Below the pieces are notes generated by a model. That model worked only from the letters and a program-made list of their open reading frames with translations. It searched no databases and had not been told where the DNA came from. This document shows positions 1 through 64,000 of a stretch of DNA of 64,000 nt, piece after piece. How positions within the stretch are numbered: position 1 is the stretch's first letter; every line of letters begins with the position of its first letter. The DNA is from Collinsella aerofaciens. Its GTDB lineage: Bacteria; Actinomycetota; Coriobacteriia; Coriobacteriales; Coriobacteriaceae. The stretch is from assembly GCF_015555045.1 (NCBI RefSeq), contig NZ_JADNJQ010000001.1:1-64000 (forward strand), given 5' to 3'. The position numbers were made by a program, and so were the translations under genes.

Positions 1-189
1 GCGGTGTCCCCTCCCTTTCAAGAAAGGGAAGAGGCGGGGCATGCCCCGCCTCTTACACCACATCTCTGCGCGCTACCCGCCTGACGGCTAAATCGCCTTC
101 TGAAGGCATGAAATCGCTGTTACTAAAATGGTAACAGTACTCATATTTGCTATTTTTTGCCCGCTGGCTTTGCGATGATGCCGGGGTCC
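1..189. other. host intergenic DNA with two hairpins
   Basis: No gene is supported here. Two inverted repeats are visible: CCCTTTC/GAAAGGG at 14-29 and a perfect 22-bp GC-rich palindrome at 31-52. The second resembles a terminator stem but has no clear U-tract on either side, so it is left as a hairpin. Confidence 0.5.
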
Positions 190-656
190 GCACCCTGTCG
201 GGTTCGAATCCCGGCATATCGGTAGCAAAAAGCCCGCTACCGCGAGGGTAACGGGCTCTTCAATTCAAATGGTGCCCCCAGCGGGATGTCCGCGTGCGGC
301 TGGCGCCGCCCGCTTCCGCTGCGTCGCTCCGCTCCTTGCGTGCTGCGCTGGAAAACGCTTGCGCGTTTCCTCAGCTTCGCACCCTGTCGGGTTCGAATCC
401 CGGCATATCGGTAGCAAAAAGCCCGCTACCGCGAGGGTAACGGGCTCTTCAATTCAAATGGTGCCCCCAGCGGGATGTCCGCGTGCGGCTGGCGCCGCCC
501 GCTTCCGCTGCGTCGCTCCGCTCCTTGCGTGCTGCGCTGGAAAACGCTTGCGCGTTTCCTCAGCTTCGCACCCTGTCGGGTTCGAATCCCGGCATATCGG
601 TAGCAAAAAGCCCGCTACCGCGAGGGTAACGGGCTCTTCAATTCAAATGGTGCCCC
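190..656. repeat. 189-bp tandem repeat, two full copies plus a partial third
   Basis: Copies run 190-378, 379-567 and 568-656; the third stops after 89 bases. The two full copies are identical. Each unit contains a T-arm-like segment (GGGTTCGAATCCC), a terminator-like hairpin (AGCCCG...CGGGCT), and then AATGGTGCCCC. In copies 1 and 2 this extends to a 20-base match to the 3' end of tRNA-Glu at 42642-42661. The period is a multiple of three, so one frame stays open and repeats a 63-residue peptide, which is almost certainly not a protein. I read the array as tandemly amplified attachment-site debris at the left prophage border. Confidence 0.85.
646..656. other. candidate attL core of the prophage
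   Basis: AATGGTGCCCC here matches 42642-42652 at the other prophage border. After it the sequence leaves the repeat unit, so this third partial copy is the best junction between host and phage DNA. Copies at 268-287 and 457-476 share 20 bases with the right border and are alternative or older sites. Large serine integrases use short cores, which fits an 11-base match. Confidence 0.6.
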
Positions 657-723
657 GTCCGAACAACTTCTCGAACCGAAATATGCTCGTTCGGGACGAT
701 CGTTCTGCTTAGGATACCACGCT

Positions 724-1035
724 CTAGGCTTGCGGCATAATCGCCTGGTCACCGTTCTCGTCGAGGTACGGCATGAGGTACACGCCTCCCTCGTCGGTGG
801 TGAGCAGAAGATACTCGTGGTTGTAACGGTCGCACACGATCTGCTGATGCACGTCATCGGGCAGGTCGTAGATGGGGCCGTCGGTGCGGGCTGGCGATAC
901 GGTCATCTCCTGCGCTCCCATGGCCTGCCTGGCGCATGAGGCGGCGGCGAACATGATGAGCAGCAGGAGCACCGCCGCCACAAGCGGGCCGCACCCGCCG
1001 TTGCGGTCTTCGTCGGCGGGGCTTGGGTACGGCAT
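724..1035 (-). CDS. small membrane-anchored or lipoprotein-like phage protein
   Basis: 103 residues, last gene of the prophage late operon, directly after the endolysin stop. Residues about 17-36 form one hydrophobic segment ending in AASC, which could be a lipobox or a plain membrane anchor. The soluble C-terminal part has a GGVYLMPYLDENG stretch that resembles small DUF6440-type proteins, a weak family resemblance. A GTG one codon upstream is an alternative start; the ATG at 1035 has GAGGG eight bases upstream. Its place beside the lysis genes suggests a spanin-like or lysogenic-conversion role, but that is inference. Confidence 0.6.
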   Translation of the reverse strand: MPYPSPADEDRNGGCGPLVAAVLLLLIMFAAASCARQAMGAQEMTVSPARTDGPIYDLPDDVHQQIVCDRYNHEYLLLTTDEGGVYLMPYLDENGDQAIMPQA

Positions 1036-1038
1036 CAC

Positions 1039-2100
1039 CTACACCCTCTCGGCGTACTTCTCGCCAGAGGCGGTTTCCACGGCGATCCAGCGCTTGTAGC
1101 CGGAACCTCCCGTGTAGCGGCCCCAAACGTAGCCGTCGGCGGATGCGAACGTGCCGTCGAGCGTCACGGTCTCTCCGCGATGGTAGGTGGCGACGGTCGA
1201 GTAGCCGGTGCCCGCGCCGGAGCGCACGTTCAGGGCATCGACGCAAATGCGGTACGTGCCCGCCGAGTTGCCAGTCTGCACTTGAGCGGTTCCAACGCGC
1301 ACGAGGTAGTCGTTCGGGTCGTAGCCGCCCGTGGGCTTGCCGACGGCGATGTAGCGCGTATGACCGCTGTCGCTGGTGTAACGACCCCACACGTAGCCGT
1401 CGGCGATGCAGTACCAGTCGTCGAGGTTGACCGTCTCGCCCTTGCCGTAGGAAGCGACCACGGAGCCTGAAAGCGCCGGCACGTCCCGCACGTTCAGGCA
1501 ATCGACCGTGCAGCGGTAGGTTCCGTTGAAGCCTGTGCCCTCCTTGCCGGTGTCGCTCGGCTGCTCTGCCGGTACCGATGGCGCGACGGTCGGGGCGCTG
1601 CCGCCGTCGAGAATCGCGTTCACCTCGGATGCGAGCTGACCCATGCGGGCATGCAGCCACGCGCCGGGGCAATCGGTCGAGGAGAACATGCGATGCTCGG
1701 TGAGCGTGGCGTTTCGCGTTCCGTCGTATGCGAGGCGGAAGCCGTAGCGGCGGCAGATGTCGGCGCACAAGTTGACGAGCGCGGCCCACGTGGCGTCGGT
1801 GAGCGAGGAGTCTGCGTTGTTCGCGCACTCGATGGTGATGGCGCGGTCGTCGTTCCACTTGCTCGCGGAAGTCCAGGCGCGGTCGTCCTCGTCCACGCTC
1901 ATGGCGATGTCGCCGTCGTAGCCGATGCAGTAGTTCGAGCTTGCCTGGCGGGCCGTGGCCGCGAAATAGTCGGCGCACTGCCTGCCCGTCCAATGGGCCG
2001 CCATGTAGTGCGGCGTGATCTTGCAAACGCGGTTGCCCGAACGCCCGTTGTTTCGGTTGCCCGTGATGTTGACGTAGGTGCAGAGGCTACTCTTCGTCAT
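1039..2100 (-). CDS. endolysin: N-acetylmuramoyl-L-alanine amidase with two SH3b repeats
   Basis: 353 residues. The N-terminal half is an amidase_2/PGRP-type catalytic domain cutting the bond between N-acetylmuramic acid and the stem peptide. Candidate zinc ligands lie in TPHYMAAHWTG near the start and HRMFSSTDCPGAW near residue 150. A linker near residues 180-195 leads to two bacterial SH3 repeats, each with a LNVR motif and a DGYVWGRYT motif, expected to bind the cell wall. There is no signal peptide, so export should depend on the neighbouring holin. The start at 2100 is chosen for its GGAAGGGG ribosome site; an upstream ATG at 2142 is possible. It is the lysis effector of the prophage. 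Confidence 0.9.
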   Translation of the reverse strand: MTKSSLCTYVNITGNRNNGRSGNRVCKITPHYMAAHWTGRQCADYFAATARQASSNYCIGYDGDIAMSVDEDDRAWTSASKWNDDRAITIECANNADSSLTDATWAALVNLCADICRRYGFRLAYDGTRNATLTEHRMFSSTDCPGAWLHARMGQLASEVNAILDGGSAPTVAPSVPAEQPSDTGKEGTGFNGTYRCTVDCLNVRDVPALSGSVVASYGKGETVNLDDWYCIADGYVWGRYTSDSGHTRYIAVGKPTGGYDPNDYLVRVGTAQVQTGNSAGTYRICVDALNVRSGAGTGYSTVATYHRGETVTLDGTFASADGYVWGRYTGGSGYKRWIAVETASGEKYAERV

Positions 2101-2146
2101 CGTCGCCCCTTCCGTCGTTAAGCTCTTCCAAGGTCTCGTCATCCAT
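2087..2146 (-). CDS. 19-residue acidic peptide ORF in the lysis cassette
   Basis: A tiny frame with a strong GGAGGG ribosome site begins just after the holin stop and overlaps the endolysin start by 14 bases. The peptide is mostly Asp and Glu (MDDETLEELNDGRGDDDEE). It may be a coupling leader that brings ribosomes to the endolysin start rather than a functional protein. Evidence is only the ribosome site and spacing. Confidence 0.35.
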   Translation of the reverse strand: MDDETLEELNDGRGDDDEE

Positions 2147-2148
2147 GG

Positions 2149-2457
2149 CTAGCCCTCCTTCTTCACGTCGCCGAGCGCCAGAAGCGAGTCGAGCCACTTC
2201 GACGTGACGCCCACGGCCTTGAAGGCGGCGTAGGCCACCTGCACGCCGCCGACGCAGGCGAAGATGGAAGTCACCCATGCGCTGGGGTCGGTCGGGATGC
2301 CGTTCGCCATCGCGGTCAGCGCGCCGCACAGGGCGGAAACCGCGATTGCGACCCATCGGGCGGCGTTGCCGCTCATGGCCTTGGTCTTGATTGCCTGCAC
2401 GAGGTACGGAACCACTAGAACCGTCACCACGGTCAGGGCTGCTTGGATTGCGCTCAT
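2149..2457 (-). CDS. holin-like membrane protein
   Basis: 102 residues with two or three hydrophobic segments: about residues 5-24, 33-52 and 60-80. A short charged tail (DVKKEG) follows. Size, topology and position immediately upstream of the endolysin fit a phage holin that permeabilises the inner membrane to release the amidase. No family-defining motif was recognised, so the call rests on topology and context. The stop is followed three bases later by the small acidic ORF. Confidence 0.7.
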   Translation of the reverse strand: MSAIQAALTVVTVLVVPYLVQAIKTKAMSGNAARWVAIAVSALCGALTAMANGIPTDPSAWVTSIFACVGGVQVAYAAFKAVGVTSKWLDSLLALGDVKKEG

Positions 2458-2469
2458 TTCGTTTCCTTC

Positions 2470-2805
2470 CTAGTCGATAACGGGCTGGTTCATCGCGTCC
2501 GTGTAGAGGCGCGTTCCCGTGCCGTTGCCGCCCAGCCCGTGGTAGGCGGCGTAGACGCCTTCGAGGTGCTTTCGGTCGGCGACCGTGAGGCCGTGCTGCT
2601 TGACGGCCTGCTCGTGGATGTTCTTCAGCTCACGCCAAAGAAGCGCCCGCATGCCCATCTTCACGGCCTCGTCGGTGGCCCGTTCTTCCTCGGAACGCTC
2701 GACGGCCTTCTTGCCTTGCGACTTCAGCGCGGCCACGAGGCCCGAGACGATAGCGCCGACGAGGCCTGAAACGAAAGCCGTGAGGGCTACCGCCTCGATG
2801 TCCAT
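2470..2805 (-). CDS. single-pass membrane protein of the lysis module (holin-superfamily-like)
   Basis: 111 residues. An N-terminal hydrophobic helix (about residues 5-28, AFVSGLVGAIVSGLVAAL) is followed by a charged helical region with many Lys and Glu. This is the pattern of LL-H-type phage holins or antiholins, and a second holin-like protein beside a first often modulates timing. The start at 2805 has GGAGG eight bases upstream and overlaps by one base the stop of the XkdX-like gene, so the pair is probably translationally coupled. Confidence 0.6.
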   Translation of the reverse strand: MDIEAVALTAFVSGLVGAIVSGLVAALKSQGKKAVERSEEERATDEAVKMGMRALLWRELKNIHEQAVKQHGLTVADRKHLEGVYAAYHGLGGNGTGTRLYTDAMNQPVID

Positions 2806-2975
2806 TACTCGGCCTCCGCGTACTCTTCCCCGGTGATTTCCTTGTACTCGTCGGCGGTGATCCATTTGCACTCGACAGCCTTGTAGACGCGCGCCTTGCT
2901 CCAAAGGTCTTTGTCGTAGTACTTCTTGACCTTCGCGAAGTGCTTGGAATGCTCAACGGTTTTCTTCGTAGCCAT
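2805..2975 (-). CDS. XkdX-like small phage protein
   Basis: 56 residues. The central KVKKYYDKDLWSKARVYKAV followed by WITADEYKEITGEEY matches the pattern of XkdX-family proteins: a KxYYDxxLW-like helix, then 'I-T-xx-EY-xx-IxG'. These small proteins sit between tail-fibre or baseplate genes and holins in many Gram-positive phages; their function is unknown. Both ends show one-base overlaps with neighbours (TAATG), so it is embedded in a coupled run of three genes. Good GGAGG ribosome site. Confidence 0.75.
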   Translation of the reverse strand: MATKKTVEHSKHFAKVKKYYDKDLWSKARVYKAVECKWITADEYKEITGEEYAEAE

Positions 2976-3301
2976 TACTGGTCACCTCCCACGGTCATGA
3001 GCAGGTAGTCGATGTTCGCCGTGTTGGTCTCGGTCTGCGTCGGCTGGGACGCCTGCTCGCGCATCTGTTCGAGCAGCGCCGGGAGGTCGGGCACCTCGCC
3101 GTTTGCGTAGGCGGCGAGCGCGGAGGTGTAGGCGAGCTTTCGCGCCTTCCGCTCCACGTACTCGTCATCGTCGAGAACGCCCGCGTCGTGCGCCGCGTCG
3201 GGGTCGCCGATCTGCGACAGCAGGTCGCGCAGGGCGTTGACCTCGGCCACGGTGCCGTCTCGAAGCTCGTCGGGGCGCGGCATGTCTTCCTCAGTGTCCA
3301 T
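2975..3301 (-). CDS. phage protein of unknown function upstream of XkdX
   Basis: 108 residues, acidic and helical, with no recognised domain. The order (this gene, XkdX-like, holin-like) is typical of siphovirus lysis and tail-tip borders, where the slot often holds a short helical protein paired with XkdX. AAGGAAGGAG precedes the ATG at 3301, making that start firm. Confidence 0.6.
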   Translation of the reverse strand: MDTEEDMPRPDELRDGTVAEVNALRDLLSQIGDPDAAHDAGVLDDDEYVERKARKLAYTSALAAYANGEVPDLPALLEQMREQASQPTQTETNTANIDYLLMTVGGDQ

Positions 3302-3380
3302 GCGGACTCCTTCCTTATCGGGGAATGTGCCGCCATCGTATTAGCGCCGTGAGATTGCCTGGCCGTTTGGGCGGGCGCGA

Positions 3381-3409
3381 AGAAAGAAGGCGCGCCGCAG
3401 CACGCCTTC
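3381..3409 (-). terminator. probable terminator after the reverse transcriptase gene
   Basis: On the minus strand a 7-base stem (GAAGGCG/CGCCTTC, 3386-3409) is followed by TTCTTTCTT. It lies 11 bases past the reverse transcriptase stop and separates the DGR from the lysis module. Confidence 0.55.
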
Positions 3410-3419
3410 GCTGTCTTGG

Positions 3420-4649
3420 TTATTTCGTTTTCGACCCGTCTAGGCCGCCGTTTTGAGTTGCCGCCCTTCCGCTATGGCGAGGGCGTTCCGCCCGAATCGT
3501 CTTTCGGGCTTGGTTGCATTGAGCAACCCCCCCCGCGAGATTTTCGAACAGGCTGCGGTACAGCGCGTCCATGGCCAGCACGCTGCGGTGCGCGTCCAAG
3601 TGAGCCATGCCGCCGCGCCAGCTCTGGTAGCTCTGCTGCACCTGCTCGGGCGTCATGACCCCCTCGGCCACCATGCGGGCCATCTTCTTCAGCTTGCGTC
3701 GCTCGCGCGTGATGGAGTCGCGGCACGGCTTCATGACGATGCGGCCCGTTTCGGTGTAGAAGATGCGCTTCTTCAGCCACGTGAAGCCGCGCGTCAGCTT
3801 CACCATGCGGGTCTTGCGCGGGTTCAGCGCGATGCCGAGCTTCGCGCACTCGTGCTCTATCAGCAGAAGGCACACTTGCAGGTACTCCTTGAACTCGTGG
3901 ATCAGGTAGAAGTCGTCCATGTAGCGCCCGTAGGCCTCGGGGCGCAGCATCTCGGCCACGTAGTGGTCGATGCGGTTGGGGTGCGCCACCGCGCATATCT
4001 GGTTTGGCTCGCTGCCCAGGCCCAGGCCGACCTCGCCCTGCGCGTCTATCAGGCGGTGCTCAAGGGCGACCACGCGCGGGTCGAGCAGCGCGTCGGCCAC
4101 CTGCCGCTTGACCGGCTCGTGGGCAATGCGCGCGAAGTAGTCGGAGAAGTCGCCCAGCAGTATGTAGCCATCGCCGCCGTGCCTCCTCCAGTTGTCGGTC
4201 AGGTGGCGCTTGAGCAGCTTAAGGGCGTAGTCGGTGCCGCGCCCCTTGATGTTCGCGGAGTTGGCGGCTATGAGGGTGGGCACGATCGCGGGCACGAGCG
4301 CGTTCTGGGACAGCGACTTCTGCACCACGCGCTCGGGGAAGTGCACGGCGCTGATATGCCTCAGCTTGCCGCGCTCCCATAGGTCGAAGCGGATGAAGCC
4401 CCGGCATATGTCGCGGCCCTCCAAAAGGTCTTGGCGCGATTTCACGGCGTTTCGCAGGTAGTCCTTCATGTACCGCTGCGTCGAGGCCTTCCACATGACG
4501 CCACGCGCGGCCTGCTTGGAAGCCTTGCACAGGCTGTTGAGGTCGGCCACCGTCTCAAGGGTGCACGCCTTGACGCGCTCGGCCTTGGCCCTGGCGCGCT
4601 TCTCCTCGCGGCGCTTCCGGCGTGCGGCCCGCCTTTGCTCCGAGTTCAT
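3420..4649 (-). CDS. DGR reverse transcriptase
   Basis: 409 residues from the ATG at 4649, close to the usual length of DGR reverse transcriptases. The frame stays open to 4835, but that extension would run into the template RNA region. Catalytic motifs are clear: LLGDFSDYFARI supplies the first aspartate and YMDDFYLI is the YxDD box. The region before the YxDD box reads LGSEPNQ, matching the DGR-type pattern [ILV]GxxxSQ (with N for S) that replaces the QGxxxSP of other reverse transcriptases. The N-terminal 25 residues are Arg/Lys-rich, consistent with RNA binding. It would copy the template RNA error-prone at adenines and pass the cDNA to the variable repeat in the target gene. A terminator follows. 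Confidence 0.93.
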   Translation of the reverse strand: MNSEQRRAARRKRREEKRARAKAERVKACTLETVADLNSLCKASKQAARGVMWKASTQRYMKDYLRNAVKSRQDLLEGRDICRGFIRFDLWERGKLRHISAVHFPERVVQKSLSQNALVPAIVPTLIAANSANIKGRGTDYALKLLKRHLTDNWRRHGGDGYILLGDFSDYFARIAHEPVKRQVADALLDPRVVALEHRLIDAQGEVGLGLGSEPNQICAVAHPNRIDHYVAEMLRPEAYGRYMDDFYLIHEFKEYLQVCLLLIEHECAKLGIALNPRKTRMVKLTRGFTWLKKRIFYTETGRIVMKPCRDSITRERRKLKKMARMVAEGVMTPEQVQQSYQSWRGGMAHLDAHRSVLAMDALYRSLFENLAGGVAQCNQARKTIRAERPRHSGRAATQNGGLDGSKTK

Positions 4650-4861
4650 AGAAGGCACCCCGCACGGCTTGCAATGTGGCTCTGACAGCCGCTTGAGGTA
4701 TGGCCATGAAACGCGGCGAAGCCACGGAGCGCCGCGCCATGCAAGCAGCGTCCGGCCACCCTCGCGGGGTGCGTATTTACGGGCGTAGGCCCGATGGTCG
4801 CGCCTTCCTTCCTCTTCGCGCTCTGCTTTCGGCACGCTGGCCTACTCGGTCTGGCAGTAAG
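4650..4861 (-). ncRNA. spacer of the DGR template RNA between TR and reverse transcriptase
   Basis: About 210 bases between the end of TR and the reverse transcriptase start. In studied DGRs the RNA that primes and templates cDNA synthesis extends from avd through TR into such a spacer. Several short GC-rich inverted repeats are visible. Frames run through it, but none has a ribosome site or a recognisable product. Confidence 0.5.
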
Positions 4862-4989
4862 GGAATCCGGGGCGGGGGCGAATCCAGGTGTTCGTCGCCG
4901 AATTGTAGTTGGCATTGCCGTTGTTGTTGACGTAGCACACGTTGGACGAGGAGCCACCCATGACGGAACGCAGCCACCAATTGTACCGA
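4862..4989 (-). repeat. DGR template repeat (TR)
   Basis: 128 bases aligning without gaps to 5601-5728 at an offset of 739. Read on the minus strand it contains a run of AAC codons (AACAACAAC), the usual codon of diversifiable DGR positions. There are ten differences from VR: eight at template adenines (plus-strand T at 4866, 4883, 4891, 4892, 4904, 4921, 4922, 4925) and two at other bases (4950, 4980). The adenine changes all lie in the half near the GC-rich end. TR lies between avd and the reverse transcriptase and is not itself translated in a plausible frame. Confidence 0.95.
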
Positions 4990-5013
4990 TATACAAGGCG
5001 GGACCGCCGCCCA

Positions 5014-5484
5014 TTATAACGAACGCAGGCGCTCTAGCTCGGCCTCGGCCTCGGCTATGCGCTCCTCTGTCGTCTTCTTGCCGGTGACGCGTACGTTCTT
5101 GCGCGCGCCCTTGAGCAGTTTGATCTCCTCCTCGACCATGCCCGCCAGCGCCTCGAAGCGGTTGGCGTTCACGGGCAGGCCGATGTCCATGAGGCACTGC
5201 ATGTCGAGCATCAGCTGCTCGCAGTCGGCTATCGCCAGCGTCAGGTAACGCCTGCGCTCAAGCGCGTTGAACGAGCTGTTGGGGTAGAAGCAGTCGGCGC
5301 GGTTGACGTTGTACACGATGCTGCGCGCGGTCTCCACCGTGGGGACTGCGTTCAGCAGCCTGTAGGCTTTCGGCACGACCGACGAGGAGGCCATGAGCTT
5401 GTTGACCTCCACGCGGATGGCGATGGCCTGCGTGAAGAACTTGTACTCGGACACCTCGCGGTTTCGCTGGTAGACGCCGCTCAT
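5014..5484 (-). CDS. avd: DGR accessory variability determinant (Avd-like)
   Basis: 156 residues, almost entirely helical, with a highly charged C-terminal coiled stretch ending EAEAELERLRSL. Known Avd proteins are small, basic, four-helix-bundle pentamers that bind the reverse transcriptase and template RNA and are needed for cDNA synthesis. Length, helical pattern and position (after the target gene, before TR and the reverse transcriptase) fit. Sequence similarity to the Bordetella phage Avd is not obvious by eye, so the name rests mainly on context. Translation starts at 5484 with GGGAGGTGCC upstream. Confidence 0.82.
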   Translation of the reverse strand: MSGVYQRNREVSEYKFFTQAIAIRVEVNKLMASSSVVPKAYRLLNAVPTVETARSIVYNVNRADCFYPNSSFNALERRRYLTLAIADCEQLMLDMQCLMDIGLPVNANRFEALAGMVEEEIKLLKGARKNVRVTGKKTTEERIAEAEAELERLRSL

Positions 5485-5507
5485 GGCACCTCCCGGAAAT
5501 AGTGGCG

Positions 5508-5531
5508 AAAAAAACGGCCCGCTGCGCGGGC
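5508..5531 (-). terminator. terminator-like hairpin between target gene and avd
   Basis: On the minus strand a 6-base stem (GCCCGC/GCGGGC, loop of three) is followed by CGTTTTTTT. It could limit read-through from the late operon so that avd, TR and the reverse transcriptase are expressed at a lower level. Confidence 0.6.
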
Positions 5532-5534
5532 AGG

Positions 5535-5561
5535 GATGCGACCGCGCAAGGCGGTCGCATC
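5535..5561 (-). promoter_or_regulatory. perfect hairpin just past VR, candidate DGR target-recognition structure
   Basis: An 11-base perfect stem (GATGCGACCGC at 5535-5545 and its complement at 5551-5561) with a five-base loop, 40 bases beyond the VR end and 29 beyond the target stop codon. It has no U-tract, so it is not an ordinary terminator. DNA hairpins or cruciforms downstream of VR are known to assist retrohoming in other DGRs. Confidence 0.6.
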
Positions 5562-5589
5562 GAAAGAGAAGTATAGAGCACTCGGCTGG

Positions 5590-6504
5590 CTAGCCGACGA
5601 GGAAGCCGGGGCGGGGGCGAACCCAGGTGGCCGTCGCCGAATAGTAGTTGGCATTGCCGCCGTGGTTGACGTAGCACACGTTGGACGACGAGCCACCCAT
5701 GACGGAACGCAGCCACCAGTTGTACCGAGTTCCGTTCAAGCGGTGCGCGGTATCGCGGAACAGGTCGAACTGGCAGTCGAAGCCCACGCTGTAGCCCTTG
5801 GTGCCCCACACCGGGCAGCCGTACACCTCCATCTCGGAGGGCGACCACACCTTGCCGATGTCCTGCCAGCCCCAGCTGTTGGAGTCGCTGAGCGCGCCGC
5901 TCGCGCTGTAACGCTCCTCAAGCAGCACGCGCTGGGTGAGCAGGTACTTGGTCAGCCCCTCGGGCAGGCACGCCTCGAACAGCTTCTCCCACGCCTTGAG
6001 GTTGCTGTTCAGGTACGGGTTCTTCACGTCTGCGGTGCCCTGGTTGGTGTTCGCGGTGTTCCACATCAGGAAGCTGTCGTTGGCCCCGCCGGTGACGGTC
6101 TTGGCCACGGCGACGGGCGCGGACGCGATGAACGCGATGTGGTGGCCCTTGGCGCTGTCGCCGCACTGGTAGTACGGGTCGAAGTGCGCAAGCAGGAAGC
6201 GCACGGACTGCTGGGCCGCCACGTTTGACGCGCTCACGAGCGGCACGTCGATGTAGTCGCCGACGCGCAGCCCAGCGAAGTTGCCGGCGGCGATGCGCTT
6301 GTGCAGGGCGTCGTACACCGTACCGCTGCCGATCTCCCCGGCAAGGATGGTGGCGATGTTCTGCCCGCCGTACTTGCCGATGAGGCTCTGGCGGTTGTAC
6401 TCCGCGTTGTTGAGCGCCAGCTGGGCGTTCTCTCGGGCCGTGCCGTCGATGAGCGTGTAGGTTTGCCCGTCAATGCCGAAGCGCTCTGCGTTCACTGTTG
6501 CCAT
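5590..6504 (-). CDS. DGR target protein: phage tail-tip protein with C-type-lectin-like variable domain
   Basis: 304 residues. The C-terminal part has the usual landmarks of DGR target or DUF6273-type lectin folds: WGWQDIGKVWSPSE, then NWWLRSVMGG, and a terminal WVRPRPGF. VR supplies the last 40 or so codons. Relative to TR, five residues have changed: N to H, N to G, N to Y, N to A, and I to V, plus a silent Gly change. The N-terminal half shows no recognised domain and presumably anchors the protein to the tail. As the last tail gene it probably binds the host surface or another ligand and is diversified by the DGR. AAAGGAAAC precedes the ATG. Confidence 0.92.
   Translation of the reverse strand: MATVNAERFGIDGQTYTLIDGTARENAQLALNNAEYNRQSLIGKYGGQNIATILAGEIGSGTVYDALHKRIAAGNFAGLRVGDYIDVPLVSASNVAAQQSVRFLLAHFDPYYQCGDSAKGHHIAFIASAPVAVAKTVTGGANDSFLMWNTANTNQGTADVKNPYLNSNLKAWEKLFEACLPEGLTKYLLTQRVLLEERYSASGALSDSNSWGWQDIGKVWSPSEMEVYGCPVWGTKGYSVGFDCQFDLFRDTAHRLNGTRYNWWLRSVMGGSSSNVCYVNHGGNANYYSATATWVRPRPGFLVG
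5601..5728 (-). repeat. DGR variable repeat (VR) in the target gene
   Basis: Gapless partner of TR 4862-4989, located at the 3' end of the target gene. A GC-only run (CGCCCCCGCCCCGG on the minus strand, 5606-5619) near its end is a good candidate initiation-of-homing site. Changed codons are clustered: AAC to CAC, AAC to GGC, AAT to TAT, AAC to GCC, ATT to GTT, GGA to GGC. Confidence 0.95.
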
Positions 6505-6517
6505 TTGAGTTTCCTTT

Positions 6518-7243
6518 CTATGCGAGCACGATGGTCGTGCCTGATACCGAGCAGGTGGAGCCGAGCGTGACGGTTCCGTTGCTTATTGACGCCTTCGCCG
6601 ACGGGGCGTAGACGGTGCCGCCCATGAAGAAGAACTTGCCCGTGGCGTTCGCGAGCATCGAGGCCAGCTTCTCGTTCTGGCTGCGCAGGTCTGCGATGCT
6701 GGAATCGCCGACGCTGCCCTGGGCGATCGAGTTGGCGATCTGTAGGGCCTGGTTTGCCGCCGCGTCGGCGCGCGAGGCCGCGCCACTGGCGGCAGCTGCG
6801 GCGTTCGACGAGGCCTGTTGGTCTGCGATGTGCTCGTCATGGCGTTTCAACTCGGCCGTCTTTCTGGCGGCCTCGTTGCTTTCGCGCGTCGATTCGGCAG
6901 ACTTGCGGGCGCTCTCGGCGCTTGCTCGCGAGGACTCGGCCGTTTTGCGGGCGTTCTCGCTGTTGACGCGGGCCACTTCGTTGTTGGCGCGGTTCACCTC
7001 TGCGTTGAGGCGCGAGGTCTCGTTCGAAGCCCTTGTTTTCTCGGCCGAAACCCGCTTTTCCTCGGCGGCGTTGGCGTTGTCCATGGCCGTCTTGCAGTTC
7101 GCTGCGGCCTCTTGCGCCGCTTCCGCCGAATCCATGGCGATGGTCGATGCAATGTAGTAGATCTTGCCGTCGGTCGTGCGCACCCTATCGACGTTCCCGT
7201 TGGCGTCGAGCATCAGGGCGGCGTATTGGGTCGTTTCTGCCAT
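6518..7243 (-). CDS. phage tail fibre or collar protein with long coiled coil
   Basis: 241 residues. A short N-terminal domain (residues 1-45) leads into about 110 residues of Ala/Glu/Ser/Arg-rich heptads (repeated 'xxRxxAExxRxxxE' pattern), a classic trimeric coiled-coil shaft. A small C-terminal tip contains FFMGGTVYAP and a beta-rich end. The start at 7243 has GGGAGG upstream; an upstream extension in frame belongs to the preceding gene's shadow. It stands between the tail-tip genes and the DGR target, so the two may form one receptor-binding assembly. Confidence 0.75.
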   Translation of the reverse strand: MAETTQYAALMLDANGNVDRVRTTDGKIYYIASTIAMDSAEAAQEAAANCKTAMDNANAAEEKRVSAEKTRASNETSRLNAEVNRANNEVARVNSENARKTAESSRASAESARKSAESTRESNEAARKTAELKRHDEHIADQQASSNAAAAASGAASRADAAANQALQIANSIAQGSVGDSSIADLRSQNEKLASMLANATGKFFFMGGTVYAPSAKASISNGTVTLGSTCSVSGTTIVLA

Positions 7244-7254
7244 CAATACCTCCC

Positions 7255-7509
7255 TTACTTGGCTATTAGGCCCGTGACGATAGCCTGCGGGCCGATGGTC
7301 TCGACGATGCAACGGTCGCCCGCCTTGGCCGCCGAGCATGCCGTGGTCATCGGAAGCCCCGAGAGCGTCGTGCCGGATATGGCGACCGCGAGCGTCGCGC
7401 CCGAGACGGACTTCACGGTGCCGAAGCCCACGGAGTGCCCCGAGCCGCCTTGCGGCGAGAACAGGGCGGCAAGCTGTTCGCCCGCGTCGGCTATGGTGCT
7501 AGCGTTCAA
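7255..7509 (-). CDS. small tail-associated phage protein
   Basis: 84 residues, predicted beta-rich (GFGTVKSVSGATLAVAISGTTLSGLPMT) with an alanine-rich helical start. It overlaps the preceding tail gene by 11 bases, so it is part of the tail operon. The 'G-x-V-x-S-V-x-G-x-T' pattern recalls small OB-like domains of baseplate hub proteins, but no family is assigned. Confidence 0.55.
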   Translation of the reverse strand: MNASTIADAGEQLAALFSPQGGSGHSVGFGTVKSVSGATLAVAISGTTLSGLPMTTACSAAKAGDRCIVETIGPQAIVTGLIAK

Positions 7510-8581
7510 ATCGCCTCATCTCCAATTCCATCGGGCATCCTCCCACGAGGGTGAGAGTCTGCTTACGTATCGCGAAGTTCCCGAAGATGCCGGCGCTCGG
7601 CCAGCGAACCTCGATGGCGTCGGAAACGCCCACGGGCGCGTAGACGTGCGTCACCTTCAGGCGGTGGATCGCGGATTGCTGGGTGCGCAGGAGGGTCGCC
7701 GCCTCGGCGTTGGCGTTGGCCTGCCGTTCAGCCGCCGTGGAGCCTGCCGGAAGCTCGCTCTTCGTGTACTTGGCCGACTTGCGCCAACCGCGCGTGACGG
7801 TCGAGTACTGGCTGTTGGGGTCGGAGTCGATTGCCGTGCCCCTTATGCTTTCGTCGGATGTCGAGTAATCGACGTGCACGACGTTCGCCACGCCCGATTT
7901 GTCCAGCTCCTCGGTGCCGCCGTCCTCGAAGCGCGCCCGCTTGCCCTCTTCCATGACCATCGCTGGCGCGCGCTTGTCAGGCTCGACGTAGCGGCGCAGC
8001 AGCACGCGCCCCATCGGGTCGCACGACGCCGAGCTGAAGCCCGCCGCATCGAGAAGGGCGTTTACGGCCTTCAGGCGGGTGGCGTAGTTGCTCTCCCCGT
8101 TGCCGATTGCCCCGATAACCCACGTGGTCGTTAGCGTGAAGTCGGACGGGTTGGCGATAACCTCAAGGCCGACCTCGCGCAGGAGCTTCGCCGCCTCGCC
8201 GACGGCGTTGCTGCCAGCCGCAAGCGAGCGCGGGGCGTCGAACTCGTCTTCCGCAACCTCGGACAAGCGGCCTGATAGGTCTGCTTCAGACGAGTTGTAG
8301 CCAGTTGAACGCTTTGGCGTCGATACGACGAACGTACCAAGCGGCTCCGATACCGTTGTGTCGTCCGGGAACGTGGCATCGAGGTAGATGCGCAGGAGGT
8401 CACTACCGAGGTCGAGCGTTCCGAGGTAGTCGATCTTGCCCGTCTCGTAGCTGGTGTCCTGGTTTCGCTCGATGCTCCCGCCGTTTCGGATGTTGCGCAG
8501 TCGCTCGACATCGAGGCCGGTCTTTCGGTCAACGCGCATAAAGCGGTACGAGGCCGTGAATCGCTTTTTCCAATCAGGCAT
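7499..8581 (-). CDS. tail-tip or baseplate protein
   Basis: 360 residues. The start at 8581 overlaps the previous stop by eight bases (ATGCCTGA). The N-terminal part (GTFVVSTPKRS, LSEVAED) and the central DAAGFSSASCDPMGRVLLRRYVEP resemble siphovirus distal tail or minor structural proteins of Gram-positive hosts. The order tape measure, large tail protein, this gene, fibre supports a baseplate role. Exact equivalence to Dit or Tal cannot be fixed by eye. Confidence 0.65.
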   Translation of the reverse strand: MPDWKKRFTASYRFMRVDRKTGLDVERLRNIRNGGSIERNQDTSYETGKIDYLGTLDLGSDLLRIYLDATFPDDTTVSEPLGTFVVSTPKRSTGYNSSEADLSGRLSEVAEDEFDAPRSLAAGSNAVGEAAKLLREVGLEVIANPSDFTLTTTWVIGAIGNGESNYATRLKAVNALLDAAGFSSASCDPMGRVLLRRYVEPDKRAPAMVMEEGKRARFEDGGTEELDKSGVANVVHVDYSTSDESIRGTAIDSDPNSQYSTVTRGWRKSAKYTKSELPAGSTAAERQANANAEAATLLRTQQSAIHRLKVTHVYAPVGVSDAIEVRWPSAGIFGNFAIRKQTLTLVGGCPMELEMRRFER

Positions 8582-10883
8582 TGCTCGGCTCCTCGAACAC
8601 ATCGTGCTCGACCTTCGCCGATGCCGACCAAAGCCCCGCAGATTTAAGCGACTCGTTGAAAGTCATCGCACCGAACGCGCGCTCGCCGGCGAGGCCGCGC
8701 CACCAGCCCTGCCACTGTGTGCGCATGATCTTGCGGAACAGGTCGTGCCCGTCGCGTTCGAGCAGGCAAGAGGCCGATGTCGCAAGGTCTGCCTCATCGA
8801 GCGCATACGACTGCGGAAGCCCACCGTTTTCCCCGCCGTCGGCGAAATGGAAGCTGTTGAAGCTTCGCGCCGCAGATGTCGAGTATTTGGCGTCAAGCTC
8901 CATCTTGAGCAGCGTCGAGGCATCCTGGCCGAAGTTGAGCGCCATGCACTCGGCGTGCAGGTTCGCCTTGGCCTCGGCGTAGGAAGACGTTCCGTTCGCC
9001 GCAGTGCCAGTTGCGCGGTACTTGAAGTCGGCGTTGAGCGGCGGCACGCGGTCGATGGTTTCCTGGGCATCGAGCAGGCTCGACGTGAGAAGGTGGTCGC
9101 CCTCGTCCAGCACGCGCTCGACCACGAAGCCGACGCATTTCGACGCGTCGCCAAGCACCAGTTCGTCGCCGTCGCACGTGATCGTGCCGAGCATGGGTAT
9201 CTCGCCCGTGTCCTCGTCGTAGGCCATCGGGCCTATGATCGTCGTCTCCTCGACGTTGTAGGCGGAAACGCCGTTCTCCACCTTCACGTGGCACGTGAGG
9301 TCATCGCCGTACGTCACGGTGATTACGGGGGTTGCCGGCTCCGCCCAGTGCGTCTTGAACCGGCGCGTGGCCGTTTTCGACAGGCCCGAGCCGCCCGTCA
9401 CCGTCAAGGTGAGCAGGTAGTCGATTCCGTTCTTGATGGTCGTGTAGCTGCCAAGCTCGACGGGCTTCATGCTCGTCACGTCGGCCGTGGCTATCGTCGC
9501 TCCGCCGACCTCGGAAAGCGTCAGCGTGGCATTGGCTATCCCTGTCTCGTCGGAGGCCGATACCTGAACGGTCATCGGCACGGAGTCGATGAGCACGCCG
9601 TCGGTCGCAGGCGAGGCAACCCAGCACGACGGGTAATCGGCGACCACGAACGGCACGTAGTCAGACCACGCGCCCCAATCGGCGTGCAGGCCCTTGGTGC
9701 GAACGCGCACCCTCCAGCTGCCCTTGGCGAGCGACTTCTTAATGCTCTTCGCCGTGGTGACGCTTTCGGTGATCGCGCTCGGGCCGCTGAACTCGACCTG
9801 CGCGGCGGTCTGCTGCGAGCCGTCCGGATGGTTCGGAACCCACGACACCGCCGCCTGGCTTCCGGTGGCCACCACGGTCGGCGCGGTGACCTTCGGGGCG
9901 AGCGGCGGCGTGATGGTGGTTACCGAGTTCGACTTCACCCACGCCGAGGCGAGCGAGCCGCGCTTCGCCTGAACGCGGTAGACGACCGTTCCGGCTGGCG
10001 CGGCCTTGTCGTGCAGGTCGAGCCATGCGGGGTCTTCGCCCTCGGTGGTCGTCGTTATGCCCGCCCACGTCGAGCCGCCGTCGACAGATCGCTGGACGCC
10101 CCACGCGTTTGCGTACGCCGCGGCGCCGTACACGCGCAGGGTCACCTCGGTAGCGCCGGCCTTCACGGCCTCAACGCGCGACGGCGCGTTGGGCGTGGTG
10201 TAGGTCGTGCCAACTGACGCGTGAACGGAGTTGCCGCCGGGGCCGTGCGCGCACAGGCGGTACTCGTACTTGTGCCCGGCCTTGGTCGAGTTGTCCGTGT
10301 AGTTCTGGACGTCCCACGAAACGTCGGCGATGTTCACCCATGAGCCATCGTCGGTGCGGCGGTCAACGTAGACGCCCGCCCACGGGTAGGCACCGTCCAT
10401 TCCCGTGTAATCGACGTCCCAGGTTATCTTCTGCGACGTGTCGGACACGCGCTGCAGCTTGCAGTTCTTGGGCGGATGCGGCTGCGAGTAGCCGCGCTGC
10501 GGCACCCATGCGTACACGGTCGCCCACGCGTCGCCGCCGGCAGAGCCGTAGTAGTTGTTGTACGTCTTGCCGTAGACGTGCACCTGCACCGGGCAGTTCC
10601 AGCCGCTCGCGCCGCGCGGCACGTCCACATCAAATGTCACCGCGTCGCGCGTCGCCCAGTTGCCGTAGTTGTTCAGCACGACGTCGCGCGAGCTGCGCAC
10701 CGAGCCGTTCACCACGACGTCGTAGTGCGTTCCGTACTCGGCGGCGTACTTGTCGTCGATCGCTGCGGTGACTCGCAGGCGAGTCGTGGTGTCGTTGACG
10801 TTCCACTGGCTGTCAACGGAGATGTAGCCGCGATACCAGCGGTTGCGGCCCGCGATCTGTATCTCCCTTGTGTGCTCTCCCAC
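8574..10883 (-). CDS. large tail-tip protein with fibronectin-type-III-like repeats
   Basis: 769 residues from a GTG with AGGAGG upstream. The N-terminal 135 residues form a beta-rich domain. Then come several Ig/FnIII-like modules, for example PPKNCKLQRVSDTSQKITW, NAPSRVEAVKAGATEVTLRVY and PLAPKVTAPTVVATGSQAAVSW, each opening with a Pro-rich linker. The C-terminal third is different and may contact the baseplate. Position directly after the tape measure is that of the distal tail or central fibre protein. FnIII-like modules are common in phage tail proteins and are thought to bind sugars at the cell surface. Confidence 0.75.
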   Translation of the reverse strand: MGEHTREIQIAGRNRWYRGYISVDSQWNVNDTTTRLRVTAAIDDKYAAEYGTHYDVVVNGSVRSSRDVVLNNYGNWATRDAVTFDVDVPRGASGWNCPVQVHVYGKTYNNYYGSAGGDAWATVYAWVPQRGYSQPHPPKNCKLQRVSDTSQKITWDVDYTGMDGAYPWAGVYVDRRTDDGSWVNIADVSWDVQNYTDNSTKAGHKYEYRLCAHGPGGNSVHASVGTTYTTPNAPSRVEAVKAGATEVTLRVYGAAAYANAWGVQRSVDGGSTWAGITTTTEGEDPAWLDLHDKAAPAGTVVYRVQAKRGSLASAWVKSNSVTTITPPLAPKVTAPTVVATGSQAAVSWVPNHPDGSQQTAAQVEFSGPSAITESVTTAKSIKKSLAKGSWRVRVRTKGLHADWGAWSDYVPFVVADYPSCWVASPATDGVLIDSVPMTVQVSASDETGIANATLTLSEVGGATIATADVTSMKPVELGSYTTIKNGIDYLLTLTVTGGSGLSKTATRRFKTHWAEPATPVITVTYGDDLTCHVKVENGVSAYNVEETTIIGPMAYDEDTGEIPMLGTITCDGDELVLGDASKCVGFVVERVLDEGDHLLTSSLLDAQETIDRVPPLNADFKYRATGTAANGTSSYAEAKANLHAECMALNFGQDASTLLKMELDAKYSTSAARSFNSFHFADGGENGGLPQSYALDEADLATSASCLLERDGHDLFRKIMRTQWQGWWRGLAGERAFGAMTFNESLKSAGLWSASAKVEHDVFEEPSNA

Positions 10884-10886
10884 GGG

Positions 10887-13484
10887 CTACCTCCTCGCTG
10901 TGGATGAGCGGCGGGCTGCGGCAACCAAGGTGTCGATGGCGTCGGCCACCGCCACGTCTGCGTTCGCCGTAGCTCCGTCGATTGACAGGTAATAGGTGTC
11001 GCCACCGGAAACCGAGCCGACGGCTGCCGCCGCCCCGGTCTCGTAGGTGACGCTGTTTCCGCCGAACGACATGCTCAGGTCGTCGGCGAAGCCCGATACG
11101 GTGGCCTTCACGCCCTCGAAGCGCTTCTTCAGGCCCGTTTCGAGGGATTGCATGATCCAGCCGCCGTTCGGGATGAGCAGGCGCAAGTCCTTGCGCTTCG
11201 GGCCTTTGAGGCTGGCGATCTTGCCCGCGATGCCGGAAACGAAGTCGTACACGCCGCCGATGCTCGACTTGATGCCGTTGAGCAGGCCGCTGATGATGGA
11301 GCTGCCGGCGCTGTAGAGCAGGGAGCCGAGGTTCCCCAGCGCACTCACGATTCGCCCGGGAATCGACGACACGAAGCTCACCACGGAGTTGATGCCGTTC
11401 GACACGCCGTTGCGGATGTTGCTCCACGCGTTGTTCAGGATGTTGCCGACCGCGTTCCATGCTGACGACCAGATGGATTGCACCGTGGACAGGCCGCCCG
11501 ATATGAACGACTTCACGTTGTTGATGCCGCCTTGCACGGCAGTCTTGATGCTGTTCCACGTGCTGGTCACCCAGTTGCCGATAGCGCCCCAAATCGAGTC
11601 CCACACGCTCTGGATGAGCGCGAGGCCGTTCTGTATGACCGCCTGGATGAGCGCAACGCCGCCGCTGATGACGTTCTGGATGATGCTCCACACGTTCGCT
11701 GCCAGCGATTGGATGGCGCTCCAAACGGAACCCCAGTCGCCGTTGATGACGCCCAAGACAATCGTGATGATGTCCTGGATCGCCTGCATGGCGGACGTCA
11801 CGATGACCGAGATGTACGGCCAAACGGCATCGATAACGCCCTGAATAGCGGTCATCGTCGATGTGATTATCTCGACCAAAACGGGAAGCACCGTGGAGAC
11901 GACCGTCTGGATAAGCGTGCATGCGTCAGATATGACCTGCTGGATCAGCGGCATGTTGGCCGTTATGAGGTCGGTCACCTGCTGGATGATTGGGCAAACC
12001 GTCGTCGTGATGGCTAGCGCCACCTGGCCTACCGCGTCGATGATCGTTCCGATTACGGGAACGAGGCCCGATACGATCGAGGCGATGACCGGCGCGATTG
12101 CCGCAACCAGCCCGCCGATGGCGAGCGAGAAGCTGTTCACGACGATTACGGCGGCGGCGAAAAGCCCTTGAAGGGGTTCGGCCAAAGCCGTGAGGCTCTG
12201 GAACGCCGGGGTGAGCGATGACGCGATGCTCGAAGCGATGCCGACCATGGAGTTGCGGAACGCCTCGTTGGTTGCCATGCTGTAGGCGAAGATTGCCGCG
12301 AAGGCGGTGATTGCCGCGACAGCGACCGCAGCAGGCGCGGAAAGCGCCAGAAACCCAGTGGCAACGCCCTTCAGAGCCGGAACGATGCCGCCCGTAAGCG
12401 AGTTGGCAAGCGCGCCGAGCACGGGAATCTGCCCGATGAGGCCGCCAAGCGACACGGCGGCTAGGCCGGCCAAAGCGGCGGCGGCCACCTTACCGCCCGT
12501 TCCGAGCTGCGAGAGGTCTACGCCCTGGATCTTCTCGGCCAGGCTGTCGAGGAACCCGCACACCTTCTCGACCGCGCCGCCTGTGCGCGTCAGGTTGCCC
12601 TGCGCGTCGTATGTGACGCCCAGGAACTCGCCGAAGGCCACGGTGAGCGGCTTCAGCGCCGCACGGCACGAGTTCAGTACGCCTCGTATGGAGTTGAACA
12701 CGGGGATGGCGGAGTCCTTGAGCGGAGTCATCCAATCCTGGCCGATTTTCGAGAGCGCGGCCTTCATGTTCGCCATGGAGCCGGTGAAGGTCTCGTTCGC
12801 CGCCTTTGCCGAATCGCCGAACGCGGAATACATGGCGTCGGAGAAGGTTTGGAAGTCGATCTTGCCAGCCGTGACCATCTTGGAAACCTCGTCGGAGGAC
12901 TTGCCCAAGTAGGTCGATAGCGTTGATATTGCGTTGATGCCTCGGTCGGTGAACTGCGCGACCTGCTCGCCTGAGAGTTTGCCGTTCGCGGCCACCTTGG
13001 CCCAAATCGAGGAGAGGTCGCCCAAGTCCTGGCCGAACGTGGCGGCTGTGCCCACGCAGCCGTTCAGAGCCTTTTCCATGTCGTTGCCGGCGGCGACGCC
13101 AGATGCGGCGAGCTGGGCGCACGCCTGCGCGGCGGTGTCGAAGCCGAACGCCGTTCCGTCAACTGATTGCTGGATTGTGCTGTAGAAGTCGCTCCATTCG
13201 AGCTTCATGCCCTTGAACATCGTCTGGGCCTTCTCGATGTTCAAGGCGCGGCTCATGCCGCCGGTGGCGGCGAGCGTGGTAACGCCTGCGGTAACCGTTC
13301 CGATGGCGTTGCCAATTGACTTCGCAACGCTGCCGAAGCTGTTCGCGAAGTATCCCGCCACCTGCGAGCCGACGCCCTTGGCCGTCTCGGTGAGGCCCTT
13401 GAGCTTCGATGCGGAGCCATCGACGCCCGAGTCGAAGTTCGAGCCGTCGTAGGTTCCCTTGGCGGAGAGAACGTAATCAGCCAT
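10887..13484 (-). CDS. tail tape measure protein
   Basis: 865 residues. The N-terminal quarter carries the typical tape-measure domain (LNIEKAQTMFKGM, LAASGVAAGNDMEKALNGCVGTAATFG, GQDWMTPLKDSAIPVFNSIR). This is followed by a long hydrophobic helical stretch around residues 330-540. A series of repeated IxxVIxxxxxxIxxVxxxxWxxI segments follows, and the end has a short conserved tip. It sets tail length and helps DNA entry. The start overlaps the frameshift ORF by eight bases. At about 0.15 nm per residue the tail would be roughly 130 nm; this is a family rule of thumb. Confidence 0.93.
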   Translation of the reverse strand: MADYVLSAKGTYDGSNFDSGVDGSASKLKGLTETAKGVGSQVAGYFANSFGSVAKSIGNAIGTVTAGVTTLAATGGMSRALNIEKAQTMFKGMKLEWSDFYSTIQQSVDGTAFGFDTAAQACAQLAASGVAAGNDMEKALNGCVGTAATFGQDLGDLSSIWAKVAANGKLSGEQVAQFTDRGINAISTLSTYLGKSSDEVSKMVTAGKIDFQTFSDAMYSAFGDSAKAANETFTGSMANMKAALSKIGQDWMTPLKDSAIPVFNSIRGVLNSCRAALKPLTVAFGEFLGVTYDAQGNLTRTGGAVEKVCGFLDSLAEKIQGVDLSQLGTGGKVAAAALAGLAAVSLGGLIGQIPVLGALANSLTGGIVPALKGVATGFLALSAPAAVAVAAITAFAAIFAYSMATNEAFRNSMVGIASSIASSLTPAFQSLTALAEPLQGLFAAAVIVVNSFSLAIGGLVAAIAPVIASIVSGLVPVIGTIIDAVGQVALAITTTVCPIIQQVTDLITANMPLIQQVISDACTLIQTVVSTVLPVLVEIITSTMTAIQGVIDAVWPYISVIVTSAMQAIQDIITIVLGVINGDWGSVWSAIQSLAANVWSIIQNVISGGVALIQAVIQNGLALIQSVWDSIWGAIGNWVTSTWNSIKTAVQGGINNVKSFISGGLSTVQSIWSSAWNAVGNILNNAWSNIRNGVSNGINSVVSFVSSIPGRIVSALGNLGSLLYSAGSSIISGLLNGIKSSIGGVYDFVSGIAGKIASLKGPKRKDLRLLIPNGGWIMQSLETGLKKRFEGVKATVSGFADDLSMSFGGNSVTYETGAAAAVGSVSGGDTYYLSIDGATANADVAVADAIDTLVAAARRSSTARR

Positions 13485-13899
13485 TCAGCTTGCCTCCTCC
13501 CCAAGGCGTCCATGGCGGGTTCTTTCGGTGCTGCTCCTTCAGCGCGTCGATCTCCTCGTAGGTGAAGGAGTCCTCGCGGAAGGAGCCGTTGCGCTTTTTC
13601 CAGAGCTTGTGGCGCTTCTTGGACAGGCAGTTGGCAACCGCCACCTGTACGGCGTCCTTGAAGAGGTTCGATTGGTCGACGGTCACGGTCTCAAGCTCTT
13701 TGCGCACGAACGCGAGCTGCACGGGCGTGTGCTGCGCGTACTGCTCGTAATCCCAACCGAGCCTGGCGGCGAAGAACGCGAAGTCGGCCTCCCTGCGGAA
13801 CAGGGCGGCGTCTTGCGCGGCTTCGCCGCTTTTCGGCTTGGCGGTGAAGTAGTCGAAGCCGGTGAGGCGCGTTAGGGCTAGTTCCCTGCGCCCTTGAAT
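13477..13899 (-). CDS. tail assembly chaperone, T part, made by -1 frameshift
   Basis: No good start exists in this frame near its beginning. A T_TTT_TTA slippery heptamer at 13905-13899, near the end of the upstream G gene, allows -1 slippage. Reading then continues ATT CAA GGG for 140 more codons to 13477, giving a fusion of about 274 residues. The T part contains TRLTGFDYFTAKPKSG and a basic KKRHKLWKKR patch. Lambda gpG/gpGT-type chaperones with this arrangement coat the tape measure before tail tube assembly. Part of the frame also has an internal ATG at 13722, which I regard as a secondary possibility. Confidence 0.85.
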   Translation of the reverse strand: MQGRRELALTRLTGFDYFTAKPKSGEAAQDAALFRREADFAFFAARLGWDYEQYAQHTPVQLAFVRKELETVTVDQSNLFKDAVQVAVANCLSKKRHKLWKKRNGSFREDSFTYEEIDALKEQHRKNPPWTPWGGGKLNG

Positions 13900-14300
13900 A
13901 AAAAAGCGCAGTCGCGCTGAAGCGCCATCATCACGGCCTGGAACACGACGGGGTAGCCGTTCGTGTCGATGAGCTTGTTCACGATTTCCTCGGCCTTCTG
14001 CGGCAGGAAGTAGCCGCCGCCCTGTACCTTCAGGCCGTAGCCCGCGATGGCCGCAAGCTCCTTGAAGGTGAACATGCCGTCGTTCTTGTAGAACGAGGCG
14101 ATGATCGGCGTGTGGCGCTCCTCGTAGAGGTCGATGCGCTTGCGCGAGAATCGGATCTCGCAGACGTGGCCGCGCACGGTGAAGGTCTGCGGCTCCATGC
14201 TCTCGGGGTCTTGCTCAAGCTCGTTCACGATGTCTTCGGCTTCCGTGGCGTCTGCGGCGGAATCCTCAAGGAATGCGTCGAGTTCGGTGTCTTCTGCCAT
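13878..14300 (-). CDS. tail assembly chaperone, G part
   Basis: 140 residues; acidic N-terminus, then a compact alpha/beta region ending QRDCAFLFKGAGN. It lies between the major tail protein and the tape measure, the fixed position of the G chaperone. The slippery heptamer is at its codons 133-134, six codons before the stop. The unshifted form (G) should be made in excess over the shifted form (GT). Confidence 0.85.
   Translation of the reverse strand: MAEDTELDAFLEDSAADATEAEDIVNELEQDPESMEPQTFTVRGHVCEIRFSRKRIDLYEERHTPIIASFYKNDGMFTFKELAAIAGYGLKVQGGGYFLPQKAEEIVNKLIDTNGYPVVFQAVMMALQRDCAFLFKGAGN
13899..13905 (-). promoter_or_regulatory. programmed -1 ribosomal frameshift site
   Basis: T_TTT_TTA in the correct phase (codons GCT TTT TTA), matching X_XXY_YYZ. 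The -1 frame then stays open for 140 codons and joins smoothly to a chaperone-like C-terminal part. Confidence 0.85.
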
Positions 14301-14312
14301 TGGTCAGGCTCC

Positions 14313-14855
14313 TTAGCTGTTGGAAACGGTGATGGTGGCTGCGGTGATCTGCTCCTCGGATGCGGTCTCGTAGAGCCACGGCTTGCCCGTGCCCTGGAAC
14401 TCCATGGAGTAGGTGGCGTTGTCGTCGTTCGGCGCCTCGAAGCTGTCGGAGGACACGAGCGCGAGGCCCATGCGCAGCGGAACGTACTTGGTGTTCGCGC
14501 TCGTGCGGATGCGCTTGCAGACCTTCAGGCACAGGTACTCGCCCTCGGCAAGCGCCTTGGCGACGGTCTTCGTGGCGGAGTCGTCGGGCGAGTACAGGCC
14601 GTCGATGGATGCGTCCCAGCTCTTGGAGCTGGCGAACTTGAGCGTCCAGCCGCCGATGGCGTCGTCCTTGGTCGCGGCCTCTGTGTTGTCCTGGCTCATG
14701 TTGAATTTGAGTCCCTGCTGGCCGCTCACGGCGAGCAGCTCGGTGCCGGTCTTGTCGGTAACGAGGGCAACGATGTCGTTGCCGCTGAGGGCCTTGGCGG
14801 TTGCTGCGTCGAAGTCGCAGCCGATGAGGTTGGTGTCCTGCTGAGCAGTAGACAT
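14313..14855 (-). CDS. major tail tube protein
   Basis: 180 residues, beta-rich. Its opening, with NLIGCDFDAATAKALSG, and the central SWDASIDGLYSPDD are typical of TP901-1-type major tail proteins. It polymerises into the tail tube around the tape measure. AGAAAGGA precedes the ATG. The neighbours (terminator-like protein upstream, G chaperone downstream) confirm the assignment. Confidence 0.88.
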   Translation of the reverse strand: MSTAQQDTNLIGCDFDAATAKALSGNDIVALVTDKTGTELLAVSGQQGLKFNMSQDNTEAATKDDAIGGWTLKFASSKSWDASIDGLYSPDDSATKTVAKALAEGEYLCLKVCKRIRTSANTKYVPLRMGLALVSSDSFEAPNDDNATYSMEFQGTGKPWLYETASEEQITAATITVSNS

Positions 14856-14867
14856 CTCGGTTCCTTT

Positions 14868-15281
14868 CTAGTTCTTGACGCGGAGGCCGTAGCAAACGCG
14901 GAAGGTGAACTCCGCGATGGCGTGGCCCTCGTCGGTCTCGTCTTTCTTTACGGTCTGCACGCCGTTGCAGGTCGTGCGGTAGAGGCTGAACGGCGCTGGA
15001 AGCTCGAAGCCGTCAGCAAGCGCCTGTTCGAGCCGCTGCACCATGCCGAGCACCTTGGCGTTGCTGTATGGGCGCACTGGCTCGCTGATGCAGTGCACCC
15101 AAACGGTGATGGCGTCGATGTACATGGTTTTGGTGTTCTCAGGCTGCGTCGATTGCAGCTCGACGCTGTAAAGCGGCGAATCACGATTCTCTGGGCTGTC
15201 GTAGCAGCTGGTGCCGGTACCCGCCTCGATGGCCTCTATGAGGCAACCGAGGAACACCGCGAGGCTTAATCGTTGGATCAT
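14868..15281 (-). CDS. tail terminator or tail completion protein
   Basis: 137 residues. It begins MIQRLSLAVFLGCLIEAIEAGTGTSCYD and has a beta-rich remainder. The position between the HK97-gp10-like protein and the tail tube gene is that of the tail terminator in siphoviruses. No diagnostic motif was recognised, so the role is positional. Confidence 0.65.
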   Translation of the reverse strand: MIQRLSLAVFLGCLIEAIEAGTGTSCYDSPENRDSPLYSVELQSTQPENTKTMYIDAITVWVHCISEPVRPYSNAKVLGMVQRLEQALADGFELPAPFSLYRTTCNGVQTVKKDETDEGHAIAEFTFRVCYGLRVKN

Positions 15282-15291
15282 CGCGCCCTCC

Positions 15292-15657
15292 CTAGAGCTT
15301 CCGTAGCTGGTCGATTAGGTCTTGTCTGAATATCGGCTCTTGCGCCTTGACGTTGCGTTGCAGGAATCGCTGCCCCTCCACGTATCCGCCGTTCACCGTG
15401 CGGTGGCCGTACTCGACGTGAGGCGCGTAGTCCTTCGCGTATCCGACGGTGTCGCCGGACTGCCCCAACGACATGCGCAGCTCGCCGTGTGGCCCACCAG
15501 GCCTGGTCTTCTCGGTAGATACGGGCGTTCCGCCGTCCGCTTTGCCACGGTTGTAGATTTGGGCCATGTTCTTCATGATCACGGCCTCGAACCTTACGTG
15601 CGAAAGGCGGTTGAGCTTTTCGGCAAGACCGTTCACGTCGCGTATCACGAGGCCCAT
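15292..15657 (-). CDS. HK97 gp10-like head-tail protein
   Basis: 121 residues from the ATG at 15657. The pattern ETRPGG-like segment then LRMSLGQSG, and YAPHVEYGHRTVNGGYVEGQRFL, is characteristic of HK97 gp10 family proteins ('YAxYVExGhxxxxg.vpgrpFL'). It helps join head and tail. It overlaps the upstream gene by 13 bases. Confidence 0.82.
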   Translation of the reverse strand: MGLVIRDVNGLAEKLNRLSHVRFEAVIMKNMAQIYNRGKADGGTPVSTEKTRPGGPHGELRMSLGQSGDTVGYAKDYAPHVEYGHRTVNGGYVEGQRFLQRNVKAQEPIFRQDLIDQLRKL

Positions 15658-15959
15658 GGCTTGCACCTCTTGACGCTCACGACGGTTGCGTCGCCGTCGG
15701 CCATGACGTTCTCGACCTCGTAGGAAGCCCCTTTGACCTCGACGCCGCAGATGCCAGCGAAGTCGCTTGCCGGGCGCTTGGTGAGCAGGGCGCGGGAAAC
15801 GCTGTCGAAGGCGTTTCCCGCCTCGGCGCTGCGAACCTTGTGGCTCGGGCCGAAGCGAACGAAGAAGTCGAACGCCTCGACGGTCGAGCAAATGGGGTTG
15901 TGCAGCTCGTCGATGCCCGTCTGCTCGCGTCTATAGGCCTTTGCCCTACACCACTTCAT
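15645..15959 (-). CDS. head closure or stopper protein
   Basis: 104 residues. The start at 15959 overlaps the previous stop as ATGA. It has a mixed beta composition, with the CRAKAYRREQTG start and a GVEVKGASYEVENVM stretch. Location between the connector and gp10-like genes matches a head-closure (SPP1 gp16-like) protein. Assignment is by gene order. Confidence 0.6.
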   Translation of the reverse strand: MKWCRAKAYRREQTGIDELHNPICSTVEAFDFFVRFGPSHKVRSAEAGNAFDSVSRALLTKRPASDFAGICGVEVKGASYEVENVMADGDATVVSVKRCKPWAS

Positions 15960-16300
15960 CGGCGCGCTCCCATGAACTTGATGCCTTTGGGGCGACACGC
16001 CTCGCGCAGGGCCTCGATGTCGTCGGAATAGGCGGACAGCACGTCGTCGATGAACGAGTTCGACATGCTGCCGCCGTCGGACGCCGATTCGGAGGTGCTG
16101 CCCTCGTAGCCGCGCAGGCGCAGGGCCTTCACCGCCGCATCGACGGCGATTGACTCGGCCAGGCGCGGAAGTCTCTCGACCTTGAGGCGGATGAGCAGAC
16201 GGTCGGTGACCGTCTGGATCATCTCCTCGATTGCCGAGTCGTCCGGCACGGCCTCGTCGGGCAGGTATCGCGCCTTAACGCGGTCTACGAGCGCGGCCAT
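15956..16300 (-). CDS. head-tail connector (gp6/gp15-like adaptor)
   Basis: 114 residues, helical. The region DDSAIEEMIQTVTDRLLIRL followed by AVDAAVKALRLRGYEGSTSES resembles the phage connector family where 'NRRGxEG' signals the adaptor; here it is RLRGYEGSTSES. It sits directly downstream of the capsid gene and binds the portal after packaging. The start at 16300 is fixed by the overlap with the upstream stop region. Confidence 0.8.
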   Translation of the reverse strand: MAALVDRVKARYLPDEAVPDDSAIEEMIQTVTDRLLIRLKVERLPRLAESIAVDAAVKALRLRGYEGSTSESASDGGSMSNSFIDDVLSAYSDDIEALREACRPKGIKFMGARR

Positions 16301-16302
16301 GG

Positions 16303-17385
16303 CTAGCCCTCCACGTGGTTGGACTCGTCTTCGAGCGCCTGGGTGGAGGTGGTGTCGATGGTCGCGATGATGTGTCCGTAGACGTTGGGCAGCACGGGGA
16401 TGAACACGCCGGAGGCCTTCGTCCACGTGGCAACGGGGTCGGGGGTGTCCCAACGGGTGCAGGTGACGAACTGCATCTGGCGCTTCTCGTCGAAGGCGCC
16501 GCCCTGCTCAAGCTCTTCGGGGGTGACGCCCCAAAGGCCCGTGCCAACGGAGCCGTCGTAGCCGACGGAGCACATGACGAACTTGCCCTCGGGGAAGAAG
16601 CGGCCCTGCGAAACGCTGCCGCCCTCCGCGCCGATGATGCCGTAGCGCTCCTCGTCGATGGACATGGTGAGGCCGTTGAACTGCTGCGCGAGCAGGTTGT
16701 TGACCTGCGCCAGGCTGGGCAGGATGCCCGCGCCGTTCACGCCGAAGATGGCCTTCTGCACGGCGGCGTTGCGCTGGATGAGGGAGAACACCTTCTTGGA
16801 GGTGACGGCCACGGTCGGGGTCTGGCCCTTGCCCTGCGCGATGGTCACCCAATTGTCGATGTCGCCCAGGATGTCGGTGTCGGCCACGGCCCACTTGGCG
16901 GTGACCTTCTGGTCCTCGGGCACGCCGAAGTCGATTTCCATGGAGACGTTGTTCTCGGCGATGACCATCTTGCCCGTGGTCAGAGCCTCGATCTTGGCCT
17001 TCTCGGCGCGCGTGACGACGGACTCTGCGGTGCGGGCCACGTCGTCGAAGACGTAGCGGCGCACGGAGTCCATCTGCATGTCGAGGCCGCGCGTGATGCG
17101 GCGCAGGCGCTCGGAGAGGTTGATCTTCTCCTTGATGAGCAGGGACTCGGTGGTCACGCGCTCGAACGGCACGCGGGAGCCGATGTGGGCCTCGGTGTCG
17201 AAGCCGTGGATCATTGCCACGGTGGGCAGGTTGCCGTTTTCGGAAAGGCGCGTGTACTCGGCCTCGATGTACTGCGTCTTGCGGTCGGGGAACAGGCGGG
17301 AGCCTGTGTAGCTGCGCTGGACGTTGAAGCCCTGCGAGAAGTCGAGCATGTCGCGCTCGGTGATGAGTTCAGAGATGAGACGCAT
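16303..17385 (-). CDS. major capsid protein (lambda gpE type)
   Basis: 360 residues. It has the gpE-family layout: an N-terminal segment with LFPDRKTQYIEAEY, then RVPFERVTTESLLIKEKINLSERL, the central CSVGYDGS region, and a C-terminal domain with WDTPDPVATWTKASGVFIPVLPN. It forms the head shell. The gene is preceded by a small decoration-like protein and a scaffold, as in lambda-like heads of Gram-positive phages. AAAGGAGC precedes the ATG. Confidence 0.93.
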   Translation of the reverse strand: MRLISELITERDMLDFSQGFNVQRSYTGSRLFPDRKTQYIEAEYTRLSENGNLPTVAMIHGFDTEAHIGSRVPFERVTTESLLIKEKINLSERLRRITRGLDMQMDSVRRYVFDDVARTAESVVTRAEKAKIEALTTGKMVIAENNVSMEIDFGVPEDQKVTAKWAVADTDILGDIDNWVTIAQGKGQTPTVAVTSKKVFSLIQRNAAVQKAIFGVNGAGILPSLAQVNNLLAQQFNGLTMSIDEERYGIIGAEGGSVSQGRFFPEGKFVMCSVGYDGSVGTGLWGVTPEELEQGGAFDEKRQMQFVTCTRWDTPDPVATWTKASGVFIPVLPNVYGHIIATIDTTSTQALEDESNHVEG

Positions 17386-17403
17386 GTTGCGCTGCTCCTT
17401 TCG

Positions 17404-17718
17404 TTAAACCAGGTAGAGGCCTGCTGCGGCGAGGTCTGCCTTCTTCGCCTTGGCCTCGGCGGATACCTTGTCGGCCTTGAGTCGGCCCTGGAAGATGACC
17501 GCAGCCGGGCACTTGTCGGTGTCGGTCATGTCGTAGTCCTCAAGGAACACGCCGGACTCGGACGTGCCCGTGAAGAGTGCGCCCGCCTTGATGAGCTTGC
17601 GGCCATCGACCTCCTTGGCCATGGCCTGCGTGGCGGTGCGGGTCTTCGCGACGATGCCCACCTCGGAATCGAGGATGCTTTGGGACTCGCCGTAGGTGAA
17701 CGCCTTATTGAGCGCCAT
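17404..17718 (-). CDS. head decoration-like protein
   Basis: 104 residues, starting MALNKAFTYGESQSILDSE with a beta-rich middle (GVFLEDYDMTDTDKCPAAVIFQGRL). Its location between scaffold and capsid genes and its size match head decoration (lambda gpD-like) proteins that stabilise the expanded shell. Family membership is inferred mostly from context. Confidence 0.7.
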   Translation of the reverse strand: MALNKAFTYGESQSILDSEVGIVAKTRTATQAMAKEVDGRKLIKAGALFTGTSESGVFLEDYDMTDTDKCPAAVIFQGRLKADKVSAEAKAKKADLAAAGLYLV

Positions 17719-18391
17719 CTTTCTTTCCTCCGTTCATTCGGTTGCTGTAATCGGATGCGAACTTCGACGCGAACGACTGGCTGGGCTCGGTGCCCGCGCC
17801 GTCTTTCGGGGGCTGGCGCTTCAGCGCCTCCTGCACGGCGGCGTTTACCGCCTTGGGGAACAGCTCCTTGATCTTGGAGATGGCGGCGTTGGTGTCGTCG
17901 GCCTTCTCCGTAACGAACATGGACAGCAGCTCGTCGCCGAGGTCGATGCCTGCGGCCTTCAGCTCGGAGCGCGCGACGCCCATCTGCTCGGCGAGGTTGA
18001 TGCGACGCTCAAGCTCGGCCTTCTCGCCCTGGGCCTTCTTCAGCTCGTACTGCGCGCGCTGCAGGTCGTTCATGCCCGCCAGCTTCTCGGCCTCGGAGCG
18101 CTTGTCGTCGGCCTGCTGCGCAAGCTCCTCGCGGATGCGCTTTTCGAGCTTCTTGCCCTCGCGCGCGAGCTTCTGCTGCACGATGGCGTTCACCTCGTCG
18201 TCGGTGTACGTCTTGCCCGAGGGCTTGGGGTCGGTGCCGTTGCCCTCGTTGCCGCTAGGCTCGGGGTCTGGGTCGGTGCCCTCATTGCCTTCTGTACCAT
18301 CGCTTGCGGGGTCGGCACTTCCGCCCTGCGGCGGCGTGAGGTTTCCGTCCGCTACGCCAGCGAACTTCTGTCGGTTTCCGTCTTTCGCCAT
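17705..18391 (-). CDS. scaffold protein (DUF4355-like)
   Basis: 228 residues. A Pro/Gly/Glu-rich disordered N-terminus (residues 15-60) precedes YTDDEVNAIVQQKLAREGKKLEKRIREELA, then a long coiled coil with the motif ELKAAGIDLGDELLSMFV, the hallmark of Gram-positive phage scaffolds. It guides procapsid assembly and is then removed. GGAGGG precedes the ATG at 18391. It overlaps the decoration gene by 14 bases. Confidence 0.88.
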   Translation of the reverse strand: MAKDGNRQKFAGVADGNLTPPQGGSADPASDGTEGNEGTDPDPEPSGNEGNGTDPKPSGKTYTDDEVNAIVQQKLAREGKKLEKRIREELAQQADDKRSEAEKLAGMNDLQRAQYELKKAQGEKAELERRINLAEQMGVARSELKAAGIDLGDELLSMFVTEKADDTNAAISKIKELFPKAVNAAVQEALKRQPPKDGAGTEPSQSFASKFASDYSNRMNGGKKDGAQ

Positions 18392-18550
18392 GTTTCGCAC
18401 CCTCCATAAGGTTTCTCGTGGCTCATGCCTGCACGTTTCGCCGTAGCTTTTAGCGGGTTCCACGCCTGCCCGATGCCGTGGCTTTTAACGACTTCAACGC
18501 TCGGTCGGTCTTTGACCAAGCCAGTGTCCCGCGTGCGTGAGATTCGCCCG

Positions 18551-18814
18551 CTACGAGGGGTCTAGGATGTCTTCAAGGCGTTCTAGCGTCGGCAGATCGG
18601 CAAGGCGCATGACCTCCGCGCCTTCGTCGGTTATCACCACCATGGGGATGCGCGTTATGCGCTCGGAGTTGTTCAGCCGCTCCATGAGGCCGTCCCATGC
18701 CCAGTGCTCGCGCACCTGGTCTGGGTATTCGGCTGCAAGCGGCTCTATGACCGCCTTCCTGTAGGCTTCGCACGCGGGGCAGCCCCGGCGTGTGATGTAC
18801 TCGGCCCTGATCAC
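18551..18814 (-). CDS. glutaredoxin/thioredoxin-like protein in the head operon
   Basis: 87 residues from a GTG at 18814. A CxxC active site (RRGCPACEAYRK) lies near residue 13 in the usual place after the first strand, and RIPMVVITDEG supplies the cis-proline strand. It may reduce disulphides or nucleotide reductase, or act during virion assembly; the role is unknown. The ATG at 18847 is rejected because it lies within a terminator hairpin. GGAGGAG lies close before the GTG. Confidence 0.75.
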   Translation of the reverse strand: MIRAEYITRRGCPACEAYRKAVIEPLAAEYPDQVREHWAWDGLMERLNNSERITRIPMVVITDEGAEVMRLADLPTLERLEDILDPS

Positions 18815-18830
18815 GTCTCCTCCAATCGGC

Positions 18831-18859
18831 AAAAGAAAAGCCCCCATGTCGGGGGCTTC
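18831..18859 (-). terminator. terminator before the glutaredoxin-like gene
   Basis: Minus strand stem AAGCCCCC/GGGGGCTT with a short loop (18838-18859) followed by TTCTTTT. It would reduce transcription from the minor head gene into the scaffold and capsid genes, so those genes may have their own promoter. Confidence 0.75.
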
Positions 18860-18892
18860 GTTCTACCGTGGAGGTGAGAAGGGTGTTCGGTT

Positions 18893-19102
18893 TTAGCGGT
18901 GGAGTTCCTTGTTGCGCTTGCGGATGATAGCCTCGGCCTGCTCTTGGCTTATCTCGTCAAGCCAAAGCTCGCCTACCAGCACGGCCCACAGGTCGTTGTC
19001 GTCGCGCCATCTCCCGAGCGTGAAGTTGTAGGTCTCTGCGGTTCCTGCCTCAAGGTCGATGCGAGACACGCGCTTCACGGAATCGTCGGTGTAGTAAATC
19101 AT
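18893..19102 (-). CDS. small phage protein of unknown function
   Basis: 69 residues, N-terminal beta hairpins then an acidic helix (DEISQEQAEAIIRKRNKEL). The ATG overlaps the stop of the minor head gene (ATGA), with GAGGTG upstream. No domain recognised. It is the last gene before the terminator. Confidence 0.6.
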   Translation of the reverse strand: MIYYTDDSVKRVSRIDLEAGTAETYNFTLGRWRDDNDLWAVLVGELWLDEISQEQAEAIIRKRNKELHR

Positions 19103-20625
19103 TTGCGCACCTCCTCGATGTTGGGCGGGGTTGAAAGCCCGTCGGACAGCTCTATCATGCGGCGCACAAGCTCGGCACGCCGTTTCGGGTCGGTCTCGGG
19201 AAGCCGCTGCTCCTCGTAGAGCTTGTGAAGCTCGTTCTCCTTCAGGGCAAGCGACTCGGGCGTGTGGAACTGAAGCTCGAACTTGAAGCCGTCGGGCGTC
19301 TCGAACTGGCAGTTGACGCCACGATAGGTCACGCCCGTGCTCTGCAGCGTGTTCTTGACCTTGACCAGAGTATAGCCAGCCTTCTCAAGCTCGGCGCGGA
19401 TGCGGGCGAACTCGTCGGCGAAGCTGGCCGTTTGAAGCTGGAAGGTGTACCGCAGCACGTCGTGGATGGAGTCGGCCGCTTCCTGCTCGCTCATGGTCTT
19501 GTCGTGCGAGTCGGTGCGAATCTTGCGCGCGAGCGGCTGCTGGCCCTTGAGCCTGAAATCAAGCCCCGCGAGCGTCGAGCCTACGCGCTGAAGCGATTGC
19601 AGGAACGACGTGGTTTCAGGCTCGCGCACCATGGCGTCGGAGCGCAAGCGCGTGGCTTGGGTGCCCGAATCGCCGCCGCGCTTCTGCACGTACTCGTCTA
19701 TCCACTTGTCCCAGTCGGCCACCTCAAGGGTGTAGGAGCAGCGGCACCACGGGTGCATGGGCGGGAAGTTCGTTCCCGGCATGCGCTCGGACAACTTGGC
19801 CGGATGCTGCTTCTGGTAGGCCTCAAGCTCGCGGCACACCTCGCAGGCCTTGCCGTCGTGTATGCAGCTTATGGCGTAGCTTTCGAACTCGGACTCGTGA
19901 ACGCGGGCCTGAGCCTCGTTGAAGAGGTACGTGCCCTCGGTGTACACGAGGCGCATGGCCGTTCGGGTGCCGCTGTGGTTCAGCCTCGCCCGAAGCTCGC
20001 GCGAGATCTCGTCATAGGAGACGCCGCGCGCTATGAGCTTCGAGAAGTCGTCGTTGAGATAGCTCGCCAGCTTCTCGCGGTTTGCCCAGATGCGCGCCGA
20101 GAAGTCTTCACCGGCGGCCCATGCCGCCCCCACGGTGGCCTTGACCACCTCGGAGTCGTAGCGGTAGAAGTCCTTGCCGAAGCCCAGCTCCTCGGCGGCC
20201 ATGTTGGCCGCGCGGCGCGCCTGCTCGGAGAAGTGGCGCTGAAGCTCTGCCTGCTCGATGGCCCCTATCTCGTACTGCTGGATGCGTATCTGAAGCTGGA
20301 TGGCCTCAAGCTCGTTCAGCCGGTAGATGGACTCGCGGACGGGCATGAGGTCGGCGTACTGCGGGTACTTCTTGGCAAAGTCGTCCATGCGCTCCATGAG
20401 CAGGGTGCGGTCTTCCGCGCTGATGGATTGCAGCAGGCGGCGGTACTCGATCACCTTGTCCTCGCCGTACTGGGCGTAGTAGGCGGCTATGAGGCGGTCG
20501 AGCTTGGCCGCCTCGCTGGCGTACACCTTCTCAAGGCGCTTGCGCAAGGCGGCCTCGTCCTTCTCAAGCTGCGCAAGGAACTCGTCTCGGCGCTCGCGCC
20601 AGTACTCGTCGCTAGGCTTACTCAT
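19099..20625 (-). CDS. minor head protein (Mu F/SPP1 gp7-like) with RelA/SpoT-like C-terminal segment
   Basis: 508 residues. Residues about 1-325 form a head morphogenesis protein with a long helical start. It ends with the zinc-like signature CIHDGKACEVCRELE then PPMHPWCRCSYTL, diagnostic of this family. The C-terminal 130 residues are an added module: VLRYTFQL, GYTLVKVKNTLQSTG, YRGVNCQF and FELQFHT, followed by HKLYEEQR. The order resembles RelA/SpoT-type nucleotidyltransferase cores (D-x-x-R, Y-x-G-x-N/H, ExQxxT). C-terminal enzymatic modules on this family are known and may be delivered with DNA. The start at 20625 overlaps the SAP-domain gene. Confidence 0.85.
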   Translation of the reverse strand: MSKPSDEYWRERRDEFLAQLEKDEAALRKRLEKVYASEAAKLDRLIAAYYAQYGEDKVIEYRRLLQSISAEDRTLLMERMDDFAKKYPQYADLMPVRESIYRLNELEAIQLQIRIQQYEIGAIEQAELQRHFSEQARRAANMAAEELGFGKDFYRYDSEVVKATVGAAWAAGEDFSARIWANREKLASYLNDDFSKLIARGVSYDEISRELRARLNHSGTRTAMRLVYTEGTYLFNEAQARVHESEFESYAISCIHDGKACEVCRELEAYQKQHPAKLSERMPGTNFPPMHPWCRCSYTLEVADWDKWIDEYVQKRGGDSGTQATRLRSDAMVREPETTSFLQSLQRVGSTLAGLDFRLKGQQPLARKIRTDSHDKTMSEQEAADSIHDVLRYTFQLQTASFADEFARIRAELEKAGYTLVKVKNTLQSTGVTYRGVNCQFETPDGFKFELQFHTPESLALKENELHKLYEEQRLPETDPKRRAELVRRMIELSDGLSTPPNIEEVRK

Positions 20626-21061
20626 CGCTGCCCATAAGAAGCTCGATGATCTGCGCCTTGGTGGCGTTCTTCGGAAGGGCCACGCCGCTTCCCTTGGCAA
20701 GCTCGCGCAGCTCGTTGATCTTCATGGCCATCAGGCCGGCGTTGTCGTCCGCCTCGGGCTGCTCTTCGGCAGGCTCGGGTTCGGCCTCTTGCGCAGGCGC
20801 TTCCTGCTGCTGTTCCGCCTCGGGCTGCGGCGCACCGCTCGGCTGCTCCTTGATCGCGTACGTTGTCGTATCCACCAGGGAGCCGACCGTCACGAGGTCT
20901 TCGCGGATGTAGCCGCCCATGGTCAGCTCAAGCCAGCCGGGTGCGGCATCCTCGACGTGCGCGGCGCAACCGCTGTCCATCGTTCCGATAATTGGCGCCT
21001 CTGCGCTCGGCTGCTCGCGGATGGCAAGGCGCTTGCCTCGGCTATAGATCGCTACCTTCAT
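20618..21061 (-). CDS. head-region protein with SH3-like and SAP domains
   Basis: 147 residues. Residues 1-65 look like an SH3b fold (LAIREQPSAEAPIIGTMDSGC, GWLELTMGGYIRED). An Ala/Glu/Gln-rich linker (residues 75-108) follows, then a SAP-type helix-extended-helix motif (MKINELRELAKGSGVALPKNATKAQIIELL), which usually binds DNA. Lying between portal and minor head genes, it may be a head or connector accessory. AAGGAAGG-like ribosome site upstream. Confidence 0.7.
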   Translation of the reverse strand: MKVAIYSRGKRLAIREQPSAEAPIIGTMDSGCAAHVEDAAPGWLELTMGGYIREDLVTVGSLVDTTTYAIKEQPSGAPQPEAEQQQEAPAQEAEPEPAEEQPEADDNAGLMAMKINELRELAKGSGVALPKNATKAQIIELLMGSDE

Positions 21062-22493
21062 CGTTGGTTCCTTCCTCTTCGGTGTCATCGGCCTGGGCCG
21101 TCCTATTGGTGGGCATGCCGCCGCTTATGGCGTCGGCCTTCTCTTCCTGCTCGTCGCGCTTGCGCTGCATCTCGGCCTTGGGGTCGCTCACGCACGACAG
21201 CACGGAAAGCTGGGTCTCCTCGGACACGATGCCAGAGAGCTGCCCGGCCACGCTTGCCTCGGATTGCAGGTCGTCGGGCATGTTGCGGTGCATGGTCACT
21301 TCCACGGCCTGCCAGTCGTCGCCCGCGAAATCGGCGTTGGGGTAGGCGGCCAGAAGGCGCATGCGCTCCTGCACGCCGCGCCTGAACTTCAGCTCCTTGT
21401 TTCGCGCTAGGTTGCTCATGGGCATCATGCGCATCTTGAGCGCTATGCCGGAGGCCGTGGCGAAGTTGTCGTCGGTGATGTCGGGCACCATGGCGGTCTT
21501 GTAGATGAGCGTTTCCAGGCGGTTGATGAGGTTTTCCTGCACGCCGTCGGCGTTCGGCTTCACGAGGAACATCACATCGAGGCCCTCGGTCGATTCGCCG
21601 AACAGGTTGATGATCTTGTTCTCGCGGATATTCTCTATCTCGGACTCGTCAAGCTCCTTGCCCTTGACCACCATGTAGCAATCGCTGAAGTACTCGACGT
21701 CGTTGGCCTTCTCGGAAAGCACGGCGTTGTACTGCTCGATGAGGGAAAGCACGCCCTCGTACAGGCCGCGCCCCTCGGTGTTCTGGCGGAAATCGACTGC
21801 CGGCACGCTCCCGAACGCATGCGCGCTAGGCTCCCCGAAGGCGAAGCCCTCGTTGGTGCGGGCGAAATCGACCACCTGCGCGGCATCCGACCAACTGCCC
21901 TTGATGGCCCCGTCGTCGCCGTAGAACCAGCGCACGAAGAACAGCGGGCGCTTCAGCACGGAGTCGTCGTACACCATGAAGGCGGTCAGCGGCGCGACCG
22001 CGATGGAACGCGGCATGCCGTCCTCGTCTTGGTAAAGCATCTCGTAGGCGTGGCCGAACTTTGAGGCCATCTTCGAAAGCTCTGCGTCCACGTCCTCCTG
22101 AAGGTTTCTCGCCGTGAACTCGGCGATGAACGCCTCCACGGCGCTTTTCCGCGAATCGGGCATCCCCTCGGCGTTTCGCACGGAAAGCGTCATGGGCACG
22201 CCGATGAAGTAGCCCTCGAAGGTCTGCGTGATGGTGTATGCGAAGTCCGCCGCCATGCGGTTGTCGGGCTTGTAGTCGGGCTTCCTGCGCCAGGCGCGGT
22301 CGAAGATGGCGTAATGGCCCCTGTAGGCCGCGTCCAGGTACTCGTAGCGCGGCTTGTGGGCCTGCTCGAACTCGTCGATGAGCCTCTGAAGCAGCTCGGG
22401 CGTCATCTCGGTGCCGGCGGGCACGCGGAAGTCCTCGGTCTCGGGCTCGCGCTGCATCTGGTCGTAGTAGAAGGAATGGAACTCGTGCGCCAC
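21042..22493 (-). CDS. portal protein (SPP1 gp6 type)
   Basis: 483 residues from a GTG adjacent to the terminase stop, with GGGAGG upstream. Landmarks of the SPP1-type portal: RYEYLDAAYRGHYAIFDR, NRMAADFAYTITQTFEGYFIGVP, the central SLIEQYNAVLSEKANDVEYFSD, and ATASGIALKMRMMPMSNLARNKE. It forms the dodecameric ring through which DNA enters. The C-terminus is acidic and disordered. Confidence 0.93.
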   Translation of the reverse strand: MAHEFHSFYYDQMQREPETEDFRVPAGTEMTPELLQRLIDEFEQAHKPRYEYLDAAYRGHYAIFDRAWRRKPDYKPDNRMAADFAYTITQTFEGYFIGVPMTLSVRNAEGMPDSRKSAVEAFIAEFTARNLQEDVDAELSKMASKFGHAYEMLYQDEDGMPRSIAVAPLTAFMVYDDSVLKRPLFFVRWFYGDDGAIKGSWSDAAQVVDFARTNEGFAFGEPSAHAFGSVPAVDFRQNTEGRGLYEGVLSLIEQYNAVLSEKANDVEYFSDCYMVVKGKELDESEIENIRENKIINLFGESTEGLDVMFLVKPNADGVQENLINRLETLIYKTAMVPDITDDNFATASGIALKMRMMPMSNLARNKELKFRRGVQERMRLLAAYPNADFAGDDWQAVEVTMHRNMPDDLQSEASVAGQLSGIVSEETQLSVLSCVSDPKAEMQRKRDEQEEKADAISGGMPTNRTAQADDTEEEGTNDEGSDL

Positions 22494-23771
22494 TTATATG
22501 CCTCCCTTGAAGAACTTCACGCCCGGCTTGCTCTGCCACTGCCTTATCGCGCTTGCTAGCGAATCCGGCATGTCGTCGTGCGCTGCGTTCTCGCTGTAGT
22601 CGAGCACCTGGTTCAATGCGTCCGCGTCGAGCGGGTACTGGTCGCAGTCGAGGAACCTCACGTTGGCCCACTGGCTGCGCAGGTGCGTGCTTATCTTGAT
22701 GTACTTGTTCTCCGCCTCCTGGTAGGAGCAGCACGGGTGCCCCCTGCGGATGATGGACTTGCGCAGATAGCCCTTGTCGGCGTTCGACTCGCAGAAGACA
22801 GTGCCGATGCGCAGGGCCTTGCACTCCTTCAGGATCTCGTCGAGGCAGTCGTCCACGTGCCTATGCCACATGCGGATGTGCGCGTACCAGATGCCGCTCC
22901 TCTCCCTGACGCAGGTGAAGGCCGTGTAGTCGGCGCCGCCGTAGCTCGCGTCTATGTGGCCTATGCCGTCCGCCAAAAGCTGCGGCTCTTTGAAGAACTG
23001 TGCGTTGGTGAACATGGCGTCCTCGTCGGCGATGTGCTTCAGCTCGTAGTTGGCAGCGAACAGGGACGGAGACATGCTGGCCCTCACGCGCTCTATGTCT
23101 TCGCGGCTCATGAGGCCCGTCTCGAAGCAGCTCCACCGGCGGATGTTGGGCATCAGCTGGAAGGCGTCGTCCTTGTGCCATGGCGTGCCCGTGTTGAAGA
23201 TGCGCCCGCCACGGTTGCGGATGTTCTGCAGCTCCATGTACAGCAGCTTGATGCGCTCGCGCTCGGCTGCAGACACCCTGTCCTTGACGTTCACGATGTC
23301 GTCGGTGAACACCTTGTCGGCGTGCTTGCCCGTGAGCGAGCCGCCGCATCCAAGCCCCAACAGCTGGGGAGCGCCCGACACACCCTGCTTGAGGTTCGTC
23401 GACACCGACGACTGCGTGGCCTTGGTTATCACGAGGTCGGTGCCGTAGAGCATGCGCCCGAGAGCCTGGAACCACTCGGATTGAAGCACGTTGGCCGTGG
23501 CCGTCATGACCTCCGCCACGTCGTCGTCGGTCTTGCGCAGGAATATGACGCGCTCGCCGGGGAACAGCACGAGGATGAAGGCGAACGAGATGTGCAGGCA
23601 CGTGGTCTTGAAGGAGCCTCGGTGCGCCTGGATCGTCTCGTCCTCGGTGCCGAACACCATGTCCTTGATCCACTTGTTGTGCAGGTCGGTGAGCTTGTCG
23701 TATCCGAGCTTCACGGCGATGTCGGCGGGGCAGTCGTACACCAGGTCGATGAGGTCAGCCCTTGTCGGCAT
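22494..23771 (-). CDS. terminase large subunit
   Basis: 425 residues. The ATPase part has a modified Walker A (HRGSFKTT, about residues 50-57) and Walker B (KVFTDDIV). The nuclease part has HIDASYGGADYTA and a distal HDDMPDSLA, supplying the acidic metal ligands. It powers DNA packaging and makes the cuts. It overlaps the small-subunit candidate by 17 bases. Shorter than many terminases but both catalytic halves are present. Confidence 0.92.
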   Translation of the reverse strand: MPTRADLIDLVYDCPADIAVKLGYDKLTDLHNKWIKDMVFGTEDETIQAHRGSFKTTCLHISFAFILVLFPGERVIFLRKTDDDVAEVMTATANVLQSEWFQALGRMLYGTDLVITKATQSSVSTNLKQGVSGAPQLLGLGCGGSLTGKHADKVFTDDIVNVKDRVSAAERERIKLLYMELQNIRNRGGRIFNTGTPWHKDDAFQLMPNIRRWSCFETGLMSREDIERVRASMSPSLFAANYELKHIADEDAMFTNAQFFKEPQLLADGIGHIDASYGGADYTAFTCVRERSGIWYAHIRMWHRHVDDCLDEILKECKALRIGTVFCESNADKGYLRKSIIRRGHPCCSYQEAENKYIKISTHLRSQWANVRFLDCDQYPLDADALNQVLDYSENAAHDDMPDSLASAIRQWQSKPGVKFFKGGI

Positions 23772-24168
23772 GGCGCTTCGCCTCTATCAGCTTGCCGATC
23801 TCCTCGGCCGCGTGCGACACGTCCGCTGCCACCTCGACCTTCTCGACGGGCTTCTCGCCTGCGGTGTCGCGAAGGAACTGAAGCGCGGCTATGTCGCCCT
23901 TCATGGCCTTCCTGGCGACCTTGAGCACGCTTATCTCGGAAACCGTGAGCTTGCGGTCGGGGTAGTCCTCGAAGGACATCCCCTCCAGCTCGTCCAGCTC
24001 GGCGTCGGTGCCCTCGAACGGCATGTGCAGCACGGTCTTGGCGATCTCCTGCAGCTGCTTCTTCTCGCGGCGCTTCTTGGCGGCGGCCTTGCCGGCCTTC
24101 GAGGCGGCGGCCCGGCGCTGCTCGGGCGTCTGGTCACGCTTCGGCTTGATGAGGTTCTGGTCGTTCAT
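23755..24168 (-). CDS. terminase-associated protein, possible small subunit
   Basis: 137 residues. A Lys/Ala-rich N-terminus (RRAAASKAGKAAAKKRREKKQ) precedes a helical domain with LTVSEISVLKVARKAMKGDIAALQFLRDTAGEKP, a signature shared by DNA-binding small terminases of Gram-positive phages. The GAGGA ribosome site overlaps the upstream stop. Together with the next gene it gives two small-subunit candidates. Confidence 0.7.
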   Translation of the reverse strand: MNDQNLIKPKRDQTPEQRRAAASKAGKAAAKKRREKKQLQEIAKTVLHMPFEGTDAELDELEGMSFEDYPDRKLTVSEISVLKVARKAMKGDIAALQFLRDTAGEKPVEKVEVAADVSHAAEEIGKLIEAKRHADKG

Positions 24169-24170
24169 GG

Positions 24171-24410
24171 CTAGTCCTCGAACGTGAGGCCCATGAAGCG
24201 CAGGCGCTTGTCAAGCTCGGCGAGCGCGCCGAAGTCGTTGGAGCCGTACACGAGGGCGTGGACGATGGCGGTGTCCATGACGTACTGCCACTGGCGCTCG
24301 TCCCAGCGGTCGCTGCAACGGTCGTCGCGCCACGCGTTGAACCATGTGACGGTCTCGGCGGGCCAGTCTGTGTCGGTGGGAAGTGTGGGCTTCTCTCGCT
24401 TGGCTGCCAT
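24171..24410 (-). CDS. small terminase-like protein (actinophage type)
   Basis: 79 residues. The pattern W-x(3)-TVTWFNAWRDD, RQWQYVMDTAIVHALVYG, LAELDKRLRFMGLTFED matches actinophage small terminase C-terminal regions ('W..W..p....W..L...A.lh......L.ELR.R...lG.T.eD'). It is short and lacks an obvious DNA-binding N-terminus, which the next gene might provide. Confidence 0.7.
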   Translation of the reverse strand: MAAKREKPTLPTDTDWPAETVTWFNAWRDDRCSDRWDERQWQYVMDTAIVHALVYGSNDFGALAELDKRLRFMGLTFED

Positions 24411-24487
24411 GCGTTCACTCCTCTCTGTTTTGCTTTGACGATGGAAAGGGCCAGCGCCTTATGATCGCGCTGGCCCTGGGTTCACCC

Positions 24488-24589
24488 TTAGTAGGAGGAG
24501 CGGCCGGAAGAGCTGCCGCGACCGCGATTGAACGCGGAGCGCACTCGGTTGGCGATGTTTCCCGCTGCGCGGCGAATACGACCGAACAT
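24488..24589 (-). CDS. 33-residue basic protein
   Basis: A short frame (MFGRIRRAAGNIANRVRSAF then a Gly/Ser/Arg tail) with a strong GAGGAGG ribosome site. Very basic, with an amphipathic start, suggesting nucleic acid or membrane contact. No family recognised. It stands alone between a terminator and the terminase genes. Confidence 0.5.
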   Translation of the reverse strand: MFGRIRRAAGNIANRVRSAFNRGRGSSSGRSSY

Positions 24590-24614
24590 GCCTGCCTCCT
24601 CTCGTTTTCGGGAA

Positions 24615-24640
24615 CAAAAAAGGCGTCCCGAAGGACGCCT
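24615..24640 (-). terminator. terminator after the PP-loop gene pair
   Basis: Perfect 8-base stem AGGCGTCC/GGACGCCT with a four-base loop followed on the minus strand by TTTTTT. It marks the end of an early operon and the start of the late (packaging) operon. Confidence 0.85.
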
Positions 24641-24668
24641 TGATTTTCCTATGCGCGTGAGATTGGCC

Positions 24669-25247
24669 TTAGGCCTCAAGGGCCTCAAGGATCTTCGACC
24701 CGTCCATGTACAGGTCGCCGTACTTCGCCAGGGCATACTCCCTGATGAAGCTTTCGAGGTCGTCGGAGTCGCGGAACACGCACACGACGTAGTAGGCGCT
24801 GCTCCAAACGTTGTCGTAGTAGGGCTTAACCTCAAGCGACTCGAACGCCTTGAGTATGGCATCGGCCTCGGCGAAGCTGTCGCCTTCGAGGCTGTCGGTG
24901 GTCTCGACCGAATCGAGCGGGTTCGGCATCGGCGTGCCCTTCTGCTCCTTCGGCTTGAACTGCCGCTTGTTCTGAAGGCCTATGCGCTCCTCGAACACGG
25001 GGCGGATTACGTCGCCGAACGTCCAGCCCTCGGCATCGGCCTTGACCAGATCGGCGAAGCGCCCGCGCTCCTCGGCGTCATGGAAGCAGAAGCAGATCCA
25101 GAAGCCGGAATCGACGGCCATCTGAAAGCGCTTCTCCTCGCGCTTCTCGCGGTCTCGGTAGCTTTTCTGGTGGTCGGTCAGCTGCGCTTCCTCGGCCGCC
25201 TTAGCCTCTTTACGCGCCTTCTGCGGCTTCTCAAACTTAAAGCCCAT
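24669..25247 (-). CDS. phage protein paired with the PP-loop ATPase, unknown function
   Basis: 192 residues. The N-terminus is Lys/Glu-rich. Two segments look similar to each other: SGFWICFCFHDAEERGRFADLV (about residues 47-68) and SAYYVVCVFRDSDDLESFIREYAL (about 150-173), suggesting an internal duplication of a ferredoxin-like or RRM-like unit. It overlaps the PP-loop gene by 11 bases and is likely its partner. No family name can be given. Confidence 0.6.
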   Translation of the reverse strand: MGFKFEKPQKARKEAKAAEEAQLTDHQKSYRDREKREEKRFQMAVDSGFWICFCFHDAEERGRFADLVKADAEGWTFGDVIRPVFEERIGLQNKRQFKPKEQKGTPMPNPLDSVETTDSLEGDSFAEADAILKAFESLEVKPYYDNVWSSAYYVVCVFRDSDDLESFIREYALAKYGDLYMDGSKILEALEA

Positions 25248-25947
25248 AGTGCTCCCACCTCTTCTCGTCTGCCTCGATGAACGGGTACCACTTCTTGACC
25301 ACGGCGAAATCGTCGGGGCGCTTCTCGCGCAGGGGCTTCATGAAGCGCATGTCCAGGCCGTCGAAGCTGCGCCCGAACAGCTCGTAGTCCGGAGGCAGGC
25401 CGATGCCCCTGCGGGCGATCGCATCCATGACCTCTGCCTTCGTCCAGTCCGCAACCACCGAGGCCTTGTGCGTGGTCTGCTTCATGAGGCCGTGCTTGGT
25501 GAGGCTGGCTCGACGGTACGGGTTGTCGCAGGCGCGCACGCCGTCGCAGAACCACGTGTCATCGGGCAGGCCGAGGTCTTCGAGGATGTAGGGGCGCATG
25601 TCGTCGTAGCTGTAGACCGGCATGTTCGCGGCCTCGATCACGTCGCAGTGCGCCGGGCTTTGGAACACGCAGTTGTTGAGCGTCCTCGACCATCTGGGGT
25701 GCGGGTACTGGTGTATCTTCACGCCGAACACCTTCTCGATGGTTCGCACGTTCTGCTCGACCATCGGAAGGCCCGGGATAGACCAGTAGTAGATCGGCAC
25801 GACCTCTATACCCTCGTCCTCAAGCGCCACCCAGGCGGCCAGCGAGTCCTTGCCCAGCGAGCAGGAAAGCACCACGGGGCGTCCTTCCGCCTTGAGCCGC
25901 TTGCGAATCTCGGCGCTAGTCGGCTGGCCCTTGATTATCGTCGGCAT
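25237..25947 (-). CDS. PAPS-reductase-like PP-loop ATPase
   Basis: 236 residues. The PP-loop SCSLGKDSLAAW at about residues 29-40 is an SGGKDS variant. Downstream VPIYYWSIPGLP and CDGVRACDNPYRRAS correspond to the substrate region of phage and DndC-like phosphoadenosine-phosphosulphate reductase homologues. Such proteins adenylate a substrate. In phages they are suspected in sulphur transfer to nucleic acid, but the reductase cysteine motif is not evident. Ribosome site GAGAGGAG. Whether it modifies DNA here is unknown. Confidence 0.78.
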   Translation of the reverse strand: MPTIIKGQPTSAEIRKRLKAEGRPVVLSCSLGKDSLAAWVALEDEGIEVVPIYYWSIPGLPMVEQNVRTIEKVFGVKIHQYPHPRWSRTLNNCVFQSPAHCDVIEAANMPVYSYDDMRPYILEDLGLPDDTWFCDGVRACDNPYRRASLTKHGLMKQTTHKASVVADWTKAEVMDAIARRGIGLPPDYELFGRSFDGLDMRFMKPLREKRPDDFAVVKKWYPFIEADEKRWEHYGL

Positions 25948-26170
25948 CTTCGCTCCTCTCCGTTATCTCGATGGGTTCGCCCATTCCGTTCAACGTCAGC
26001 TTAAAGCCCATGTGAGAAGCCATGAGCGCGAGGTTTCCCGCGCCTAGGTCGGAACCTTGTTTGATCGTATTCTGAACGTAGTTCCTGCTCTTGCCCATGG
26101 CCTTTGAAAGCGCGTACATGCTCATGCCGGAACGGTCGAGCATTTCTTTAAGCGCCTCAGTCGGTGTCAT
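25916..26170 (-). CDS. HTH regulator of the inverted early cassette
   Basis: 84 residues. Helix-turn-helix is visible in MSMYALSKAMGKSRNYVQNTI, preceded by ALKEMLDRSG. It is transcribed divergently from the plus-strand cassette at 26392 and probably binds the ATTGTG repeats between them. AAGGGAGG precedes the ATG at 26170; an upstream in-frame extension is AT-rich promoter DNA and is rejected. It overlaps the PP-loop gene by 32 bases. Confidence 0.7.
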   Translation of the reverse strand: MTPTEALKEMLDRSGMSMYALSKAMGKSRNYVQNTIKQGSDLGAGNLALMASHMGFKLTLNGMGEPIEITERSEDADDNQGPAD

Positions 26171-26391
26171 GCAACCTCCCTTCATGCCTTGATCTGATCC
26201 CCTGATGATACAGCAATAGCAATAGGGATACAACAATAGCAATTGTGCAGGTATTGTGTAGAACAATATCTATTGTGCATTGTGCCTATAGCACACTAAT
26301 TATTGTGCAACAATTCAGTTGTCAGCAATGAGGGCCACAAAGCCCACAGAGCTAGCAAGCAGCTTTAGAACCGAATAAGGAGGCTACAGAG
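26171..26391. promoter_or_regulatory. control region with five ATTGTG repeats
   Basis: AT-rich stretch unlike its surroundings. ATTGTG occurs at 26242, 26253, 26272, 26279 and 26302 on the plus strand, usually followed by C or CA, and the inverse ACAATA at 26212, 26232 and 26263 on the same strand. Divergent genes flank it. It could be the operator array of the HTH protein, a replication origin with iterons, or both. The plus cassette has AAGGAGG before its first ATG. Confidence 0.6.
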
Positions 26392-26925
26392 ATGGCAGAG
26401 CAGCAGAGTTTAGATCTGGTGGTAAGTGGTCAGCTGGTGAGCAACCACACGATCCTAGCCATAGTCGAGGGCATGCGAGCACGAGGCTACTTCAGGAAAG
26501 GCCCCCAGGGCCGAAAGGATGGCCTAGAGCTTGCAACAGCCTTGAAGCTTGTAAACGAGTACATGGCATACCCCGAGCTTGGCAGGTACACAGTAGAGGC
26601 CACGAAGCACAGGCCAATTAACGAGATCCCCCGAGCCGATTACGAGCAAGTGGAGATCATGAGGGCTTGCGATAACTACCTTGCACAGGTAACCGAGGCA
26701 TTCAAGGCCAACAGCGACGAAGAAGCCATTATTTACATGGTGAAAGACCTTCGAAAGCAGGTCATAGCCGATGGCATCGAGTCCGGGGCCTTGAAGGTTC
26801 GAAAGTACTTCGGCAAGCATGGCTTTTACTACATGGACGATCAGGGCAAGTGGCAGAACGCCAAGGCCATTGATTGGAACATCGGCGAAACGAACCCCAT
26901 CAGACCAGCAGAGCAAGCAGCCTAA
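26392..26925 (+). CDS. phage or plasmid protein of unknown function, first gene of inverted cassette
   Basis: 177 residues, mostly helical, no recognised domain. It has a basic GYFRKGPQGRKDGLE patch near residue 32 and an aromatic C-terminus (KYFGKHGFYYMDDQGKWQNA). AAGGAGG lies upstream. It is followed by DUF2958 and DUF2786 genes, a plasmid-like set. It is read opposite to the rest of the early region. Confidence 0.55.
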   Translation: MAEQQSLDLVVSGQLVSNHTILAIVEGMRARGYFRKGPQGRKDGLELATALKLVNEYMAYPELGRYTVEATKHRPINEIPRADYEQVEIMRACDNYLAQVTEAFKANSDEEAIIYMVKDLRKQVIADGIESGALKVRKYFGKHGFYYMDDQGKWQNAKAIDWNIGETNPIRPAEQAA

Positions 26926-26982
26926 AGCAAGCAGGAGGCCCCGAGAAGGGGCCTCCCACAACAACACACAGGAGATCATACC

Positions 26983-27318
26983 ATGCAGAAGCTACTCACG
27001 AAAGAGCTTCAGAAGAAGCTCCCGCCGCTCTACTCGCAAGACGGCAAGAAGGCCGAGACCGTGGTTTACGGCCACTGGTTCAGCTGCTTCAACGGCTGGG
27101 ACTTCTACGCCACCGAGTACGACGAGGAGACCGGCGACATGTTCGGGTTCGTCTTCGGGGCAGTCCCCGAGATGGGCTACTTCAACCTGGCAGAGCTTGA
27201 GGAGATCAACCGCAAATACGGCCTGAACTACTTCGAGCGCGAGACCAATTTCACACCCAAGAAGGTTACCGAGGTTCCCAGGATAGCCGAGGCGTTCGGC
27301 TACCTCTGGGAAAAGTAA
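26983..27318 (+). CDS. DUF2958 family protein
   Basis: 111 residues. The pattern LTKELQKKLPPLYSQDGK, then VVYGHWFSCFNGWDFYATEYD, DMFGFVFGAVPEMGYFNLAELEEI is the DUF2958 signature. The family is common on plasmids, phages and conjugative elements and has no proven function; links with antirestriction gene sets have been noted. Ribosome site ACACAGGAG upstream. Confidence 0.85.
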   Translation: MQKLLTKELQKKLPPLYSQDGKKAETVVYGHWFSCFNGWDFYATEYDEETGDMFGFVFGAVPEMGYFNLAELEEINRKYGLNYFERETNFTPKKVTEVPRIAEAFGYLWEK

Positions 27319-27369
27319 CAGATCACTACCGGGAGGGGCCTAGCCCCTCCCATTAAGGAGGGTTCGACC

Positions 27370-28023
27370 ATGGAACGAGAAAAGATCATCGAGAAGATCA
27401 AGAAGCTTCGCGAGCACAGCGTGGAGAACGGCTGCAACGAGGCCGAGGCCATCAAGTTCGCCCTCAAGGCCCAGAAGCTCATCGCGGACAACGACGTGGA
27501 GGAATGGGAGCTTGCCGACGAGGTGAAGCGGGTGACCGAGACCACCACCGGGTGGACGGCAAAGGCGTGGGCGCCGAGCCTGGCGCAGACCATCGCCGAC
27601 AACTTCAGGTGCAAGGTGTACCAGCGCAGGGTGACGGCCCGCAAGTACGAGTTCGTGTTCGTCGGCTACAAGGCCGACAGCGAGGCGGCGGAGATCGTCT
27701 ACGCGAACCTGCTCGAAACCTGCCACAGGCTGGCAAACGAGTATCAGGACTTCGCGTACACCGACCCCGACGCCTACTCGAACTTCGTTATCGGCTTCAT
27801 CGCCGGGGTGCGCGCCGAGCTTGAGAAGCAGTGCTTCGAGCTGATGATCGTTTGCCCCAAGGAGGTTGAGGACTACTTCGAGGGCCTGGGGCTTGGGCGA
27901 TCCCATAGGCGAGGCCTCAAGGCATCCAACAACGACAGCATAAGCCGAGGCATGCAGCAGGGGCGCGACGCGGTGCGCAGCCGGCGCGTGGAGGCCCCGA
28001 GGGGCAACCTCCTCCCGGCATAG
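27370..28023 (+). CDS. DUF2786-like protein
   Basis: 217 residues. The N-terminal helix KIKKLREHSVENGCNEAEAIKFALKAQKLIADNDVE is typical of DUF2786, and the central LAQTIADNFRCKVYQRR followed by EFVFVGYKADSEAAEIVYANL matches the companion domain often attached. The role is unknown; homologues occur in phage and plasmid early regions. AAGGAGG upstream. Confidence 0.8.
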   Translation: MEREKIIEKIKKLREHSVENGCNEAEAIKFALKAQKLIADNDVEEWELADEVKRVTETTTGWTAKAWAPSLAQTIADNFRCKVYQRRVTARKYEFVFVGYKADSEAAEIVYANLLETCHRLANEYQDFAYTDPDAYSNFVIGFIAGVRAELEKQCFELMIVCPKEVEDYFEGLGLGRSHRRGLKASNNDSISRGMQQGRDAVRSRRVEAPRGNLLPA

Positions 28024-28082
28024 CAGAACGACATAGGGGCAGGGCTTCAGGCCTTGCCCCGATCTTTAGGAAGGGGCACACC

Positions 28083-28406
28083 ATGCAGGTAAAAGCAGGC
28101 GACATTTTCGAATGCGAGGGCAGTTTCTACCAGGCCATCAAGGCCACAGCGAAAACAGCCACGATCAGGCCCATAGAAAGCACCTTCGAGGGTTTGGCCG
28201 ACGCCTACGGGTGGGAGCGCAAGTACATGCCCTTGCCGAACCGCTTCACCTATGACCCGATCATGGGCCGCGAGGCGAGCGACAACGGGAAGTGCCTCAA
28301 GGTCAGGGACTACAGCAGGGCGAAGAACAGCCCCGAACTCGTATTATGCGGGTACCGGCTCACCCTATGGGACGGCACCCCGAGCATCTGCGACACATAC
28401 AACTAG
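28083..28406 (+). CDS. hypothetical protein of the inverted cassette
   Basis: 107 residues, beta-rich start (VKAGDIFECEGSFYQAIKATAKTATIRPI) resembling a small barrel, then a Pro/Arg-rich C-terminal half ending in CDTYN. No family recognised. GGAAGGGG lies ahead of the ATG. It is followed after 11 bases by a tiny ORF. Confidence 0.55.
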   Translation: MQVKAGDIFECEGSFYQAIKATAKTATIRPIESTFEGLADAYGWERKYMPLPNRFTYDPIMGREASDNGKCLKVRDYSRAKNSPELVLCGYRLTLWDGTPSICDTYN

Positions 28407-28417
28407 AAAGGCAAACC

Positions 28418-28531
28418 ATGAAAGACCGAGAGCCGAAGCAGTGGCACGAGCTTTTGCAGATCATCAGCGAGGCCAAACGAGACCTAGAGAAGGCCATAGC
28501 AGCCGAGAAGGCCACAGGGCAGAGCAGATAG
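28418..28531 (+). CDS. 37-residue helical protein, end of inverted cassette
   Basis: A single charged helix (MKDREPKQWHELLQIISEAKRDLEKAIAAEKA), with AGAAAGG upstream. Transcription stops at the terminator just beyond. No family recognised. Confidence 0.45.
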   Translation: MKDREPKQWHELLQIISEAKRDLEKAIAAEKATGQSR

Positions 28532-28545
28532 CAGCAGGCAGCAGA

Positions 28546-28578
28546 AAGCCCCCTAGATTCGATTCTAGGGGGCTTCTT
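28546..28578 (+). terminator. terminator of the inverted cassette
   Basis: 12-base stem AAGCCCCCTAGA with its near-perfect complement and a five-base loop, followed by CTTCTTC on the plus strand. It lies 15 bases past the last cassette gene. The tail is weak in U, but the stem is strong and could also stop minus-strand transcription. Confidence 0.7.
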
Positions 28579-28592
28579 CATGCCTTCAGGGG

Positions 28593-28721
28593 CTACACAA
28601 GCCCCCATATACTGGCAACCCAGCGAGCCAGCAGGGAGCAAACCCCGATCATTGCGAGCGACACAGCCACGAGGCTACCGGCATACACCACGGCGGCTAT
28701 GACCTTCTGCGCGCGGTTCAC
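28593..28721 (-). CDS. 42-residue single-span membrane protein
   Basis: Starts at GTG overlapping the upstream stop as GTGA. One hydrophobic span (IAAVVYAGSLVAVSLAMIGV) and a second aliphatic end. No family recognised; the tight coupling supports translation. Confidence 0.5.
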   Translation of the reverse strand: MNRAQKVIAAVVYAGSLVAVSLAMIGVCSLLARWVASIWGLV

Positions 28722-29131
28722 TTCAAGCCCCCGATCTTGGCCTTGAGCTTGCCCAGCACCCCATAGGGGCGAGGAATTGGCACGAACACGAAGCGCTTAC
28801 AGCCCTCGCGCCCGCAGGCACCAGGATAGGGCTTCGAGCCGGTGATGCGCCCGCGCTTGCGGTTCCTGTCCTCGCAGTCCATGAGGTGCAGGCGCATGTC
28901 GTCGCAGCCGCAGGCCTTCACAAGGTTTGCGACAGCCTGCACGACGCCGGCGCACTCCTCCATGAGGGACTGGCCGCACCAGTCCTTGGCCTCGGCGTCG
29001 CGGCACTCGTACCACGCCTGCCAGGCGTTGTACGCCTCGGAAGCCTCCTCAAGCACCTTCAGGGCTTGGGCCTTGTCGGGCGCAACGCCGTCGAACGTGG
29101 CGACGCTGCCCATAATCACGCAATCTTGCAT
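28718..29131 (-). CDS. MazG-like/zinc-knuckle phage protein
   Basis: 137 residues from the ATG at 29131 (TTGGAG ribosome site). The helix LKVLEEASEAYNAWQAWYE followed by QSLMEECAGVVQAVANLV has the ExxE(A) spacing of MazG/dUTPase-type nucleotide pyrophosphohydrolases. The C-terminal tail has several cysteines (CGREGCKRFVFVPIP). It may clean modified nucleotides. Metal-binding completeness cannot be judged by eye. Confidence 0.6.
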   Translation of the reverse strand: MQDCVIMGSVATFDGVAPDKAQALKVLEEASEAYNAWQAWYECRDAEAKDWCGQSLMEECAGVVQAVANLVKACGCDDMRLHLMDCEDRNRKRGRITGSKPYPGACGREGCKRFVFVPIPRPYGVLGKLKAKIGGLK

Positions 29132-29132
29132 A

Positions 29133-29243
29133 TCAAACTCCAATCATCCAGCGCGCGAGCGATGAAGCCGCCCACACGGCAAAAGCATCGATAATCAGGG
29201 CCACGGCGAGGAACGCCAGGCAGCCCCAGTTCACGTTTCGCAA
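29133..29243 (-). CDS. 36-residue membrane peptide
   Basis: One span (CLAFLAVALIIDAFAVWAASSL). The start is uncertain: TTG at 29243 follows a GGGGGG run; GTG at 29234 is an alternative. It lies tightly before the MazG-like gene. Confidence 0.4.
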   Translation of the reverse strand: MRNVNWGCLAFLAVALIIDAFAVWAASSLARWMIGV

Positions 29244-29253
29244 CGCGCCCCCC

Positions 29254-29373
29254 CTAACCGCAGGCGAGCAGGGACAGCAGCACCAGCCCCGCCGCCAGCA
29301 TCCGTATCGCCCAGGCCTCAATGGCCAGGACTCCCAGCAGCAAAGCCATGGCGGCGGTCGCTAGCCATCCCAT
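29254..29373 (-). CDS. 39-residue membrane peptide
   Basis: Frame beginning at ATG 29373, overlapping the upstream gene by 13 bases. It is almost wholly hydrophobic (ALLLGVLAIEAWAIRMLAAG...). Evidence is coupling and hydrophobicity only. Confidence 0.35.
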   Translation of the reverse strand: MGWLATAAMALLLGVLAIEAWAIRMLAAGLVLLSLLACG

Positions 29374-29651
29374 CGGTCGCACACGTCCTCCTGCTCATCC
29401 TTGTAGTGCTCAACGATCCAATCACGCGCCCAGAGCGCAGCCTTCCACGGCGTGGTCTTCACCTCGTGGTCGGCCTCGTCGAACGCATCCTCGAACTCAA
29501 GCCCGCATATCCCGAAATCGCAGCAGCCTTCCAGGCAGTGCGAGCAGTTCCCGCAGGTCTTCGGCTCTTCCTGGTTCCACGGCGCGCGCGGGTCGGACTC
29601 GAAGCATCCCGGCGGCAGGTTCCAGCCGCTAGGCGGCTCGAAGTCAACCAT
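29361..29651 (-). CDS. cysteine-rich small phage protein
   Basis: 96 residues. A cluster CGNCSHCLEGCCDFGICG suggests metal binding. The C-terminal half is acidic and helical with a WARDWIVEHYKD stretch. GAGGG precedes the ATG at 29651. One of several Cys-rich products in a row (29.4-30.4 kb). Confidence 0.6.
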   Translation of the reverse strand: MVDFEPPSGWNLPPGCFESDPRAPWNQEEPKTCGNCSHCLEGCCDFGICGLEFEDAFDEADHEVKTTPWKAALWARDWIVEHYKDEQEDVCDRWDG

Positions 29652-29655
29652 TTCA

Positions 29656-29835
29656 TCACGCCCTCTCGAACCGGTTCTGGTCAAGCCACCAGCTCGGGCA
29701 GGGCTTCAGGCCTTGCCAAAAGCGGTAGTACGTCCAATCCTTCTGGCGGTCGGCATGGCTGCAGCCGTAGAACTTCCCGTAAAGGCATGTCGAGCAGTTT
29801 TCCGGCACCTCCTGCGTCGCGATCACCCTCGCCAT
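29656..29835 (-). CDS. 59-residue cysteine-rich protein
   Basis: Product MARVIATQEVPENCSTCLYG then KFYGCSHADRQKDWTYYRFW, ending with CPSWWLDQNRFERA. The C-x2-C and later cysteines suggest a zinc knuckle. It fits exactly between two genes; the ribosome site is weak. No family recognised. Confidence 0.6.
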   Translation of the reverse strand: MARVIATQEVPENCSTCLYGKFYGCSHADRQKDWTYYRFWQGLKPCPSWWLDQNRFERA

Positions 29836-29837
29836 CG

Positions 29838-30194
29838 TCAGTCACCGTCCCAAACGCCGTCTGGGCGCATGCGGGCCATCGCCGCCAGCTGAAGCAGCGG
29901 GCGCTTGGCGTTGCCCTCGGTGGCCTCCCAGTAGTCGTCCGAAACCTCGTCGGACAGCTTGGCCGCTGCCGCTTCGAGCACAGGGATGGACTCCGCGCCC
30001 GTCATGCCGTAGATGGTGCGGATGCCCTTCTCGCCGAGCACGCGGTAGTAGTGCTTGCCGTAGTTGTAGGTGACGTTCAGCCAAAGCTTGGTAGTGCCGC
30101 CCATGGCGTAGGTGCCGCCACGCATGTCGTGAGGCACGTCGGTTTGCAGCGCCTCGTGCGTCACGGGGTCGCACAGGCGTATGTCGTAGCTCAT
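29838..30194 (-). CDS. hypothetical phage protein
   Basis: 118 residues starting MSYDIRLCDPVTHEAL with a GGGAGGAGG ribosome site. The pattern LNVTYNYGKHYYRVLGEKGIRTIYGMTG is shared by phage early proteins of unknown function. The C-terminal LLQLAAMARMRPDGVWDGD resembles a compact helical tail. It overlaps the next upstream gene by four bases. Confidence 0.65.
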   Translation of the reverse strand: MSYDIRLCDPVTHEALQTDVPHDMRGGTYAMGGTTKLWLNVTYNYGKHYYRVLGEKGIRTIYGMTGAESIPVLEAAAAKLSDEVSDDYWEATEGNAKRPLLQLAAMARMRPDGVWDGD

Positions 30195-30424
30195 CGCGCC
30201 TCCTCCCAGTAGTCGCAGTGGTTGTTGTCGCCCGTGACGAAGTGCTTGCCGCCGTGGTTGCAGTAGCAGCGCGTGCCGGCAGTGCTGCCGGCCTCGTTGC
30301 CGTCCACGTCGAAATGAACGATCGGCACAACGTCGTGCTCGTGGTGGGCGCAGTTCTCGCAGCGGTGCGCAGGCGGCTTCCACTCGTCGTGTATGTCGGG
30401 GTTGAATACGTATTGGTCGGTCAT
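30191..30424 (-). CDS. zinc-knuckle-like phage protein
   Basis: 77 residues with CENCAHHEHDVVP, then CYCNHGGKHF and CDYW: a Cys/His set likely to bind zinc. It overlaps the methyltransferase small part (ATGA) upstream and the next gene downstream. No family recognised. Confidence 0.65.
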   Translation of the reverse strand: MTDQYVFNPDIHDEWKPPAHRCENCAHHEHDVVPIVHFDVDGNEAGSTAGTRCYCNHGGKHFVTGDNNHCDYWEEAR

Positions 30425-30759
30425 TTCGGTTCTTCCTTGTCCGCCATCGCAATCCTCTCGCCGATCCAGCGCATGACCGGAACGGCCATCGAGTTGCCTA
30501 TGGCCTTGTAGCGTGGGCCGTCAGGGCACTCCTCAGCTGGCTTGCCTCTGTACGGTATCCTCGTGTGGTTGTCTGGGAAGCCTTGGAGTCGTTCGCACTC
30601 CAAAGGCGTGAGTCTTCTGACGATCATGGTTTCTCCCTCGTCTGCGAAAAGCGTTTGCGTGTTGGCGGTGGAGAGGGTGAGCGACACATCGTCGCTCACA
30701 AGCGCGCCTTTGCCGCCGCCAGCGCATCCGCAGCGAACTACCAAGGTGCAGGCGCTCAT
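30421..30759 (-). CDS. DNA cytosine methyltransferase, C-terminal piece (motifs IX-X)
   Basis: 112 residues. It contains RRLTPLECERLQGFPD (motif IX) and YKAIGNSMAVPV (motif X) of C5 cytosine methyltransferases. The ATG at 30759 overlaps the stop of the N-terminal piece as ATGA, so it may be translated as a separate subunit. The start MSACTLVVRCGCAGGGKG continues a region usually found inside one-piece homologues. It is either a two-subunit enzyme of the M.AquI kind or the product of a frameshift. Confidence 0.85.
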   Translation of the reverse strand: MSACTLVVRCGCAGGGKGALVSDDVSLTLSTANTQTLFADEGETMIVRRLTPLECERLQGFPDNHTRIPYRGKPAEECPDGPRYKAIGNSMAVPVMRWIGERIAMADKEEPK

Positions 30760-31571
30760 ACGCACACCGTCGGCGCATCGCCGCCGACTTTGAGGGTTCC
30801 AACCATGTTCTCGTCGATGGCCGTGTTTGCGTTGAGGTCGGCCATCGCTATCGGCTCGGTCAGAACGGCCGGGTTGTGCCAGTCGGCGGTGCAGGTCGGC
30901 GATACCTCTTCCTCGTAGCCTATTCCGCCGGCCCCGCTTCCCTGGTGGTACTTGAAGCCTGCGCTTCGAGCGCTGCTTCTAGCCTCGGCGGCAAGCCGCG
31001 CCCTCTCTTCCGTGCCCGTCGAAGAACGCCCGCGCAGGCTCTCTGGCTCAACAAGTACGCCGATGGGGGGGCAGGCTCCAAGGCGTCCGACAAGAAAGAG
31101 ACGGCGCCGTCTTTGGGCCACTCCGAAGAACTGCGCATCAAGTACGCGCCACGCTAGGCCGTACCCGAGTTTGTCCATTTCGGACAGGAGCTGTCGGAAA
31201 GCCTCCCCGCCTTCGCTTGAGAGCGCTCCCGGGACGTTTTCCCAAAGAAACCATCGAGGGCGTATCTCGCGTACTGCGCGAATGTACTCAAACATGAGAC
31301 CGGATTCACCTTGCAACCCCTCTCGTTTACCAGCGATCGAGAACGATTGGCACGGGATGCCGCCTACGACCAGATCGCACTTGCCGCGATACTTCTTCCA
31401 CTTGACCTTCGTGACGTCGCCGACGTTCGGCACGTTCGGGTAGCGCTCCGCGAGCACAGCGCTCGGAAACTCGTCGAACTCGGCGAAGCACAGCGGCTCC
31501 CAGCCGAGCGGTTCCCACGCGACGGTCGCGGCCTCTATCCCGCTGAATAGCGAGACGTACTTCAATCCCAT
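30756..31571 (-). CDS. DNA cytosine methyltransferase, N-terminal piece (motifs I-VIII)
   Basis: 271 residues. Motif I SLFSGIEAATVAW binds S-adenosylmethionine; GGIPCQSFS is the catalytic PCQ motif IV; WENVPG is motif VI; AQRRRRLFLVGR is motif VIII. The target-recognition region (VAGTLKVGGDAP-like end) breaks off at the stop. Together with the next gene it should form one cytosine-5 enzyme, probably protecting phage DNA from host restriction. No matching restriction gene is seen. Confidence 0.9.
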   Translation of the reverse strand: MGLKYVSLFSGIEAATVAWEPLGWEPLCFAEFDEFPSAVLAERYPNVPNVGDVTKVKWKKYRGKCDLVVGGIPCQSFSIAGKREGLQGESGLMFEYIRAVREIRPRWFLWENVPGALSSEGGEAFRQLLSEMDKLGYGLAWRVLDAQFFGVAQRRRRLFLVGRLGACPPIGVLVEPESLRGRSSTGTEERARLAAEARSSARSAGFKYHQGSGAGGIGYEEEVSPTCTADWHNPAVLTEPIAMADLNANTAIDENMVGTLKVGGDAPTVCV

Positions 31572-31576
31572 GACGC

Positions 31577-31837
31577 TCACCACTCGGCGTAGTAGGCGGG
31601 GTGCTGCATGGTGCCGCCGACGTTCTCGCTTCGCCGCACGATCGAGAAGCCCCTGCGCTCAAACACGGAAATGGCAGCATGCTCGTCGGCGTTGCAGTCC
31701 GTGTAGCAAAGGAGCACGCCGCGCTTGCCGTCCTTCGCCGCACGCTCGATAAGCCCCTCGAACTCCGCAACGTACTTGTTTCCCGAGCGGGATGCCATGC
31801 GCCTCGCATCGTCTGCTGTCAACTCGCTATTGCTCAT
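31577..31837 (-). CDS. hypothetical phage protein
   Basis: 86 residues. FEGLIERAAKDGKRGVLLCYTDCNADEHAAISVFERRGFSIVRRS reads as an alpha/beta unit with a Rossmann-like strand. No family recognised. The start at 31837 lies within the overlap with the upstream gene. Confidence 0.55.
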   Translation of the reverse strand: MSNSELTADDARRMASRSGNKYVAEFEGLIERAAKDGKRGVLLCYTDCNADEHAAISVFERRGFSIVRRSENVGGTMQHPAYYAEW

Positions 31838-32195
31838 GGATGACCTCCAGCCCGTAGGCCTCGGCGACTTCGTGCTCGATCTTGCAGCCGCGTGCATCCT
31901 CCCAGCCCTTGCAGAAGTAGGCGGCGTGGCACAGGCTCATGTTCTCAAGCGACTTCGCGAGGAAGCAGAGCGGCACCTGAACCACGCCGCGCTCTTTCAT
32001 GGCCTCGTCGCTGTACCACTCGTCGGTGAACAGCGTGTTCACGACCTCGTAGCCCATCTGGCGCAGCTTCGCCACGGCGAGGTCGCGCGCGGCGGCGATC
32101 TCCTCGTCGGTCTTGCCGGCCATCGGCTGGGAGATCATGGCCTTCTTCACGGTCGCGGTCTCCTCGATCGTCTGATTCTTCTCGGTGTCGTTCAT
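31827..32195 (-). CDS. DUF4406/nucleoside 2-deoxyribosyltransferase-like protein
   Basis: 122 residues. The opening AMISQPMAGKTDEEI, then LRQMGYEVVNTLF and SLCHAAYFCKGWEDARGCKIEHEVAEAYG, is typical of this phage family related to nucleoside deoxyribosyltransferases. The final glutamate region (EHEVAEAYG) matches the catalytic helix. A nucleotide-salvage role is possible. Confidence 0.8.
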   Translation of the reverse strand: MNDTEKNQTIEETATVKKAMISQPMAGKTDEEIAAARDLAVAKLRQMGYEVVNTLFTDEWYSDEAMKERGVVQVPLCFLAKSLENMSLCHAAYFCKGWEDARGCKIEHEVAEAYGLEVIHEQ

Positions 32196-32416
32196 CGGTA
32201 TCCTCTCTTTCCGTAGCGCCCGTCGCGCTTCATGTTCTGGATGTGTTTTTGCATTTCCCGCGCCGCCTGGTCTCCCTCGGGCGGCAGCTCGCGCCCGCTC
32301 GCGCATTTGACGCAGTGGACGAACCACTTTCGGCCCCGGCGCTCAAAATGCCCGAAGCCCGGAGGCGTCCACCTGCCGCACTCGCGGCAGTAGCCGCCGT
32401 AGGCGTTCCTTGCCAT
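32192..32416 (-). CDS. small zinc-ribbon phage protein
   Basis: 74 residues. CRECGRW and CVKCASG form a four-cysteine zinc ribbon around a basic stretch (FERRGRKWF). The C-terminus is basic. GGGAGG precedes the ATG, and the stop overlaps the next gene by four bases. Confidence 0.65.
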   Translation of the reverse strand: MARNAYGGYCRECGRWTPPGFGHFERRGRKWFVHCVKCASGRELPPEGDQAAREMQKHIQNMKRDGRYGKRGYR

Positions 32417-32418
32417 CT

Positions 32419-32643
32419 TCACTGCCTCCCGATCAGTTTCCACAGGTCGAGGAGCGTTCTCCTGCACCTGCGTATGTCGTTCTGTATCTGGGTCTTGCCC
32501 TGCCCGTCTTCCAGGCCGTAGCCGAGGCTGCTGTAGGTATGCAGGCACGATTCGCTTGCTTCGCGGGCCTCGATGTTGTCGCACAGCTCGTTGACCAGCA
32601 AGCGCAGCAGTTGCGCTTTCCGCAACACCTTGGCGTTAGCCAT
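32419..32643 (-). CDS. hypothetical helical phage protein
   Basis: 74 residues, helical, starting MANAKVLRKAQLLRLLVNELCD and ending RRTLLDLWKLIGRQ. No domain recognised. The start at 32643 overlaps the upstream gene by eight bases. Confidence 0.5.
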   Translation of the reverse strand: MANAKVLRKAQLLRLLVNELCDNIEAREASESCLHTYSSLGYGLEDGQGKTQIQNDIRRCRRTLLDLWKLIGRQ

Positions 32644-32986
32644 CGCTGCGGCCCTCGCAGGCGATGATGATTCCCGCCGTGATGGTCTGCACCATGTAGG
32701 CCAGCTCCTCGGAGCCGGGTTCCTCCTCGCCGATGCCGCCCAGCATGTCGCAGGCGGCGTGCACGGCCTCGTGGGCGGCCAGCGCATACAGGTCTGGCGT
32801 CTTGACCTTGTGGCTTATCCAGATGACGCAGCCCTTGCCGGGGACGCAGGTGGTGAGGCCGTCCTTGCCTTCGGGGTCTCCCGGCTCTTCGCCCATCCTG
32901 CGCACGGCATCGCGGTACTCGCGCTTGCTGGTTGTGACCCAGAGCGGGTCGAACGGTATCACCAGCGGCTCAATCTCGGTCGCCAT
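32636..32986 (-). CDS. phage protein with HExxH metalloprotease-like motif
   Basis: 116 residues. It contains LAAHEAVHAACDMLGG, an HExxH zinc motif on a helix, and a following EELAYMVQTITAGI helix as in small zincin-like proteins. Many phage early operons carry such proteins of unknown function. GGAAGGAAG precedes the ATG at 32986. Confidence 0.6.
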   Translation of the reverse strand: MATEIEPLVIPFDPLWVTTSKREYRDAVRRMGEEPGDPEGKDGLTTCVPGKGCVIWISHKVKTPDLYALAAHEAVHAACDMLGGIGEEEPGSEELAYMVQTITAGIIIACEGRSDG

Positions 32987-33165
32987 CGTCTTCCTTCCTT
33001 CCTTCCATGGATGAACTTCTGCACCTTGTCGGCGCACGGGCCGCACAGCTCGAAGAACTCGCCGTCCCAGCTCTCGCGGTAGAACGTGCCGGTGTTCCTG
33101 CTGCGCCTTGGGTCGTCGGTGATGCGGTTGCCGCACATGTCGCACAGCGTGATGGTCTTCTTCAT
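32959..33165 (-). CDS. zinc-ribbon phage protein
   Basis: 68 residues with CDMCGNR and CGPCADK, a four-cysteine zinc ribbon. Ribosome site GAGGTGG. Overlaps both neighbours. Confidence 0.65.
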   Translation of the reverse strand: MKKTITLCDMCGNRITDDPRRSRNTGTFYRESWDGEFFELCGPCADKVQKFIHGRKEGRRWRPRLSRW

Positions 33166-33374
33166 CGCGCCACCTCGATGCAGCCGGGGAAGCGGCCCCG
33201 CGTGTCGATCACCGTGCCATTCTCAAGCAGGGCGAAGCACTGGTAGTCGTCGTCGGTCAGGGCCTCCACGATGGAAAGCGCCTCTTCCTCGGTGCCGGTG
33301 CTTGCTATTTCGATACCCTGCCGGTATGCGCTTGCGTAGCTCTGGCAAAGGGAGCGCTCGTAAATGCGTATCAT
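33162..33374 (-). CDS. hypothetical phage protein
   Basis: 70 residues, mixed alpha/beta, linked by ATGA overlaps to both neighbours. No family recognised. Confidence 0.5.
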   Translation of the reverse strand: MIRIYERSLCQSYASAYRQGIEIASTGTEEEALSIVEALTDDDYQCFALLENGTVIDTRGRFPGCIEVAR

Positions 33375-33754
33375 TCGCGCGCCTCGGCAGCCTGCTTGTC
33401 GTACTTCGCGCGAAGCTCAGGCTCGAACTCCTTGATGAACGCATGCACGCTGATGCCCTCGGGCGGGTAGTACTTGCGCACATTCTCAAGGCACCAGTCC
33501 TCGAACGTCTCGCCGTCTGTCACCTCGCACGCGTATCCCGTGCAGTGGCTCATGAGCGCATCGCGCCCGGCCTTGCGGATGGCCTCCTGCATCGGCGAGT
33601 CGTGCACCGCCTCGATGGTCTTCATCTGTCCGGCCAGCTCGTCGATGCGCTCGTCTCGGTGCTTCAGCTCGCGGTTGAGCATGTCGTTCTCGTCCTGCTG
33701 GTCGAACAGCTGCGCGAGCACGTACTGCTCGCAAGTCTTGATTTCCATGGTCAT
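33371..33754 (-). CDS. coiled-coil phage protein
   Basis: 127 residues. A helical coiled-coil (FDQQDENDMLNRELKHRDERIDELAGQ) in the first half; then CTGYACEVTDGETFEDWCLENV, with three cysteines. The ATG at 33754 overlaps the upstream stop (ATGA); an ATG at 33748 is an alternative. Unknown function. Confidence 0.55.
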   Translation of the reverse strand: MTMEIKTCEQYVLAQLFDQQDENDMLNRELKHRDERIDELAGQMKTIEAVHDSPMQEAIRKAGRDALMSHCTGYACEVTDGETFEDWCLENVRKYYPPEGISVHAFIKEFEPELRAKYDKQAAEARE

Positions 33755-34206
33755 TTCCCTTCTCGGATCATTTCGTTTCCGTGTTCGTCGGTTATCACCC
33801 AGTAGCCGTACTCGTACAGCCCCGGGTGGTGAGGCTCGTAGACCTCCAAGAGCTGGCCCGTCCACCAGGCCTCCTCGTACACCTTCGAGCGCCACCGCCA
33901 CTCGGCCTTGAGGCCCGCGCCGCCGTGGAACTGGTTGTGGCACCCGGTCGTGCCGCTGCCGCACAGGGCGAAAAGCGGGCTTCGGAGCGACCACGTGCCG
34001 TTCGGGGTGACAAGCTCGAACTCAAGGCCCCAGCTGCGGTGCGCCACGTGGTGGCAGCTCTGGGCGCGCCTGCCGCACACGCAGCAACGGTCTTGCAGAA
34101 GCTCGTACGACCGCTTGCCCGTGTAACGCGCCCCCAGGTGGGGCTTGCCGTAAAGCTCGGCGCGCTCCTTCGGCCAGCCGCGCAGCTGGCTCGCCTGCAG
34201 GATCAT
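33751..34206 (-). CDS. HNH-like nuclease
   Basis: 151 residues. RCCVCGRRAQSCHHVAHRSWG, then LFALCGSGTTGCHNQFHGG, shows the CxxC, HH and C-x(n)-C-HN-xxH spacing of zinc-stabilised HNH nucleases such as phage NinG/Rap-type recombinases. It could cut branched DNA or support packaging. The start has GGGAGG upstream and overlaps the helicase loader. Confidence 0.7.
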   Translation of the reverse strand: MILQASQLRGWPKERAELYGKPHLGARYTGKRSYELLQDRCCVCGRRAQSCHHVAHRSWGLEFELVTPNGTWSLRSPLFALCGSGTTGCHNQFHGGAGLKAEWRWRSKVYEEAWWTGQLLEVYEPHHPGLYEYGYWVITDEHGNEMIREGK

Positions 34207-34919
34207 GAGAGCCTCCCGTCCGGGCCGTCGAACTCGACCACCCTTGCCCCGTGGCGCAGCCGCGACACGATGGCCTTGGCCGTGTCGGCGTCGCCCTGCT
34301 CGGCGAGCCTTCGCACGAGGTCGCTGGGCCTGTACTGCGTGGTGACCAGCGTGGGGCGCATCGCCGAGTAGCGCTGGTCGATGAGCTGGAACAGGCTGTC
34401 GAGCACGAAGCCCGTGGGCCTGCGCTTGCCCAGGTCGTCGATGAGCAGGTAGCCCGCTTCGGCATAGCGCTTCAAGGGATCACCGCCGTCGTGGAAGCTG
34501 CGCTGAATCTCGTCGAGCACGCGGTACATCGGCACCATGAGCGGCGACTTGCCACGGTCGTGCAAGCGCATGGCCACGGCTGCGGCGCAGGTCGTCTTGC
34601 GGGTGCCGACGTCGCCCCACAGGTAGAGCCATTGGCCGCCCTCCATGGCAAGCGCAAGCTCGTCGGCCATGGGGTGGTCAAGCCCCAGGTAGCGCTCGGG
34701 CACGCCACAGCGCACAAGCGAGCGCCTGCGCTTCTCGGCGACGGCCTTCTCGGCCTCAGCCTGCTCTTGCGCCGCTATGGCAGCGCGCTCGGCGACGGCC
34801 CCTTCGCAGCCGCACGACTCGTAGCCGCAGAACAGGCGCTTGAGGCCCAGCTGGGCGTACCGCGCGTTGAGCACAGCCCCGCAATGCGGGCACTCAGTCG
34901 TACTGGGAAAAGTCGTCAC
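34203..34919 (-). CDS. DnaC-like helicase loader ATPase
   Basis: 238 residues from a GTG. An N-terminal zinc finger (CPHCG, CGYESCGC) leads to an AAA+ core with Walker A (WGDVGTRKTT, variant) and Walker B (YLLIDDLGK). It resembles DnaC/DnaI-type loaders and should deliver the host replicative helicase to the phage origin together with the replication protein encoded next to it (34894-35565). Confidence 0.85.
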   Translation of the reverse strand: MTTFPSTTECPHCGAVLNARYAQLGLKRLFCGYESCGCEGAVAERAAIAAQEQAEAEKAVAEKRRRSLVRCGVPERYLGLDHPMADELALAMEGGQWLYLWGDVGTRKTTCAAAVAMRLHDRGKSPLMVPMYRVLDEIQRSFHDGGDPLKRYAEAGYLLIDDLGKRRPTGFVLDSLFQLIDQRYSAMRPTLVTTQYRPSDLVRRLAEQGDADTAKAIVSRLRHGARVVEFDGPDGRLS

Positions 34920-35565
34920 CTTCGCTCACCTCCTGCTTCGTCTCGCGTATCGGCTTCGAGGTGCGCACCCAGTTGCGCACGGAGGCCTTCCAATCCTTCA
35001 TTCGCGATTTGCCGACCATCCAGCCCTTCTGGGCGTAGAAGTCGACGAACCGCTCTGGGTCGAAGTCGGTCGAGGCGAGGTCGATGCCCTTGGACGCCGC
35101 ATAGGCGGCTGCGTACTCGGCTACCTCTTCGGGAGAGGGGGCGCGGAAACGCGCCGCACTCGCTTTTCCCTCTTCCTTAATTCCTCTTCCTACTTCCTCT
35201 TCCTCTTCCTCTTCGCTTGGCCGTTTGCTTTCGGCCTTGCTTGCATCGCTGCTTGATGATTTGCTTGACGTTTTGCTTCCGCTTTTGCTTTGCGGTTTGC
35301 TCCCCGTTTTGCTTGGCCGTTTGCTTTCGGCCTTGCTTGCATCGCTGCTTGATGATTTGCCGCCGTTGCCTCCCGCCACGATGCGCGAGCGGGAGGTTTC
35401 CATGACGGGCCGTATCGCCGTCAGCACGGCTTCCTGGGTGTCCGTGCGCGGCTCTGGCTCCTCGCCCGTGCGCAGGTAGCGGACGATCATGCCGATAAGC
35501 TCGTCGCCCTCCCTGCGGTTGCGAAGCCTCAGCGGCCCGTCTATGAGCGAGTCCAGGACTTGCAC
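34894..35565 (-). CDS. replisome organizer-like phage replication protein
   Basis: 223 residues from a GTG (AGGGGTGA upstream). The N-terminal QVLDSLIDGPLRLRNRREGDELIGMIVRYLRTGEEP is a DUF6291-like start. The C-terminal FRAPSPEEVAEYAAAYAASKG and ending KDWKASVRNWVR are typical of DnaD-like initiators of Gram-positive phages. Between them is a low-complexity Ser/Lys and Glu linker made by a duplicated 50-bp repeat. It probably binds the origin and recruits the DnaC-like loader. Confidence 0.75.
   Translation of the reverse strand: MQVLDSLIDGPLRLRNRREGDELIGMIVRYLRTGEEPEPRTDTQEAVLTAIRPVMETSRSRIVAGGNGGKSSSSDASKAESKRPSKTGSKPQSKSGSKTSSKSSSSDASKAESKRPSEEEEEEEVGRGIKEEGKASAARFRAPSPEEVAEYAAAYAASKGIDLASTDFDPERFVDFYAQKGWMVGKSRMKDWKASVRNWVRTSKPIRETKQEVSEGDDFSQYD
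35215..35360. repeat. 50-bp perfect direct repeat inside the replication gene
   Basis: Positions 35215-35264 and 35311-35360 are identical (spacing 96). The peptide reads SKSSSSDASKAESKRPS twice, with Ser/Lys-rich residues between. It may be a flexible linker, or iteron-like origin DNA within the initiator gene. Confidence 0.85.
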
Positions 35566-35578
35566 GCCGCCGTCACCC

Positions 35579-36199
35579 CTAAAAGGGGATGTCCTCGTCG
35601 TACACGTCCATCGACTGCTGCACGGGCTGCTGAGGCGCTTGCTGCGGGGCCTGCGGTGCCTGCTGGGGCGCGTAGGCCTGCGGCGCGGGCGCTGGTGCCT
35701 GCTGGCGCGGCTGCGGGGCTGCGGGCGGGTTCTGGTACGCCTGCTGGGCGTTCCACTGCTGGGGCGCTTGCTGCGGGGCGGGCTGCGGCTGGTAGGCCTG
35801 CTGGGGCGCATAGGCCTGCGGCTGGTAGCCCTGCGGCGCGTGCTGCTGCGGCTGCTGGGTGTTGGCGTTCTGGCTCAGCAGTTCCACCTCGTCGGGGATG
35901 ATCTCGATTTTCGAGTGCCTGCCGCCGCCGTTCTTGTCCTCCCACGAGCTGTAGCGCAGCTTGCCCTCGATGGCCACCTTAATGCCCTTGCGCAGGATGC
36001 GGCTCAGGGCCTCGGCGCGGTTGCCGAACATCGTGCAGTCGACGAAGTTCGGGTAGTCCTCCCACTGGCCCGTCTGCTGGTTCTTGCGGCGGTCGTTCAC
36101 CGCCACGCCGAAACCGAGGACGGCCATGCCGCCCGCCGTGCTGCGAAGCTCGGGGTCGCGGGTCAGGTTGCCCGTGATGTTCACTCGGTTGATGCTCAC
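35579..36199 (-). CDS. ssb: single-stranded DNA-binding protein
   Basis: 206 residues from a GTG with AGGAGG upstream. The OB fold is clear: INRVNITGNLTRDPELRST, FGVAVNDRRK, DYPNFVDCTMFG, and KVAIEGKLRYSSWEDK. A long Gln/Pro/Ala-rich linker follows, and it ends in the acidic tip DEDIPF, which binds partner proteins. It is the phage SSB for replication and recombination. Confidence 0.95.
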   Translation of the reverse strand: MSINRVNITGNLTRDPELRSTAGGMAVLGFGVAVNDRRKNQQTGQWEDYPNFVDCTMFGNRAEALSRILRKGIKVAIEGKLRYSSWEDKNGGGRHSKIEIIPDEVELLSQNANTQQPQQHAPQGYQPQAYAPQQAYQPQPAPQQAPQQWNAQQAYQNPPAAPQPRQQAPAPAPQAYAPQQAPQAPQQAPQQPVQQSMDVYDEDIPF

Positions 36200-36549
36200 A
36201 AATAACCTCCTTCTCCGGTGCCGCCGCTCGTCCATGTCCTCTGGATGTCGGCGTCAACGACTTTGATGCGTAATTTGAGCGCCATGATCGCCTCGCTTGA
36301 GGCCTTGTAGAGCGCTTCGGCGCAGTCGCGCAGCTGCTTCTTCTCTGCTATGTCGGGGCGTCCCCGGCACAGGTCGCTTATCACGGTGACCGGCGTGCCC
36401 TTGGAACGCTCCTCCAAGATGGCTATGCGCAGCGCCTTGCGGTACTCGGCCTCGTTCTCGGCGTACTGCTGGCCAGTCCTGCGAAGGGCCTCAAGCTCCT
36501 GCATGAGCTGGTCGAAAAGCTGCTCGCGCTCTCCGTACAGGTCTTGCAT
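36196..36549 (-). CDS. hypothetical helical phage protein
   Basis: 117 residues, nearly all helical with long charged heptads. The stop lies just within the SSB start. Unknown function; its position between ERF and SSB suggests recombination. Confidence 0.6.
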   Translation of the reverse strand: MQDLYGEREQLFDQLMQELEALRRTGQQYAENEAEYRKALRIAILEERSKGTPVTVISDLCRGRPDIAEKKQLRDCAEALYKASSEAIMALKLRIKVVDADIQRTWTSGGTGEGGYL

Positions 36550-36552
36550 GGC

Positions 36553-37119
36553 CTACAAGACCGTCCACGTCGGGGTCGCGCAGCAACCGGGGCTCTGGAT
36601 GAACTGCTCGTACTGCTCACGGCTGTTGAAGCGGTAGGCGGTGCCGCAGGCCTTGCACTTGGCGTCGAACGGCCCCTGCACGGGCGGCTCCTTCTCGGGC
36701 TTTTCCACGCCGTTCAGGGAGTCCGGGTCGCTCGTGCCGTCGATGTCGAACATGCCGCAGAGCGCGTACTTGCGCGCGTAGCTCGACGCCGAGCCGGTGA
36801 GCTGCGTCTCGCTCATGCCTTTCTGGGCGAGCGGCTCGCGGGCGTAGGCGCAAATGACGATCTCGCCGGGCGTGCCGTCCTCGAACTTCACGAGGCAGGT
36901 GGCCTTCACGTAAAAGCGGTCGCCCACCTGCTCGATGGAGTCGTTGAGGGTGAAGAACACGCCCGCGTCACGGCAAGGCTCCTTGAGCGCGGCAACGATG
37001 TCCTCCATCGAGCGGTAGTAGTAGTTGCCGTGCGCGTTGTACCGCGCCTTCGGCACGACCACGGAGCGCTGAACCTGCGCCACCGCCTGGTCGATTGTCA
37101 TGTGCTTGTCGTCTGCCAT
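36553..37119 (-). CDS. ERF-family single-strand annealing protein
   Basis: 188 residues. NAHGNYYYRSMEDIVAAL and the conserved LTGSASSYARKYALCGMFDIDG mark the ERF recombinase family. A C-terminal zinc-finger-like segment (CKACGTAY, CCATP) is added. It anneals complementary single strands during phage recombination, working with SSB and RusA. Confidence 0.92.
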   Translation of the reverse strand: MADDKHMTIDQAVAQVQRSVVVPKARYNAHGNYYYRSMEDIVAALKEPCRDAGVFFTLNDSIEQVGDRFYVKATCLVKFEDGTPGEIVICAYAREPLAQKGMSETQLTGSASSYARKYALCGMFDIDGTSDPDSLNGVEKPEKEPPVQGPFDAKCKACGTAYRFNSREQYEQFIQSPGCCATPTWTVL

Positions 37120-37128
37120 TCGCTGCTC

Positions 37129-38136
37129 CTAACGGATCGTGCGCTCGTAGACCTGCTGCAGGGTGCCGCGCTTGAACACGCCGCTCACGCCGATGCTCCC
37201 GCAGAAGCGCCCGATGGCCTGCATCTGGTCGGTCGTGGCGGAGTCGATGAGCATCACGCAGGGGGCTGCAGGACCACTCGACACGGGCGCCGGCGAGGCA
37301 ACTGGTGCGGGCGCGGGCGCCGGTGCGGCAATGGGCGCGGGGCCGATAGGCTCGTCGCCGATCTCCTGCATGGGGCTTCCGCCCGGATACCAGTTGCCGG
37401 CGGGTTCGGGCGCGGCCTCCGGCTCTGGTTCAGGTTCCATGGCGGCTTTCAGCTCGGCAATGCGCGCGGCCTCTTCTGCCGCCTTGCGGGCCGCTGTGAG
37501 CGCTGCGCCCAGGTCGAGGGTCGCGAACAGCTCGCGCTCGGCCTCGGCATAGAAAGGCTCGCCCTCGAACTGCGACTTGAGCGTTTCCCAGTCGCCCGCC
37601 AGCTTGGAGACCTTCGCCTCAAGCGCCTCGTAAGCCTTGATCTCGCCGAAGGCCTTGTTGAGCCACTGCGGCTCGTGGAAGCGCTCATAGGGCACGACGG
37701 GGGCCAGAAGCCCGGCGAACTCCTCGTAGTGCTCCTGCAGCTTGGCGTAGGCGCGGGCCTTGCGCTCTTCCTCGGCCTGGTCGAGCTGCGCCTTGATGTT
37801 GTCGGCGGCTTCGTCGATGATGGCCGTGATCTGCTTGCAGCGCTTCTCGAAGGCGTCGAGCGGCTTGCTGTACTCGCGCTTCACGGCCTTGCGGCGCTCG
37901 TCGATCTCCTTCTTGAGGCCGTTGAGGTAGCTGCGGTCGTGCTTGGCCTCTGCGATGTTCTCCTTCTTGGTGAGGTCGTAGGTCGCGCCATCGTAGGCCT
38001 CGGCGGTCTTGCGCACGTGGGCTTCGAGCGCGTCGAAGTTCGCCTCGATGACGGACGGCTTGTAGGCCACGGTCAGGCTCGATGCGTCCTGCTCCTCGAT
38101 GACCTCGGCCACAACGTTCTCGGCTTCGTTACTCAT
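37129..38136 (-). CDS. DUF1351 recombination-associated protein
   Basis: 335 residues. The N-terminal two thirds match DUF1351: LEAHVRKTAEAYDGATYDL, then SYLNGLKKEIDERRKAVKREYSKPLDAFEKR. A Pro/Ala-rich linker precedes a C-terminal segment (IGRFCGSIGVSGVFKRG). The family stands next to ERF or RecT genes. The start at 38136 has GGGGAGG upstream. Confidence 0.8.
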   Translation of the reverse strand: MSNEAENVVAEVIEEQDASSLTVAYKPSVIEANFDALEAHVRKTAEAYDGATYDLTKKENIAEAKHDRSYLNGLKKEIDERRKAVKREYSKPLDAFEKRCKQITAIIDEAADNIKAQLDQAEEERKARAYAKLQEHYEEFAGLLAPVVPYERFHEPQWLNKAFGEIKAYEALEAKVSKLAGDWETLKSQFEGEPFYAEAERELFATLDLGAALTAARKAAEEAARIAELKAAMEPEPEPEAAPEPAGNWYPGGSPMQEIGDEPIGPAPIAAPAPAPAPVASPAPVSSGPAAPCVMLIDSATTDQMQAIGRFCGSIGVSGVFKRGTLQQVYERTIR

Positions 38137-38347
38137 CCCAGACCTCCCCGGTCTCGTCATCGAACTCGATGGTCTTCTGCTCGCTCTCCACGGTCAGGAT
38201 TACGTAGCCGCCCGTCTTCTTCATCAGGGGGAAGGCGTTCTCGCTGTCCATTCGGACGGTGAACTGCAAGACCGCCTCGTCGCCCTTGATGGTCGATTGC
38301 TTGAACAGGGCGCGTGCGCTTACCGGCTGTGTCGTGATCAGCGCCAT
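38129..38347 (-). CDS. small beta-rich phage protein
   Basis: 72 residues with a strong GGAGG ribosome site, overlapping the DUF1351 start. ALFKQSTIKGDEAVLQFTVRMD is the clearest segment. No family recognised. Confidence 0.55.
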   Translation of the reverse strand: MALITTQPVSARALFKQSTIKGDEAVLQFTVRMDSENAFPLMKKTGGYVILTVESEQKTIEFDDETGEVWDE

Positions 38348-38349
38348 GG

Positions 38350-38685
38350 CTAGTCCTCCTTCTTCACGCCGAAGATGATGCTCATGACGTGCTTGGCGGC
38401 CTGCTCGGCCTCTTTGCGGCGCGCCTGCTCCACAAGCTCCCGGTTGGTGTTCTCGTTGACGACCTGGTAGCCCTTGGCGCGCACGTCCTCGGGGTAGCTT
38501 TCAAGCGCGGCCTCGGCCAGGGCGATCATGGCCCACCAAGCGCCCGCGTCCTTCTCGTCGGCCTCGGCCTCGCCGCCCGCCACCATGAGGGCGTTCACGG
38601 CGATGCAGCTGGTGAGGTCGATAAGCGTCTCGATGCTGTCGGTGCGGCTCATGCCGTCGTTCACGTTGTTCTCGAAGTGCTTCAT
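38350..38685 (-). CDS. hypothetical helical phage protein
   Basis: 111 residues. ALAEAALESYPEDVRAKGYQVVNENTNRE and a basic/acidic tail. The ATG overlaps the RusA stop (ATGA). Unknown function. Confidence 0.55.
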   Translation of the reverse strand: MKHFENNVNDGMSRTDSIETLIDLTSCIAVNALMVAGGEAEADEKDAGAWWAMIALAEAALESYPEDVRAKGYQVVNENTNRELVEQARRKEAEQAAKHVMSIIFGVKKED

Positions 38686-39143
38686 TTCTTCTCCTTCACG
38701 TACTCCTCGACGAAGTACTCGATGTAGATGCTGATAAACGGTTGCGTCCCGTGGCAGGGCCTCGGGCGCTTGTCCACGGTGCAGGTGATCACCTGCTGGT
38801 CGTCCTTGAATGCGAGGCCGTTGAGCGAGTCGCAGACGAGCTTGCCCACGTTGTCCCAGTCGGGCTTTCCCATGTCTGAGCGCCCTTCCCAATACTTGGG
38901 GTTGCTCTTAGCGAGCGGTCGGTAGGTGGATATGCGCATCCTCACGGGGCCGTCGTGCCCGGCGAAGGTCTCGCCGTATTCGGCCCGCCACGCGTCGCGC
39001 ACCTCCTTCTCGGCCTTCAGGGTCTTGGTGGGGGTGTAGGTGCGGTGGTTGCGGTAATCGGTGCGGGGGCGCTGCTTGCCCACGACCTCGCGAACCGGAA
39101 CCACGACCCGCGCCGTCGCCGCCAGCGTTTGAACCCAGCTCAT
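38682..39143 (-). CDS. RusA-family Holliday junction resolvase
   Basis: 153 residues. The core GKPDWDNVGKLVCDSLNG and FKDDQQV carry the conserved aspartates of RusA; the N-terminal KQRPRTDYRNHRTYTPTKT is basic. It resolves branched DNA during replication and recombination. The start overlaps the upstream stop (ATGA). Confidence 0.92.
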   Translation of the reverse strand: MSWVQTLAATARVVVPVREVVGKQRPRTDYRNHRTYTPTKTLKAEKEVRDAWRAEYGETFAGHDGPVRMRISTYRPLAKSNPKYWEGRSDMGKPDWDNVGKLVCDSLNGLAFKDDQQVITCTVDKRPRPCHGTQPFISIYIEYFVEEYVKEKK

Positions 39144-39475
39144 TCGCTGAAACCGTCCGACTGGCTGCGGTGCTTGTTGAAAGCGCCCTTCAGCTGCGGG
39201 TAGCGGGCCTCCATGATGCGGGCCAGGCTCGGGGCGATGCCGTTCTTGCAGGCCACGTGCAGCTCATTGCGCACCATGTTCACCAGGTAGTTGACCGACA
39301 CGTAGCCCTTGCGGTTGAGCCTCACGGCGTTCTCCACCATGAAGTTCCAAGCGCCTGGGTTGTCCTCGATCCACTTGCGGGCCTCTTGGAAGTCCTGCTC
39401 GCCTGCGGAGCCGAGGCCGAATATCTCAAGCTGGTTGCTCTGCGGCTTGGGGCTGTAGCGCTCGTCGTTACGCAT
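39140..39475 (-). CDS. hypothetical phage protein
   Basis: 111 residues from the ATG at 39475. The pattern FQEARKWIEDNPGAWNFMVENAVRLNRKGYVSVNYLVNMVRNEL is a helical early phage protein found near RusA. No name assigned. Confidence 0.6.
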   Translation of the reverse strand: MRNDERYSPKPQSNQLEIFGLGSAGEQDFQEARKWIEDNPGAWNFMVENAVRLNRKGYVSVNYLVNMVRNELHVACKNGIAPSLARIMEARYPQLKGAFNKHRSQSDGFSE

Positions 39476-39758
39476 GGACGACACCCGCCGTGGTCTCGTA
39501 TGCCTGCTGGGCCGTTGCCACAGTGCCGTCCATCGTGGGGATTACCCACGCCCACAGGACGATGAGGAAGATGATCGTGGCGGCGAGGAAGCCGACCAAA
39601 ACGCCAGCCTTGAACTGGGAGGCGTCCTGCATCTCCTTCGCGGTGGGACGGGGCTTGCGCTCGAATGGTATGATGGTCGAAGCATCGTTCTCGATGCGGT
39701 TCATGCGGGCGCTCGGAGTGTGGTAGCTGGGGGCGCTCGCTTTCTTTTTGCTTTGCAT
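39468..39758 (-). CDS. membrane-anchored phage early protein
   Basis: 96 residues. A charged N-terminal half, then one span (VLVGFLAATIIFLIVLWAWVI) and a short tail. AAAGGAG precedes the ATG. It may be a superinfection-exclusion protein; this is only positional. Confidence 0.55.
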   Translation of the reverse strand: MQSKKKASAPSYHTPSARMNRIENDASTIIPFERKPRPTAKEMQDASQFKAGVLVGFLAATIIFLIVLWAWVIPTMDGTVATAQQAYETTAGVVHA

Positions 39759-39814
39759 TTCGTGCTCCTTTCTGATGTTTCCGCAGGTCATAGCACGTGT
39801 GGCTTTTGGTGTGC

Positions 39815-40168
39815 CTATTTTTGCTTTTTCTTGGCGCGGCTCTTTGCGCTGTAGTAGCGCTGTCGCTCCTGGTTGTTCCTCTTCTCCCTGATCGCCTCCT
39901 CTCGCATGGCGTTGGCCTGCTCGGCTAGGTCGGACATGTGAAGTTCCTTCGTGCACTCGATGCACCAGCCGTTGATTCGGTTCAGGGGGCGGAACGTCCA
40001 TCTGCCGCAGTTGGGGCACTGGCTGCGCTTGCGGAGCGAGAGTCCGCAATGTTGCGCTTGCCACTTAACCGAGTCTTCCGAACGTCCCAGCGCCTTGGCT
40101 ATCGCTTTAGCGCCTTCGCCCGCGTGCTCTTCGAGGTACTTGAGTTCACGTGTCGACCACTGCCTCAT
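39815..40168 (-). CDS. phage HTH/zinc-ribbon DNA-binding protein
   Basis: 117 residues. A Myb/SANT-like N-terminus (WSTRELKYLEEHAGEGAKAIAKALGRSEDSVKWQA) precedes a zinc ribbon CPNCGRW...CIECT, and a basic C-terminal tail ending AKKKQK. It is likely a transcriptional regulator of early or late genes. GAGAAGC upstream. Confidence 0.7.
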   Translation of the reverse strand: MRQWSTRELKYLEEHAGEGAKAIAKALGRSEDSVKWQAQHCGLSLRKRSQCPNCGRWTFRPLNRINGWCIECTKELHMSDLAEQANAMREEAIREKRNNQERQRYYSAKSRAKKKQK

Positions 40169-40305
40169 CGCGCCTGCTTCTCGCCTTTCTGCTCGCTTTC
40201 CCGGTACGCCTTGACCAGCACGTCGCACATGTGGTCGAATGCCAGCTCGCGCGGCGTTTTGGGCTTTTCTGCCTGCTGCTTGGTGGGCGTCTGCTGTTCG
40301 GCCAT
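40165..40305 (-). CDS. 46-residue early phage protein
   Basis: The product begins MAEQQTPTKQQAEKPKTPRE and continues FDHMCDVLVKAYRE to the basic end GEKQAR. It abuts the Cro-like stop and overlaps the next gene (ATGA), so it is in a coupled series. Confidence 0.6.
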   Translation of the reverse strand: MAEQQTPTKQQAEKPKTPRELAFDHMCDVLVKAYRESEQKGEKQAR

Positions 40306-40512
40306 TTAGGCCACCGTCCTGTTCTCCGTAAGTCCAAGCAGGTAGTCTGCGGAGCAATGGAAAAGCTTCGTCATGGCTACGAGCTTCGAGCCGGGGATTT
40401 CACCGCCACTTTCGTAGCTAGCAACAGTGGCGCGGCTTTTGAGTCCGAGCTTCGTTGCCAAATCTTCTTGGCTAAGACCGATTCGAACTCGCTCGCTTGC
40501 GATCGGGTTCAT
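40306..40512 (-). CDS. Cro-like HTH regulator (XRE family)
   Basis: 68 residues from the ATG at 40512 (GGAGGTGC upstream). RIGLSQEDLATKLGLKSRATVASYESGG is the XRE helix-turn-helix. It is the first gene of the leftward early operon and faces the rightward repressor gene across three operators. Confidence 0.8.
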   Translation of the reverse strand: MNPIASERVRIGLSQEDLATKLGLKSRATVASYESGGEIPGSKLVAMTKLFHCSADYLLGLTENRTVA

Positions 40513-40645
40513 ATGCACCTCCATTTCACTATTTGTGAACTTCACAATTAGTGAATATAGAAGAACTTCTGACCTTTTGCAAGTAAGGAATTCACTATTT
40601 GTAAATTTTTTTGTACAATGTGCCTATAGAAGCAAGGAGGGCACA
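40513..40645. promoter_or_regulatory. lysogeny switch: divergent promoters with three operators
   Basis: Operators TTCAC-N5-GTGAA occur at 40525-40539 and 40541-40555, with a variant TTCAC-N5-GTAAA at 40591-40605. The leftward promoter is -35 TTGCAA (40582-40577), spacer 17, -10 TATATT (40559-40554). The rightward promoter is -35 TTCACT (40591-40596), spacer 17, -10 TACAAT (40614-40619). The operators overlap the leftward -10 or its downstream region and the rightward -35, as expected for a lambda-like switch. Confidence 0.8.
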
Positions 40646-40870
40646 GTGGGCACGCAATTCCGTCTCAAGGAAACAAGACTCAAGTATGGGAAGAAGCAGC
40701 CCGAAGTGGCCGCTGTTCTCGGTATAGGTGTTCCCGCTTACTCGATGATGGAAAGCGGGCAACGTGAAATCAATGGATCAAAGCTCATAAAGCTTGCAAG
40801 GTATTACGAATGCTCCGTTGACGAACTATTGGGTACGGGGCCTTGGGATACTGGCGAACGGAAGGAATAA
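40646..40870 (+). CDS. XRE-family repressor (CI-like)
   Basis: 74 residues from a GTG with AAGGAGG upstream. RLKYGKKQPEVAAVLGIGVPAYSMMESGQREI is a helix-turn-helix. It lacks a protease or oligomerisation domain, so induction may not be RecA-dependent. It is followed by a small gene and the integrase, the layout of a lysogeny operon. Confidence 0.75.
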   Translation: MGTQFRLKETRLKYGKKQPEVAAVLGIGVPAYSMMESGQREINGSKLIKLARYYECSVDELLGTGPWDTGERKE

Positions 40871-40873
40871 CAC

Positions 40874-41155
40874 ATGGGAATGTTCAACAAAAGCGCCGCT
40901 AAGAAGATGGCTAGCGATGCGGACGAGTTCATCGTGAGCGACGGGAAGGTTCACGCCCTCGTGTTCCAGGTCGCGGGCAAGGCCATGTATTCGACCGCCA
41001 CGCAGCTTGAGGACAAGGTTACCGAGCGCATCGACGGAACGTTGTCGCGCATCCAGGACAAAGGTTGTCAAGTCGTCGATGTCAAGATGGCCGTCAGCGC
41101 CAACACGCGCGACAGCGACATGATGCTGTACTCGTTTACCGTCTTATATAGGTAA
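40874..41155 (+). CDS. hypothetical lysogeny-operon protein
   Basis: 93 residues. A helical start (MGMFNKSAAKKMASDADEFI) and beta-rich remainder (FQVAGKAMYSTATQLEDKVTERIDGTL). No domain recognised. It lies three bases after the repressor stop, so it is expressed in lysogens. Confidence 0.55.
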   Translation: MGMFNKSAAKKMASDADEFIVSDGKVHALVFQVAGKAMYSTATQLEDKVTERIDGTLSRIQDKGCQVVDVKMAVSANTRDSDMMLYSFTVLYR

Positions 41156-41165
41156 AGAAAAAAAG

Positions 41166-41211
41166 AAGCCCCACGGGGTCACAGCGCTGCAACGCTGCCC
41201 GCGGGGCTTTT
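41166..41211 (+). terminator. terminator between lysogeny gene and integrase
   Basis: AGCCCC...GGGGCT stem with inner CGGG/CCCG pairs and a large loop, followed by TTTT. It lies just after 41155 and ahead of the integrase ribosome site. Confidence 0.7.
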
Positions 41212-41245
41212 CCAAAGAACCTCTGAAAGGAGGCCGTTTCATATT

Positions 41246-42685
41246 ATGCCAAAAACAGCGGTGATATACGCCCGCTTTTCATGCAACAAGCAGCGCGAGG
41301 CCTCGATAGACGACCAGCTGCGCGTGTGCCGCGACTGGTGCAAACGCGAGGGCTATGCCATCGCCGCCGAGTACTGCGACTACGCCATATCGGGCCGCAC
41401 CGACGACCGCCCCGAGTTCCAGCGCATGATAGCCAACGCGGGCGAATCCGACATAGTGCTTGTGTACATGATGGATCGCTTCTCCCGTGGGGAGTACGAC
41501 GCGCCCATATACAAGCGCGAGCTTGCCAAGAAGGGCGTGAAGCTCGTGTCGGCGCTTGAGGCCATACCCGACTCGCCCGAGGGCATCATCTACGAGAAGC
41601 TGCTGGAAGGCCTTGCCGCCTGCGAGTCGAAGAAGACCGCCATACGCACCAAGCGCGGAATGGAGGGCAACGCGCTCCGTTGCAAGACCAACGGCGTGCG
41701 CGTGTTCGGCTACCGCAAGTCGGAGGACGACGAGTACGAGATAGACGAGCATGACGCCGCGTTCGTGCGCGAGGCCTTCAAGCGGCGCATCAACCGCGAG
41801 ACCGTGAACTCGATAGCTCGGGACTTCGCCCAGCGAGGCGTGAAGACCTCAAACGGCAACCCGTGCGGCTACTCGATGGTTTACCAGATGCTCCACAACA
41901 GGCGCTACACGGGGCGCTACGAGTGGGGCGGCATAGTCAAGGAGGGCGGAATGCCAGCGATCATAGACGAGGTGACTTTCATGGACGCTCAGCAGGTGCA
42001 GGGAACCAAGAAGCGCTCTTCGGAGGACTGGGGCGATTTCGCCTTGGCTGGTAAGGCCATATGCGCCGGCTGCGGGCGAAACCTGCAGGGCGTGAGCGGG
42101 CGCGGGCGGCACAACGTCAAATACGAGTACTACAGCTGCGTTGACGGCTGCATGAGAAACGTTCGCCGAGAGGAGCTTGAGGGCGCTATCGTCGGTGCCC
42201 TACGCGAGCTGCTTTCCGACCGCGAGGAGGCCTTGAGGATAGCCCGCATGGTCGCCGACAGGGCAGACGGGGCGGAGATTGCCACAAGGCGAAAACAGGC
42301 GGCGGAATCCCTTTCAGCTGCGGAGCGCGGGCTGAAGAACATCCTGAACGCCATCGAGCAGGGAATCATAGCGCCGGGCGTGAAGGAGCGCATAGCCGAG
42401 CTTGAGCAGCAGAAGGCTCGCGCCAACTACGACCTACAGGTCATCCAGGAGCAGAAGATAGACCCGGAGCGCTTCGCGGACTTCCTGCAGTGCGGCGCGA
42501 AGCTCGATGACGCAACGCTATTGAAGGCGTTCGTATGGCAGGTGAGCGTATCCGACGAAGACGTGCTCGTGACACTGAACTACGACACGGAAAGCAACGA
42601 ACCCGCCAGACTTGACATCCAGCGGGTTCGAGGAAAATTGGAATGGTGCCCCCAGCGGGATTCGAACCCGCGATATCCACCTTGA
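41246..42685 (+). CDS. large serine integrase
   Basis: 479 residues. The resolvase domain starts VIYARFSCNKQREASIDDQ with the catalytic serine, and later has VLVYMMDRFSRG. A recombinase domain (FVREAFKRR, SMVYQMLHNRRYTG) and a zinc ribbon (CAGCGRN, CVDGCM) follow, then a coiled coil. The last residues (WCPQRDSNPRYPP) are encoded by tRNA-Glu DNA, so the C-terminus changes between integrated and free phage. The ribosome site AAAGGAGG is strong. Confidence 0.93.
   Translation: MPKTAVIYARFSCNKQREASIDDQLRVCRDWCKREGYAIAAEYCDYAISGRTDDRPEFQRMIANAGESDIVLVYMMDRFSRGEYDAPIYKRELAKKGVKLVSALEAIPDSPEGIIYEKLLEGLAACESKKTAIRTKRGMEGNALRCKTNGVRVFGYRKSEDDEYEIDEHDAAFVREAFKRRINRETVNSIARDFAQRGVKTSNGNPCGYSMVYQMLHNRRYTGRYEWGGIVKEGGMPAIIDEVTFMDAQQVQGTKKRSSEDWGDFALAGKAICAGCGRNLQGVSGRGRHNVKYEYYSCVDGCMRNVRREELEGAIVGALRELLSDREEALRIARMVADRADGAEIATRRKQAAESLSAAERGLKNILNAIEQGIIAPGVKERIAELEQQKARANYDLQVIQEQKIDPERFADFLQCGAKLDDATLLKAFVWQVSVSDEDVLVTLNYDTESNEPARLDIQRVRGKLEWCPQRDSNPRYPP
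42642..42661. other. attR core in the 3' end of tRNA-Glu
   Basis: Twenty bases shared with 268-287 and 457-476; eleven with 646-656. It covers the CCA end and acceptor stem of tRNA-Glu, so the tRNA stays intact after integration. Confidence 0.75.
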
Positions 42686-42720
42686 AAGGGTGGCGTCCTT
42701 GGCCGCTAGACGATGGGGAC
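42644..42720 (-). tRNA. tRNA-Glu (anticodon UUC) with encoded CCA
   Basis: Acceptor GTCCCCA pairs with TGGGGGC, then discriminator A and CCA. The anticodon arm is CCACC-CTTTCAA-GGTGG, giving anticodon TTC. The T arm is CGGGTTCGAATCCCG. It is transcribed leftward toward the prophage and overlaps the integrase 3' end. Confidence 0.95.
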
Positions 42721-42730
42721 AGCGGGAAAG

Positions 42731-42759
42731 AGTATAGCAGACTTTTTTAGCTGTTCACA
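42731..42759 (-). promoter_or_regulatory. promoter of tRNA-Glu
   Basis: Extended -10 TGCTATACT on the minus strand (-10 at 42736-42731) with GTGAAC about 17 bases upstream as a weak -35. Confidence 0.5.
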
Positions 42760-42773
42760 TATCGTTGGCAAAC

Positions 42774-42814
42774 TGAAAAACCACCACAAAGGTGCCTGTC
42801 CCCTTTGTGGTGGT
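42774..42814 (-). terminator. terminator of the MurT-GatD gene
   Basis: Long stem CCACCACAAAGG/CCTTTGTGGTGG (42781-42813) followed on the minus strand by TTTTTCAG. It sits eight bases after the coding region. Confidence 0.88.
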
Positions 42815-42821
42815 TGGGGCG

Positions 42822-44999
42822 TTAGGGGAGGAGCTTCATGGCGGCGTCGTGGGCGGCGTGCTCGTAGGTGTCGTCGAGGGGCTTGAGCGGCAGCAGGGCG
42901 GCGGCCTGTGCATCGCCACGGCGCTCGAGGGCATGGGCGATCAACCAGTCGGCGAGCTCGGGGTTCTTGGGCAGTGCCGGTCCGTGCAGGTACGTGCCGA
43001 TGACGCCCTTGTAGATGAGACCCTCAAAGCCATCGTCGCCGTTGTTGCCGGTGCCCGTGACGACGGACGTTCCGAGCGGCGTGGCCTCGGCGTCCAAAAG
43101 CGTGCGGCCACCGTGGTTCTCGAATCCCACAAAGGGCTCAGGTGCCAGATCGGTTTTGACGGCTACGTTGCCGATCAGGCGGTCGGAGCCGCGTACGGTT
43201 TCGGCGGCAATGACGCCCAGGCCCTCAATGCGATCGTCGCCCATGTAGTACGAACGGCCGAGCAGCTGATAGCTGCCACAGATGGCAAGCAGTGTGCCGC
43301 CGTCCTCAACATAGGCCGCGACCTTGTCTTTTTGGGCGAGCAGCTCGTGTGCCACGGCTAGCTGGTCGCGGTCGGAGCCGCCACCCATCATGACGATATC
43401 GGCATCGGTGAGATCGAGTGACTCGCCCATACGGACCTCGTCCACGCGCACGGGAATGCCACGCCAGGCGCAGCGGCGCTCGAGGGCGATGACGTTGCCG
43501 CCGTCGCCGTAGAGGTTAAGGGCATCGGGATACAGGTAGACGATGCGCAGCGGGCGCGAAAGCTCGACTGGCGCGATGCTGACAGGAAGAGCGCTGCCGT
43601 CGGCACGGGCTACGGCGCGCCCGGCAACAGCGTCGGCGGTGGCGCCTTTCAGCCCGTCGAGCTCCTTGACCAGCGGCGGGAAGGCCGTGTAGTTGGCGAC
43701 GGCGTAGAAGGTGTCATCGGCGGCCTCGTCTGCCACGGCGCCAATTGCCTGCGCGACGTCCGAGATAATCGCGGCATCGATGCCGGCGTACTTGAGGCGT
43801 ACCTGCATGTCGTGCGCGCGCGTGCCTCCGGCAAAGGCGACAAGACCCGGCGTGTCGGCGATGCGCTCAAAGTCGACGTCGTAGATCCACGATACATCGT
43901 GGCCGTCGGCATCGTTGTCGTTGAGGAAGAAAGCGCAGAGTCTGCCGCCTGCCGTCTTGATGGACTGGATTTGTCGATCGAAGCCTACGGGATTCTTAGC
44001 CAGGTTGGCCTCGACGGTGCGGCCGGCGATATCCCAGCGGCCCATGCGTCCGCCGGCGGGGACGTAGGCATCGAGCGTGGGCTGCAGGTGCGCCGTATTC
44101 ACGCCTAACTCATGTGCGGCAAAGAATGCAGCGGCAACGTTGTAGACCATGTACAGGCCGTTGTAACGCGTGACGATGTGTGCGGCTGGCGCGCTGGAAT
44201 CAGATCCAAACACCAGGTCAAAACCATAGCCGTCGCAGCCGAGCTCCACGCCCGTCACGCGACGGACAAGCGCAGGGCGGGCCCAGCCGCACGAGGGGCA
44301 ATGGTAGGCGCCGAGCTGGCCGTATTGCACGTAGTCATACTCCAGCGGCGCGTTGCACTGTGAGCAAAAACGTGAGTCGCTAATACGGTCGGACTCGGTG
44401 TTGGTGGCGCCGTCGATGCCAAAGGCAATACTCGCGTTGGGAACGCGCGCGGCAATCGAGGCGCACAGCGGGTCGTCGGCGTTGTAGATAAGCGTTGTTG
44501 TCGGCGAGAGCTCCAACGCATGGGCGATGACCTCCTGGGTGTGATCGATCTCGCCATAGCGATCCAGCTGGTCGCGGAACAGGTTGAGCAGCACAAAGTA
44601 CGTCGGCTTGAGCTTGGGCAGAACGCGCACGGTGTAGAGCTCATCGCATTCAAAAACGCCCACGCGCTTGCCGCTGTCAGCGTGCTTAAGGCCGCCGCGG
44701 GCCTCGAGCAGAGCACCTACCACACCAGGCTCCATATTGTTGCCGGCACGGTTGCACACCACGGTAGCACCGCTGGCAGCAACGGCATCGGCGATGAGGT
44801 TGGAGGTGGTGGTCTTGCCATTAGTGCCGGTGATCACCACGCTGCGGTCGACCAGGCTCGCGAGGTCGCTTAGCAGCTCGGGGTCGATTTTCATGGCGAT
44901 GCGGCCGGGAAGCACGCCACCCTGGCGTTTGAGGACAGAGCGCAGTCCCCAGCGAGCGATATCGCTCGAGGTGCAGGCAAGAGATGAGCGGAAGTTCAT
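42822..44999 (-). CDS. MurT-GatD fusion: lipid II isoglutaminyl synthase
   Basis: 725 residues, about the sum of MurT (about 450) and GatD (about 245). The MurT part has the P-loop GTNGKTTT, a zinc ribbon (CSQCNAPLEYDY..CPSCGW), and the DUF1727 end (VSWIYDVDFERIA). The GatD part starts near residue 490 (LRIVYLYPDALNLYGDGGN), with nucleophile in LAICGSYQLLG and histidine in IGTYLHGP. Together they amidate the D-Glu of the lipid II stem peptide. Usually these are two genes; fusion removes the need for complex assembly. TTAGGA precedes the ATG. Confidence 0.93.
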   Translation of the reverse strand: MNFRSSLACTSSDIARWGLRSVLKRQGGVLPGRIAMKIDPELLSDLASLVDRSVVITGTNGKTTTSNLIADAVAASGATVVCNRAGNNMEPGVVGALLEARGGLKHADSGKRVGVFECDELYTVRVLPKLKPTYFVLLNLFRDQLDRYGEIDHTQEVIAHALELSPTTTLIYNADDPLCASIAARVPNASIAFGIDGATNTESDRISDSRFCSQCNAPLEYDYVQYGQLGAYHCPSCGWARPALVRRVTGVELGCDGYGFDLVFGSDSSAPAAHIVTRYNGLYMVYNVAAAFFAAHELGVNTAHLQPTLDAYVPAGGRMGRWDIAGRTVEANLAKNPVGFDRQIQSIKTAGGRLCAFFLNDNDADGHDVSWIYDVDFERIADTPGLVAFAGGTRAHDMQVRLKYAGIDAAIISDVAQAIGAVADEAADDTFYAVANYTAFPPLVKELDGLKGATADAVAGRAVARADGSALPVSIAPVELSRPLRIVYLYPDALNLYGDGGNVIALERRCAWRGIPVRVDEVRMGESLDLTDADIVMMGGGSDRDQLAVAHELLAQKDKVAAYVEDGGTLLAICGSYQLLGRSYYMGDDRIEGLGVIAAETVRGSDRLIGNVAVKTDLAPEPFVGFENHGGRTLLDAEATPLGTSVVTGTGNNGDDGFEGLIYKGVIGTYLHGPALPKNPELADWLIAHALERRGDAQAAALLPLKPLDDTYEHAAHDAAMKLLP

Positions 45000-45044
45000 G
45001 AAGCCGTTCCTAACATAGATGACATGGTCGGGGCGATCGCGTCG

Positions 45045-46088
45045 CTAAAAGCCGTAGCGGCGCGCAAATTCCTGGGCAAGCTGCGATACGTCTTCGCAGG
45101 CGTTGGCCCAGGGGGCAAAGTCGGGGGTGTCCGAGATAATGCCGTCGGCTTCCCAAACCGCCTGGTGCGAGAGGTCCCAGGGGTCGCGCGGCTCGGGTCG
45201 GCAGGGAAGGTACGGTGTCTGGTACATGGGATTCAGCAAGAAGAATGCGCCGCCCTCGCAGCGGTTAGCGAACTCACGCAGCGCACGCACCGCCGGACGC
45301 ATCTTGTTCGTTTTGAACAAGAGGATTGTGCGGGCGAGCAGGTACCAGGGGGAGTTCTCGAGTGCATCGGCTCCCACCTGTTCCTCGAGCTGGTGGGCCA
45401 GGGCAAAAAAGCCGTCTTGGTCTTCCAGACGAGCGAGGGCGAGCAGCACGGTGCCTGCGGCCCGGGTGGGATAGCCTTCTGCCTTAAGGACGCGGCGGGC
45501 GTAGTTGGCGGCAGCACGGTAACGAGCGCTCGCCATGCACAGCTGCGAGATGGCCTCGAGCGTGTGGAGCCACCCGATAAGGGCCGGCTCGCTCACGGTA
45601 AGGTCTGCCGCGGTGACACCGTCGGCCAAAACATTATTGGCCCAGTAGTGCGGGGCTTCCATGTCGAACCCGGGCACGCTTTGCTGCAGGTAATCGGCCG
45701 TGGTCGCCTCGAGCTTCATCAGGTCACCCAGGCAGGCGTCAACGGGCGTGTCGGCCAGGATGATGGCGAGCAGCTGCGCGTCGACGGCCAGTGCATCGAC
45801 GTGGACAATTTTGAGCAGCTCATCGCGCATGTCGTCGAACAGGCGATTACGCGTCTGTTCGAACTCCTCGTCACTGCCCATGTCCTCGATGCGATGGAGC
45901 TCGTCGAGCAGGTGGCGATGAACACCGGCATAGGACAGCAGTGCCTGGGCATGCTCGGTCTGCGCATACTTATGAGGGTTGACGCTCACGTCGTTATGGA
46001 CAAGCTCGCGTGCTGCATCGGTGAGTTCGGGGTGCGACGCCAGATAGGTGCGCTCCAGGTAGGCGGGGATGTAGACGCTCGGATCCAT
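45045..46088 (-). CDS. TPR-like helical protein
   Basis: 347 residues, almost wholly helical, with repeated Ala/Leu patterns such as YAQTEHAQALLSYAGVH and ARYRAAANYARRVLKAEGY, resembling tetratricopeptide repeats. No catalytic motif. It starts one base inside the upstream stop (TAATG), so the two TPR-like genes form an operon and may interact. Confidence 0.6.
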   Translation of the reverse strand: MDPSVYIPAYLERTYLASHPELTDAARELVHNDVSVNPHKYAQTEHAQALLSYAGVHRHLLDELHRIEDMGSDEEFEQTRNRLFDDMRDELLKIVHVDALAVDAQLLAIILADTPVDACLGDLMKLEATTADYLQQSVPGFDMEAPHYWANNVLADGVTAADLTVSEPALIGWLHTLEAISQLCMASARYRAAANYARRVLKAEGYPTRAAGTVLLALARLEDQDGFFALAHQLEEQVGADALENSPWYLLARTILLFKTNKMRPAVRALREFANRCEGGAFFLLNPMYQTPYLPCRPEPRDPWDLSHQAVWEADGIISDTPDFAPWANACEDVSQLAQEFARRYGF

Positions 46089-47164
46089 TAGAGGTCTCCT
46101 CCCTTAAACGGCAAACCCTGCTCGGCCGCCCGCAGTATGCGCTCATCGATTTGGGAACGCACGATATCGTTGGTGGCGACCCAGGCGGCAAAACTGGCGT
46201 TGTCGGGGGCGCCCAGGCCCTCCTGCAGTACCGGCGTCGCCTCGGACAGCGCAAGGACAAGTTCGTCGGTGGAGCCCACACCCACGTTGACGCGGGCATA
46301 GACGCCATCGGGAAACTCGGTTTGGAAGTAGAGTGCCTCGGCTGCGTGCGGACACGAGCGCGCAAGGATGCGCAAATAGTGCTCGGCGCCCTCGTAGTCC
46401 AGCTCGCGCCAGGCAGCGCTCATCAGCGCGATGAGCGTCCACGGGTCCAAGTCGCGCTCCGCATCCTTGGGACGACGGCGCAGCGGCGTGTTGGCGAGAT
46501 AGGGGACGGAGTGGGCAGAGCGAAAGCGCTTGAGCTCCTCGGCGGGGTATTCGAGCTTTGCCATGGCGAGCATCGCGGTGTGGCGGACACCGGCGGGGTC
46601 GTTGGGCGCAAAGTCGAGGCTGCGGTTTGCGGCTTCGAGCGACATGCGATAGCGGCCGCTAATGAGCGCGCGTGACGCAAGGGCGGCAAGCCAGCGCAGA
46701 TAGGGGCGGCGCGTAAGGTCGCCTGCGGCCTCACGCTCGTAGGGGTCCTGCGCCGAGGCGATTTTGAGCGCCAGGTCATGCTCCACCTCGTCGCACTTGG
46801 ACACCAGATACTGCACGTATTCCTCGTTGGATTCGGCGGTGAGGGCGGTCAGCATGCGCTGAGCGTCCCAGTTGGTGGGGTCGAGCGCGGCTGCCTCGCG
46901 GAGCATGTTCTCGGCAGCTGCCTCTTCCTGCTCTGCCTGGGTATCGTCAGGGATAAAGGGAATGCGGTAGTCGACAGCCTCGACCACCTTGGCAATGAGG
47001 TGCCCGGCGCGGTCGCGGTCGTGCACGATGAGCGGTGCGGGGTTGCGGGTGAATTGTTCCATCAGATGCTCTACGGCGGCAGCGTCGGTGAGCGGGATAT
47101 TGTCGCGGCGCAAGGCCTCAAGAACGAGGCGATGGCAATCCTCTTGAATGGGATCGAATGCCAT
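46088..47164 (-). CDS. TPR-like helical protein
   Basis: 358 residues from the ATG at 47164 (AAAGGAGG upstream). TPR-like segments include ALASRALISGRYRMSLEAANRSLDFAPNDPAGVRHTAMLAMAKL split over several repeats, and YEGAEHYLRILARSCPHAAEALYF. Similar in style to the following gene. No function assigned; a scaffold role is possible. Confidence 0.6.
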   Translation of the reverse strand: MAFDPIQEDCHRLVLEALRRDNIPLTDAAAVEHLMEQFTRNPAPLIVHDRDRAGHLIAKVVEAVDYRIPFIPDDTQAEQEEAAAENMLREAAALDPTNWDAQRMLTALTAESNEEYVQYLVSKCDEVEHDLALKIASAQDPYEREAAGDLTRRPYLRWLAALASRALISGRYRMSLEAANRSLDFAPNDPAGVRHTAMLAMAKLEYPAEELKRFRSAHSVPYLANTPLRRRPKDAERDLDPWTLIALMSAAWRELDYEGAEHYLRILARSCPHAAEALYFQTEFPDGVYARVNVGVGSTDELVLALSEATPVLQEGLGAPDNASFAAWVATNDIVRSQIDERILRAAEQGLPFKGGDL

Positions 47165-47664
47165 GGGGCCTCCTTTGCTGCGGTTAGGGTTCAAATGTTT
47201 CTATATAAAGTTCTAGTTTACCCGCATGTGGCACAACGGGGGTGCCGCACTTGGACTTGCACCTTTGCACCACGAAGACGGATGTCGCACAAATGTCGGC
47301 ACCTTGGACGACCGAGTGGTATCACGGTGCCGCAAACGGTCGATTTTTGGCGGCGAACGGTGCATATTTTGGAGGGGCACGGTCCTGCCCGGGATATGTA
47401 GTCAACCTTGATAAAACGTTTGCCCAGCTTGGGAGTATGAATGCCGCACAAGGGTCTTCAGGGATAGAAAAAACGTTTCATCATTGGCGGCTTTAGGTGA
47501 ATAACTGACCAACCAGAACGGTAAAATAGTGTTTGTCTGAGCGTTGAGACGTTTAGACATCGCGCATTGTCATCGCCGGCAACGCGCAAACCGGTCCTAA
47601 CGGAGCCAATTGGGTGCTCCGTTATATACGCAAGTCTAAGAGGGGCTTGTTTAGGAGGCACAGT
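47165..47664. promoter_or_regulatory. intergenic control region before the alcohol dehydrogenase
   Basis: About 500 bases with no gene between divergent operons. A hairpin AACGGAGC/GCTCCGTT (47599-47623) lies in the leader 40 bases before the start codon, and a -10-like TAAAAT is at 47522. The leader hairpin could control expression, but no named riboswitch was recognised. Confidence 0.45.
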
Positions 47665-48888
47665 ATGGGACGTTTTACCAATCCTCGCGATCTGTACTTT
47701 GGTGAGGGCGCTCGCCACGAGGTGAAGAACCTCAAGGGTAAGAAGGCCATCATCGTTTCTGGCGGCAGCTCTATGCGCCGCGGCGGGTTCCTGCAGGACG
47801 TTGAGGCCGACCTCAAAGAGGCCGGCATGGAGGTCAAGCTGTTCGAGGGCGTCGAGTCCGATCCCTCCATCGAGACCGTCATGAAGGGCGCAGCCGCTAT
47901 GCGCGACTTCGAGCCCGACTGGATCGTTGCTATCGGCGGCGGTTCGCCCATCGATGCTGCTAAGGCCATGTGGGTCTTCTACGAGTATCCCGAGGAGTCC
48001 TTCGACAACATTATCCAGCCGTTCAGCTTCCCCGAGCTGCGTCAGAAGGCTCACTTCTGCGCCATTTCCTCTACCTCCGGCACCGCTACCGAGGTCACCG
48101 CATTCTCCGTCATCACGGATTACGAAAAGGGCATCAAGTACCCGCTGGCCGACTTCAACATCACCCCTGATGTCGCCATCGTCGACCCCGAGCTCACCTA
48201 CACCATGCCCGCCAAGCTGTGCGCTCACACCGGCATGGATGCTCTGACCCACTGCATGGAGGCCTACGTTTCCACCTGCGCCTCTATGTTCACCGACGCC
48301 AACGCTCTGCACGGCATCCGCGAGATCGTCGAGTGGCTGCCCAAGTCCTATGCTGGCGACCATGAGGCCCGTCAGCACATGCACGAGGCTCAGTGCATCG
48401 CCGGTATCGCCTTCTCCTCGGGCCTGCTGGGCATTGTTCACTCCATGGCTCACAAGACCGGTGCTGCCTTCGAGAACGGCCACATCATCCACGGTGCTGC
48501 TAACGCCATGTACCTGGGCAAGGTCATCCAGTGGAACTCCAAGGATCCCCGTGCTGCCGAGCGTTACGCTTACGTGGCCAAGGAGATCCTGCACCTTCCC
48601 GGCGAGACCAACGAGGAGCTCATCGCTGCACTCGTCCAGAAGATTCGCGACCTCAACGACCAGCTCAACATTCCGCAGTCCATCAAGGATTACGCGAATG
48701 GTGGCGTGAAGGTCGACGCCGAGAACCCGCAGATGGTTTCCGAGGAGGAGTTCCTCGCCAAGCTGCCCGAGATTGCCGCGAACGCCGAGCAGGACGCCTG
48801 CACGCCCGAGAACCCGCGTGAGACCAAGGCTGCCGACTTCGAGAAGATCCTCAAGGCCTGCTACTACGACACCGACATCGATTTCTAA
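47665..48888 (+). CDS. iron-dependent alcohol dehydrogenase
   Basis: 407 residues from ATG 47665 (TTAGGAGG upstream). It is a type III Fe-ADH: nucleotide site IGGGSPIDAAKAMW, then STSGTATEVTAFSVIT, and metal ligands in CAHTGMDALTHCMEAY, IVHSMAHKTGAAF and NGHIIHG. It would reduce aldehydes to alcohols with NAD(P)H to rid the cell of reductant in fermentation. A terminator follows. Confidence 0.92.
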   Translation: MGRFTNPRDLYFGEGARHEVKNLKGKKAIIVSGGSSMRRGGFLQDVEADLKEAGMEVKLFEGVESDPSIETVMKGAAAMRDFEPDWIVAIGGGSPIDAAKAMWVFYEYPEESFDNIIQPFSFPELRQKAHFCAISSTSGTATEVTAFSVITDYEKGIKYPLADFNITPDVAIVDPELTYTMPAKLCAHTGMDALTHCMEAYVSTCASMFTDANALHGIREIVEWLPKSYAGDHEARQHMHEAQCIAGIAFSSGLLGIVHSMAHKTGAAFENGHIIHGAANAMYLGKVIQWNSKDPRAAERYAYVAKEILHLPGETNEELIAALVQKIRDLNDQLNIPQSIKDYANGGVKVDAENPQMVSEEEFLAKLPEIAANAEQDACTPENPRETKAADFEKILKACYYDTDIDF

Positions 48889-48909
48889 TCGACTCTTGTT
48901 ATCGCAACG

Positions 48910-48950
48910 AGGGGCTCCGCACGCATCTGTACGGAGCCCCTTTCTTTTTT
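48910..48950 (+). terminator. terminator of the alcohol dehydrogenase
   Basis: Stem GGGGCTCCG/CGGAGCCCC followed by TTTCTTTTTT. Confidence 0.9.
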
Positions 48951-48966
48951 AGAGAATGGGATAGTT

Positions 48967-50067
48967 ATGGCTGCAATTTTCAATAGCCCCAGCAAGTACA
49001 TCCAGGGCCCGGACGAGCTGGCCAAGCTCGGCTCCTATGTCGAGCCGCTCGGCGCTAAGGCCCTCGTCATCGTGACGCCTTCGGGCAAGAAGCGCGTCGG
49101 TGCCAAGATCGAGGGCGGCTTTGCCGAGGCTAAGGCCGAGCTGCTGTTTGAGGACTTTAACGGTGAGTGCTCCAAGGGCGAGGTCGATCGCCTGGTTGCG
49201 CTCGCCCGCGACAACGGTTGCGACATCATCGTCGGCGTCGGTGGCGGCAAGATCCTCGACACCGCGAAGGCCGTCGCCTATTACCTGGAGTCCCCGGTTA
49301 TCATTTGCCCCACCATTGCTTCGACCGATGCACCGTGCTCGGCACTTTCGGTGCTCTACACCGATGACGGCCAGTTCGATAAGTACCTCTTCCTTAAGGC
49401 AAACCCCAGTATTGTCCTTATGGATACGACGGTTATCGCGGCGAGCCCGGTGCGCCTGACGGTTTCCGGTATGGGCGATGCGCTCGCAACCTATTTCGAG
49501 GCTCAGGCGACGCACGATGCCGACGGCGGCACCTGCGCTGGCGGTAAGGGCGGAATGGCCGGTCTGGCGCTCGCCAAGCTCTGCTACGAGACGCTTATGG
49601 CCGACGGCGTCAAGGCCAAGGTCGCGCTGGAGAAGGGCGCGCTCACGCCTGCCGTCGAGCATATCATCGAGGCCAATACGCTGCTCTCCGGCATTGGCTT
49701 TGAGAGCTCGGGCCTTGCTGCTGCTCATGCCATCCACAATGGTCTGACGATGCTGCCCGAGTGCCACGGCATGTATCACGGCGAGAAGGTCGCCTTTGGC
49801 ACCATCGTCCAGCTGGTACTCGAGGATGCCCCGACTGAGAAGCTTGAGGAAGTCTTGGGCTTCTGCATTGAGCTGGGCCTGCCGGTCACGATGAAGGAAC
49901 TTGGCGTTGCCGAGCTTACACGCGAGAAGGCCATGATTGTTGCCGAGGCCGCTTGCGCGCCCGAGGACACCATGTGCAACATGCCGTTTGAGGTGACGCC
50001 CGAGATGGTCGCAAACGCCATCCTAGGTGCCGACGCGCTGGGCCACTACTATCTCATGGATGAGTAA
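48967..50067 (+). CDS. gldA: glycerol dehydrogenase
   Basis: 366 residues. GVGGGKILDTAKAVAYY is the dinucleotide loop; PTIASTDAPCSALSVLYTDDG and zinc ligands around SGMGDALATYFEAQ, AAHAIHNGL and GMYHGEKVAFG follow. It oxidises glycerol to dihydroxyacetone with NAD. It stands next to the Fe-ADH, so the pair may serve alcohol metabolism. The ribosome site before the ATG is weak. Confidence 0.93.
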   Translation: MAAIFNSPSKYIQGPDELAKLGSYVEPLGAKALVIVTPSGKKRVGAKIEGGFAEAKAELLFEDFNGECSKGEVDRLVALARDNGCDIIVGVGGGKILDTAKAVAYYLESPVIICPTIASTDAPCSALSVLYTDDGQFDKYLFLKANPSIVLMDTTVIAASPVRLTVSGMGDALATYFEAQATHDADGGTCAGGKGGMAGLALAKLCYETLMADGVKAKVALEKGALTPAVEHIIEANTLLSGIGFESSGLAAAHAIHNGLTMLPECHGMYHGEKVAFGTIVQLVLEDAPTEKLEEVLGFCIELGLPVTMKELGVAELTREKAMIVAEAACAPEDTMCNMPFEVTPEMVANAILGADALGHYYLMDE

Positions 50068-50081
50068 ATCAAGCTAAGGAG

Positions 50082-50116
50082 GGGGCAAAGCCAGCAGATG
50101 GCTTTGCCCCTTTTTG
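50082..50116 (+). terminator. terminator of gldA
   Basis: Stem GGGGCAAAGCC/GGCTTTGCCCC followed by TTTTT. Confidence 0.92.
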
Positions 50117-50149
50117 CTATGGTGCAAAGGGGTCAGGTTAGTTGAACCA

Positions 50150-50190
50150 AAGAAGGCGGGGTAGGCCTGCGATGAGGTTTTGCCCCGCCC
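50150..50190 (-). terminator. possible terminator after the hydroxyacid dehydrogenase
   Basis: Minus strand GGCGGGGC...CCCCGCC with a large loop followed by TTCTTT. Confidence 0.45.
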
Positions 50191-50198
50191 TCGTTTGA

Positions 50199-51155
50199 CT
50201 ACAGCTCGCAAACGTTTTGCGCGCGACCCTCGACGTAGGCGACGACGTTGTCGAACTCAATCTTGGCGCGGCGCTGCATGGCCTCGTGCGTAAGGAAGCC
50301 TACATGTGGCGTGAAGGTGCAGTTCTTGGCGTTGACGAGCGCGTAGTCGGCGGGGATGGGCGGCTCCATATCAAAGACGTCGATGCCGGCACCGGCGAGC
50401 TTATCGTCGTTGAGTGCCTGGGCAAGGGCATCGTTATCCACGATGGCACCGCGGGCGCAGTTGATAAAGACGGCACCGTCCTTCATCTGGGCGAACTGCT
50501 CGGTGCCAAAGCTCTTGCGCGTGGTGTCATTGTTAGGCAGGTGCAGGCTTACGATATCGGACTCGGCGAGCAACTGCTCGAGCGAAACCTGCTCAATGCC
50601 GGCCTCGGCTGCCTCGGGATGCTCGTGGCGGGCATATCCCAGCACGCGGGCGCCAAAGGCCTTAAAGAGACGACCCGTGGCGCAGCCGATCTTACCGCAG
50701 CCCACGATACCCACGGTCTTGTCGCGGATCTCGGTGCCCATTAGGCCGGCGCTCGTCTTGCCGCTGCGGACGGCGGCATCGGCGGCGCCCACCTTGCGCA
50801 GCACGTCGATGGTCAGGCCAAAGGTGAGCTCGGCGACCGAAACGTCGGAGTAGCCGGCGCAGTTGCGAACCTCAACACCGCGCTCACGGCAGGCGGAAAG
50901 CCCCACGTGGTCGATGCCCGTAAAGGCAACGGCGATCATCTTGAGCGCATCGGCGCCGGCGACGACCTCGGCAGGGTAGGGGTTGTTGGCGATCATGACG
51001 ACCTCGGCGCCCTCGCTGCGTCGAGCGAGCTCGGCCGGATCGGTTGTTTTGGTATCGAAATAGACAAACTCGTGTCCGGCGTCCTTAAGGGGTGCGGAGA
51101 GCCTGTCGATGGTCTGCTCGGGTACTCCCAACGGTTCGATCAGGGCAATCTTCAT
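50199..51155 (-). CDS. D-2-hydroxyacid dehydrogenase
   Basis: 318 residues from the ATG at 51155 (GAGGAGTC upstream). The Rossmann motif VGIVGCGKIGCATGRLFKAFG and the catalytic segments NCARGAIVDNDAL, GAGIDVFDMEPP and FTPHVGFLTHEAM mark the family. It reduces 2-oxoacids to D-2-hydroxyacids with NADH; the substrate (lactate, glycerate or a branched acid) cannot be read. Confidence 0.88.
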   Translation of the reverse strand: MKIALIEPLGVPEQTIDRLSAPLKDAGHEFVYFDTKTTDPAELARRSEGAEVVMIANNPYPAEVVAGADALKMIAVAFTGIDHVGLSACRERGVEVRNCAGYSDVSVAELTFGLTIDVLRKVGAADAAVRSGKTSAGLMGTEIRDKTVGIVGCGKIGCATGRLFKAFGARVLGYARHEHPEAAEAGIEQVSLEQLLAESDIVSLHLPNNDTTRKSFGTEQFAQMKDGAVFINCARGAIVDNDALAQALNDDKLAGAGIDVFDMEPPIPADYALVNAKNCTFTPHVGFLTHEAMQRRAKIEFDNVVAYVEGRAQNVCEL

Positions 51156-51309
51156 CTTGTGACTCCTCAATAAACCTAGGCGATTAGGCTGGCAATAGAT
51201 TGTAGGTCTATTTGCCTCAAAGGTGCGCCGCGTGTAATTTGCCCGAGGCGTGGGCCGATAGCGTATCATTATCTCTTGCTTGTTTGCACTGCTCAGGGAG
51301 GGGCCGCGC

Positions 51310-52563
51310 ATGGCGCAGGAACACGATCTGTTTGATGACATTATCGAGATCAGCAAGGGTTTCGACTTTCTTAAAAACCCGCTTGGCGGTGTGACCGATG
51401 CACTCGATCCGTCGGCGCCGCAATGGAATCCTGCCGACTACAAGGAGCGTCCGCGCGGTAACACCATTCCGTGCCTGACCTGCAAAAACGAAAAGAGCGG
51501 CTGCACTGCGTGCATGGACGTGTGCCCGGTCAACGCTATCGAGGTCGAGGAAGACGCCATCGAGATCCTCGACTCCTGTCGCAAGTGCGGCCTGTGCGCC
51601 GCTGCCTGTCCGACCGAGGCAATCATCTCGCCGCGCCTGGCGCCCAAAAACCTGTATGACGATATCGTCTCTGCTGCCACGAGCCACGAGACCGCCTACG
51701 TTACCTGCACGCGCGCCCTTAAGCGCATGCCGCGCGAGAACGAGGTTGTCGTCGCCTGCGTGGGCGATATTACTGCCGAGACCTGGTTCTCGGTACTGGC
51801 CGACTATCCCAACGTGAGCGTCTACCTGCCGTTGGGCGTGTGCGATAAGTGCCGCAACACCGGCGGTGAGGACATTCTGGGCGAGGCGATTGCGAAGGCC
51901 GAGGAGTGGTCCGGCACGGGTATGGGCTTGGAGGTCGACTCCAAGAGCCTCAAATGCCATAAGCGCCGCGAGTACGAGCGCAAGGAGTACATGGAAAAGA
52001 TCGCCCGCACCACGGGCCTGACGGTGACCAAGCTCAATCCGGCGACGGCGGCGCTGGCCTCGGTGACGCAAAAGCTCAAGGCCCATCGCCATCAGATTAC
52101 CCAGCTGGAGCGCACGCTCAACACCATGTGCGGCACCACGACGACCAAGCGTCGCCGTTCGCTCACGCACGGGCGGCAGCTGGTGCTCTCGACGCTGCAA
52201 AACCACCCCGAGCTTGCCCAGAACATGCAGGTGAGCACGCCGGAGTGCGATTTTGACAAGTGCACGTCGTGTGGTGAGTGCGTCAACGTGTGCCCCACGT
52301 TTGCCTGCGATCTGGTGGGAAGCGGCCGCTTTGCGTTGGAGTCCACGTATTGTTTGGGCTGCGGCGCCTGTGTCAAGGTGTGTCCCGAACATGCGCTCAA
52401 GCTTGTTGAGCATGACGCGTCCAATCTGGTCGTCGTCGATCCCGAAGCCGAGGAAAAGGCCGCTCAGAAGGCGAAGGCTCACGAAGAGGCTGAGAAGGTC
52501 AAGGCTGAGGCAAAGGCCAAGCTCGACAAGATGCTCGACCAGGTGGAAAAGCTCGCGGACTAG
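51310..52563 (+). CDS. polyferredoxin-like protein with four iron-sulphur motifs
   Basis: 417 residues. Near residue 57 is CLTCKNEKSGCTACMDVCPVN followed by CRKCGLCAAACPTEA. Near residue 320 are CDFDKCTSCGECVNVCPT and CLGCGACVKVCPEHA. Between them is a larger domain with CVGDITAETWF and CDKCRNTGGE. Electron transfer in anaerobic metabolism is likely. The C-terminus is Lys/Glu coiled coil. GGGAGGGG precedes the ATG. Confidence 0.85.
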   Translation: MAQEHDLFDDIIEISKGFDFLKNPLGGVTDALDPSAPQWNPADYKERPRGNTIPCLTCKNEKSGCTACMDVCPVNAIEVEEDAIEILDSCRKCGLCAAACPTEAIISPRLAPKNLYDDIVSAATSHETAYVTCTRALKRMPRENEVVVACVGDITAETWFSVLADYPNVSVYLPLGVCDKCRNTGGEDILGEAIAKAEEWSGTGMGLEVDSKSLKCHKRREYERKEYMEKIARTTGLTVTKLNPATAALASVTQKLKAHRHQITQLERTLNTMCGTTTTKRRRSLTHGRQLVLSTLQNHPELAQNMQVSTPECDFDKCTSCGECVNVCPTFACDLVGSGRFALESTYCLGCGACVKVCPEHALKLVEHDASNLVVVDPEAEEKAAQKAKAHEEAEKVKAEAKAKLDKMLDQVEKLAD

Positions 52564-52590
52564 TCAGCGAGCTCTATCTCTGCTTCATTT

Positions 52591-52634
52591 GCGCCGCCGC
52601 GGTGTCCGGATTCGCCCGGATGCTGCGGCGGCGC
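52591..52634 (+). terminator. strong GC hairpin before ychF
   Basis: Inverted repeat GCGCCGCCGC (52591-52600) and complement at 52625-52634 with an inner TCCGG/CCGGA pair. There is no U-tract, so it may be a weak terminator or a leader element. Confidence 0.4.
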
Positions 52635-52677
52635 TATACTTATACGGTTTGAAGTACCTGTACCAAAAGGAGCTGTC

Positions 52678-53754
52678 GTGTCCCTTTCCATCGGTATCGT
52701 GGGCCTGCCCAACGTGGGCAAGTCGACGCTGTTCACCGCGCTTACCAAAAAGACCGGCCTTGCCGCCAACTACCCGTTCGCCACGATCGACCCCAACGTG
52801 GGTATCGTCGATGTGCCCGATAGCCGCCTGCAAAAGCTTGCCGACATCGTCAACCCGGGCCGCATTGTGCCGGCGACGGTCGAGTTTGTCGACATCGCGG
52901 GCCTGGTGAAGGGTGCCAACGAGGGCGAGGGCCTGGGCAACCAGTTCTTGGCAAACATCCGCGAGACCGACGCCATCTGTGAGGTCGTACGCTACTTTAA
53001 GGACCCCAACGTCATGCGTGAGGTGGGCCGCACGGGCGAGTTCGTCGATCCCGCCGGCGATGCCGACACCATCATGACTGAGCTTATCCTGGCCGACATG
53101 GGCACGCTCGAGAAGCAGCTGCCTAAGCTCGAGAAGGAGGCCAAGCGCGACAAGGAGCTCATGCCCAAGTTCGAGGTTGCCAAGCGCCTGCTTGCCTGGC
53201 TCAACGAGGGCAAGCGCGCCGCATCCATGGAGATGACCGACGAGGAGCGTGCCGCCGCCAAGGGGCTGTTCCTGCTCACCATGAAGCCCATCCTGTATGT
53301 GGCCAACGTGGACGAGGATATGCTCAACGAGGACCTGGCGCCCATCGACGGCGTCAAGCCGCTGCCGATCTGCGCCAAGATCGAGGCCGAGCTTTCCGAG
53401 CTCGATCCCGAGGACGCTGCCGACTACCTGGAAAGCCTAGGCCTGGAGCAGCCCGGCCTGGACGTGCTCGCTCAGGCTGCCTACAAGCTGCTCGGCCTGC
53501 AGTCGTTCTTTACGGCCGGCGAGATGGAGGTCAAGGCCTGGACGGTGCGTCAGGGCGCGACCGCCCCGCAGGCCGCCGGTGTCATCCACACCGATTTTGA
53601 GCGCGGCTTTATTAAGGCCGAGGTCATTGGCTACGACGACTACATCGAGCTCGGCGGCGAGCAGGGCGCCAAGGCCGCCGGCAAGTTGCGTATTGAGGGC
53701 AAGGACTATGTCATGGCCGATGGCGACGTTGTGCACTTCCGCTTTAACGTGTAA
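52678..53754 (+). CDS. ychF: YchF (Obg-family) ATPase/GTPase
   Basis: 358 residues from a GTG with AAGGAGC upstream. G1 is [18 protein letters not shown], the switch region [14 protein letters not shown]3 [21 protein letters not shown], then YVANVDEDM, and a TGS domain at the end ([14 protein letters not shown] ... [11 protein letters not shown]). It binds ribosomes and affects stress responses. Confidence 0.97.
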
Positions 53755-53765
53755 GGACGACGCGC

Positions 53766-54149
53766 ATGTTTAAATATGGCAAAAAAGCTGGCTACATGGG
53801 TATTGCGCTGCTCGTACTTGCGGTGATTCCGCTGGTGGTTGCAGCGTGTGTTATCCCCAACATTGGCCCCGAGGTGGCAACGAAGTTTAACGCCGCCGGC
53901 GAGGTGACGCGCTGGGGTAAGAGCTACGAGCTGCTGGCACTGCCGGTACTCAATCTGCTGCTGAGCGTGGCGACGTACTTTACGGCGGGACGCCAAGCCA
54001 AGAACAATGACGACTCCGCCGCCATGGCGCGCATCGTGTGCGAGCGCTACCTGCGCAACGGTTGCATCACGGGTGTGTTCCTCAACGTGATCAACGTTTA
54101 CTTTATGTACTCGGCGATTACCGGAACGGGCTTTGGCTTTGGTTTCTAG
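53766..54149 (+). CDS. DUF1648-like membrane protein
   Basis: 127 residues with three spans (about 10-30, 54-74, 100-118). The segment after the first span, PEVATKFNAAGEVTRWGKSYEL, matches the DUF1648/SdpI N-terminal pattern. Possibly an immunity-like or envelope protein. AAGGACG precedes it; probably cotranscribed with ychF. Confidence 0.7.
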   Translation: MFKYGKKAGYMGIALLVLAVIPLVVAACVIPNIGPEVATKFNAAGEVTRWGKSYELLALPVLNLLLSVATYFTAGRQAKNNDDSAAMARIVCERYLRNGCITGVFLNVINVYFMYSAITGTGFGFGF

Positions 54150-54158
54150 CTTGTCCTT

Positions 54159-54548
54159 TTAGACAACGAGCCTGCAAGCATATTCGATGGCTGCTGCGAG
54201 GCCGCCGCTCGATCGTGGTTGAAAGACTGCATCGGCGGCGGCCTCGTTTTCGTATCCGGCGCCGCGAAGGGCGAGTGCTATGCCGGCTTCTAAAAGGAGC
54301 GGCAGGCCGCGTTGGCTGGTTGCGATTACGGCAGCCTGATTGAGCGAGCAGCCGTGCGTTTGGCATCGGATGGCAAGTTCGCCTTGCGTCGGGCAGGGGA
54401 CCAGAACGGCGGCGACGCGACTTGATAGCAATGCAAATGCTGTGCGCTCATCGGGCGAAAGGCATTCAGCTTCAACGACGACGAGCTTGGGCGGCGCGCT
54501 GTTTGTGCGAAGCGTGGCTCGGTACATGCGGACCGAAGAACCCGACAT
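54159..54548 (-). CDS. hypothetical protein divergent from a small HTH gene
   Basis: 129 residues, alpha/beta, with PPKLVVVEAECLSPDERTAFALLSSRVAAVLVPCP and a late SGGLAAAIEYACRLVV. No family recognised. It starts 24 bases from a perfect palindrome and is paired head to head with an XRE gene, a layout seen in toxin-antitoxin or regulator-target pairs. CAGGAG precedes the ATG. Confidence 0.5.
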   Translation of the reverse strand: MSGSSVRMYRATLRTNSAPPKLVVVEAECLSPDERTAFALLSSRVAAVLVPCPTQGELAIRCQTHGCSLNQAAVIATSQRGLPLLLEAGIALALRGAGYENEAAADAVFQPRSSGGLAAAIEYACRLVV

Positions 54549-54571
54549 AGAAAACTCCTGTGTATTCGGGA

Positions 54572-54595
54572 AAACGTAAACTATAGTTTACGTTT
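54572..54595. promoter_or_regulatory. 24-bp perfect palindrome, probable operator
   Basis: Half-site AAACGTAAACTA followed by its exact complement, between divergent genes. The centre (TATAGT) could be the -10 of a promoter. Likely bound by the neighbouring HTH protein. Confidence 0.75.
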
Positions 54596-54624
54596 ATGTT
54601 CGGCTCCATTTCAAACTCGGCTGC

Positions 54625-54843
54625 ATGGACGAACGTGCGAAACAGATTCTTGGCAGGCGGGTCGAAGAGACACGCAGGGACCTTGGTATCTCCAAGGTTG
54701 ATTTTTGTGTGGCGACAGGAATCAGCCGACCCTACCTCGACCGAATCGAAGATGGGACGGCAAATTTCACGCTCAAGGTTCTATTTAAGATCGCGCCCGC
54801 ACTCGGCATGACGGTGTCAGAGCTTCTTGAAGGCATTGAGTAG
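54625..54843 (+). CDS. XRE-family HTH protein
   Basis: 72 residues. GRRVEETRRDLGISKVDFCVATGISRPYLDRIEDG is a helix-turn-helix followed by FKIAPALGMTVSELLEG. It lacks a clear ribosome site and may be translated from a very short leader. Probably autoregulates via the palindrome. Confidence 0.75.
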   Translation: MDERAKQILGRRVEETRRDLGISKVDFCVATGISRPYLDRIEDGTANFTLKVLFKIAPALGMTVSELLEGIE

Positions 54844-54864
54844 GGGATACCGGTCGATGCCTGG

Positions 54865-55878
54865 CTACGCCATCGGGATGCGGTCGTGGTTGACTTGGCT
54901 GTAGAACAGGCGCTGAATTTCTGACGCATCACGTGACTGGCCGAGCGCCCACATGGTTTTGGCCACGAGCGTCTCGGTGGTCATGTCATCGCCGCGCAGA
55001 ATGCCCGGATGATCGGCGTAAGCACGGCCGACCTCATAAACGCCCAGATCGAGGCCCTCTTCGGGAACCTGCGTGGTCATAACAACGGTGCGACCCGAAT
55101 CGACCCAGCGGAAAATTGCCTCCTGGAATGACTCACCGGACTCGCCAAACTCGGGAATACCGCCAATGCCAAAGGTCTCCAGAATCACGGCATCGTAGCT
55201 ATCGGCAAGGGCGTCGAGGATGCCCGGGTTTACGCCGGGCGTAAGCTTGAGTACAAATACACGCGGGTCGATGCTGTCGTAGAAACGCACCGGGTTTTCG
55301 CCTTGATGCGTGCCGTGAAGCCCGTTGCGCACGATGCGGTCGTTGCGGATATAGGCGATGGGCGGATAGTTGACGCTAATGAATGCGTTAAAGCTCATGG
55401 TGCGCTGTTTGCGGGCGCGCGTTCCGGCAATGGCGACGCCGCCAAACACAATCGACACATCGTGCGAATGCTCGTCGAGTGCATAGAGCAGGCTCTGGTA
55501 CAGGTTGAGCTTGGCGTCGGTAAAGGGATTGCCCATGGGCTTTTGCGAGCCGGTGAGCACGATGGGCTTGGGGCTGTCCTGAATCAGGTAGGAAAGCGCT
55601 GCTGCGGTGTAGCTCATGGTGTCAGTGCCGTGCAGAATCACGAAGCCGTCGTGGTCGGCATAACCCTCGACAATGACGTCGCGGATACGCATCCAGTCGC
55701 TCGGGCGCATGTTGGTGCTGTCGATGTTCATGGGCTGCACGACGTCGAGCTCGCAGAGCCCCGAGATCTCGGGGACGCTCTGGGCGAGCTCCTCACCGGT
55801 CAGGGCGGGGGAGAGGCCGTTGCCGTCCTCGGTCGATGCGATGGTGCCGCCCGTGGCGATGAGAAGGATGCGCTTCAT
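54865..55878 (-). CDS. ansA: type I L-asparaginase
   Basis: 337 residues from ATG 55878. ATGGTIASTEDGNGLSP supplies the first threonine; FVILHGTDTMSYTAAALSYL the second catalytic set; GSQKPMGNPFTDAKLNL follows. There is no signal peptide, so it is a cytoplasmic type I enzyme that hydrolyses asparagine. An A/T-rich inverted repeat lies upstream. Confidence 0.92.
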   Translation of the reverse strand: MKRILLIATGGTIASTEDGNGLSPALTGEELAQSVPEISGLCELDVVQPMNIDSTNMRPSDWMRIRDVIVEGYADHDGFVILHGTDTMSYTAAALSYLIQDSPKPIVLTGSQKPMGNPFTDAKLNLYQSLLYALDEHSHDVSIVFGGVAIAGTRARKQRTMSFNAFISVNYPPIAYIRNDRIVRNGLHGTHQGENPVRFYDSIDPRVFVLKLTPGVNPGILDALADSYDAVILETFGIGGIPEFGESGESFQEAIFRWVDSGRTVVMTTQVPEEGLDLGVYEVGRAYADHPGILRGDDMTTETLVAKTMWALGQSRDASEIQRLFYSQVNHDRIPMA

Positions 55879-55951
55879 GCTGGTATTCCTATCGTATTTG
55901 CCGCCGCAGAGGCGGAGTCGTTCGGCAGTATTGTGGCACAGGGCGTCCAAT

Positions 55952-55985
55952 GTTCAAACGTATTACATCATCTGTAACGTTTGAA
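55952..55985. promoter_or_regulatory. inverted repeat between ansA and guaA
   Basis: Arms TTCAAACG and CGTTTGAA with further near-complementary bases (TAC/GTA) separated by 12 or so bases. It could be a regulator site for either divergent gene. Confidence 0.5.
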
Positions 55986-56145
55986 AACACTTCAATTGCC
56001 TTCAAATAGGGGCCCAGGTCGTGCGTTTGCCGTGCGCTGATGGCCGCGAGGGGCGAGAAACCCCATATAACGTGTACACTATGGAGGTTATTTTCGTTCA
56101 TTCACGCGGGTGGGCACCGGCTCCCCGCCAACAAGAGGGGGAACC

Positions 56146-57744
56146 ATGGATCAAAAGGCTTCCGCAAAGGTCCTCGTACTCGACTTTGGTGCGCAGTACG
56201 GTCAGCTCATTGCCCGTCGCGTCCGCGACCTCAACGTGTATTCCGAGATCGTCCCCTGCGACATCTCGGCCGACGAGATTCGCGAGATGAACGCCTCTGC
56301 GCTCATCCTTTCCGGCGGCCCGGCTTCCGTGTATGCCGAGGACGCTCCGTCCATCGATCCCGCCATCTTTGACCTGGGCCTTCCCGTCCTGGGCTTCTGC
56401 TACGGCCATCAGATCACGGCCGTGACGCTCGGCGGCAAGGTTGGCCACTCCGAGGTGGGCGAGTACGGCCGCGCCACTATCACGCGCACGGCCGGCGCCA
56501 AGCTCTTTAACTCCACGCCCATGGAGCAGACCGTGTGGATGAGCCATCGCGACGCCGTCTCCGAGGTGCCCGAGGGCTTTACCGTTACCGCCAGCACCGA
56601 CGTGTGCCCGGTTGCCGCCATGGAGTGCGTCGAGCGCAAGATTTTCACCACTCAGTTCCACCCCGAGGTCAAGCACTCCGAGTACGGTCAGCAGCTGCTG
56701 AGCAACTTCCTGTTTGAGATCTGCGGCCTGGAGCCCAACTGGAGCATGGACAACCTGGTCGAGACCATGACGGCCGAGTTCCGCGAGAAGGTCGGCGACG
56801 ACCGCGTGATTCTGGCCCTGTCCGGCGGCGTCGACTCCTCCGTCGTGGCTGCGCTGGGCGCCCGCGCCGTGGGCAAGCAGATGACCTGCGTGTTCATCAA
56901 CCACGGTCTGCTGCGCAAGGGCGAGCCCGAGCAGGTGGAGGAGGTCTTCACCAAGCAGTTTGACGTCGACTTTATCCACGTCCACGCCGAGGACCGCTAT
57001 GCCGAGCTTCTGGCCGGCGTGACCGAGCCCGAGGAGAAGCGCCGCATCATCGGTACGCAGTTCTGGAAAGAGTTCTTCGCCGTGGCGCAGCAGCTCGAGT
57101 CCGATGGCAAGCCGGTCAAGTACCTGGCTCAGGGCACCATCTACCCCGACATCATCGAGTCCGGCGCTCGCAAAACGGGCGGCAAGACGGCCACCATCAA
57201 GAGCCACCACAACCTGATCCCGTTCCCCGAGGGCGTGCGCTTCGACCTCATCGAGCCGCTCGACCACTTCTTTAAGGACGAAGTCCGCGCGCTTGGTCTG
57301 GCGCTTGGCCTGCCGGGTCACATCGTGTTCCGTCAGCCTTTCCCGGGCCCGGGTCTGGCTATTCGCATCATCGGTGCGGTCGACAAGGAGAAGCTCGAGA
57401 TCCTCAAGAACGCCGACGCTATCGTGCGCGAGGAACTCGACGCCTACAACCAGCGCCTGTTTGAGCAGACCGGCGAGCGCAACTCCGAGCACAGCTGCTG
57501 GCAGTATTTCGCGGTCCTGCCCGACATCAAGTCCGTTGGCGTTATGGGCGACGAGCGCACCTACCAGCGCCCGATCATCCTGCGTGCCGTCGAGTCCAGC
57601 GATGCCATGACCGCCGACTGGGCCAAGCTGCCCTACGACGTGCTGGCCCGCATCTCTGGCCGCATCGTTGCCGAGGTTCCCGGCGCCAACCGCGTGTGCT
57701 ACGACATCACGTCCAAGCCGCCCGCGACCATCGAGTGGGAATAG
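56146..57744 (+). CDS. guaA: GMP synthase (glutamine-hydrolysing)
   Basis: 532 residues from ATG 56146 (AGAGGGGG upstream). The amidotransferase half has FCYGHQ with its nucleophilic cysteine and FHPEVKHSE; the synthetase half has LSGGVDSSVVAALG, and the C-terminus is DITSKPPATIEWE. It converts XMP to GMP. Its conserved 3' end is a known target for integrative elements, and the second element begins right after it. Confidence 0.97.
   Translation: MDQKASAKVLVLDFGAQYGQLIARRVRDLNVYSEIVPCDISADEIREMNASALILSGGPASVYAEDAPSIDPAIFDLGLPVLGFCYGHQITAVTLGGKVGHSEVGEYGRATITRTAGAKLFNSTPMEQTVWMSHRDAVSEVPEGFTVTASTDVCPVAAMECVERKIFTTQFHPEVKHSEYGQQLLSNFLFEICGLEPNWSMDNLVETMTAEFREKVGDDRVILALSGGVDSSVVAALGARAVGKQMTCVFINHGLLRKGEPEQVEEVFTKQFDVDFIHVHAEDRYAELLAGVTEPEEKRRIIGTQFWKEFFAVAQQLESDGKPVKYLAQGTIYPDIIESGARKTGGKTATIKSHHNLIPFPEGVRFDLIEPLDHFFKDEVRALGLALGLPGHIVFRQPFPGPGLAIRIIGAVDKEKLEILKNADAIVREELDAYNQRLFEQTGERNSEHSCWQYFAVLPDIKSVGVMGDERTYQRPIILRAVESSDAMTADWAKLPYDVLARISGRIVAEVPGANRVCYDITSKPPATIEWE
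57700..57744. other. candidate attL of the second element at the guaA 3' end
   Basis: The element's integrase operon lies downstream of this end with no host gene between. The conserved guaA 3' end is used by several islands. The matching right copy would be beyond 64000, so only one side is visible here. Confidence 0.45.
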
Positions 57745-57857
57745 CCCCAGGTCAGCATTGCAAAATCACCTGCAACGATTCAGCGCGATGCACAAGATGT
57801 CAGTGAGTTGCACAACGTTGCAAGCCACTGAAAACAAAGCGGAATGACAAACCGACC

Positions 57858-57895
57858 AATACCCCGAAATTCAAGAAGTTTCGGGGTATTTTTTT
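57858..57895 (+). terminator. terminator downstream of guaA
   Basis: 12-base stem AATACCCCGAAA/TTTCGGGGTATT followed by TTTTT. It could serve guaA or be element DNA. Confidence 0.9.
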
Positions 57896-58186
57896 GCCCA
57901 TTAACCTGCGTCTTTGATTCGGAATCATTCCCAAAAGGTGACGCAACTTGAACGATTATTCGGAACATGCACGAACCTGCAACGACATGCAACATTGCGC
58001 AATTACGCAAAGCCACCCGTCACGACTCCTTTTGGCAGTTACGGCGTAAAACAGGTTGATTCGAATCAAACATGAATCAAACGTCATTTTCATACTTATT
58101 TTTTGCAAAAGGCCAGTTCAGCATAAGGGAATGACAAATCGTCTTTAGCGGTGTTACGGGATCTGATTTCCTGCATCCAGGTTAAG

Positions 58187-58206
58187 AAAAACGGCCCGAA
58201 GGCCGC
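58187..58206 (-). terminator. terminator of the XRE regulator gene
   Basis: CGGCC/GGCCG stem with TTCG-type loop followed on the minus strand by TTTTTC. Weak T-run also on the plus side. Confidence 0.7.
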
Positions 58207-58245
58207 TGATTTTTGATTCGCAATTATTCCTGAAGTGGCTTGATT

Positions 58246-58668
58246 TCAGTGCAATGAGAGCTTCCATTCAGACAGCTCCTCAGAGCTGATCTCGCCAGCT
58301 TTTTCCGAATCAATCATATGCTTCCAAGTTTTAACCGCCTGGGCGAGTTTCTGGGATTTTTCTGCCTTCCTGTCGATCTTCAGAACCAATTCACCGTCAA
58401 TCTCATCGGGAACGAGCCCAAACTCCCCTTCTAGTCTGAACAAGAGCTCTAGAGCCTGCCGGCTTGACTCGAGGGACACCTCGCGGAGAGATTCGGGGGA
58501 GATTCCCAAAGCAGAAGCGATGGACTCTACCTGCTCGACGCCAGGCGTCCTGTTGCAGAGCTCATAGTTCCTGATGGCGGAATCCGTCAACCCACAAGCA
58601 TCTGCGAGCTCGGCCTGTGTCAATCCCTTCGCCTTGCGGTATTTCCTGATGAGCTCTCCGGACCTCAT
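58246..58668 (-). CDS. XRE-family regulator of the second element
   Basis: 140 residues. KYRKAKGLTQAELADACGLTDSAIRNYE is the helix-turn-helix, and PGVEQVESIASALGISPESLREV completes the domain. The C-terminal half is a separate helical domain. Divergent from the excisionase-integrase operon, which it probably represses. Confidence 0.82.
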   Translation of the reverse strand: MRSGELIRKYRKAKGLTQAELADACGLTDSAIRNYELCNRTPGVEQVESIASALGISPESLREVSLESSRQALELLFRLEGEFGLVPDEIDGELVLKIDRKAEKSQKLAQAVKTWKHMIDSEKAGEISSEELSEWKLSLH

Positions 58669-58732
58669 ACAACTCTCCTGTCAGCGTCTAGATAGTCTCA
58701 TATAGCATCGCATAGACAATATAGCACGAAAT

Positions 58733-58808
58733 TGAACGGTATGTATTGACCGTTCACTTCCGAACTATTACTATAGCCGATGATATACCGTTCAGTTTCG
58801 AACTATTA
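58733..58808. promoter_or_regulatory. operator or excisionase sites before the excisionase gene
   Basis: A 22-base near-identical direct repeat occupies 58749-58770 and 58787-58808 (two mismatches). In addition TGAACGGT at 58733-58740 is the exact inverse of ACCGTTCA at 58749-58756. The region controls the integration operon. Confidence 0.75.
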
Positions 58809-58817
58809 GGAGGATAC

Positions 58818-59027
58818 ATGGATGGAAAAGAGAGGCGCTTGCTAAGCGCCTCTGAGGTCTCGATGAAACTCGGAGTATGCAGGAGCAAGGCGTACGAGAT
58901 CATCAGGGAGCTCAACTGCGAAATGGAGCAGCGCGGGTGCGCGACCATACCAGGTAGGGTCAGCAGCCAGATAATCGAAGAGAAGTACTTCGGAGACGAG
59001 CGCGGGGTAAGAGACGATGGTCGTTAA
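58818..59027 (+). CDS. excisionase-like HTH protein
   Basis: 69 residues from ATG 58818 (TTAGGAGG upstream). RRLLSASEVSMKLGVCRSKAYEIIRELN is the winged-helix pattern of Tn916 Xis/MerR-like excisionases, followed by GRVSSQIIEEKYFG. It overlaps the integrase start by 11 bases. Confidence 0.75.
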   Translation: MDGKERRLLSASEVSMKLGVCRSKAYEIIRELNCEMEQRGCATIPGRVSSQIIEEKYFGDERGVRDDGR

Positions 59028-60090
59028 GCAATCCGACAACGGCACCTGGTTCACTCAGTTCAGATGCAAGGACAAGTTCGGCAACGAGGTGCATAAGTAC
59101 AAGAGGGGCTTTTCCACCCCTGAAGAAGCACAGGCATGGGAGGAAGACTTCATTGCCTCGGCGGGCTGCACTATGGCAATGACATTCGGCGAGTTCTTCC
59201 AGGTCTATGCCGCCGACGTCAGACCAAGGCTAAGAGAGCACACCTGGCGGCAGAAGGAATACACTATCAAATCGAAGATTCTGCCCTTCTTCGAGAAGAA
59301 ACGGATGGCCGAGATATCGAGCCTCGATATCGTGCGGTGGCAGAACGAGCTCATGAGCCCCGATGCTAACGATGGCAAAGGGTACAGCCCCACCTACCTA
59401 AGAACCGTCAATAATCAGCTAACCGCAATACTAAACCACGCGGCGCGCTTCTACGGACTTAATCCGAACCCCGCCGTACGCACCATGAAGATGGGCTCGA
59501 AGGACACCAAGGAAATGAACTTCTGGACGAAAGAGGAATACCTCAAGTTCGCCGATGTAATGATGGAAAGCCCGATGTTCTTCGTTCTTTTCGAGATTCT
59601 CTACTGGACTGGGATTCGGGAAGGAGAGCTGCTGGCTCTCACACCAGACTCGTTTGACTGGAGTCGCAACACCATGCGTATAGACAAATCCTACCAGCGT
59701 CTGGGAGGACGCGACGTTATCACGGATCCCAAGACGCCCAAGTCGATACGAACCGTGAAGCTTCCCAACTTCCTCGCAGAAACAATCAGGGACTACCTCT
59801 CCAAACATCCCAAGATCGGGTCTGGCGACAGGATGTTCCCCGTGTCAAAGAGCCAGCTTTCACGCGTTATGAAACGAGGAAGTGAGAAAGCCGGCGTTAA
59901 GCGCATCCGCATCCACGACCTAAGGCACAGCCACGTAAGCCTGCTCATCGACATGGGATTTTCCGCCGTGGCTATCGCGGATAGGATGGGCCACGAATCA
60001 TCGGATATCACCTTCAGGTACGCGCATCTGTTCCCCAACATCCAGGACGACATGGCAAACGGGCTTGACAACGAAAGAGGTGGTTTCTGA
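59017..60090 (+). CDS. tyrosine integrase
   Basis: 357 residues. N-terminal arm-binding part, then a SAM-like core-binding domain (FFQVYAADVRPRLREHTWRQ), then the catalytic domain: TGIREGELLAL (Arg), RIHDLRHSHVSL (His-x-x-Arg-x-x-His), MGHESSDITFRYAHL (Tyr). It resembles the Tn916 integrase. Stop and next start overlap as TGATG. Confidence 0.93.
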   Translation: MVVKQSDNGTWFTQFRCKDKFGNEVHKYKRGFSTPEEAQAWEEDFIASAGCTMAMTFGEFFQVYAADVRPRLREHTWRQKEYTIKSKILPFFEKKRMAEISSLDIVRWQNELMSPDANDGKGYSPTYLRTVNNQLTAILNHAARFYGLNPNPAVRTMKMGSKDTKEMNFWTKEEYLKFADVMMESPMFFVLFEILYWTGIREGELLALTPDSFDWSRNTMRIDKSYQRLGGRDVITDPKTPKSIRTVKLPNFLAETIRDYLSKHPKIGSGDRMFPVSKSQLSRVMKRGSEKAGVKRIRIHDLRHSHVSLLIDMGFSAVAIADRMGHESSDITFRYAHLFPNIQDDMANGLDNERGGF

Positions 60091-60458
60091 TGCCCTGCCC
60101 CAACTACCGACGCAAACGCACCATATCGAAAGCGTTCCGCGTAAGCCCCGAGGAAAACGAGAGGATCGAACTGCTTTCAAAAGCCGCAGGGGTGACCCAA
60201 CAGGAATACATCATGACCAAGCTTGAGGACAAGGAATTCACGATTGTCCCGGACATCCGCACCTACAAGATGCTCCGCGACGAAATGCGGGCGGTGTACC
60301 AGGAGCTTTCCCGACTGCGCGATTGTTCCGAAATGGACGAGCTGCTTGCTGCTAGAGTTAGCCTGCTATCTGATTTGTTTACAGGTCTCAAAGGTAAAGC
60401 AGCGTGCCAGATGGATAAAGAAGACGCTGTAATCGCTGAGCTAAATCGAGATTTATAA
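60090..60458 (+). CDS. MobC-like ribbon-helix-helix protein
   Basis: 122 residues. ISKAFRVSPEENERIELLSKAAGVTQQEYIMTKLEDKEF is a ribbon-helix-helix DNA-binding pattern typical of MobC relaxosome accessory proteins, with a helical tail. A relaxase is not visible. Possibly the element's mobilisation remnant. Confidence 0.65.
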   Translation: MPCPNYRRKRTISKAFRVSPEENERIELLSKAAGVTQQEYIMTKLEDKEFTIVPDIRTYKMLRDEMRAVYQELSRLRDCSEMDELLAARVSLLSDLFTGLKGKAACQMDKEDAVIAELNRDL

Positions 60459-60482
60459 ACTTTTTCTGTGCGCTTCGGTCTC

Positions 60483-63400
60483 CTAAGAACTAATCCACTC
60501 AAGTATGCTCTTTGAGCAGTATGCAGGAAGCGAATCCGCATATTTCTCGATTGCCTCCCTATTGGCAAGTGCCCCAAACTTCAGAATTGCCGGATCAGAC
60601 AACGAACCAGCCATGCCCGTTATCGATACTATTTCTTTGGCAATCATCCGATCGTCGATAACCTCTTCACATATCATTGCCTCGCTCAGACTGGACACAC
60701 CATATTTGACTTTCCGCTGGAAAGCGGAAAGTTTTTCGATATTATCCGCCGTTGAAAGACCATCTATTTCCCGAACGACATCTAGCATACTTGAGACGAA
60801 ATGAGCGAAGGTGAACCTCACGACTCCAGATACTATCTTCTCAGTTTTTCCAATTTTAAATTCATGCTTAAAATCAAATTGCTCGTTTAAAGTATTCGTA
60901 ATTTGAGATAAATTTGCCCCGTCTATCCATAGGCCAATGATGAGAGATAACTGCTCCTCGTTCAGTTGACCTGCGATGTCCGGGTTAGGAAGCATGAACT
61001 GATGTACCGCTAGGTGTATTTCAGAACACCCCCCTTCGATAAAGCGTTTACCTTCAGGAGATTCAATCCAATCGATTAACGACGATGCCGTTCGAGTGCC
61101 TAGTTGCATCATATGAAATAAAGCCGCGTTCTCTTTGCTAACTGATTCAAGCGATTCGTATATCGCCTGGAACAGTTTGATAAGTCGTTCTTGCGTCTCC
61201 TCGTCCGACGATGTGTACGCGTAAGTTGACGCACACAGCTCCAATACATCAACTTCACCCATGTTCGCTGCCAACACGCCGGATAGATAACTTTCTATCG
61301 CCTCGAGAGGACGCATTCTTCTAGAGGCAAGCTCGCGTGCTCGCAAGTCATCACAACCGAGTGTCCTTGAAAAAGCACTTGCAAGTTCGTATTCAAGTCG
61401 AGGGTTTGTTAGATGTTCGAGAATCACGTTTACTATAGATTCACCAGGAATGAAGGCTTCACGATTATCCTGTGTGGTAGCATCTGAAAGAAGATTAACG
61501 ATCGCACTTCCGCATCGCTCAGTTTCTGATTCTTTCATCAGAGTCGAATACATTTCTTTATTTCTGAAGCCTTCTGTATTATCAGCAAGCAAGACACTGC
61601 CTTCGCTATACTTTCCCGATCGCGCAGTTCTGCCTATTAGGTTTTGAAAATCCCTAGTCCGAGGAGTTTCATATCCTTTTCTCGCACCAGTTATAATGAG
61701 ATACTTGATTGGAAGGTTAACGCCTTCTGCTAGCGTAGATGTACAAGCTACGCATTTTGCATCCCCTCGTTCAATCTCATATTCCACCGCTTGCCTAATC
61801 GCCCCTTGAAGATCTCCATAATGAGGCAATATGCCGGCGTTTATTCCGGGGGTAATCCAATTGTCTTTTCCATAATGCTTGCAAACGAGACTGGTAAGTC
61901 TTTTCTTCTCGTCCGCAGGTATCGAGAGCAGCAAGTTGGTTATATTCGCCGAGCGACGCGATAATTCGTCAAGCCTTCTTAGCAGAGAAGGCAACGATGA
62001 TTTTTTCGGCACATAGATTGCACAAGCTCCATTAGGAAGAAGCCTATTTGCATAATAGATTGAGAGGTCACGAGCCTGCTCAGGATCATTTCCACTGTAG
62101 TCAGGAAAATATCTGCGTTTCCGCTCTCTTGGAAACCGATCCAATTCCTGAGGCTCAACATCCACCATCACGAAGTAGTCTTCACTGGAAATGTCTTCTC
62201 GGTTGACATAAGAAACTCGAGACCCCTTGTTCTGGATTAAGCCGATTGACTTTTCAGTGACCTGGATGTTTCCCCCTTTTACAATTCTCTCAGAATCGCC
62301 AAATGCCCATTTTGCGATCTCGTCAGCATTCGAGACAACAGCGGATATCAAAACCATTTGCACATCGGGCTTAAATCTAAATATCTCCGTTAACAGCAAT
62401 TCGTATCCGGGGCCCCTCGATTCACTATCAAGCAAATGAGCTTCGTCGAAGACGAACAAATCCGATTCCTGTAAAAGCAACGGATCATGGTGGATGATAA
62501 AACCAAGCTTCTCCGGTGTGGAAACTATAATCTCATGATCAGATGCGCCCTCCTCGAACCATGAGTCGATTTCCATTACGTCCGACGCCTGTTTGACCCT
62601 CGCGATTCCTTTCAGGGCAGCGGACAGATTTCGAGCAATTTCAGAGCAAAGCGCCCGCAGAGGAGCAACCACGACTGCCATCCGACAGTGCTTTGCAAGT
62701 ATTCTTGAACGAAGTAGTAGCTCCACGCTTCTGGTCTTTCCTGAACCAGTGGGAAGTTGGATGAACGCGTTTTCGCCCGCAAATACCCCGGCTAAACCTA
62801 TCTGCCTCTGAGCTTGCCAGAGAAGCTTTGGGGCTGCTTCTATTGAAAGAAAGGACCGCCAATCGTTGATATCAAGGTGAGTGTACCCTGGAAGCAGCGC
62901 CCTCGCGGAGCAGGAAACAGCATCGGATATCGAGACGTATAGAACCCCGCTGAAGAAAGTATCTTCTGGGCTGTCCTCCGTCAAAAGGGAATCAGCGGCG
63001 GAGATCACTTCGGCACGATCAACATCCTCGCCAGCTAAGTAGTCTGCCAGTATAGCCAGGTCCGGCGGAACCGGCTGAGATGGAACAAGGAGGAACATGA
63101 TAAGGTCATATAGAGTCCTTGCCCTTGCGCCATAGAAATCCGGTTCCTTGACCTTTTCTGCGCACACCTTTGCGCTCCCATAGTTACCCAGAAGAAAATA
63201 TGTCGCCATGGCAAGCGTCCAGTAGCCATCCGAGTACTCACGATAGCGCTCGTCATTCGATGCCGAGTCGTAGAATGATCCAACCTTTTGCAGATCAGTC
63301 ATGTATTCTGCGCCATCATCCCCCGACAACCTCGAATTAACATATGTCGATAACGTCAAAATCGAAGTGTAGTGAAGCTCATCAGAATTCAACTTGAAAT

Positions 63401-63494
63401 GAGGAACGGATGAGGGATCGACGAAAAATTCCGTGGCTTTCGCCTTGGCTTTTGCATATTTAAGTTCGCGGTCGGAACGTTTTCCAAAGATCAT
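60483..63494 (-). CDS. Hachiman/AbpB-like superfamily 2 helicase
   Basis: 1003 residues from ATG 63494, which overlaps the nuclease stop as ATGA; a GTG at 63503 is an alternative. Motif I is QLPTGSGKTRS, motif II VFDEAHLLDSE, motif III LISAVVSN, motif VI NLIGRTARSGK. The layout (N-terminal helical part, DEAH core, large C-terminal region) fits HamB/AbpB of two-gene defence systems, in which it works with the DUF1837-type nuclease encoded just upstream. It is AT-rich compared with the host genes. Which of the related systems it belongs to cannot be settled by eye. Confidence 0.85.
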   Translation of the reverse strand: MIFGKRSDRELKYAKAKAKATEFFVDPSSVPHFKLNSDELHYTSILTLSTYVNSRLSGDDGAEYMTDLQKVGSFYDSASNDERYREYSDGYWTLAMATYFLLGNYGSAKVCAEKVKEPDFYGARARTLYDLIMFLLVPSQPVPPDLAILADYLAGEDVDRAEVISAADSLLTEDSPEDTFFSGVLYVSISDAVSCSARALLPGYTHLDINDWRSFLSIEAAPKLLWQAQRQIGLAGVFAGENAFIQLPTGSGKTRSVELLLRSRILAKHCRMAVVVAPLRALCSEIARNLSAALKGIARVKQASDVMEIDSWFEEGASDHEIIVSTPEKLGFIIHHDPLLLQESDLFVFDEAHLLDSESRGPGYELLLTEIFRFKPDVQMVLISAVVSNADEIAKWAFGDSERIVKGGNIQVTEKSIGLIQNKGSRVSYVNREDISSEDYFVMVDVEPQELDRFPRERKRRYFPDYSGNDPEQARDLSIYYANRLLPNGACAIYVPKKSSLPSLLRRLDELSRRSANITNLLLSIPADEKKRLTSLVCKHYGKDNWITPGINAGILPHYGDLQGAIRQAVEYEIERGDAKCVACTSTLAEGVNLPIKYLIITGARKGYETPRTRDFQNLIGRTARSGKYSEGSVLLADNTEGFRNKEMYSTLMKESETERCGSAIVNLLSDATTQDNREAFIPGESIVNVILEHLTNPRLEYELASAFSRTLGCDDLRARELASRRMRPLEAIESYLSGVLAANMGEVDVLELCASTYAYTSSDEETQERLIKLFQAIYESLESVSKENAALFHMMQLGTRTASSLIDWIESPEGKRFIEGGCSEIHLAVHQFMLPNPDIAGQLNEEQLSLIIGLWIDGANLSQITNTLNEQFDFKHEFKIGKTEKIVSGVVRFTFAHFVSSMLDVVREIDGLSTADNIEKLSAFQRKVKYGVSSLSEAMICEEVIDDRMIAKEIVSITGMAGSLSDPAILKFGALANREAIEKYADSLPAYCSKSILEWISS

Positions 63495-64000
63495 CGGATA
63501 CACCTGCTGTAAACTTCGCGAATCAAATCCATGAGGTGATTTTTGTGAATAATGAATACTCGATCGTTTTGATTGATTAGAAATTCGGATGCGTCTCTAC
63601 CGTCAAGCTGACGCTTGGCATTCTTTACGCCAACCACAGCTCCTATCCCAAATGATTCTATGAAGGGATGTTCGCTAGCTTTAAGAAAGCGTCTCAGCTC
63701 GGCAGATGTTTGCCTGTCGCCGGACTTAAGACTGCGCATTGAATAATACGATAACGTCATGGCCACGCGACTTCTATCTTTTTTCGAGTCCTTTGAAGCT
63801 TCAGAGATAGCTCCCGTCAAATCAGTCGAAGCACTGCGCGATTTGACTTCAATTGCCAGTAGCTCATCGCTCGCATTTGGTTTCTCTGGATCGGTAATCT
63901 TATAGGCAATCACATCCGAACCATGCTCCGAGCTGTTCTTGTCAGTCCGGCCATGTTGTTTGTATCGAGGAACTTCATACCCCTCAACAAACTGGAGAAG
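63491..64000 (-). CDS. HamA/AbpA-like PD-(D/E)XK nuclease, 5' end cut by the window
   Basis: 169 codons visible and open to the window edge, so the start is missing. SEHGSDVIAYKI followed by LLAIEVKSRS gives the D...ExK active site of PD-(D/E)XK nucleases. A helical region (LTGAISEASKDSKKD) follows, as in DUF1837/HamA proteins. It overlaps the helicase start by four bases. In the known systems the helicase senses aberrant DNA and activates this nuclease. Confidence 0.75.
   Translation of the reverse strand, partial: LLQFVEGYEVPRYKQHGRTDKNSSEHGSDVIAYKITDPEKPNASDELLAIEVKSRSASTDLTGAISEASKDSKKDRSRVAMTLSYYSMRSLKSGDRQTSAELRRFLKASEHPFIESFGIGAVVGVKNAKRQLDGRDASEFLINQNDRVFIIHKNHLMDLIREVYSRCIR

Follow-up and report, generated by a model that had tools for sequence, protein, structure and literature searches.

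What is the palindrome that follows the VR of a Collinsella aerofaciens DGR, and does it belong to the site at which the element homes? The palindrome, hairpin B, lies in the window, which is the whole 64,000-nt stretch of DNA that was analysed, and a sequence-only reading had proposed that it aids retrohoming as hairpins of known DGRs do. From its conservation in related elements, we consider it likely, with a probability of about 0.7, that hairpin B is a target-site element of the DGR.

A DGR with three hairpins behind its VR

The DGR lies on the minus strand at 3.4-6.5 kb of the window, in the order target gene with C-terminal VR, Avd-like gene, TR and RT (Table 1). An RT is thus combined with a TR/VR pair that differs mainly at TR adenines: 8 of the 10 VR/TR mismatches fall there, as do 11/11 and 10/10 in the near relatives L083 and L084. 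The YMDD motif of the DGR RT is invariant. The Avd accessory gene was recognised by its match to the annotated Avd of Roseburia phage Shimadzu; searches of Pfam, PHROGs and NCBIfam gave no match for this protein. Because the DGR adjoins tail genes, such as that for a tape-measure protein, and an amidase gene, we place it in a prophage. The same DGR was found in another genome of the genus (G011), where the RT is 97% identical to that of the window.

Table 1. Positions of the DGR components and of the hairpins behind the VR
Feature	Position in window	Strand	Remarks
RT of the DGR, 471 aa, YMDD	3420..4835	-	RVT_1, E 4.9e-10; phrog_1423, E 8.8e-65
TR	4862..4989	-	repeat match to VR
Avd-like gene, 156 aa	5014..5484	-	25% identity, E 3e-12, to Avd of Roseburia phage Shimadzu
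Hairpin C, GCCCGC-GCA-GCGGGC, CG, T7	5531..5508 (stem-loop 5531..5517; T7 5514..5508)	-	terminator-like
Hairpin B, 11-bp stem, loop CTTGC	5535..5561	-	sequence, DNA fold; conserved in relatives
Hairpin A, TCGGCT-AGCC-AGCCGA, 6-bp stem	5597..5582	-	extends across the stop codon of the target; begins 3 nt past VR
DGR target gene, 304 aa	5590..6504	-	DUF6273 domain over VR, E 3.1e-7
VR, 3' end of target gene	5601..5728	-	92% identity to TR

A second copy of the DGR in the genome of the window (G000:C37, L197, about 1.5-4.5 kb) is 89% identical, has an internal TGA in its RT and has one pair of hairpin B broken. This copy is probably decaying, and a broken pair would be expected in it. In G038:C6 (41-51 kb, L200), two related DGRs lie on opposite strands with a few kb between them. 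At 189-656 of the window, a 189-nt unit is repeated in tandem, with a third copy of 90 nt, and contains GGTTCGAATCCCGGC, which resembles a tRNA 3' end; ARAGORN found no tRNA in window positions 1-3000. The repeat may represent an attachment site or have arisen during assembly.

On the coding (minus) strand, hairpin B reads GATGCGACCGC-CTTGC-GCGGTCGCATC; the plus strand reads gatgcgaccgc (5535-5545), gcaag (5546-5550) and gcggtcgcatc (5551-5561), so the perfect 11-bp stem and five-base loop that had been described are indeed present. Between the VR end (5601) and the stem lie 39 nt, in agreement with the 40 bases given earlier. The sequence-only reading had placed the hairpin in the 3' region of the target gene: it does lie just behind the VR, but beyond the stop codon (gene 6504..5590) and hence outside the gene. 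The tail after the stem is CCTGCCCGCG, without the U-tract directly after the stem that marks an intrinsic terminator, and the absence of a U-tract had been noted correctly for the stem of B itself. As DNA, positions 5500-5600, which include the two neighbouring hairpins, fold with -28.2 kcal/mol against -15.8 +/- 2.2 for shuffled sequences (z -5.6).

The sequence of hairpin B occurs once in the 2.29-Mb assembly. Could it nevertheless be a chance palindrome, or a generic genomic hairpin without a DGR function? In 464 kb of the genome we found 34 perfect hairpins of at least 11 bp, B among them, so stems of this kind are by themselves not unusual there; in order-2 Markov shuffles (204 kb), perfect stems did not exceed 9 bp. 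Against this explanation, the loop CTTGC or CTTGT was found in 1 of the 125 perfect hairpins with stems of at least 8 bp in the 464-kb sample, namely in hairpin B alone. By the same count, we rejected the idea that CTTGC is a loop commonly used by Collinsella terminators, although in the genome the word GCCTTGCGC outnumbers its reversal about threefold (78 vs 26).

Three hairpins lie in a row behind the VR, all before avd: A (+3), B (+39) and C with its T-run (+69). The earlier reading of the site was right in taking B as a candidate, which is conserved, and overlooked its two candidate partners, A and C. Hairpin C starts three bases beyond B and does carry a U-tract. A scan of 8 kb found 6 terminator-like sites where 7.2 were expected, so such a site is weak evidence by itself. 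In L153, L154 and L155 either hairpin C or its T-run is less well developed, and L157 and L158 have no C. With its T-run, it is probably a separate terminator of the target transcript.

Conservation of hairpin B among related DGRs

Relatives were collected by RT searches of IMG/VR, GTDB species genomes and whole genomes (98 relatives; 396 of the class). By script, TR/VR pairs were detected in 245 of the sequences examined, 186 of them VR-first, which yielded 184 usable VR-first loci, 109 of them non-redundant. Within +1 to +90 after the VR, a perfect stem of at least 7 bp was present in 69 of the 72 non-redundant VR-first DGRs with an RT identity of at least 40%, where shuffling predicted 2.9; at least 8 bp were reached in 56 of the same 72 (expectation 0.9). 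Stem length among the relatives is 7-12 bp. Two of the three misses are L245, where the VR end was called early, and L316, which has one G-T pair; the third is probably L004, in which the VR was likewise called early and the hairpin falls just outside the 90 nt. At lower RT identity, the stem was found in 2/4 (35-40%), 3/22 (30-35%) and 3/11 (20-30%) of the loci, and among non-redundant TR-first DGRs in 2/45. The element accompanies DGRs whose VR ends the gene. Its presence follows the RT tree, with 10 parsimony changes on 143 tips against a shuffled mean of 47.5, a pattern that is one of inheritance and says nothing of function.

The stems of relatives are swapped wholesale (CGACCGC, CGCATGC, GCCCCGC, CGGCTAC and others) with pairing intact. 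For a covariation analysis we used 35 of the 44 five-base-loop hairpins (27 distinct sequences); the other nine rows were set aside because MAFFT had put them out of register, and their stems pair too. In the set, 189 of 189 cells were paired, all seven pairs change on both sides, 62 cells were doubly changed, and the 27 distinct sequences held no single-sided change. Covariation was 0.923 as compared with 0.177 +/- 0.036 after shuffling. The complete pairing is aided by the choice of the best hairpin per locus, and the unbiased count is the 69/72 given above. Conservation of the stem with compensatory changes had been named beforehand as the way to check the hairpin, and both were found, with paired substitutions throughout. 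This conservation refutes the explanation by chance, which we regard as highly improbable.

The type of pairing was also distinctive. The best hairpin per locus was picked automatically in 71 of the 72 loci (L245 was dropped; in L320 and L307 the pick differs from B), and the loop-proximal pairs of these 71 stems comprised 554 Watson-Crick, 3 G-T, no A-C and no mismatched pairs. With the identical scoring routine, 207 terminator-like hairpins gave 1378 Watson-Crick, 132 G-T, 54 A-C and 58 mismatched pairs (Fisher p 3e-15, an indicative value, as are all p-values here, since the loci are related). Strict Watson-Crick pairing suits a DNA element, because a G-T pair on one strand is an A-C pair on the other. 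Five-base loops on stems of at least 7 bp were found in 44 of the 71 scored hairpins; the commonest loops among the 71 loci were CTTGC (15) and CTTGT (5), followed by TTTAT, CTCGC, CGACAGC and others. L017 and L018, whose RTs are 75.6% identical, share the CCCACCCC stem and carry reversed loops (CTTGT vs ACAAG). Such a reversal fits an element that is seen from both strands, because a cruciform exposes both loop strands. A U-tract follows the hairpin in 9 of 70 loci. The 69/72 stems, paired substitutions, near-absence of wobble and scarcity of U-tracts identify B as a conserved element of these DGRs.

Position was less informative. The distance from the VR to B has a median of 35 nt (MAD 8, IQR 27-41) and that from B to the avd start a median of 22.5 nt (MAD 5.5; avd start found in 68/70 loci), and in ten loci B lies more than 50 nt from the VR, in most of them close to avd. 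The position of B alone points to neither the VR nor avd as its anchor.

Candidate roles of the hairpins

Because B lies close to the avd start in many loci, an RNA role beside avd is an alternative. Together with C, the B of the window would then terminate the target mRNA or make it more stable, and in other loci B would cap or control the avd-TR-RT message. In nearly every locus B falls between the stop codon of the target and avd, frequently 17-23 nt ahead of the avd start, and in the window C with its T7 follows only 3 nt past B. Of 71 loci, 8, the window included, carry the motif TANACT within the 22 nt that precede B (2.0 expected), and the avd message could start at B. However, the motif is missing from most loci, and the stems contain almost no G-T pairs, compared with about 8% in terminator-like hairpins. 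The rare U-tracts and the loop reversal between the close relatives L017 and L018 likewise argue against an RNA element, as does L165, which has two hairpins and no avd. We judge an RNA role of this kind to be unlikely.

Two further observations concern these sites. In the window, TATACT (5570-5575, minus strand), which resembles a -10 box, lies between A and B; a general promoter at this place was ruled out, since TANACT is found in 8/71 loci only. In L165 (G009:C69, 806-1150), a distant DGR from Collinsella, only 125 nt separate VR from TR, without an avd in between; its hairpins follow the VR at +9 and +48, the first with TAG at the loop.

For the Bordetella phage BPP-1, the available part of Guo et al. 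(2011, PMC3240598) describes a hairpin/cruciform within 24 bp behind the VR that is needed for efficient homing. Stem pairing and loop matter while the stem sequence is free; an enlarged or altered loop nearly abolished function, and longer insertions between VR and hairpin cut activity, whereas a 2-bp extension of the stem was tolerated and the sequence beyond +24 was dispensable. BPP-1 also has a 6-bp palindrome at +33. According to excerpts of PMC12875486, a BPP-1 DGR reconstructed in E. coli is severely impaired once its stem-loop is deleted.

Like the BPP-1 hairpin as described in that part of Guo et al., B is a GC-rich palindrome that follows the VR where the target gene ends, ahead of avd, and in both the stem sequence is free and the pairing kept. 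The BPP-1 hairpin differs in having an 8-bp stem and a GAAA loop and in lying 4 nt from the VR, so B, at 39 nt, is farther away, as had been remarked from the sequence. B also has neighbours, a second hairpin in front of it and a terminator-like one behind. The hairpins of other phage DGRs in the same source likewise have GC-rich stems, of 7-10 bp, downstream of the VR, but with 4-nt GRNA loops and at 4-34 bp from the VR, and B differs from them in its 5-nt loop and greater spacing; its stem has 11 bp, and those of its relatives 7-12 bp. Archaeal DGR hairpins, as far as an extract of PMC4372165 describes them, are also short inverted repeats after the VR; unlike B, they have a GRA trinucleotide loop and lie inside the target gene. 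A named relative is the DGR of Roseburia phage Shimadzu (LR596903), with a 53% identical RT, an annotated Avd and CCGGCTAC-CTCGT-GTAGCCGG at +38; it differs in its 8-bp stem and in having no A stem of at least 5 bp. With intrinsic terminators B shares a GC-rich hairpin after a gene, but it lacks their U-tract and wobble pairs, and it is the neighbouring C that resembles one. The "hairpins" in the text obtained of PMC10743442 are protein beta-hairpins and irrelevant to B; a term search of the accessible text of PMC10907252 and PMC8144416 found nothing on hairpin B.

Hairpin B thus fits a BPP-1-type role in stem type, place and conservation, and departs from it in loop and spacing. The proposal that it aids retrohoming as in known DGRs is partly supported, in that B is a conserved DGR element; the loop and spacing consensus of BPP-1 is not matched.

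By position, the BPP-1 hairpin (+4, the stop codon lying within it or next to it, in the available part of Guo et al.) is matched better by hairpin A, which lies at +3 and spans the stop. Might A be the true homing hairpin, and B a conserved element of another kind? Stems like A of at least 5 bp were found in 22 of 71 relatives (5.7 expected), and several have G-initial, A-rich loops (GTAA, GTGA, GAAT, GAA). However, B is present in nearly all loci, including those that lack A; L002 and L089, for example, keep B without A. The A of the window, moreover, has a stem of just 6 bp and the loop AGCC. We consider this alternative somewhat unlikely.

We return to B as a target-site element, most likely the counterpart, in this clade, of the BPP-1 hairpin/cruciform. 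Where the DNA is supercoiled or briefly single-stranded, B would be extruded as a hairpin or a cruciform, some 40 bp past the IMH, the homing end of the VR. Like the BPP-1 stem-loop, it would then ease the entry of mutagenized cDNA into the VR, either because it flags the site to the RT-Avd complex or because it holds the strands apart. The stop-codon hairpin A is probably another contributor to this target site, and we conjecture that A and B may be extruded together. B starts at a median of 39 nt from the VR in loci with A, 21 nt after the span of A is subtracted, and 30 nt in loci without A, a difference that is suggestive only. In a search for extra VR copies as a test for action in trans, none was found in 141 loci of the clade except the neighbouring DGR in L200.

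DGRs that lack the hairpin

At least three phased ATCT units follow the VR in 41 of 64 DGRs without the hairpin, with spacings of mostly 7 and 8 nt; L039, L047, L061 and L116 are among those in which the array lies just after the VR. Of 144 non-redundant loci, 2 carry both the hairpin and the array. In 31 TR-first loci, codon use at the site differs from that in the rest of the genes (Ser TCT 57% vs 11%; Val GTA 62 vs 22; Leu TTG 48 vs 16; Asn AAT 83 vs 39). Since codons are skewed towards those that spell ATCT, the array appears to be constrained at the DNA level. In L142, a 25-nt gap in the array after the VR holds a small palindrome, AAAGAT-TGGA-ATCTTT. The array is possibly an alternative target-site signal; literature searches on DGRs in general, which were not aimed at the array, returned no title about it.

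A tentative reading, to which we give less than even odds, is that DGR target sites take at least two alternative forms behind the VR, both being landing marks read by the homing machinery. The first, in the clade studied here, would be a strictly Watson-Crick, GC-rich palindrome whose loop, of the CTTGY type, can be reversed and which is often accompanied by a stop-codon hairpin. The second, in DGRs without the hairpin, would be an array of ATCT units phased at 7-8 nt, which is preserved as DNA even where it lies within coding sequence.

The portion of PMC12875486 at hand still treats the entry of DGR cDNA into its target as an open question, and the experimental target-site data found in the literature are those for BPP-1. 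The clade offers about 70 natural variants of the hairpin, with another loop and another spacing; in some of them a second hairpin is added, in some the loop is reversed, and together they allow stem, loop, strand and distance to be assayed apart from one another. Such variants would aid the transfer of DGR diversification to new genes.
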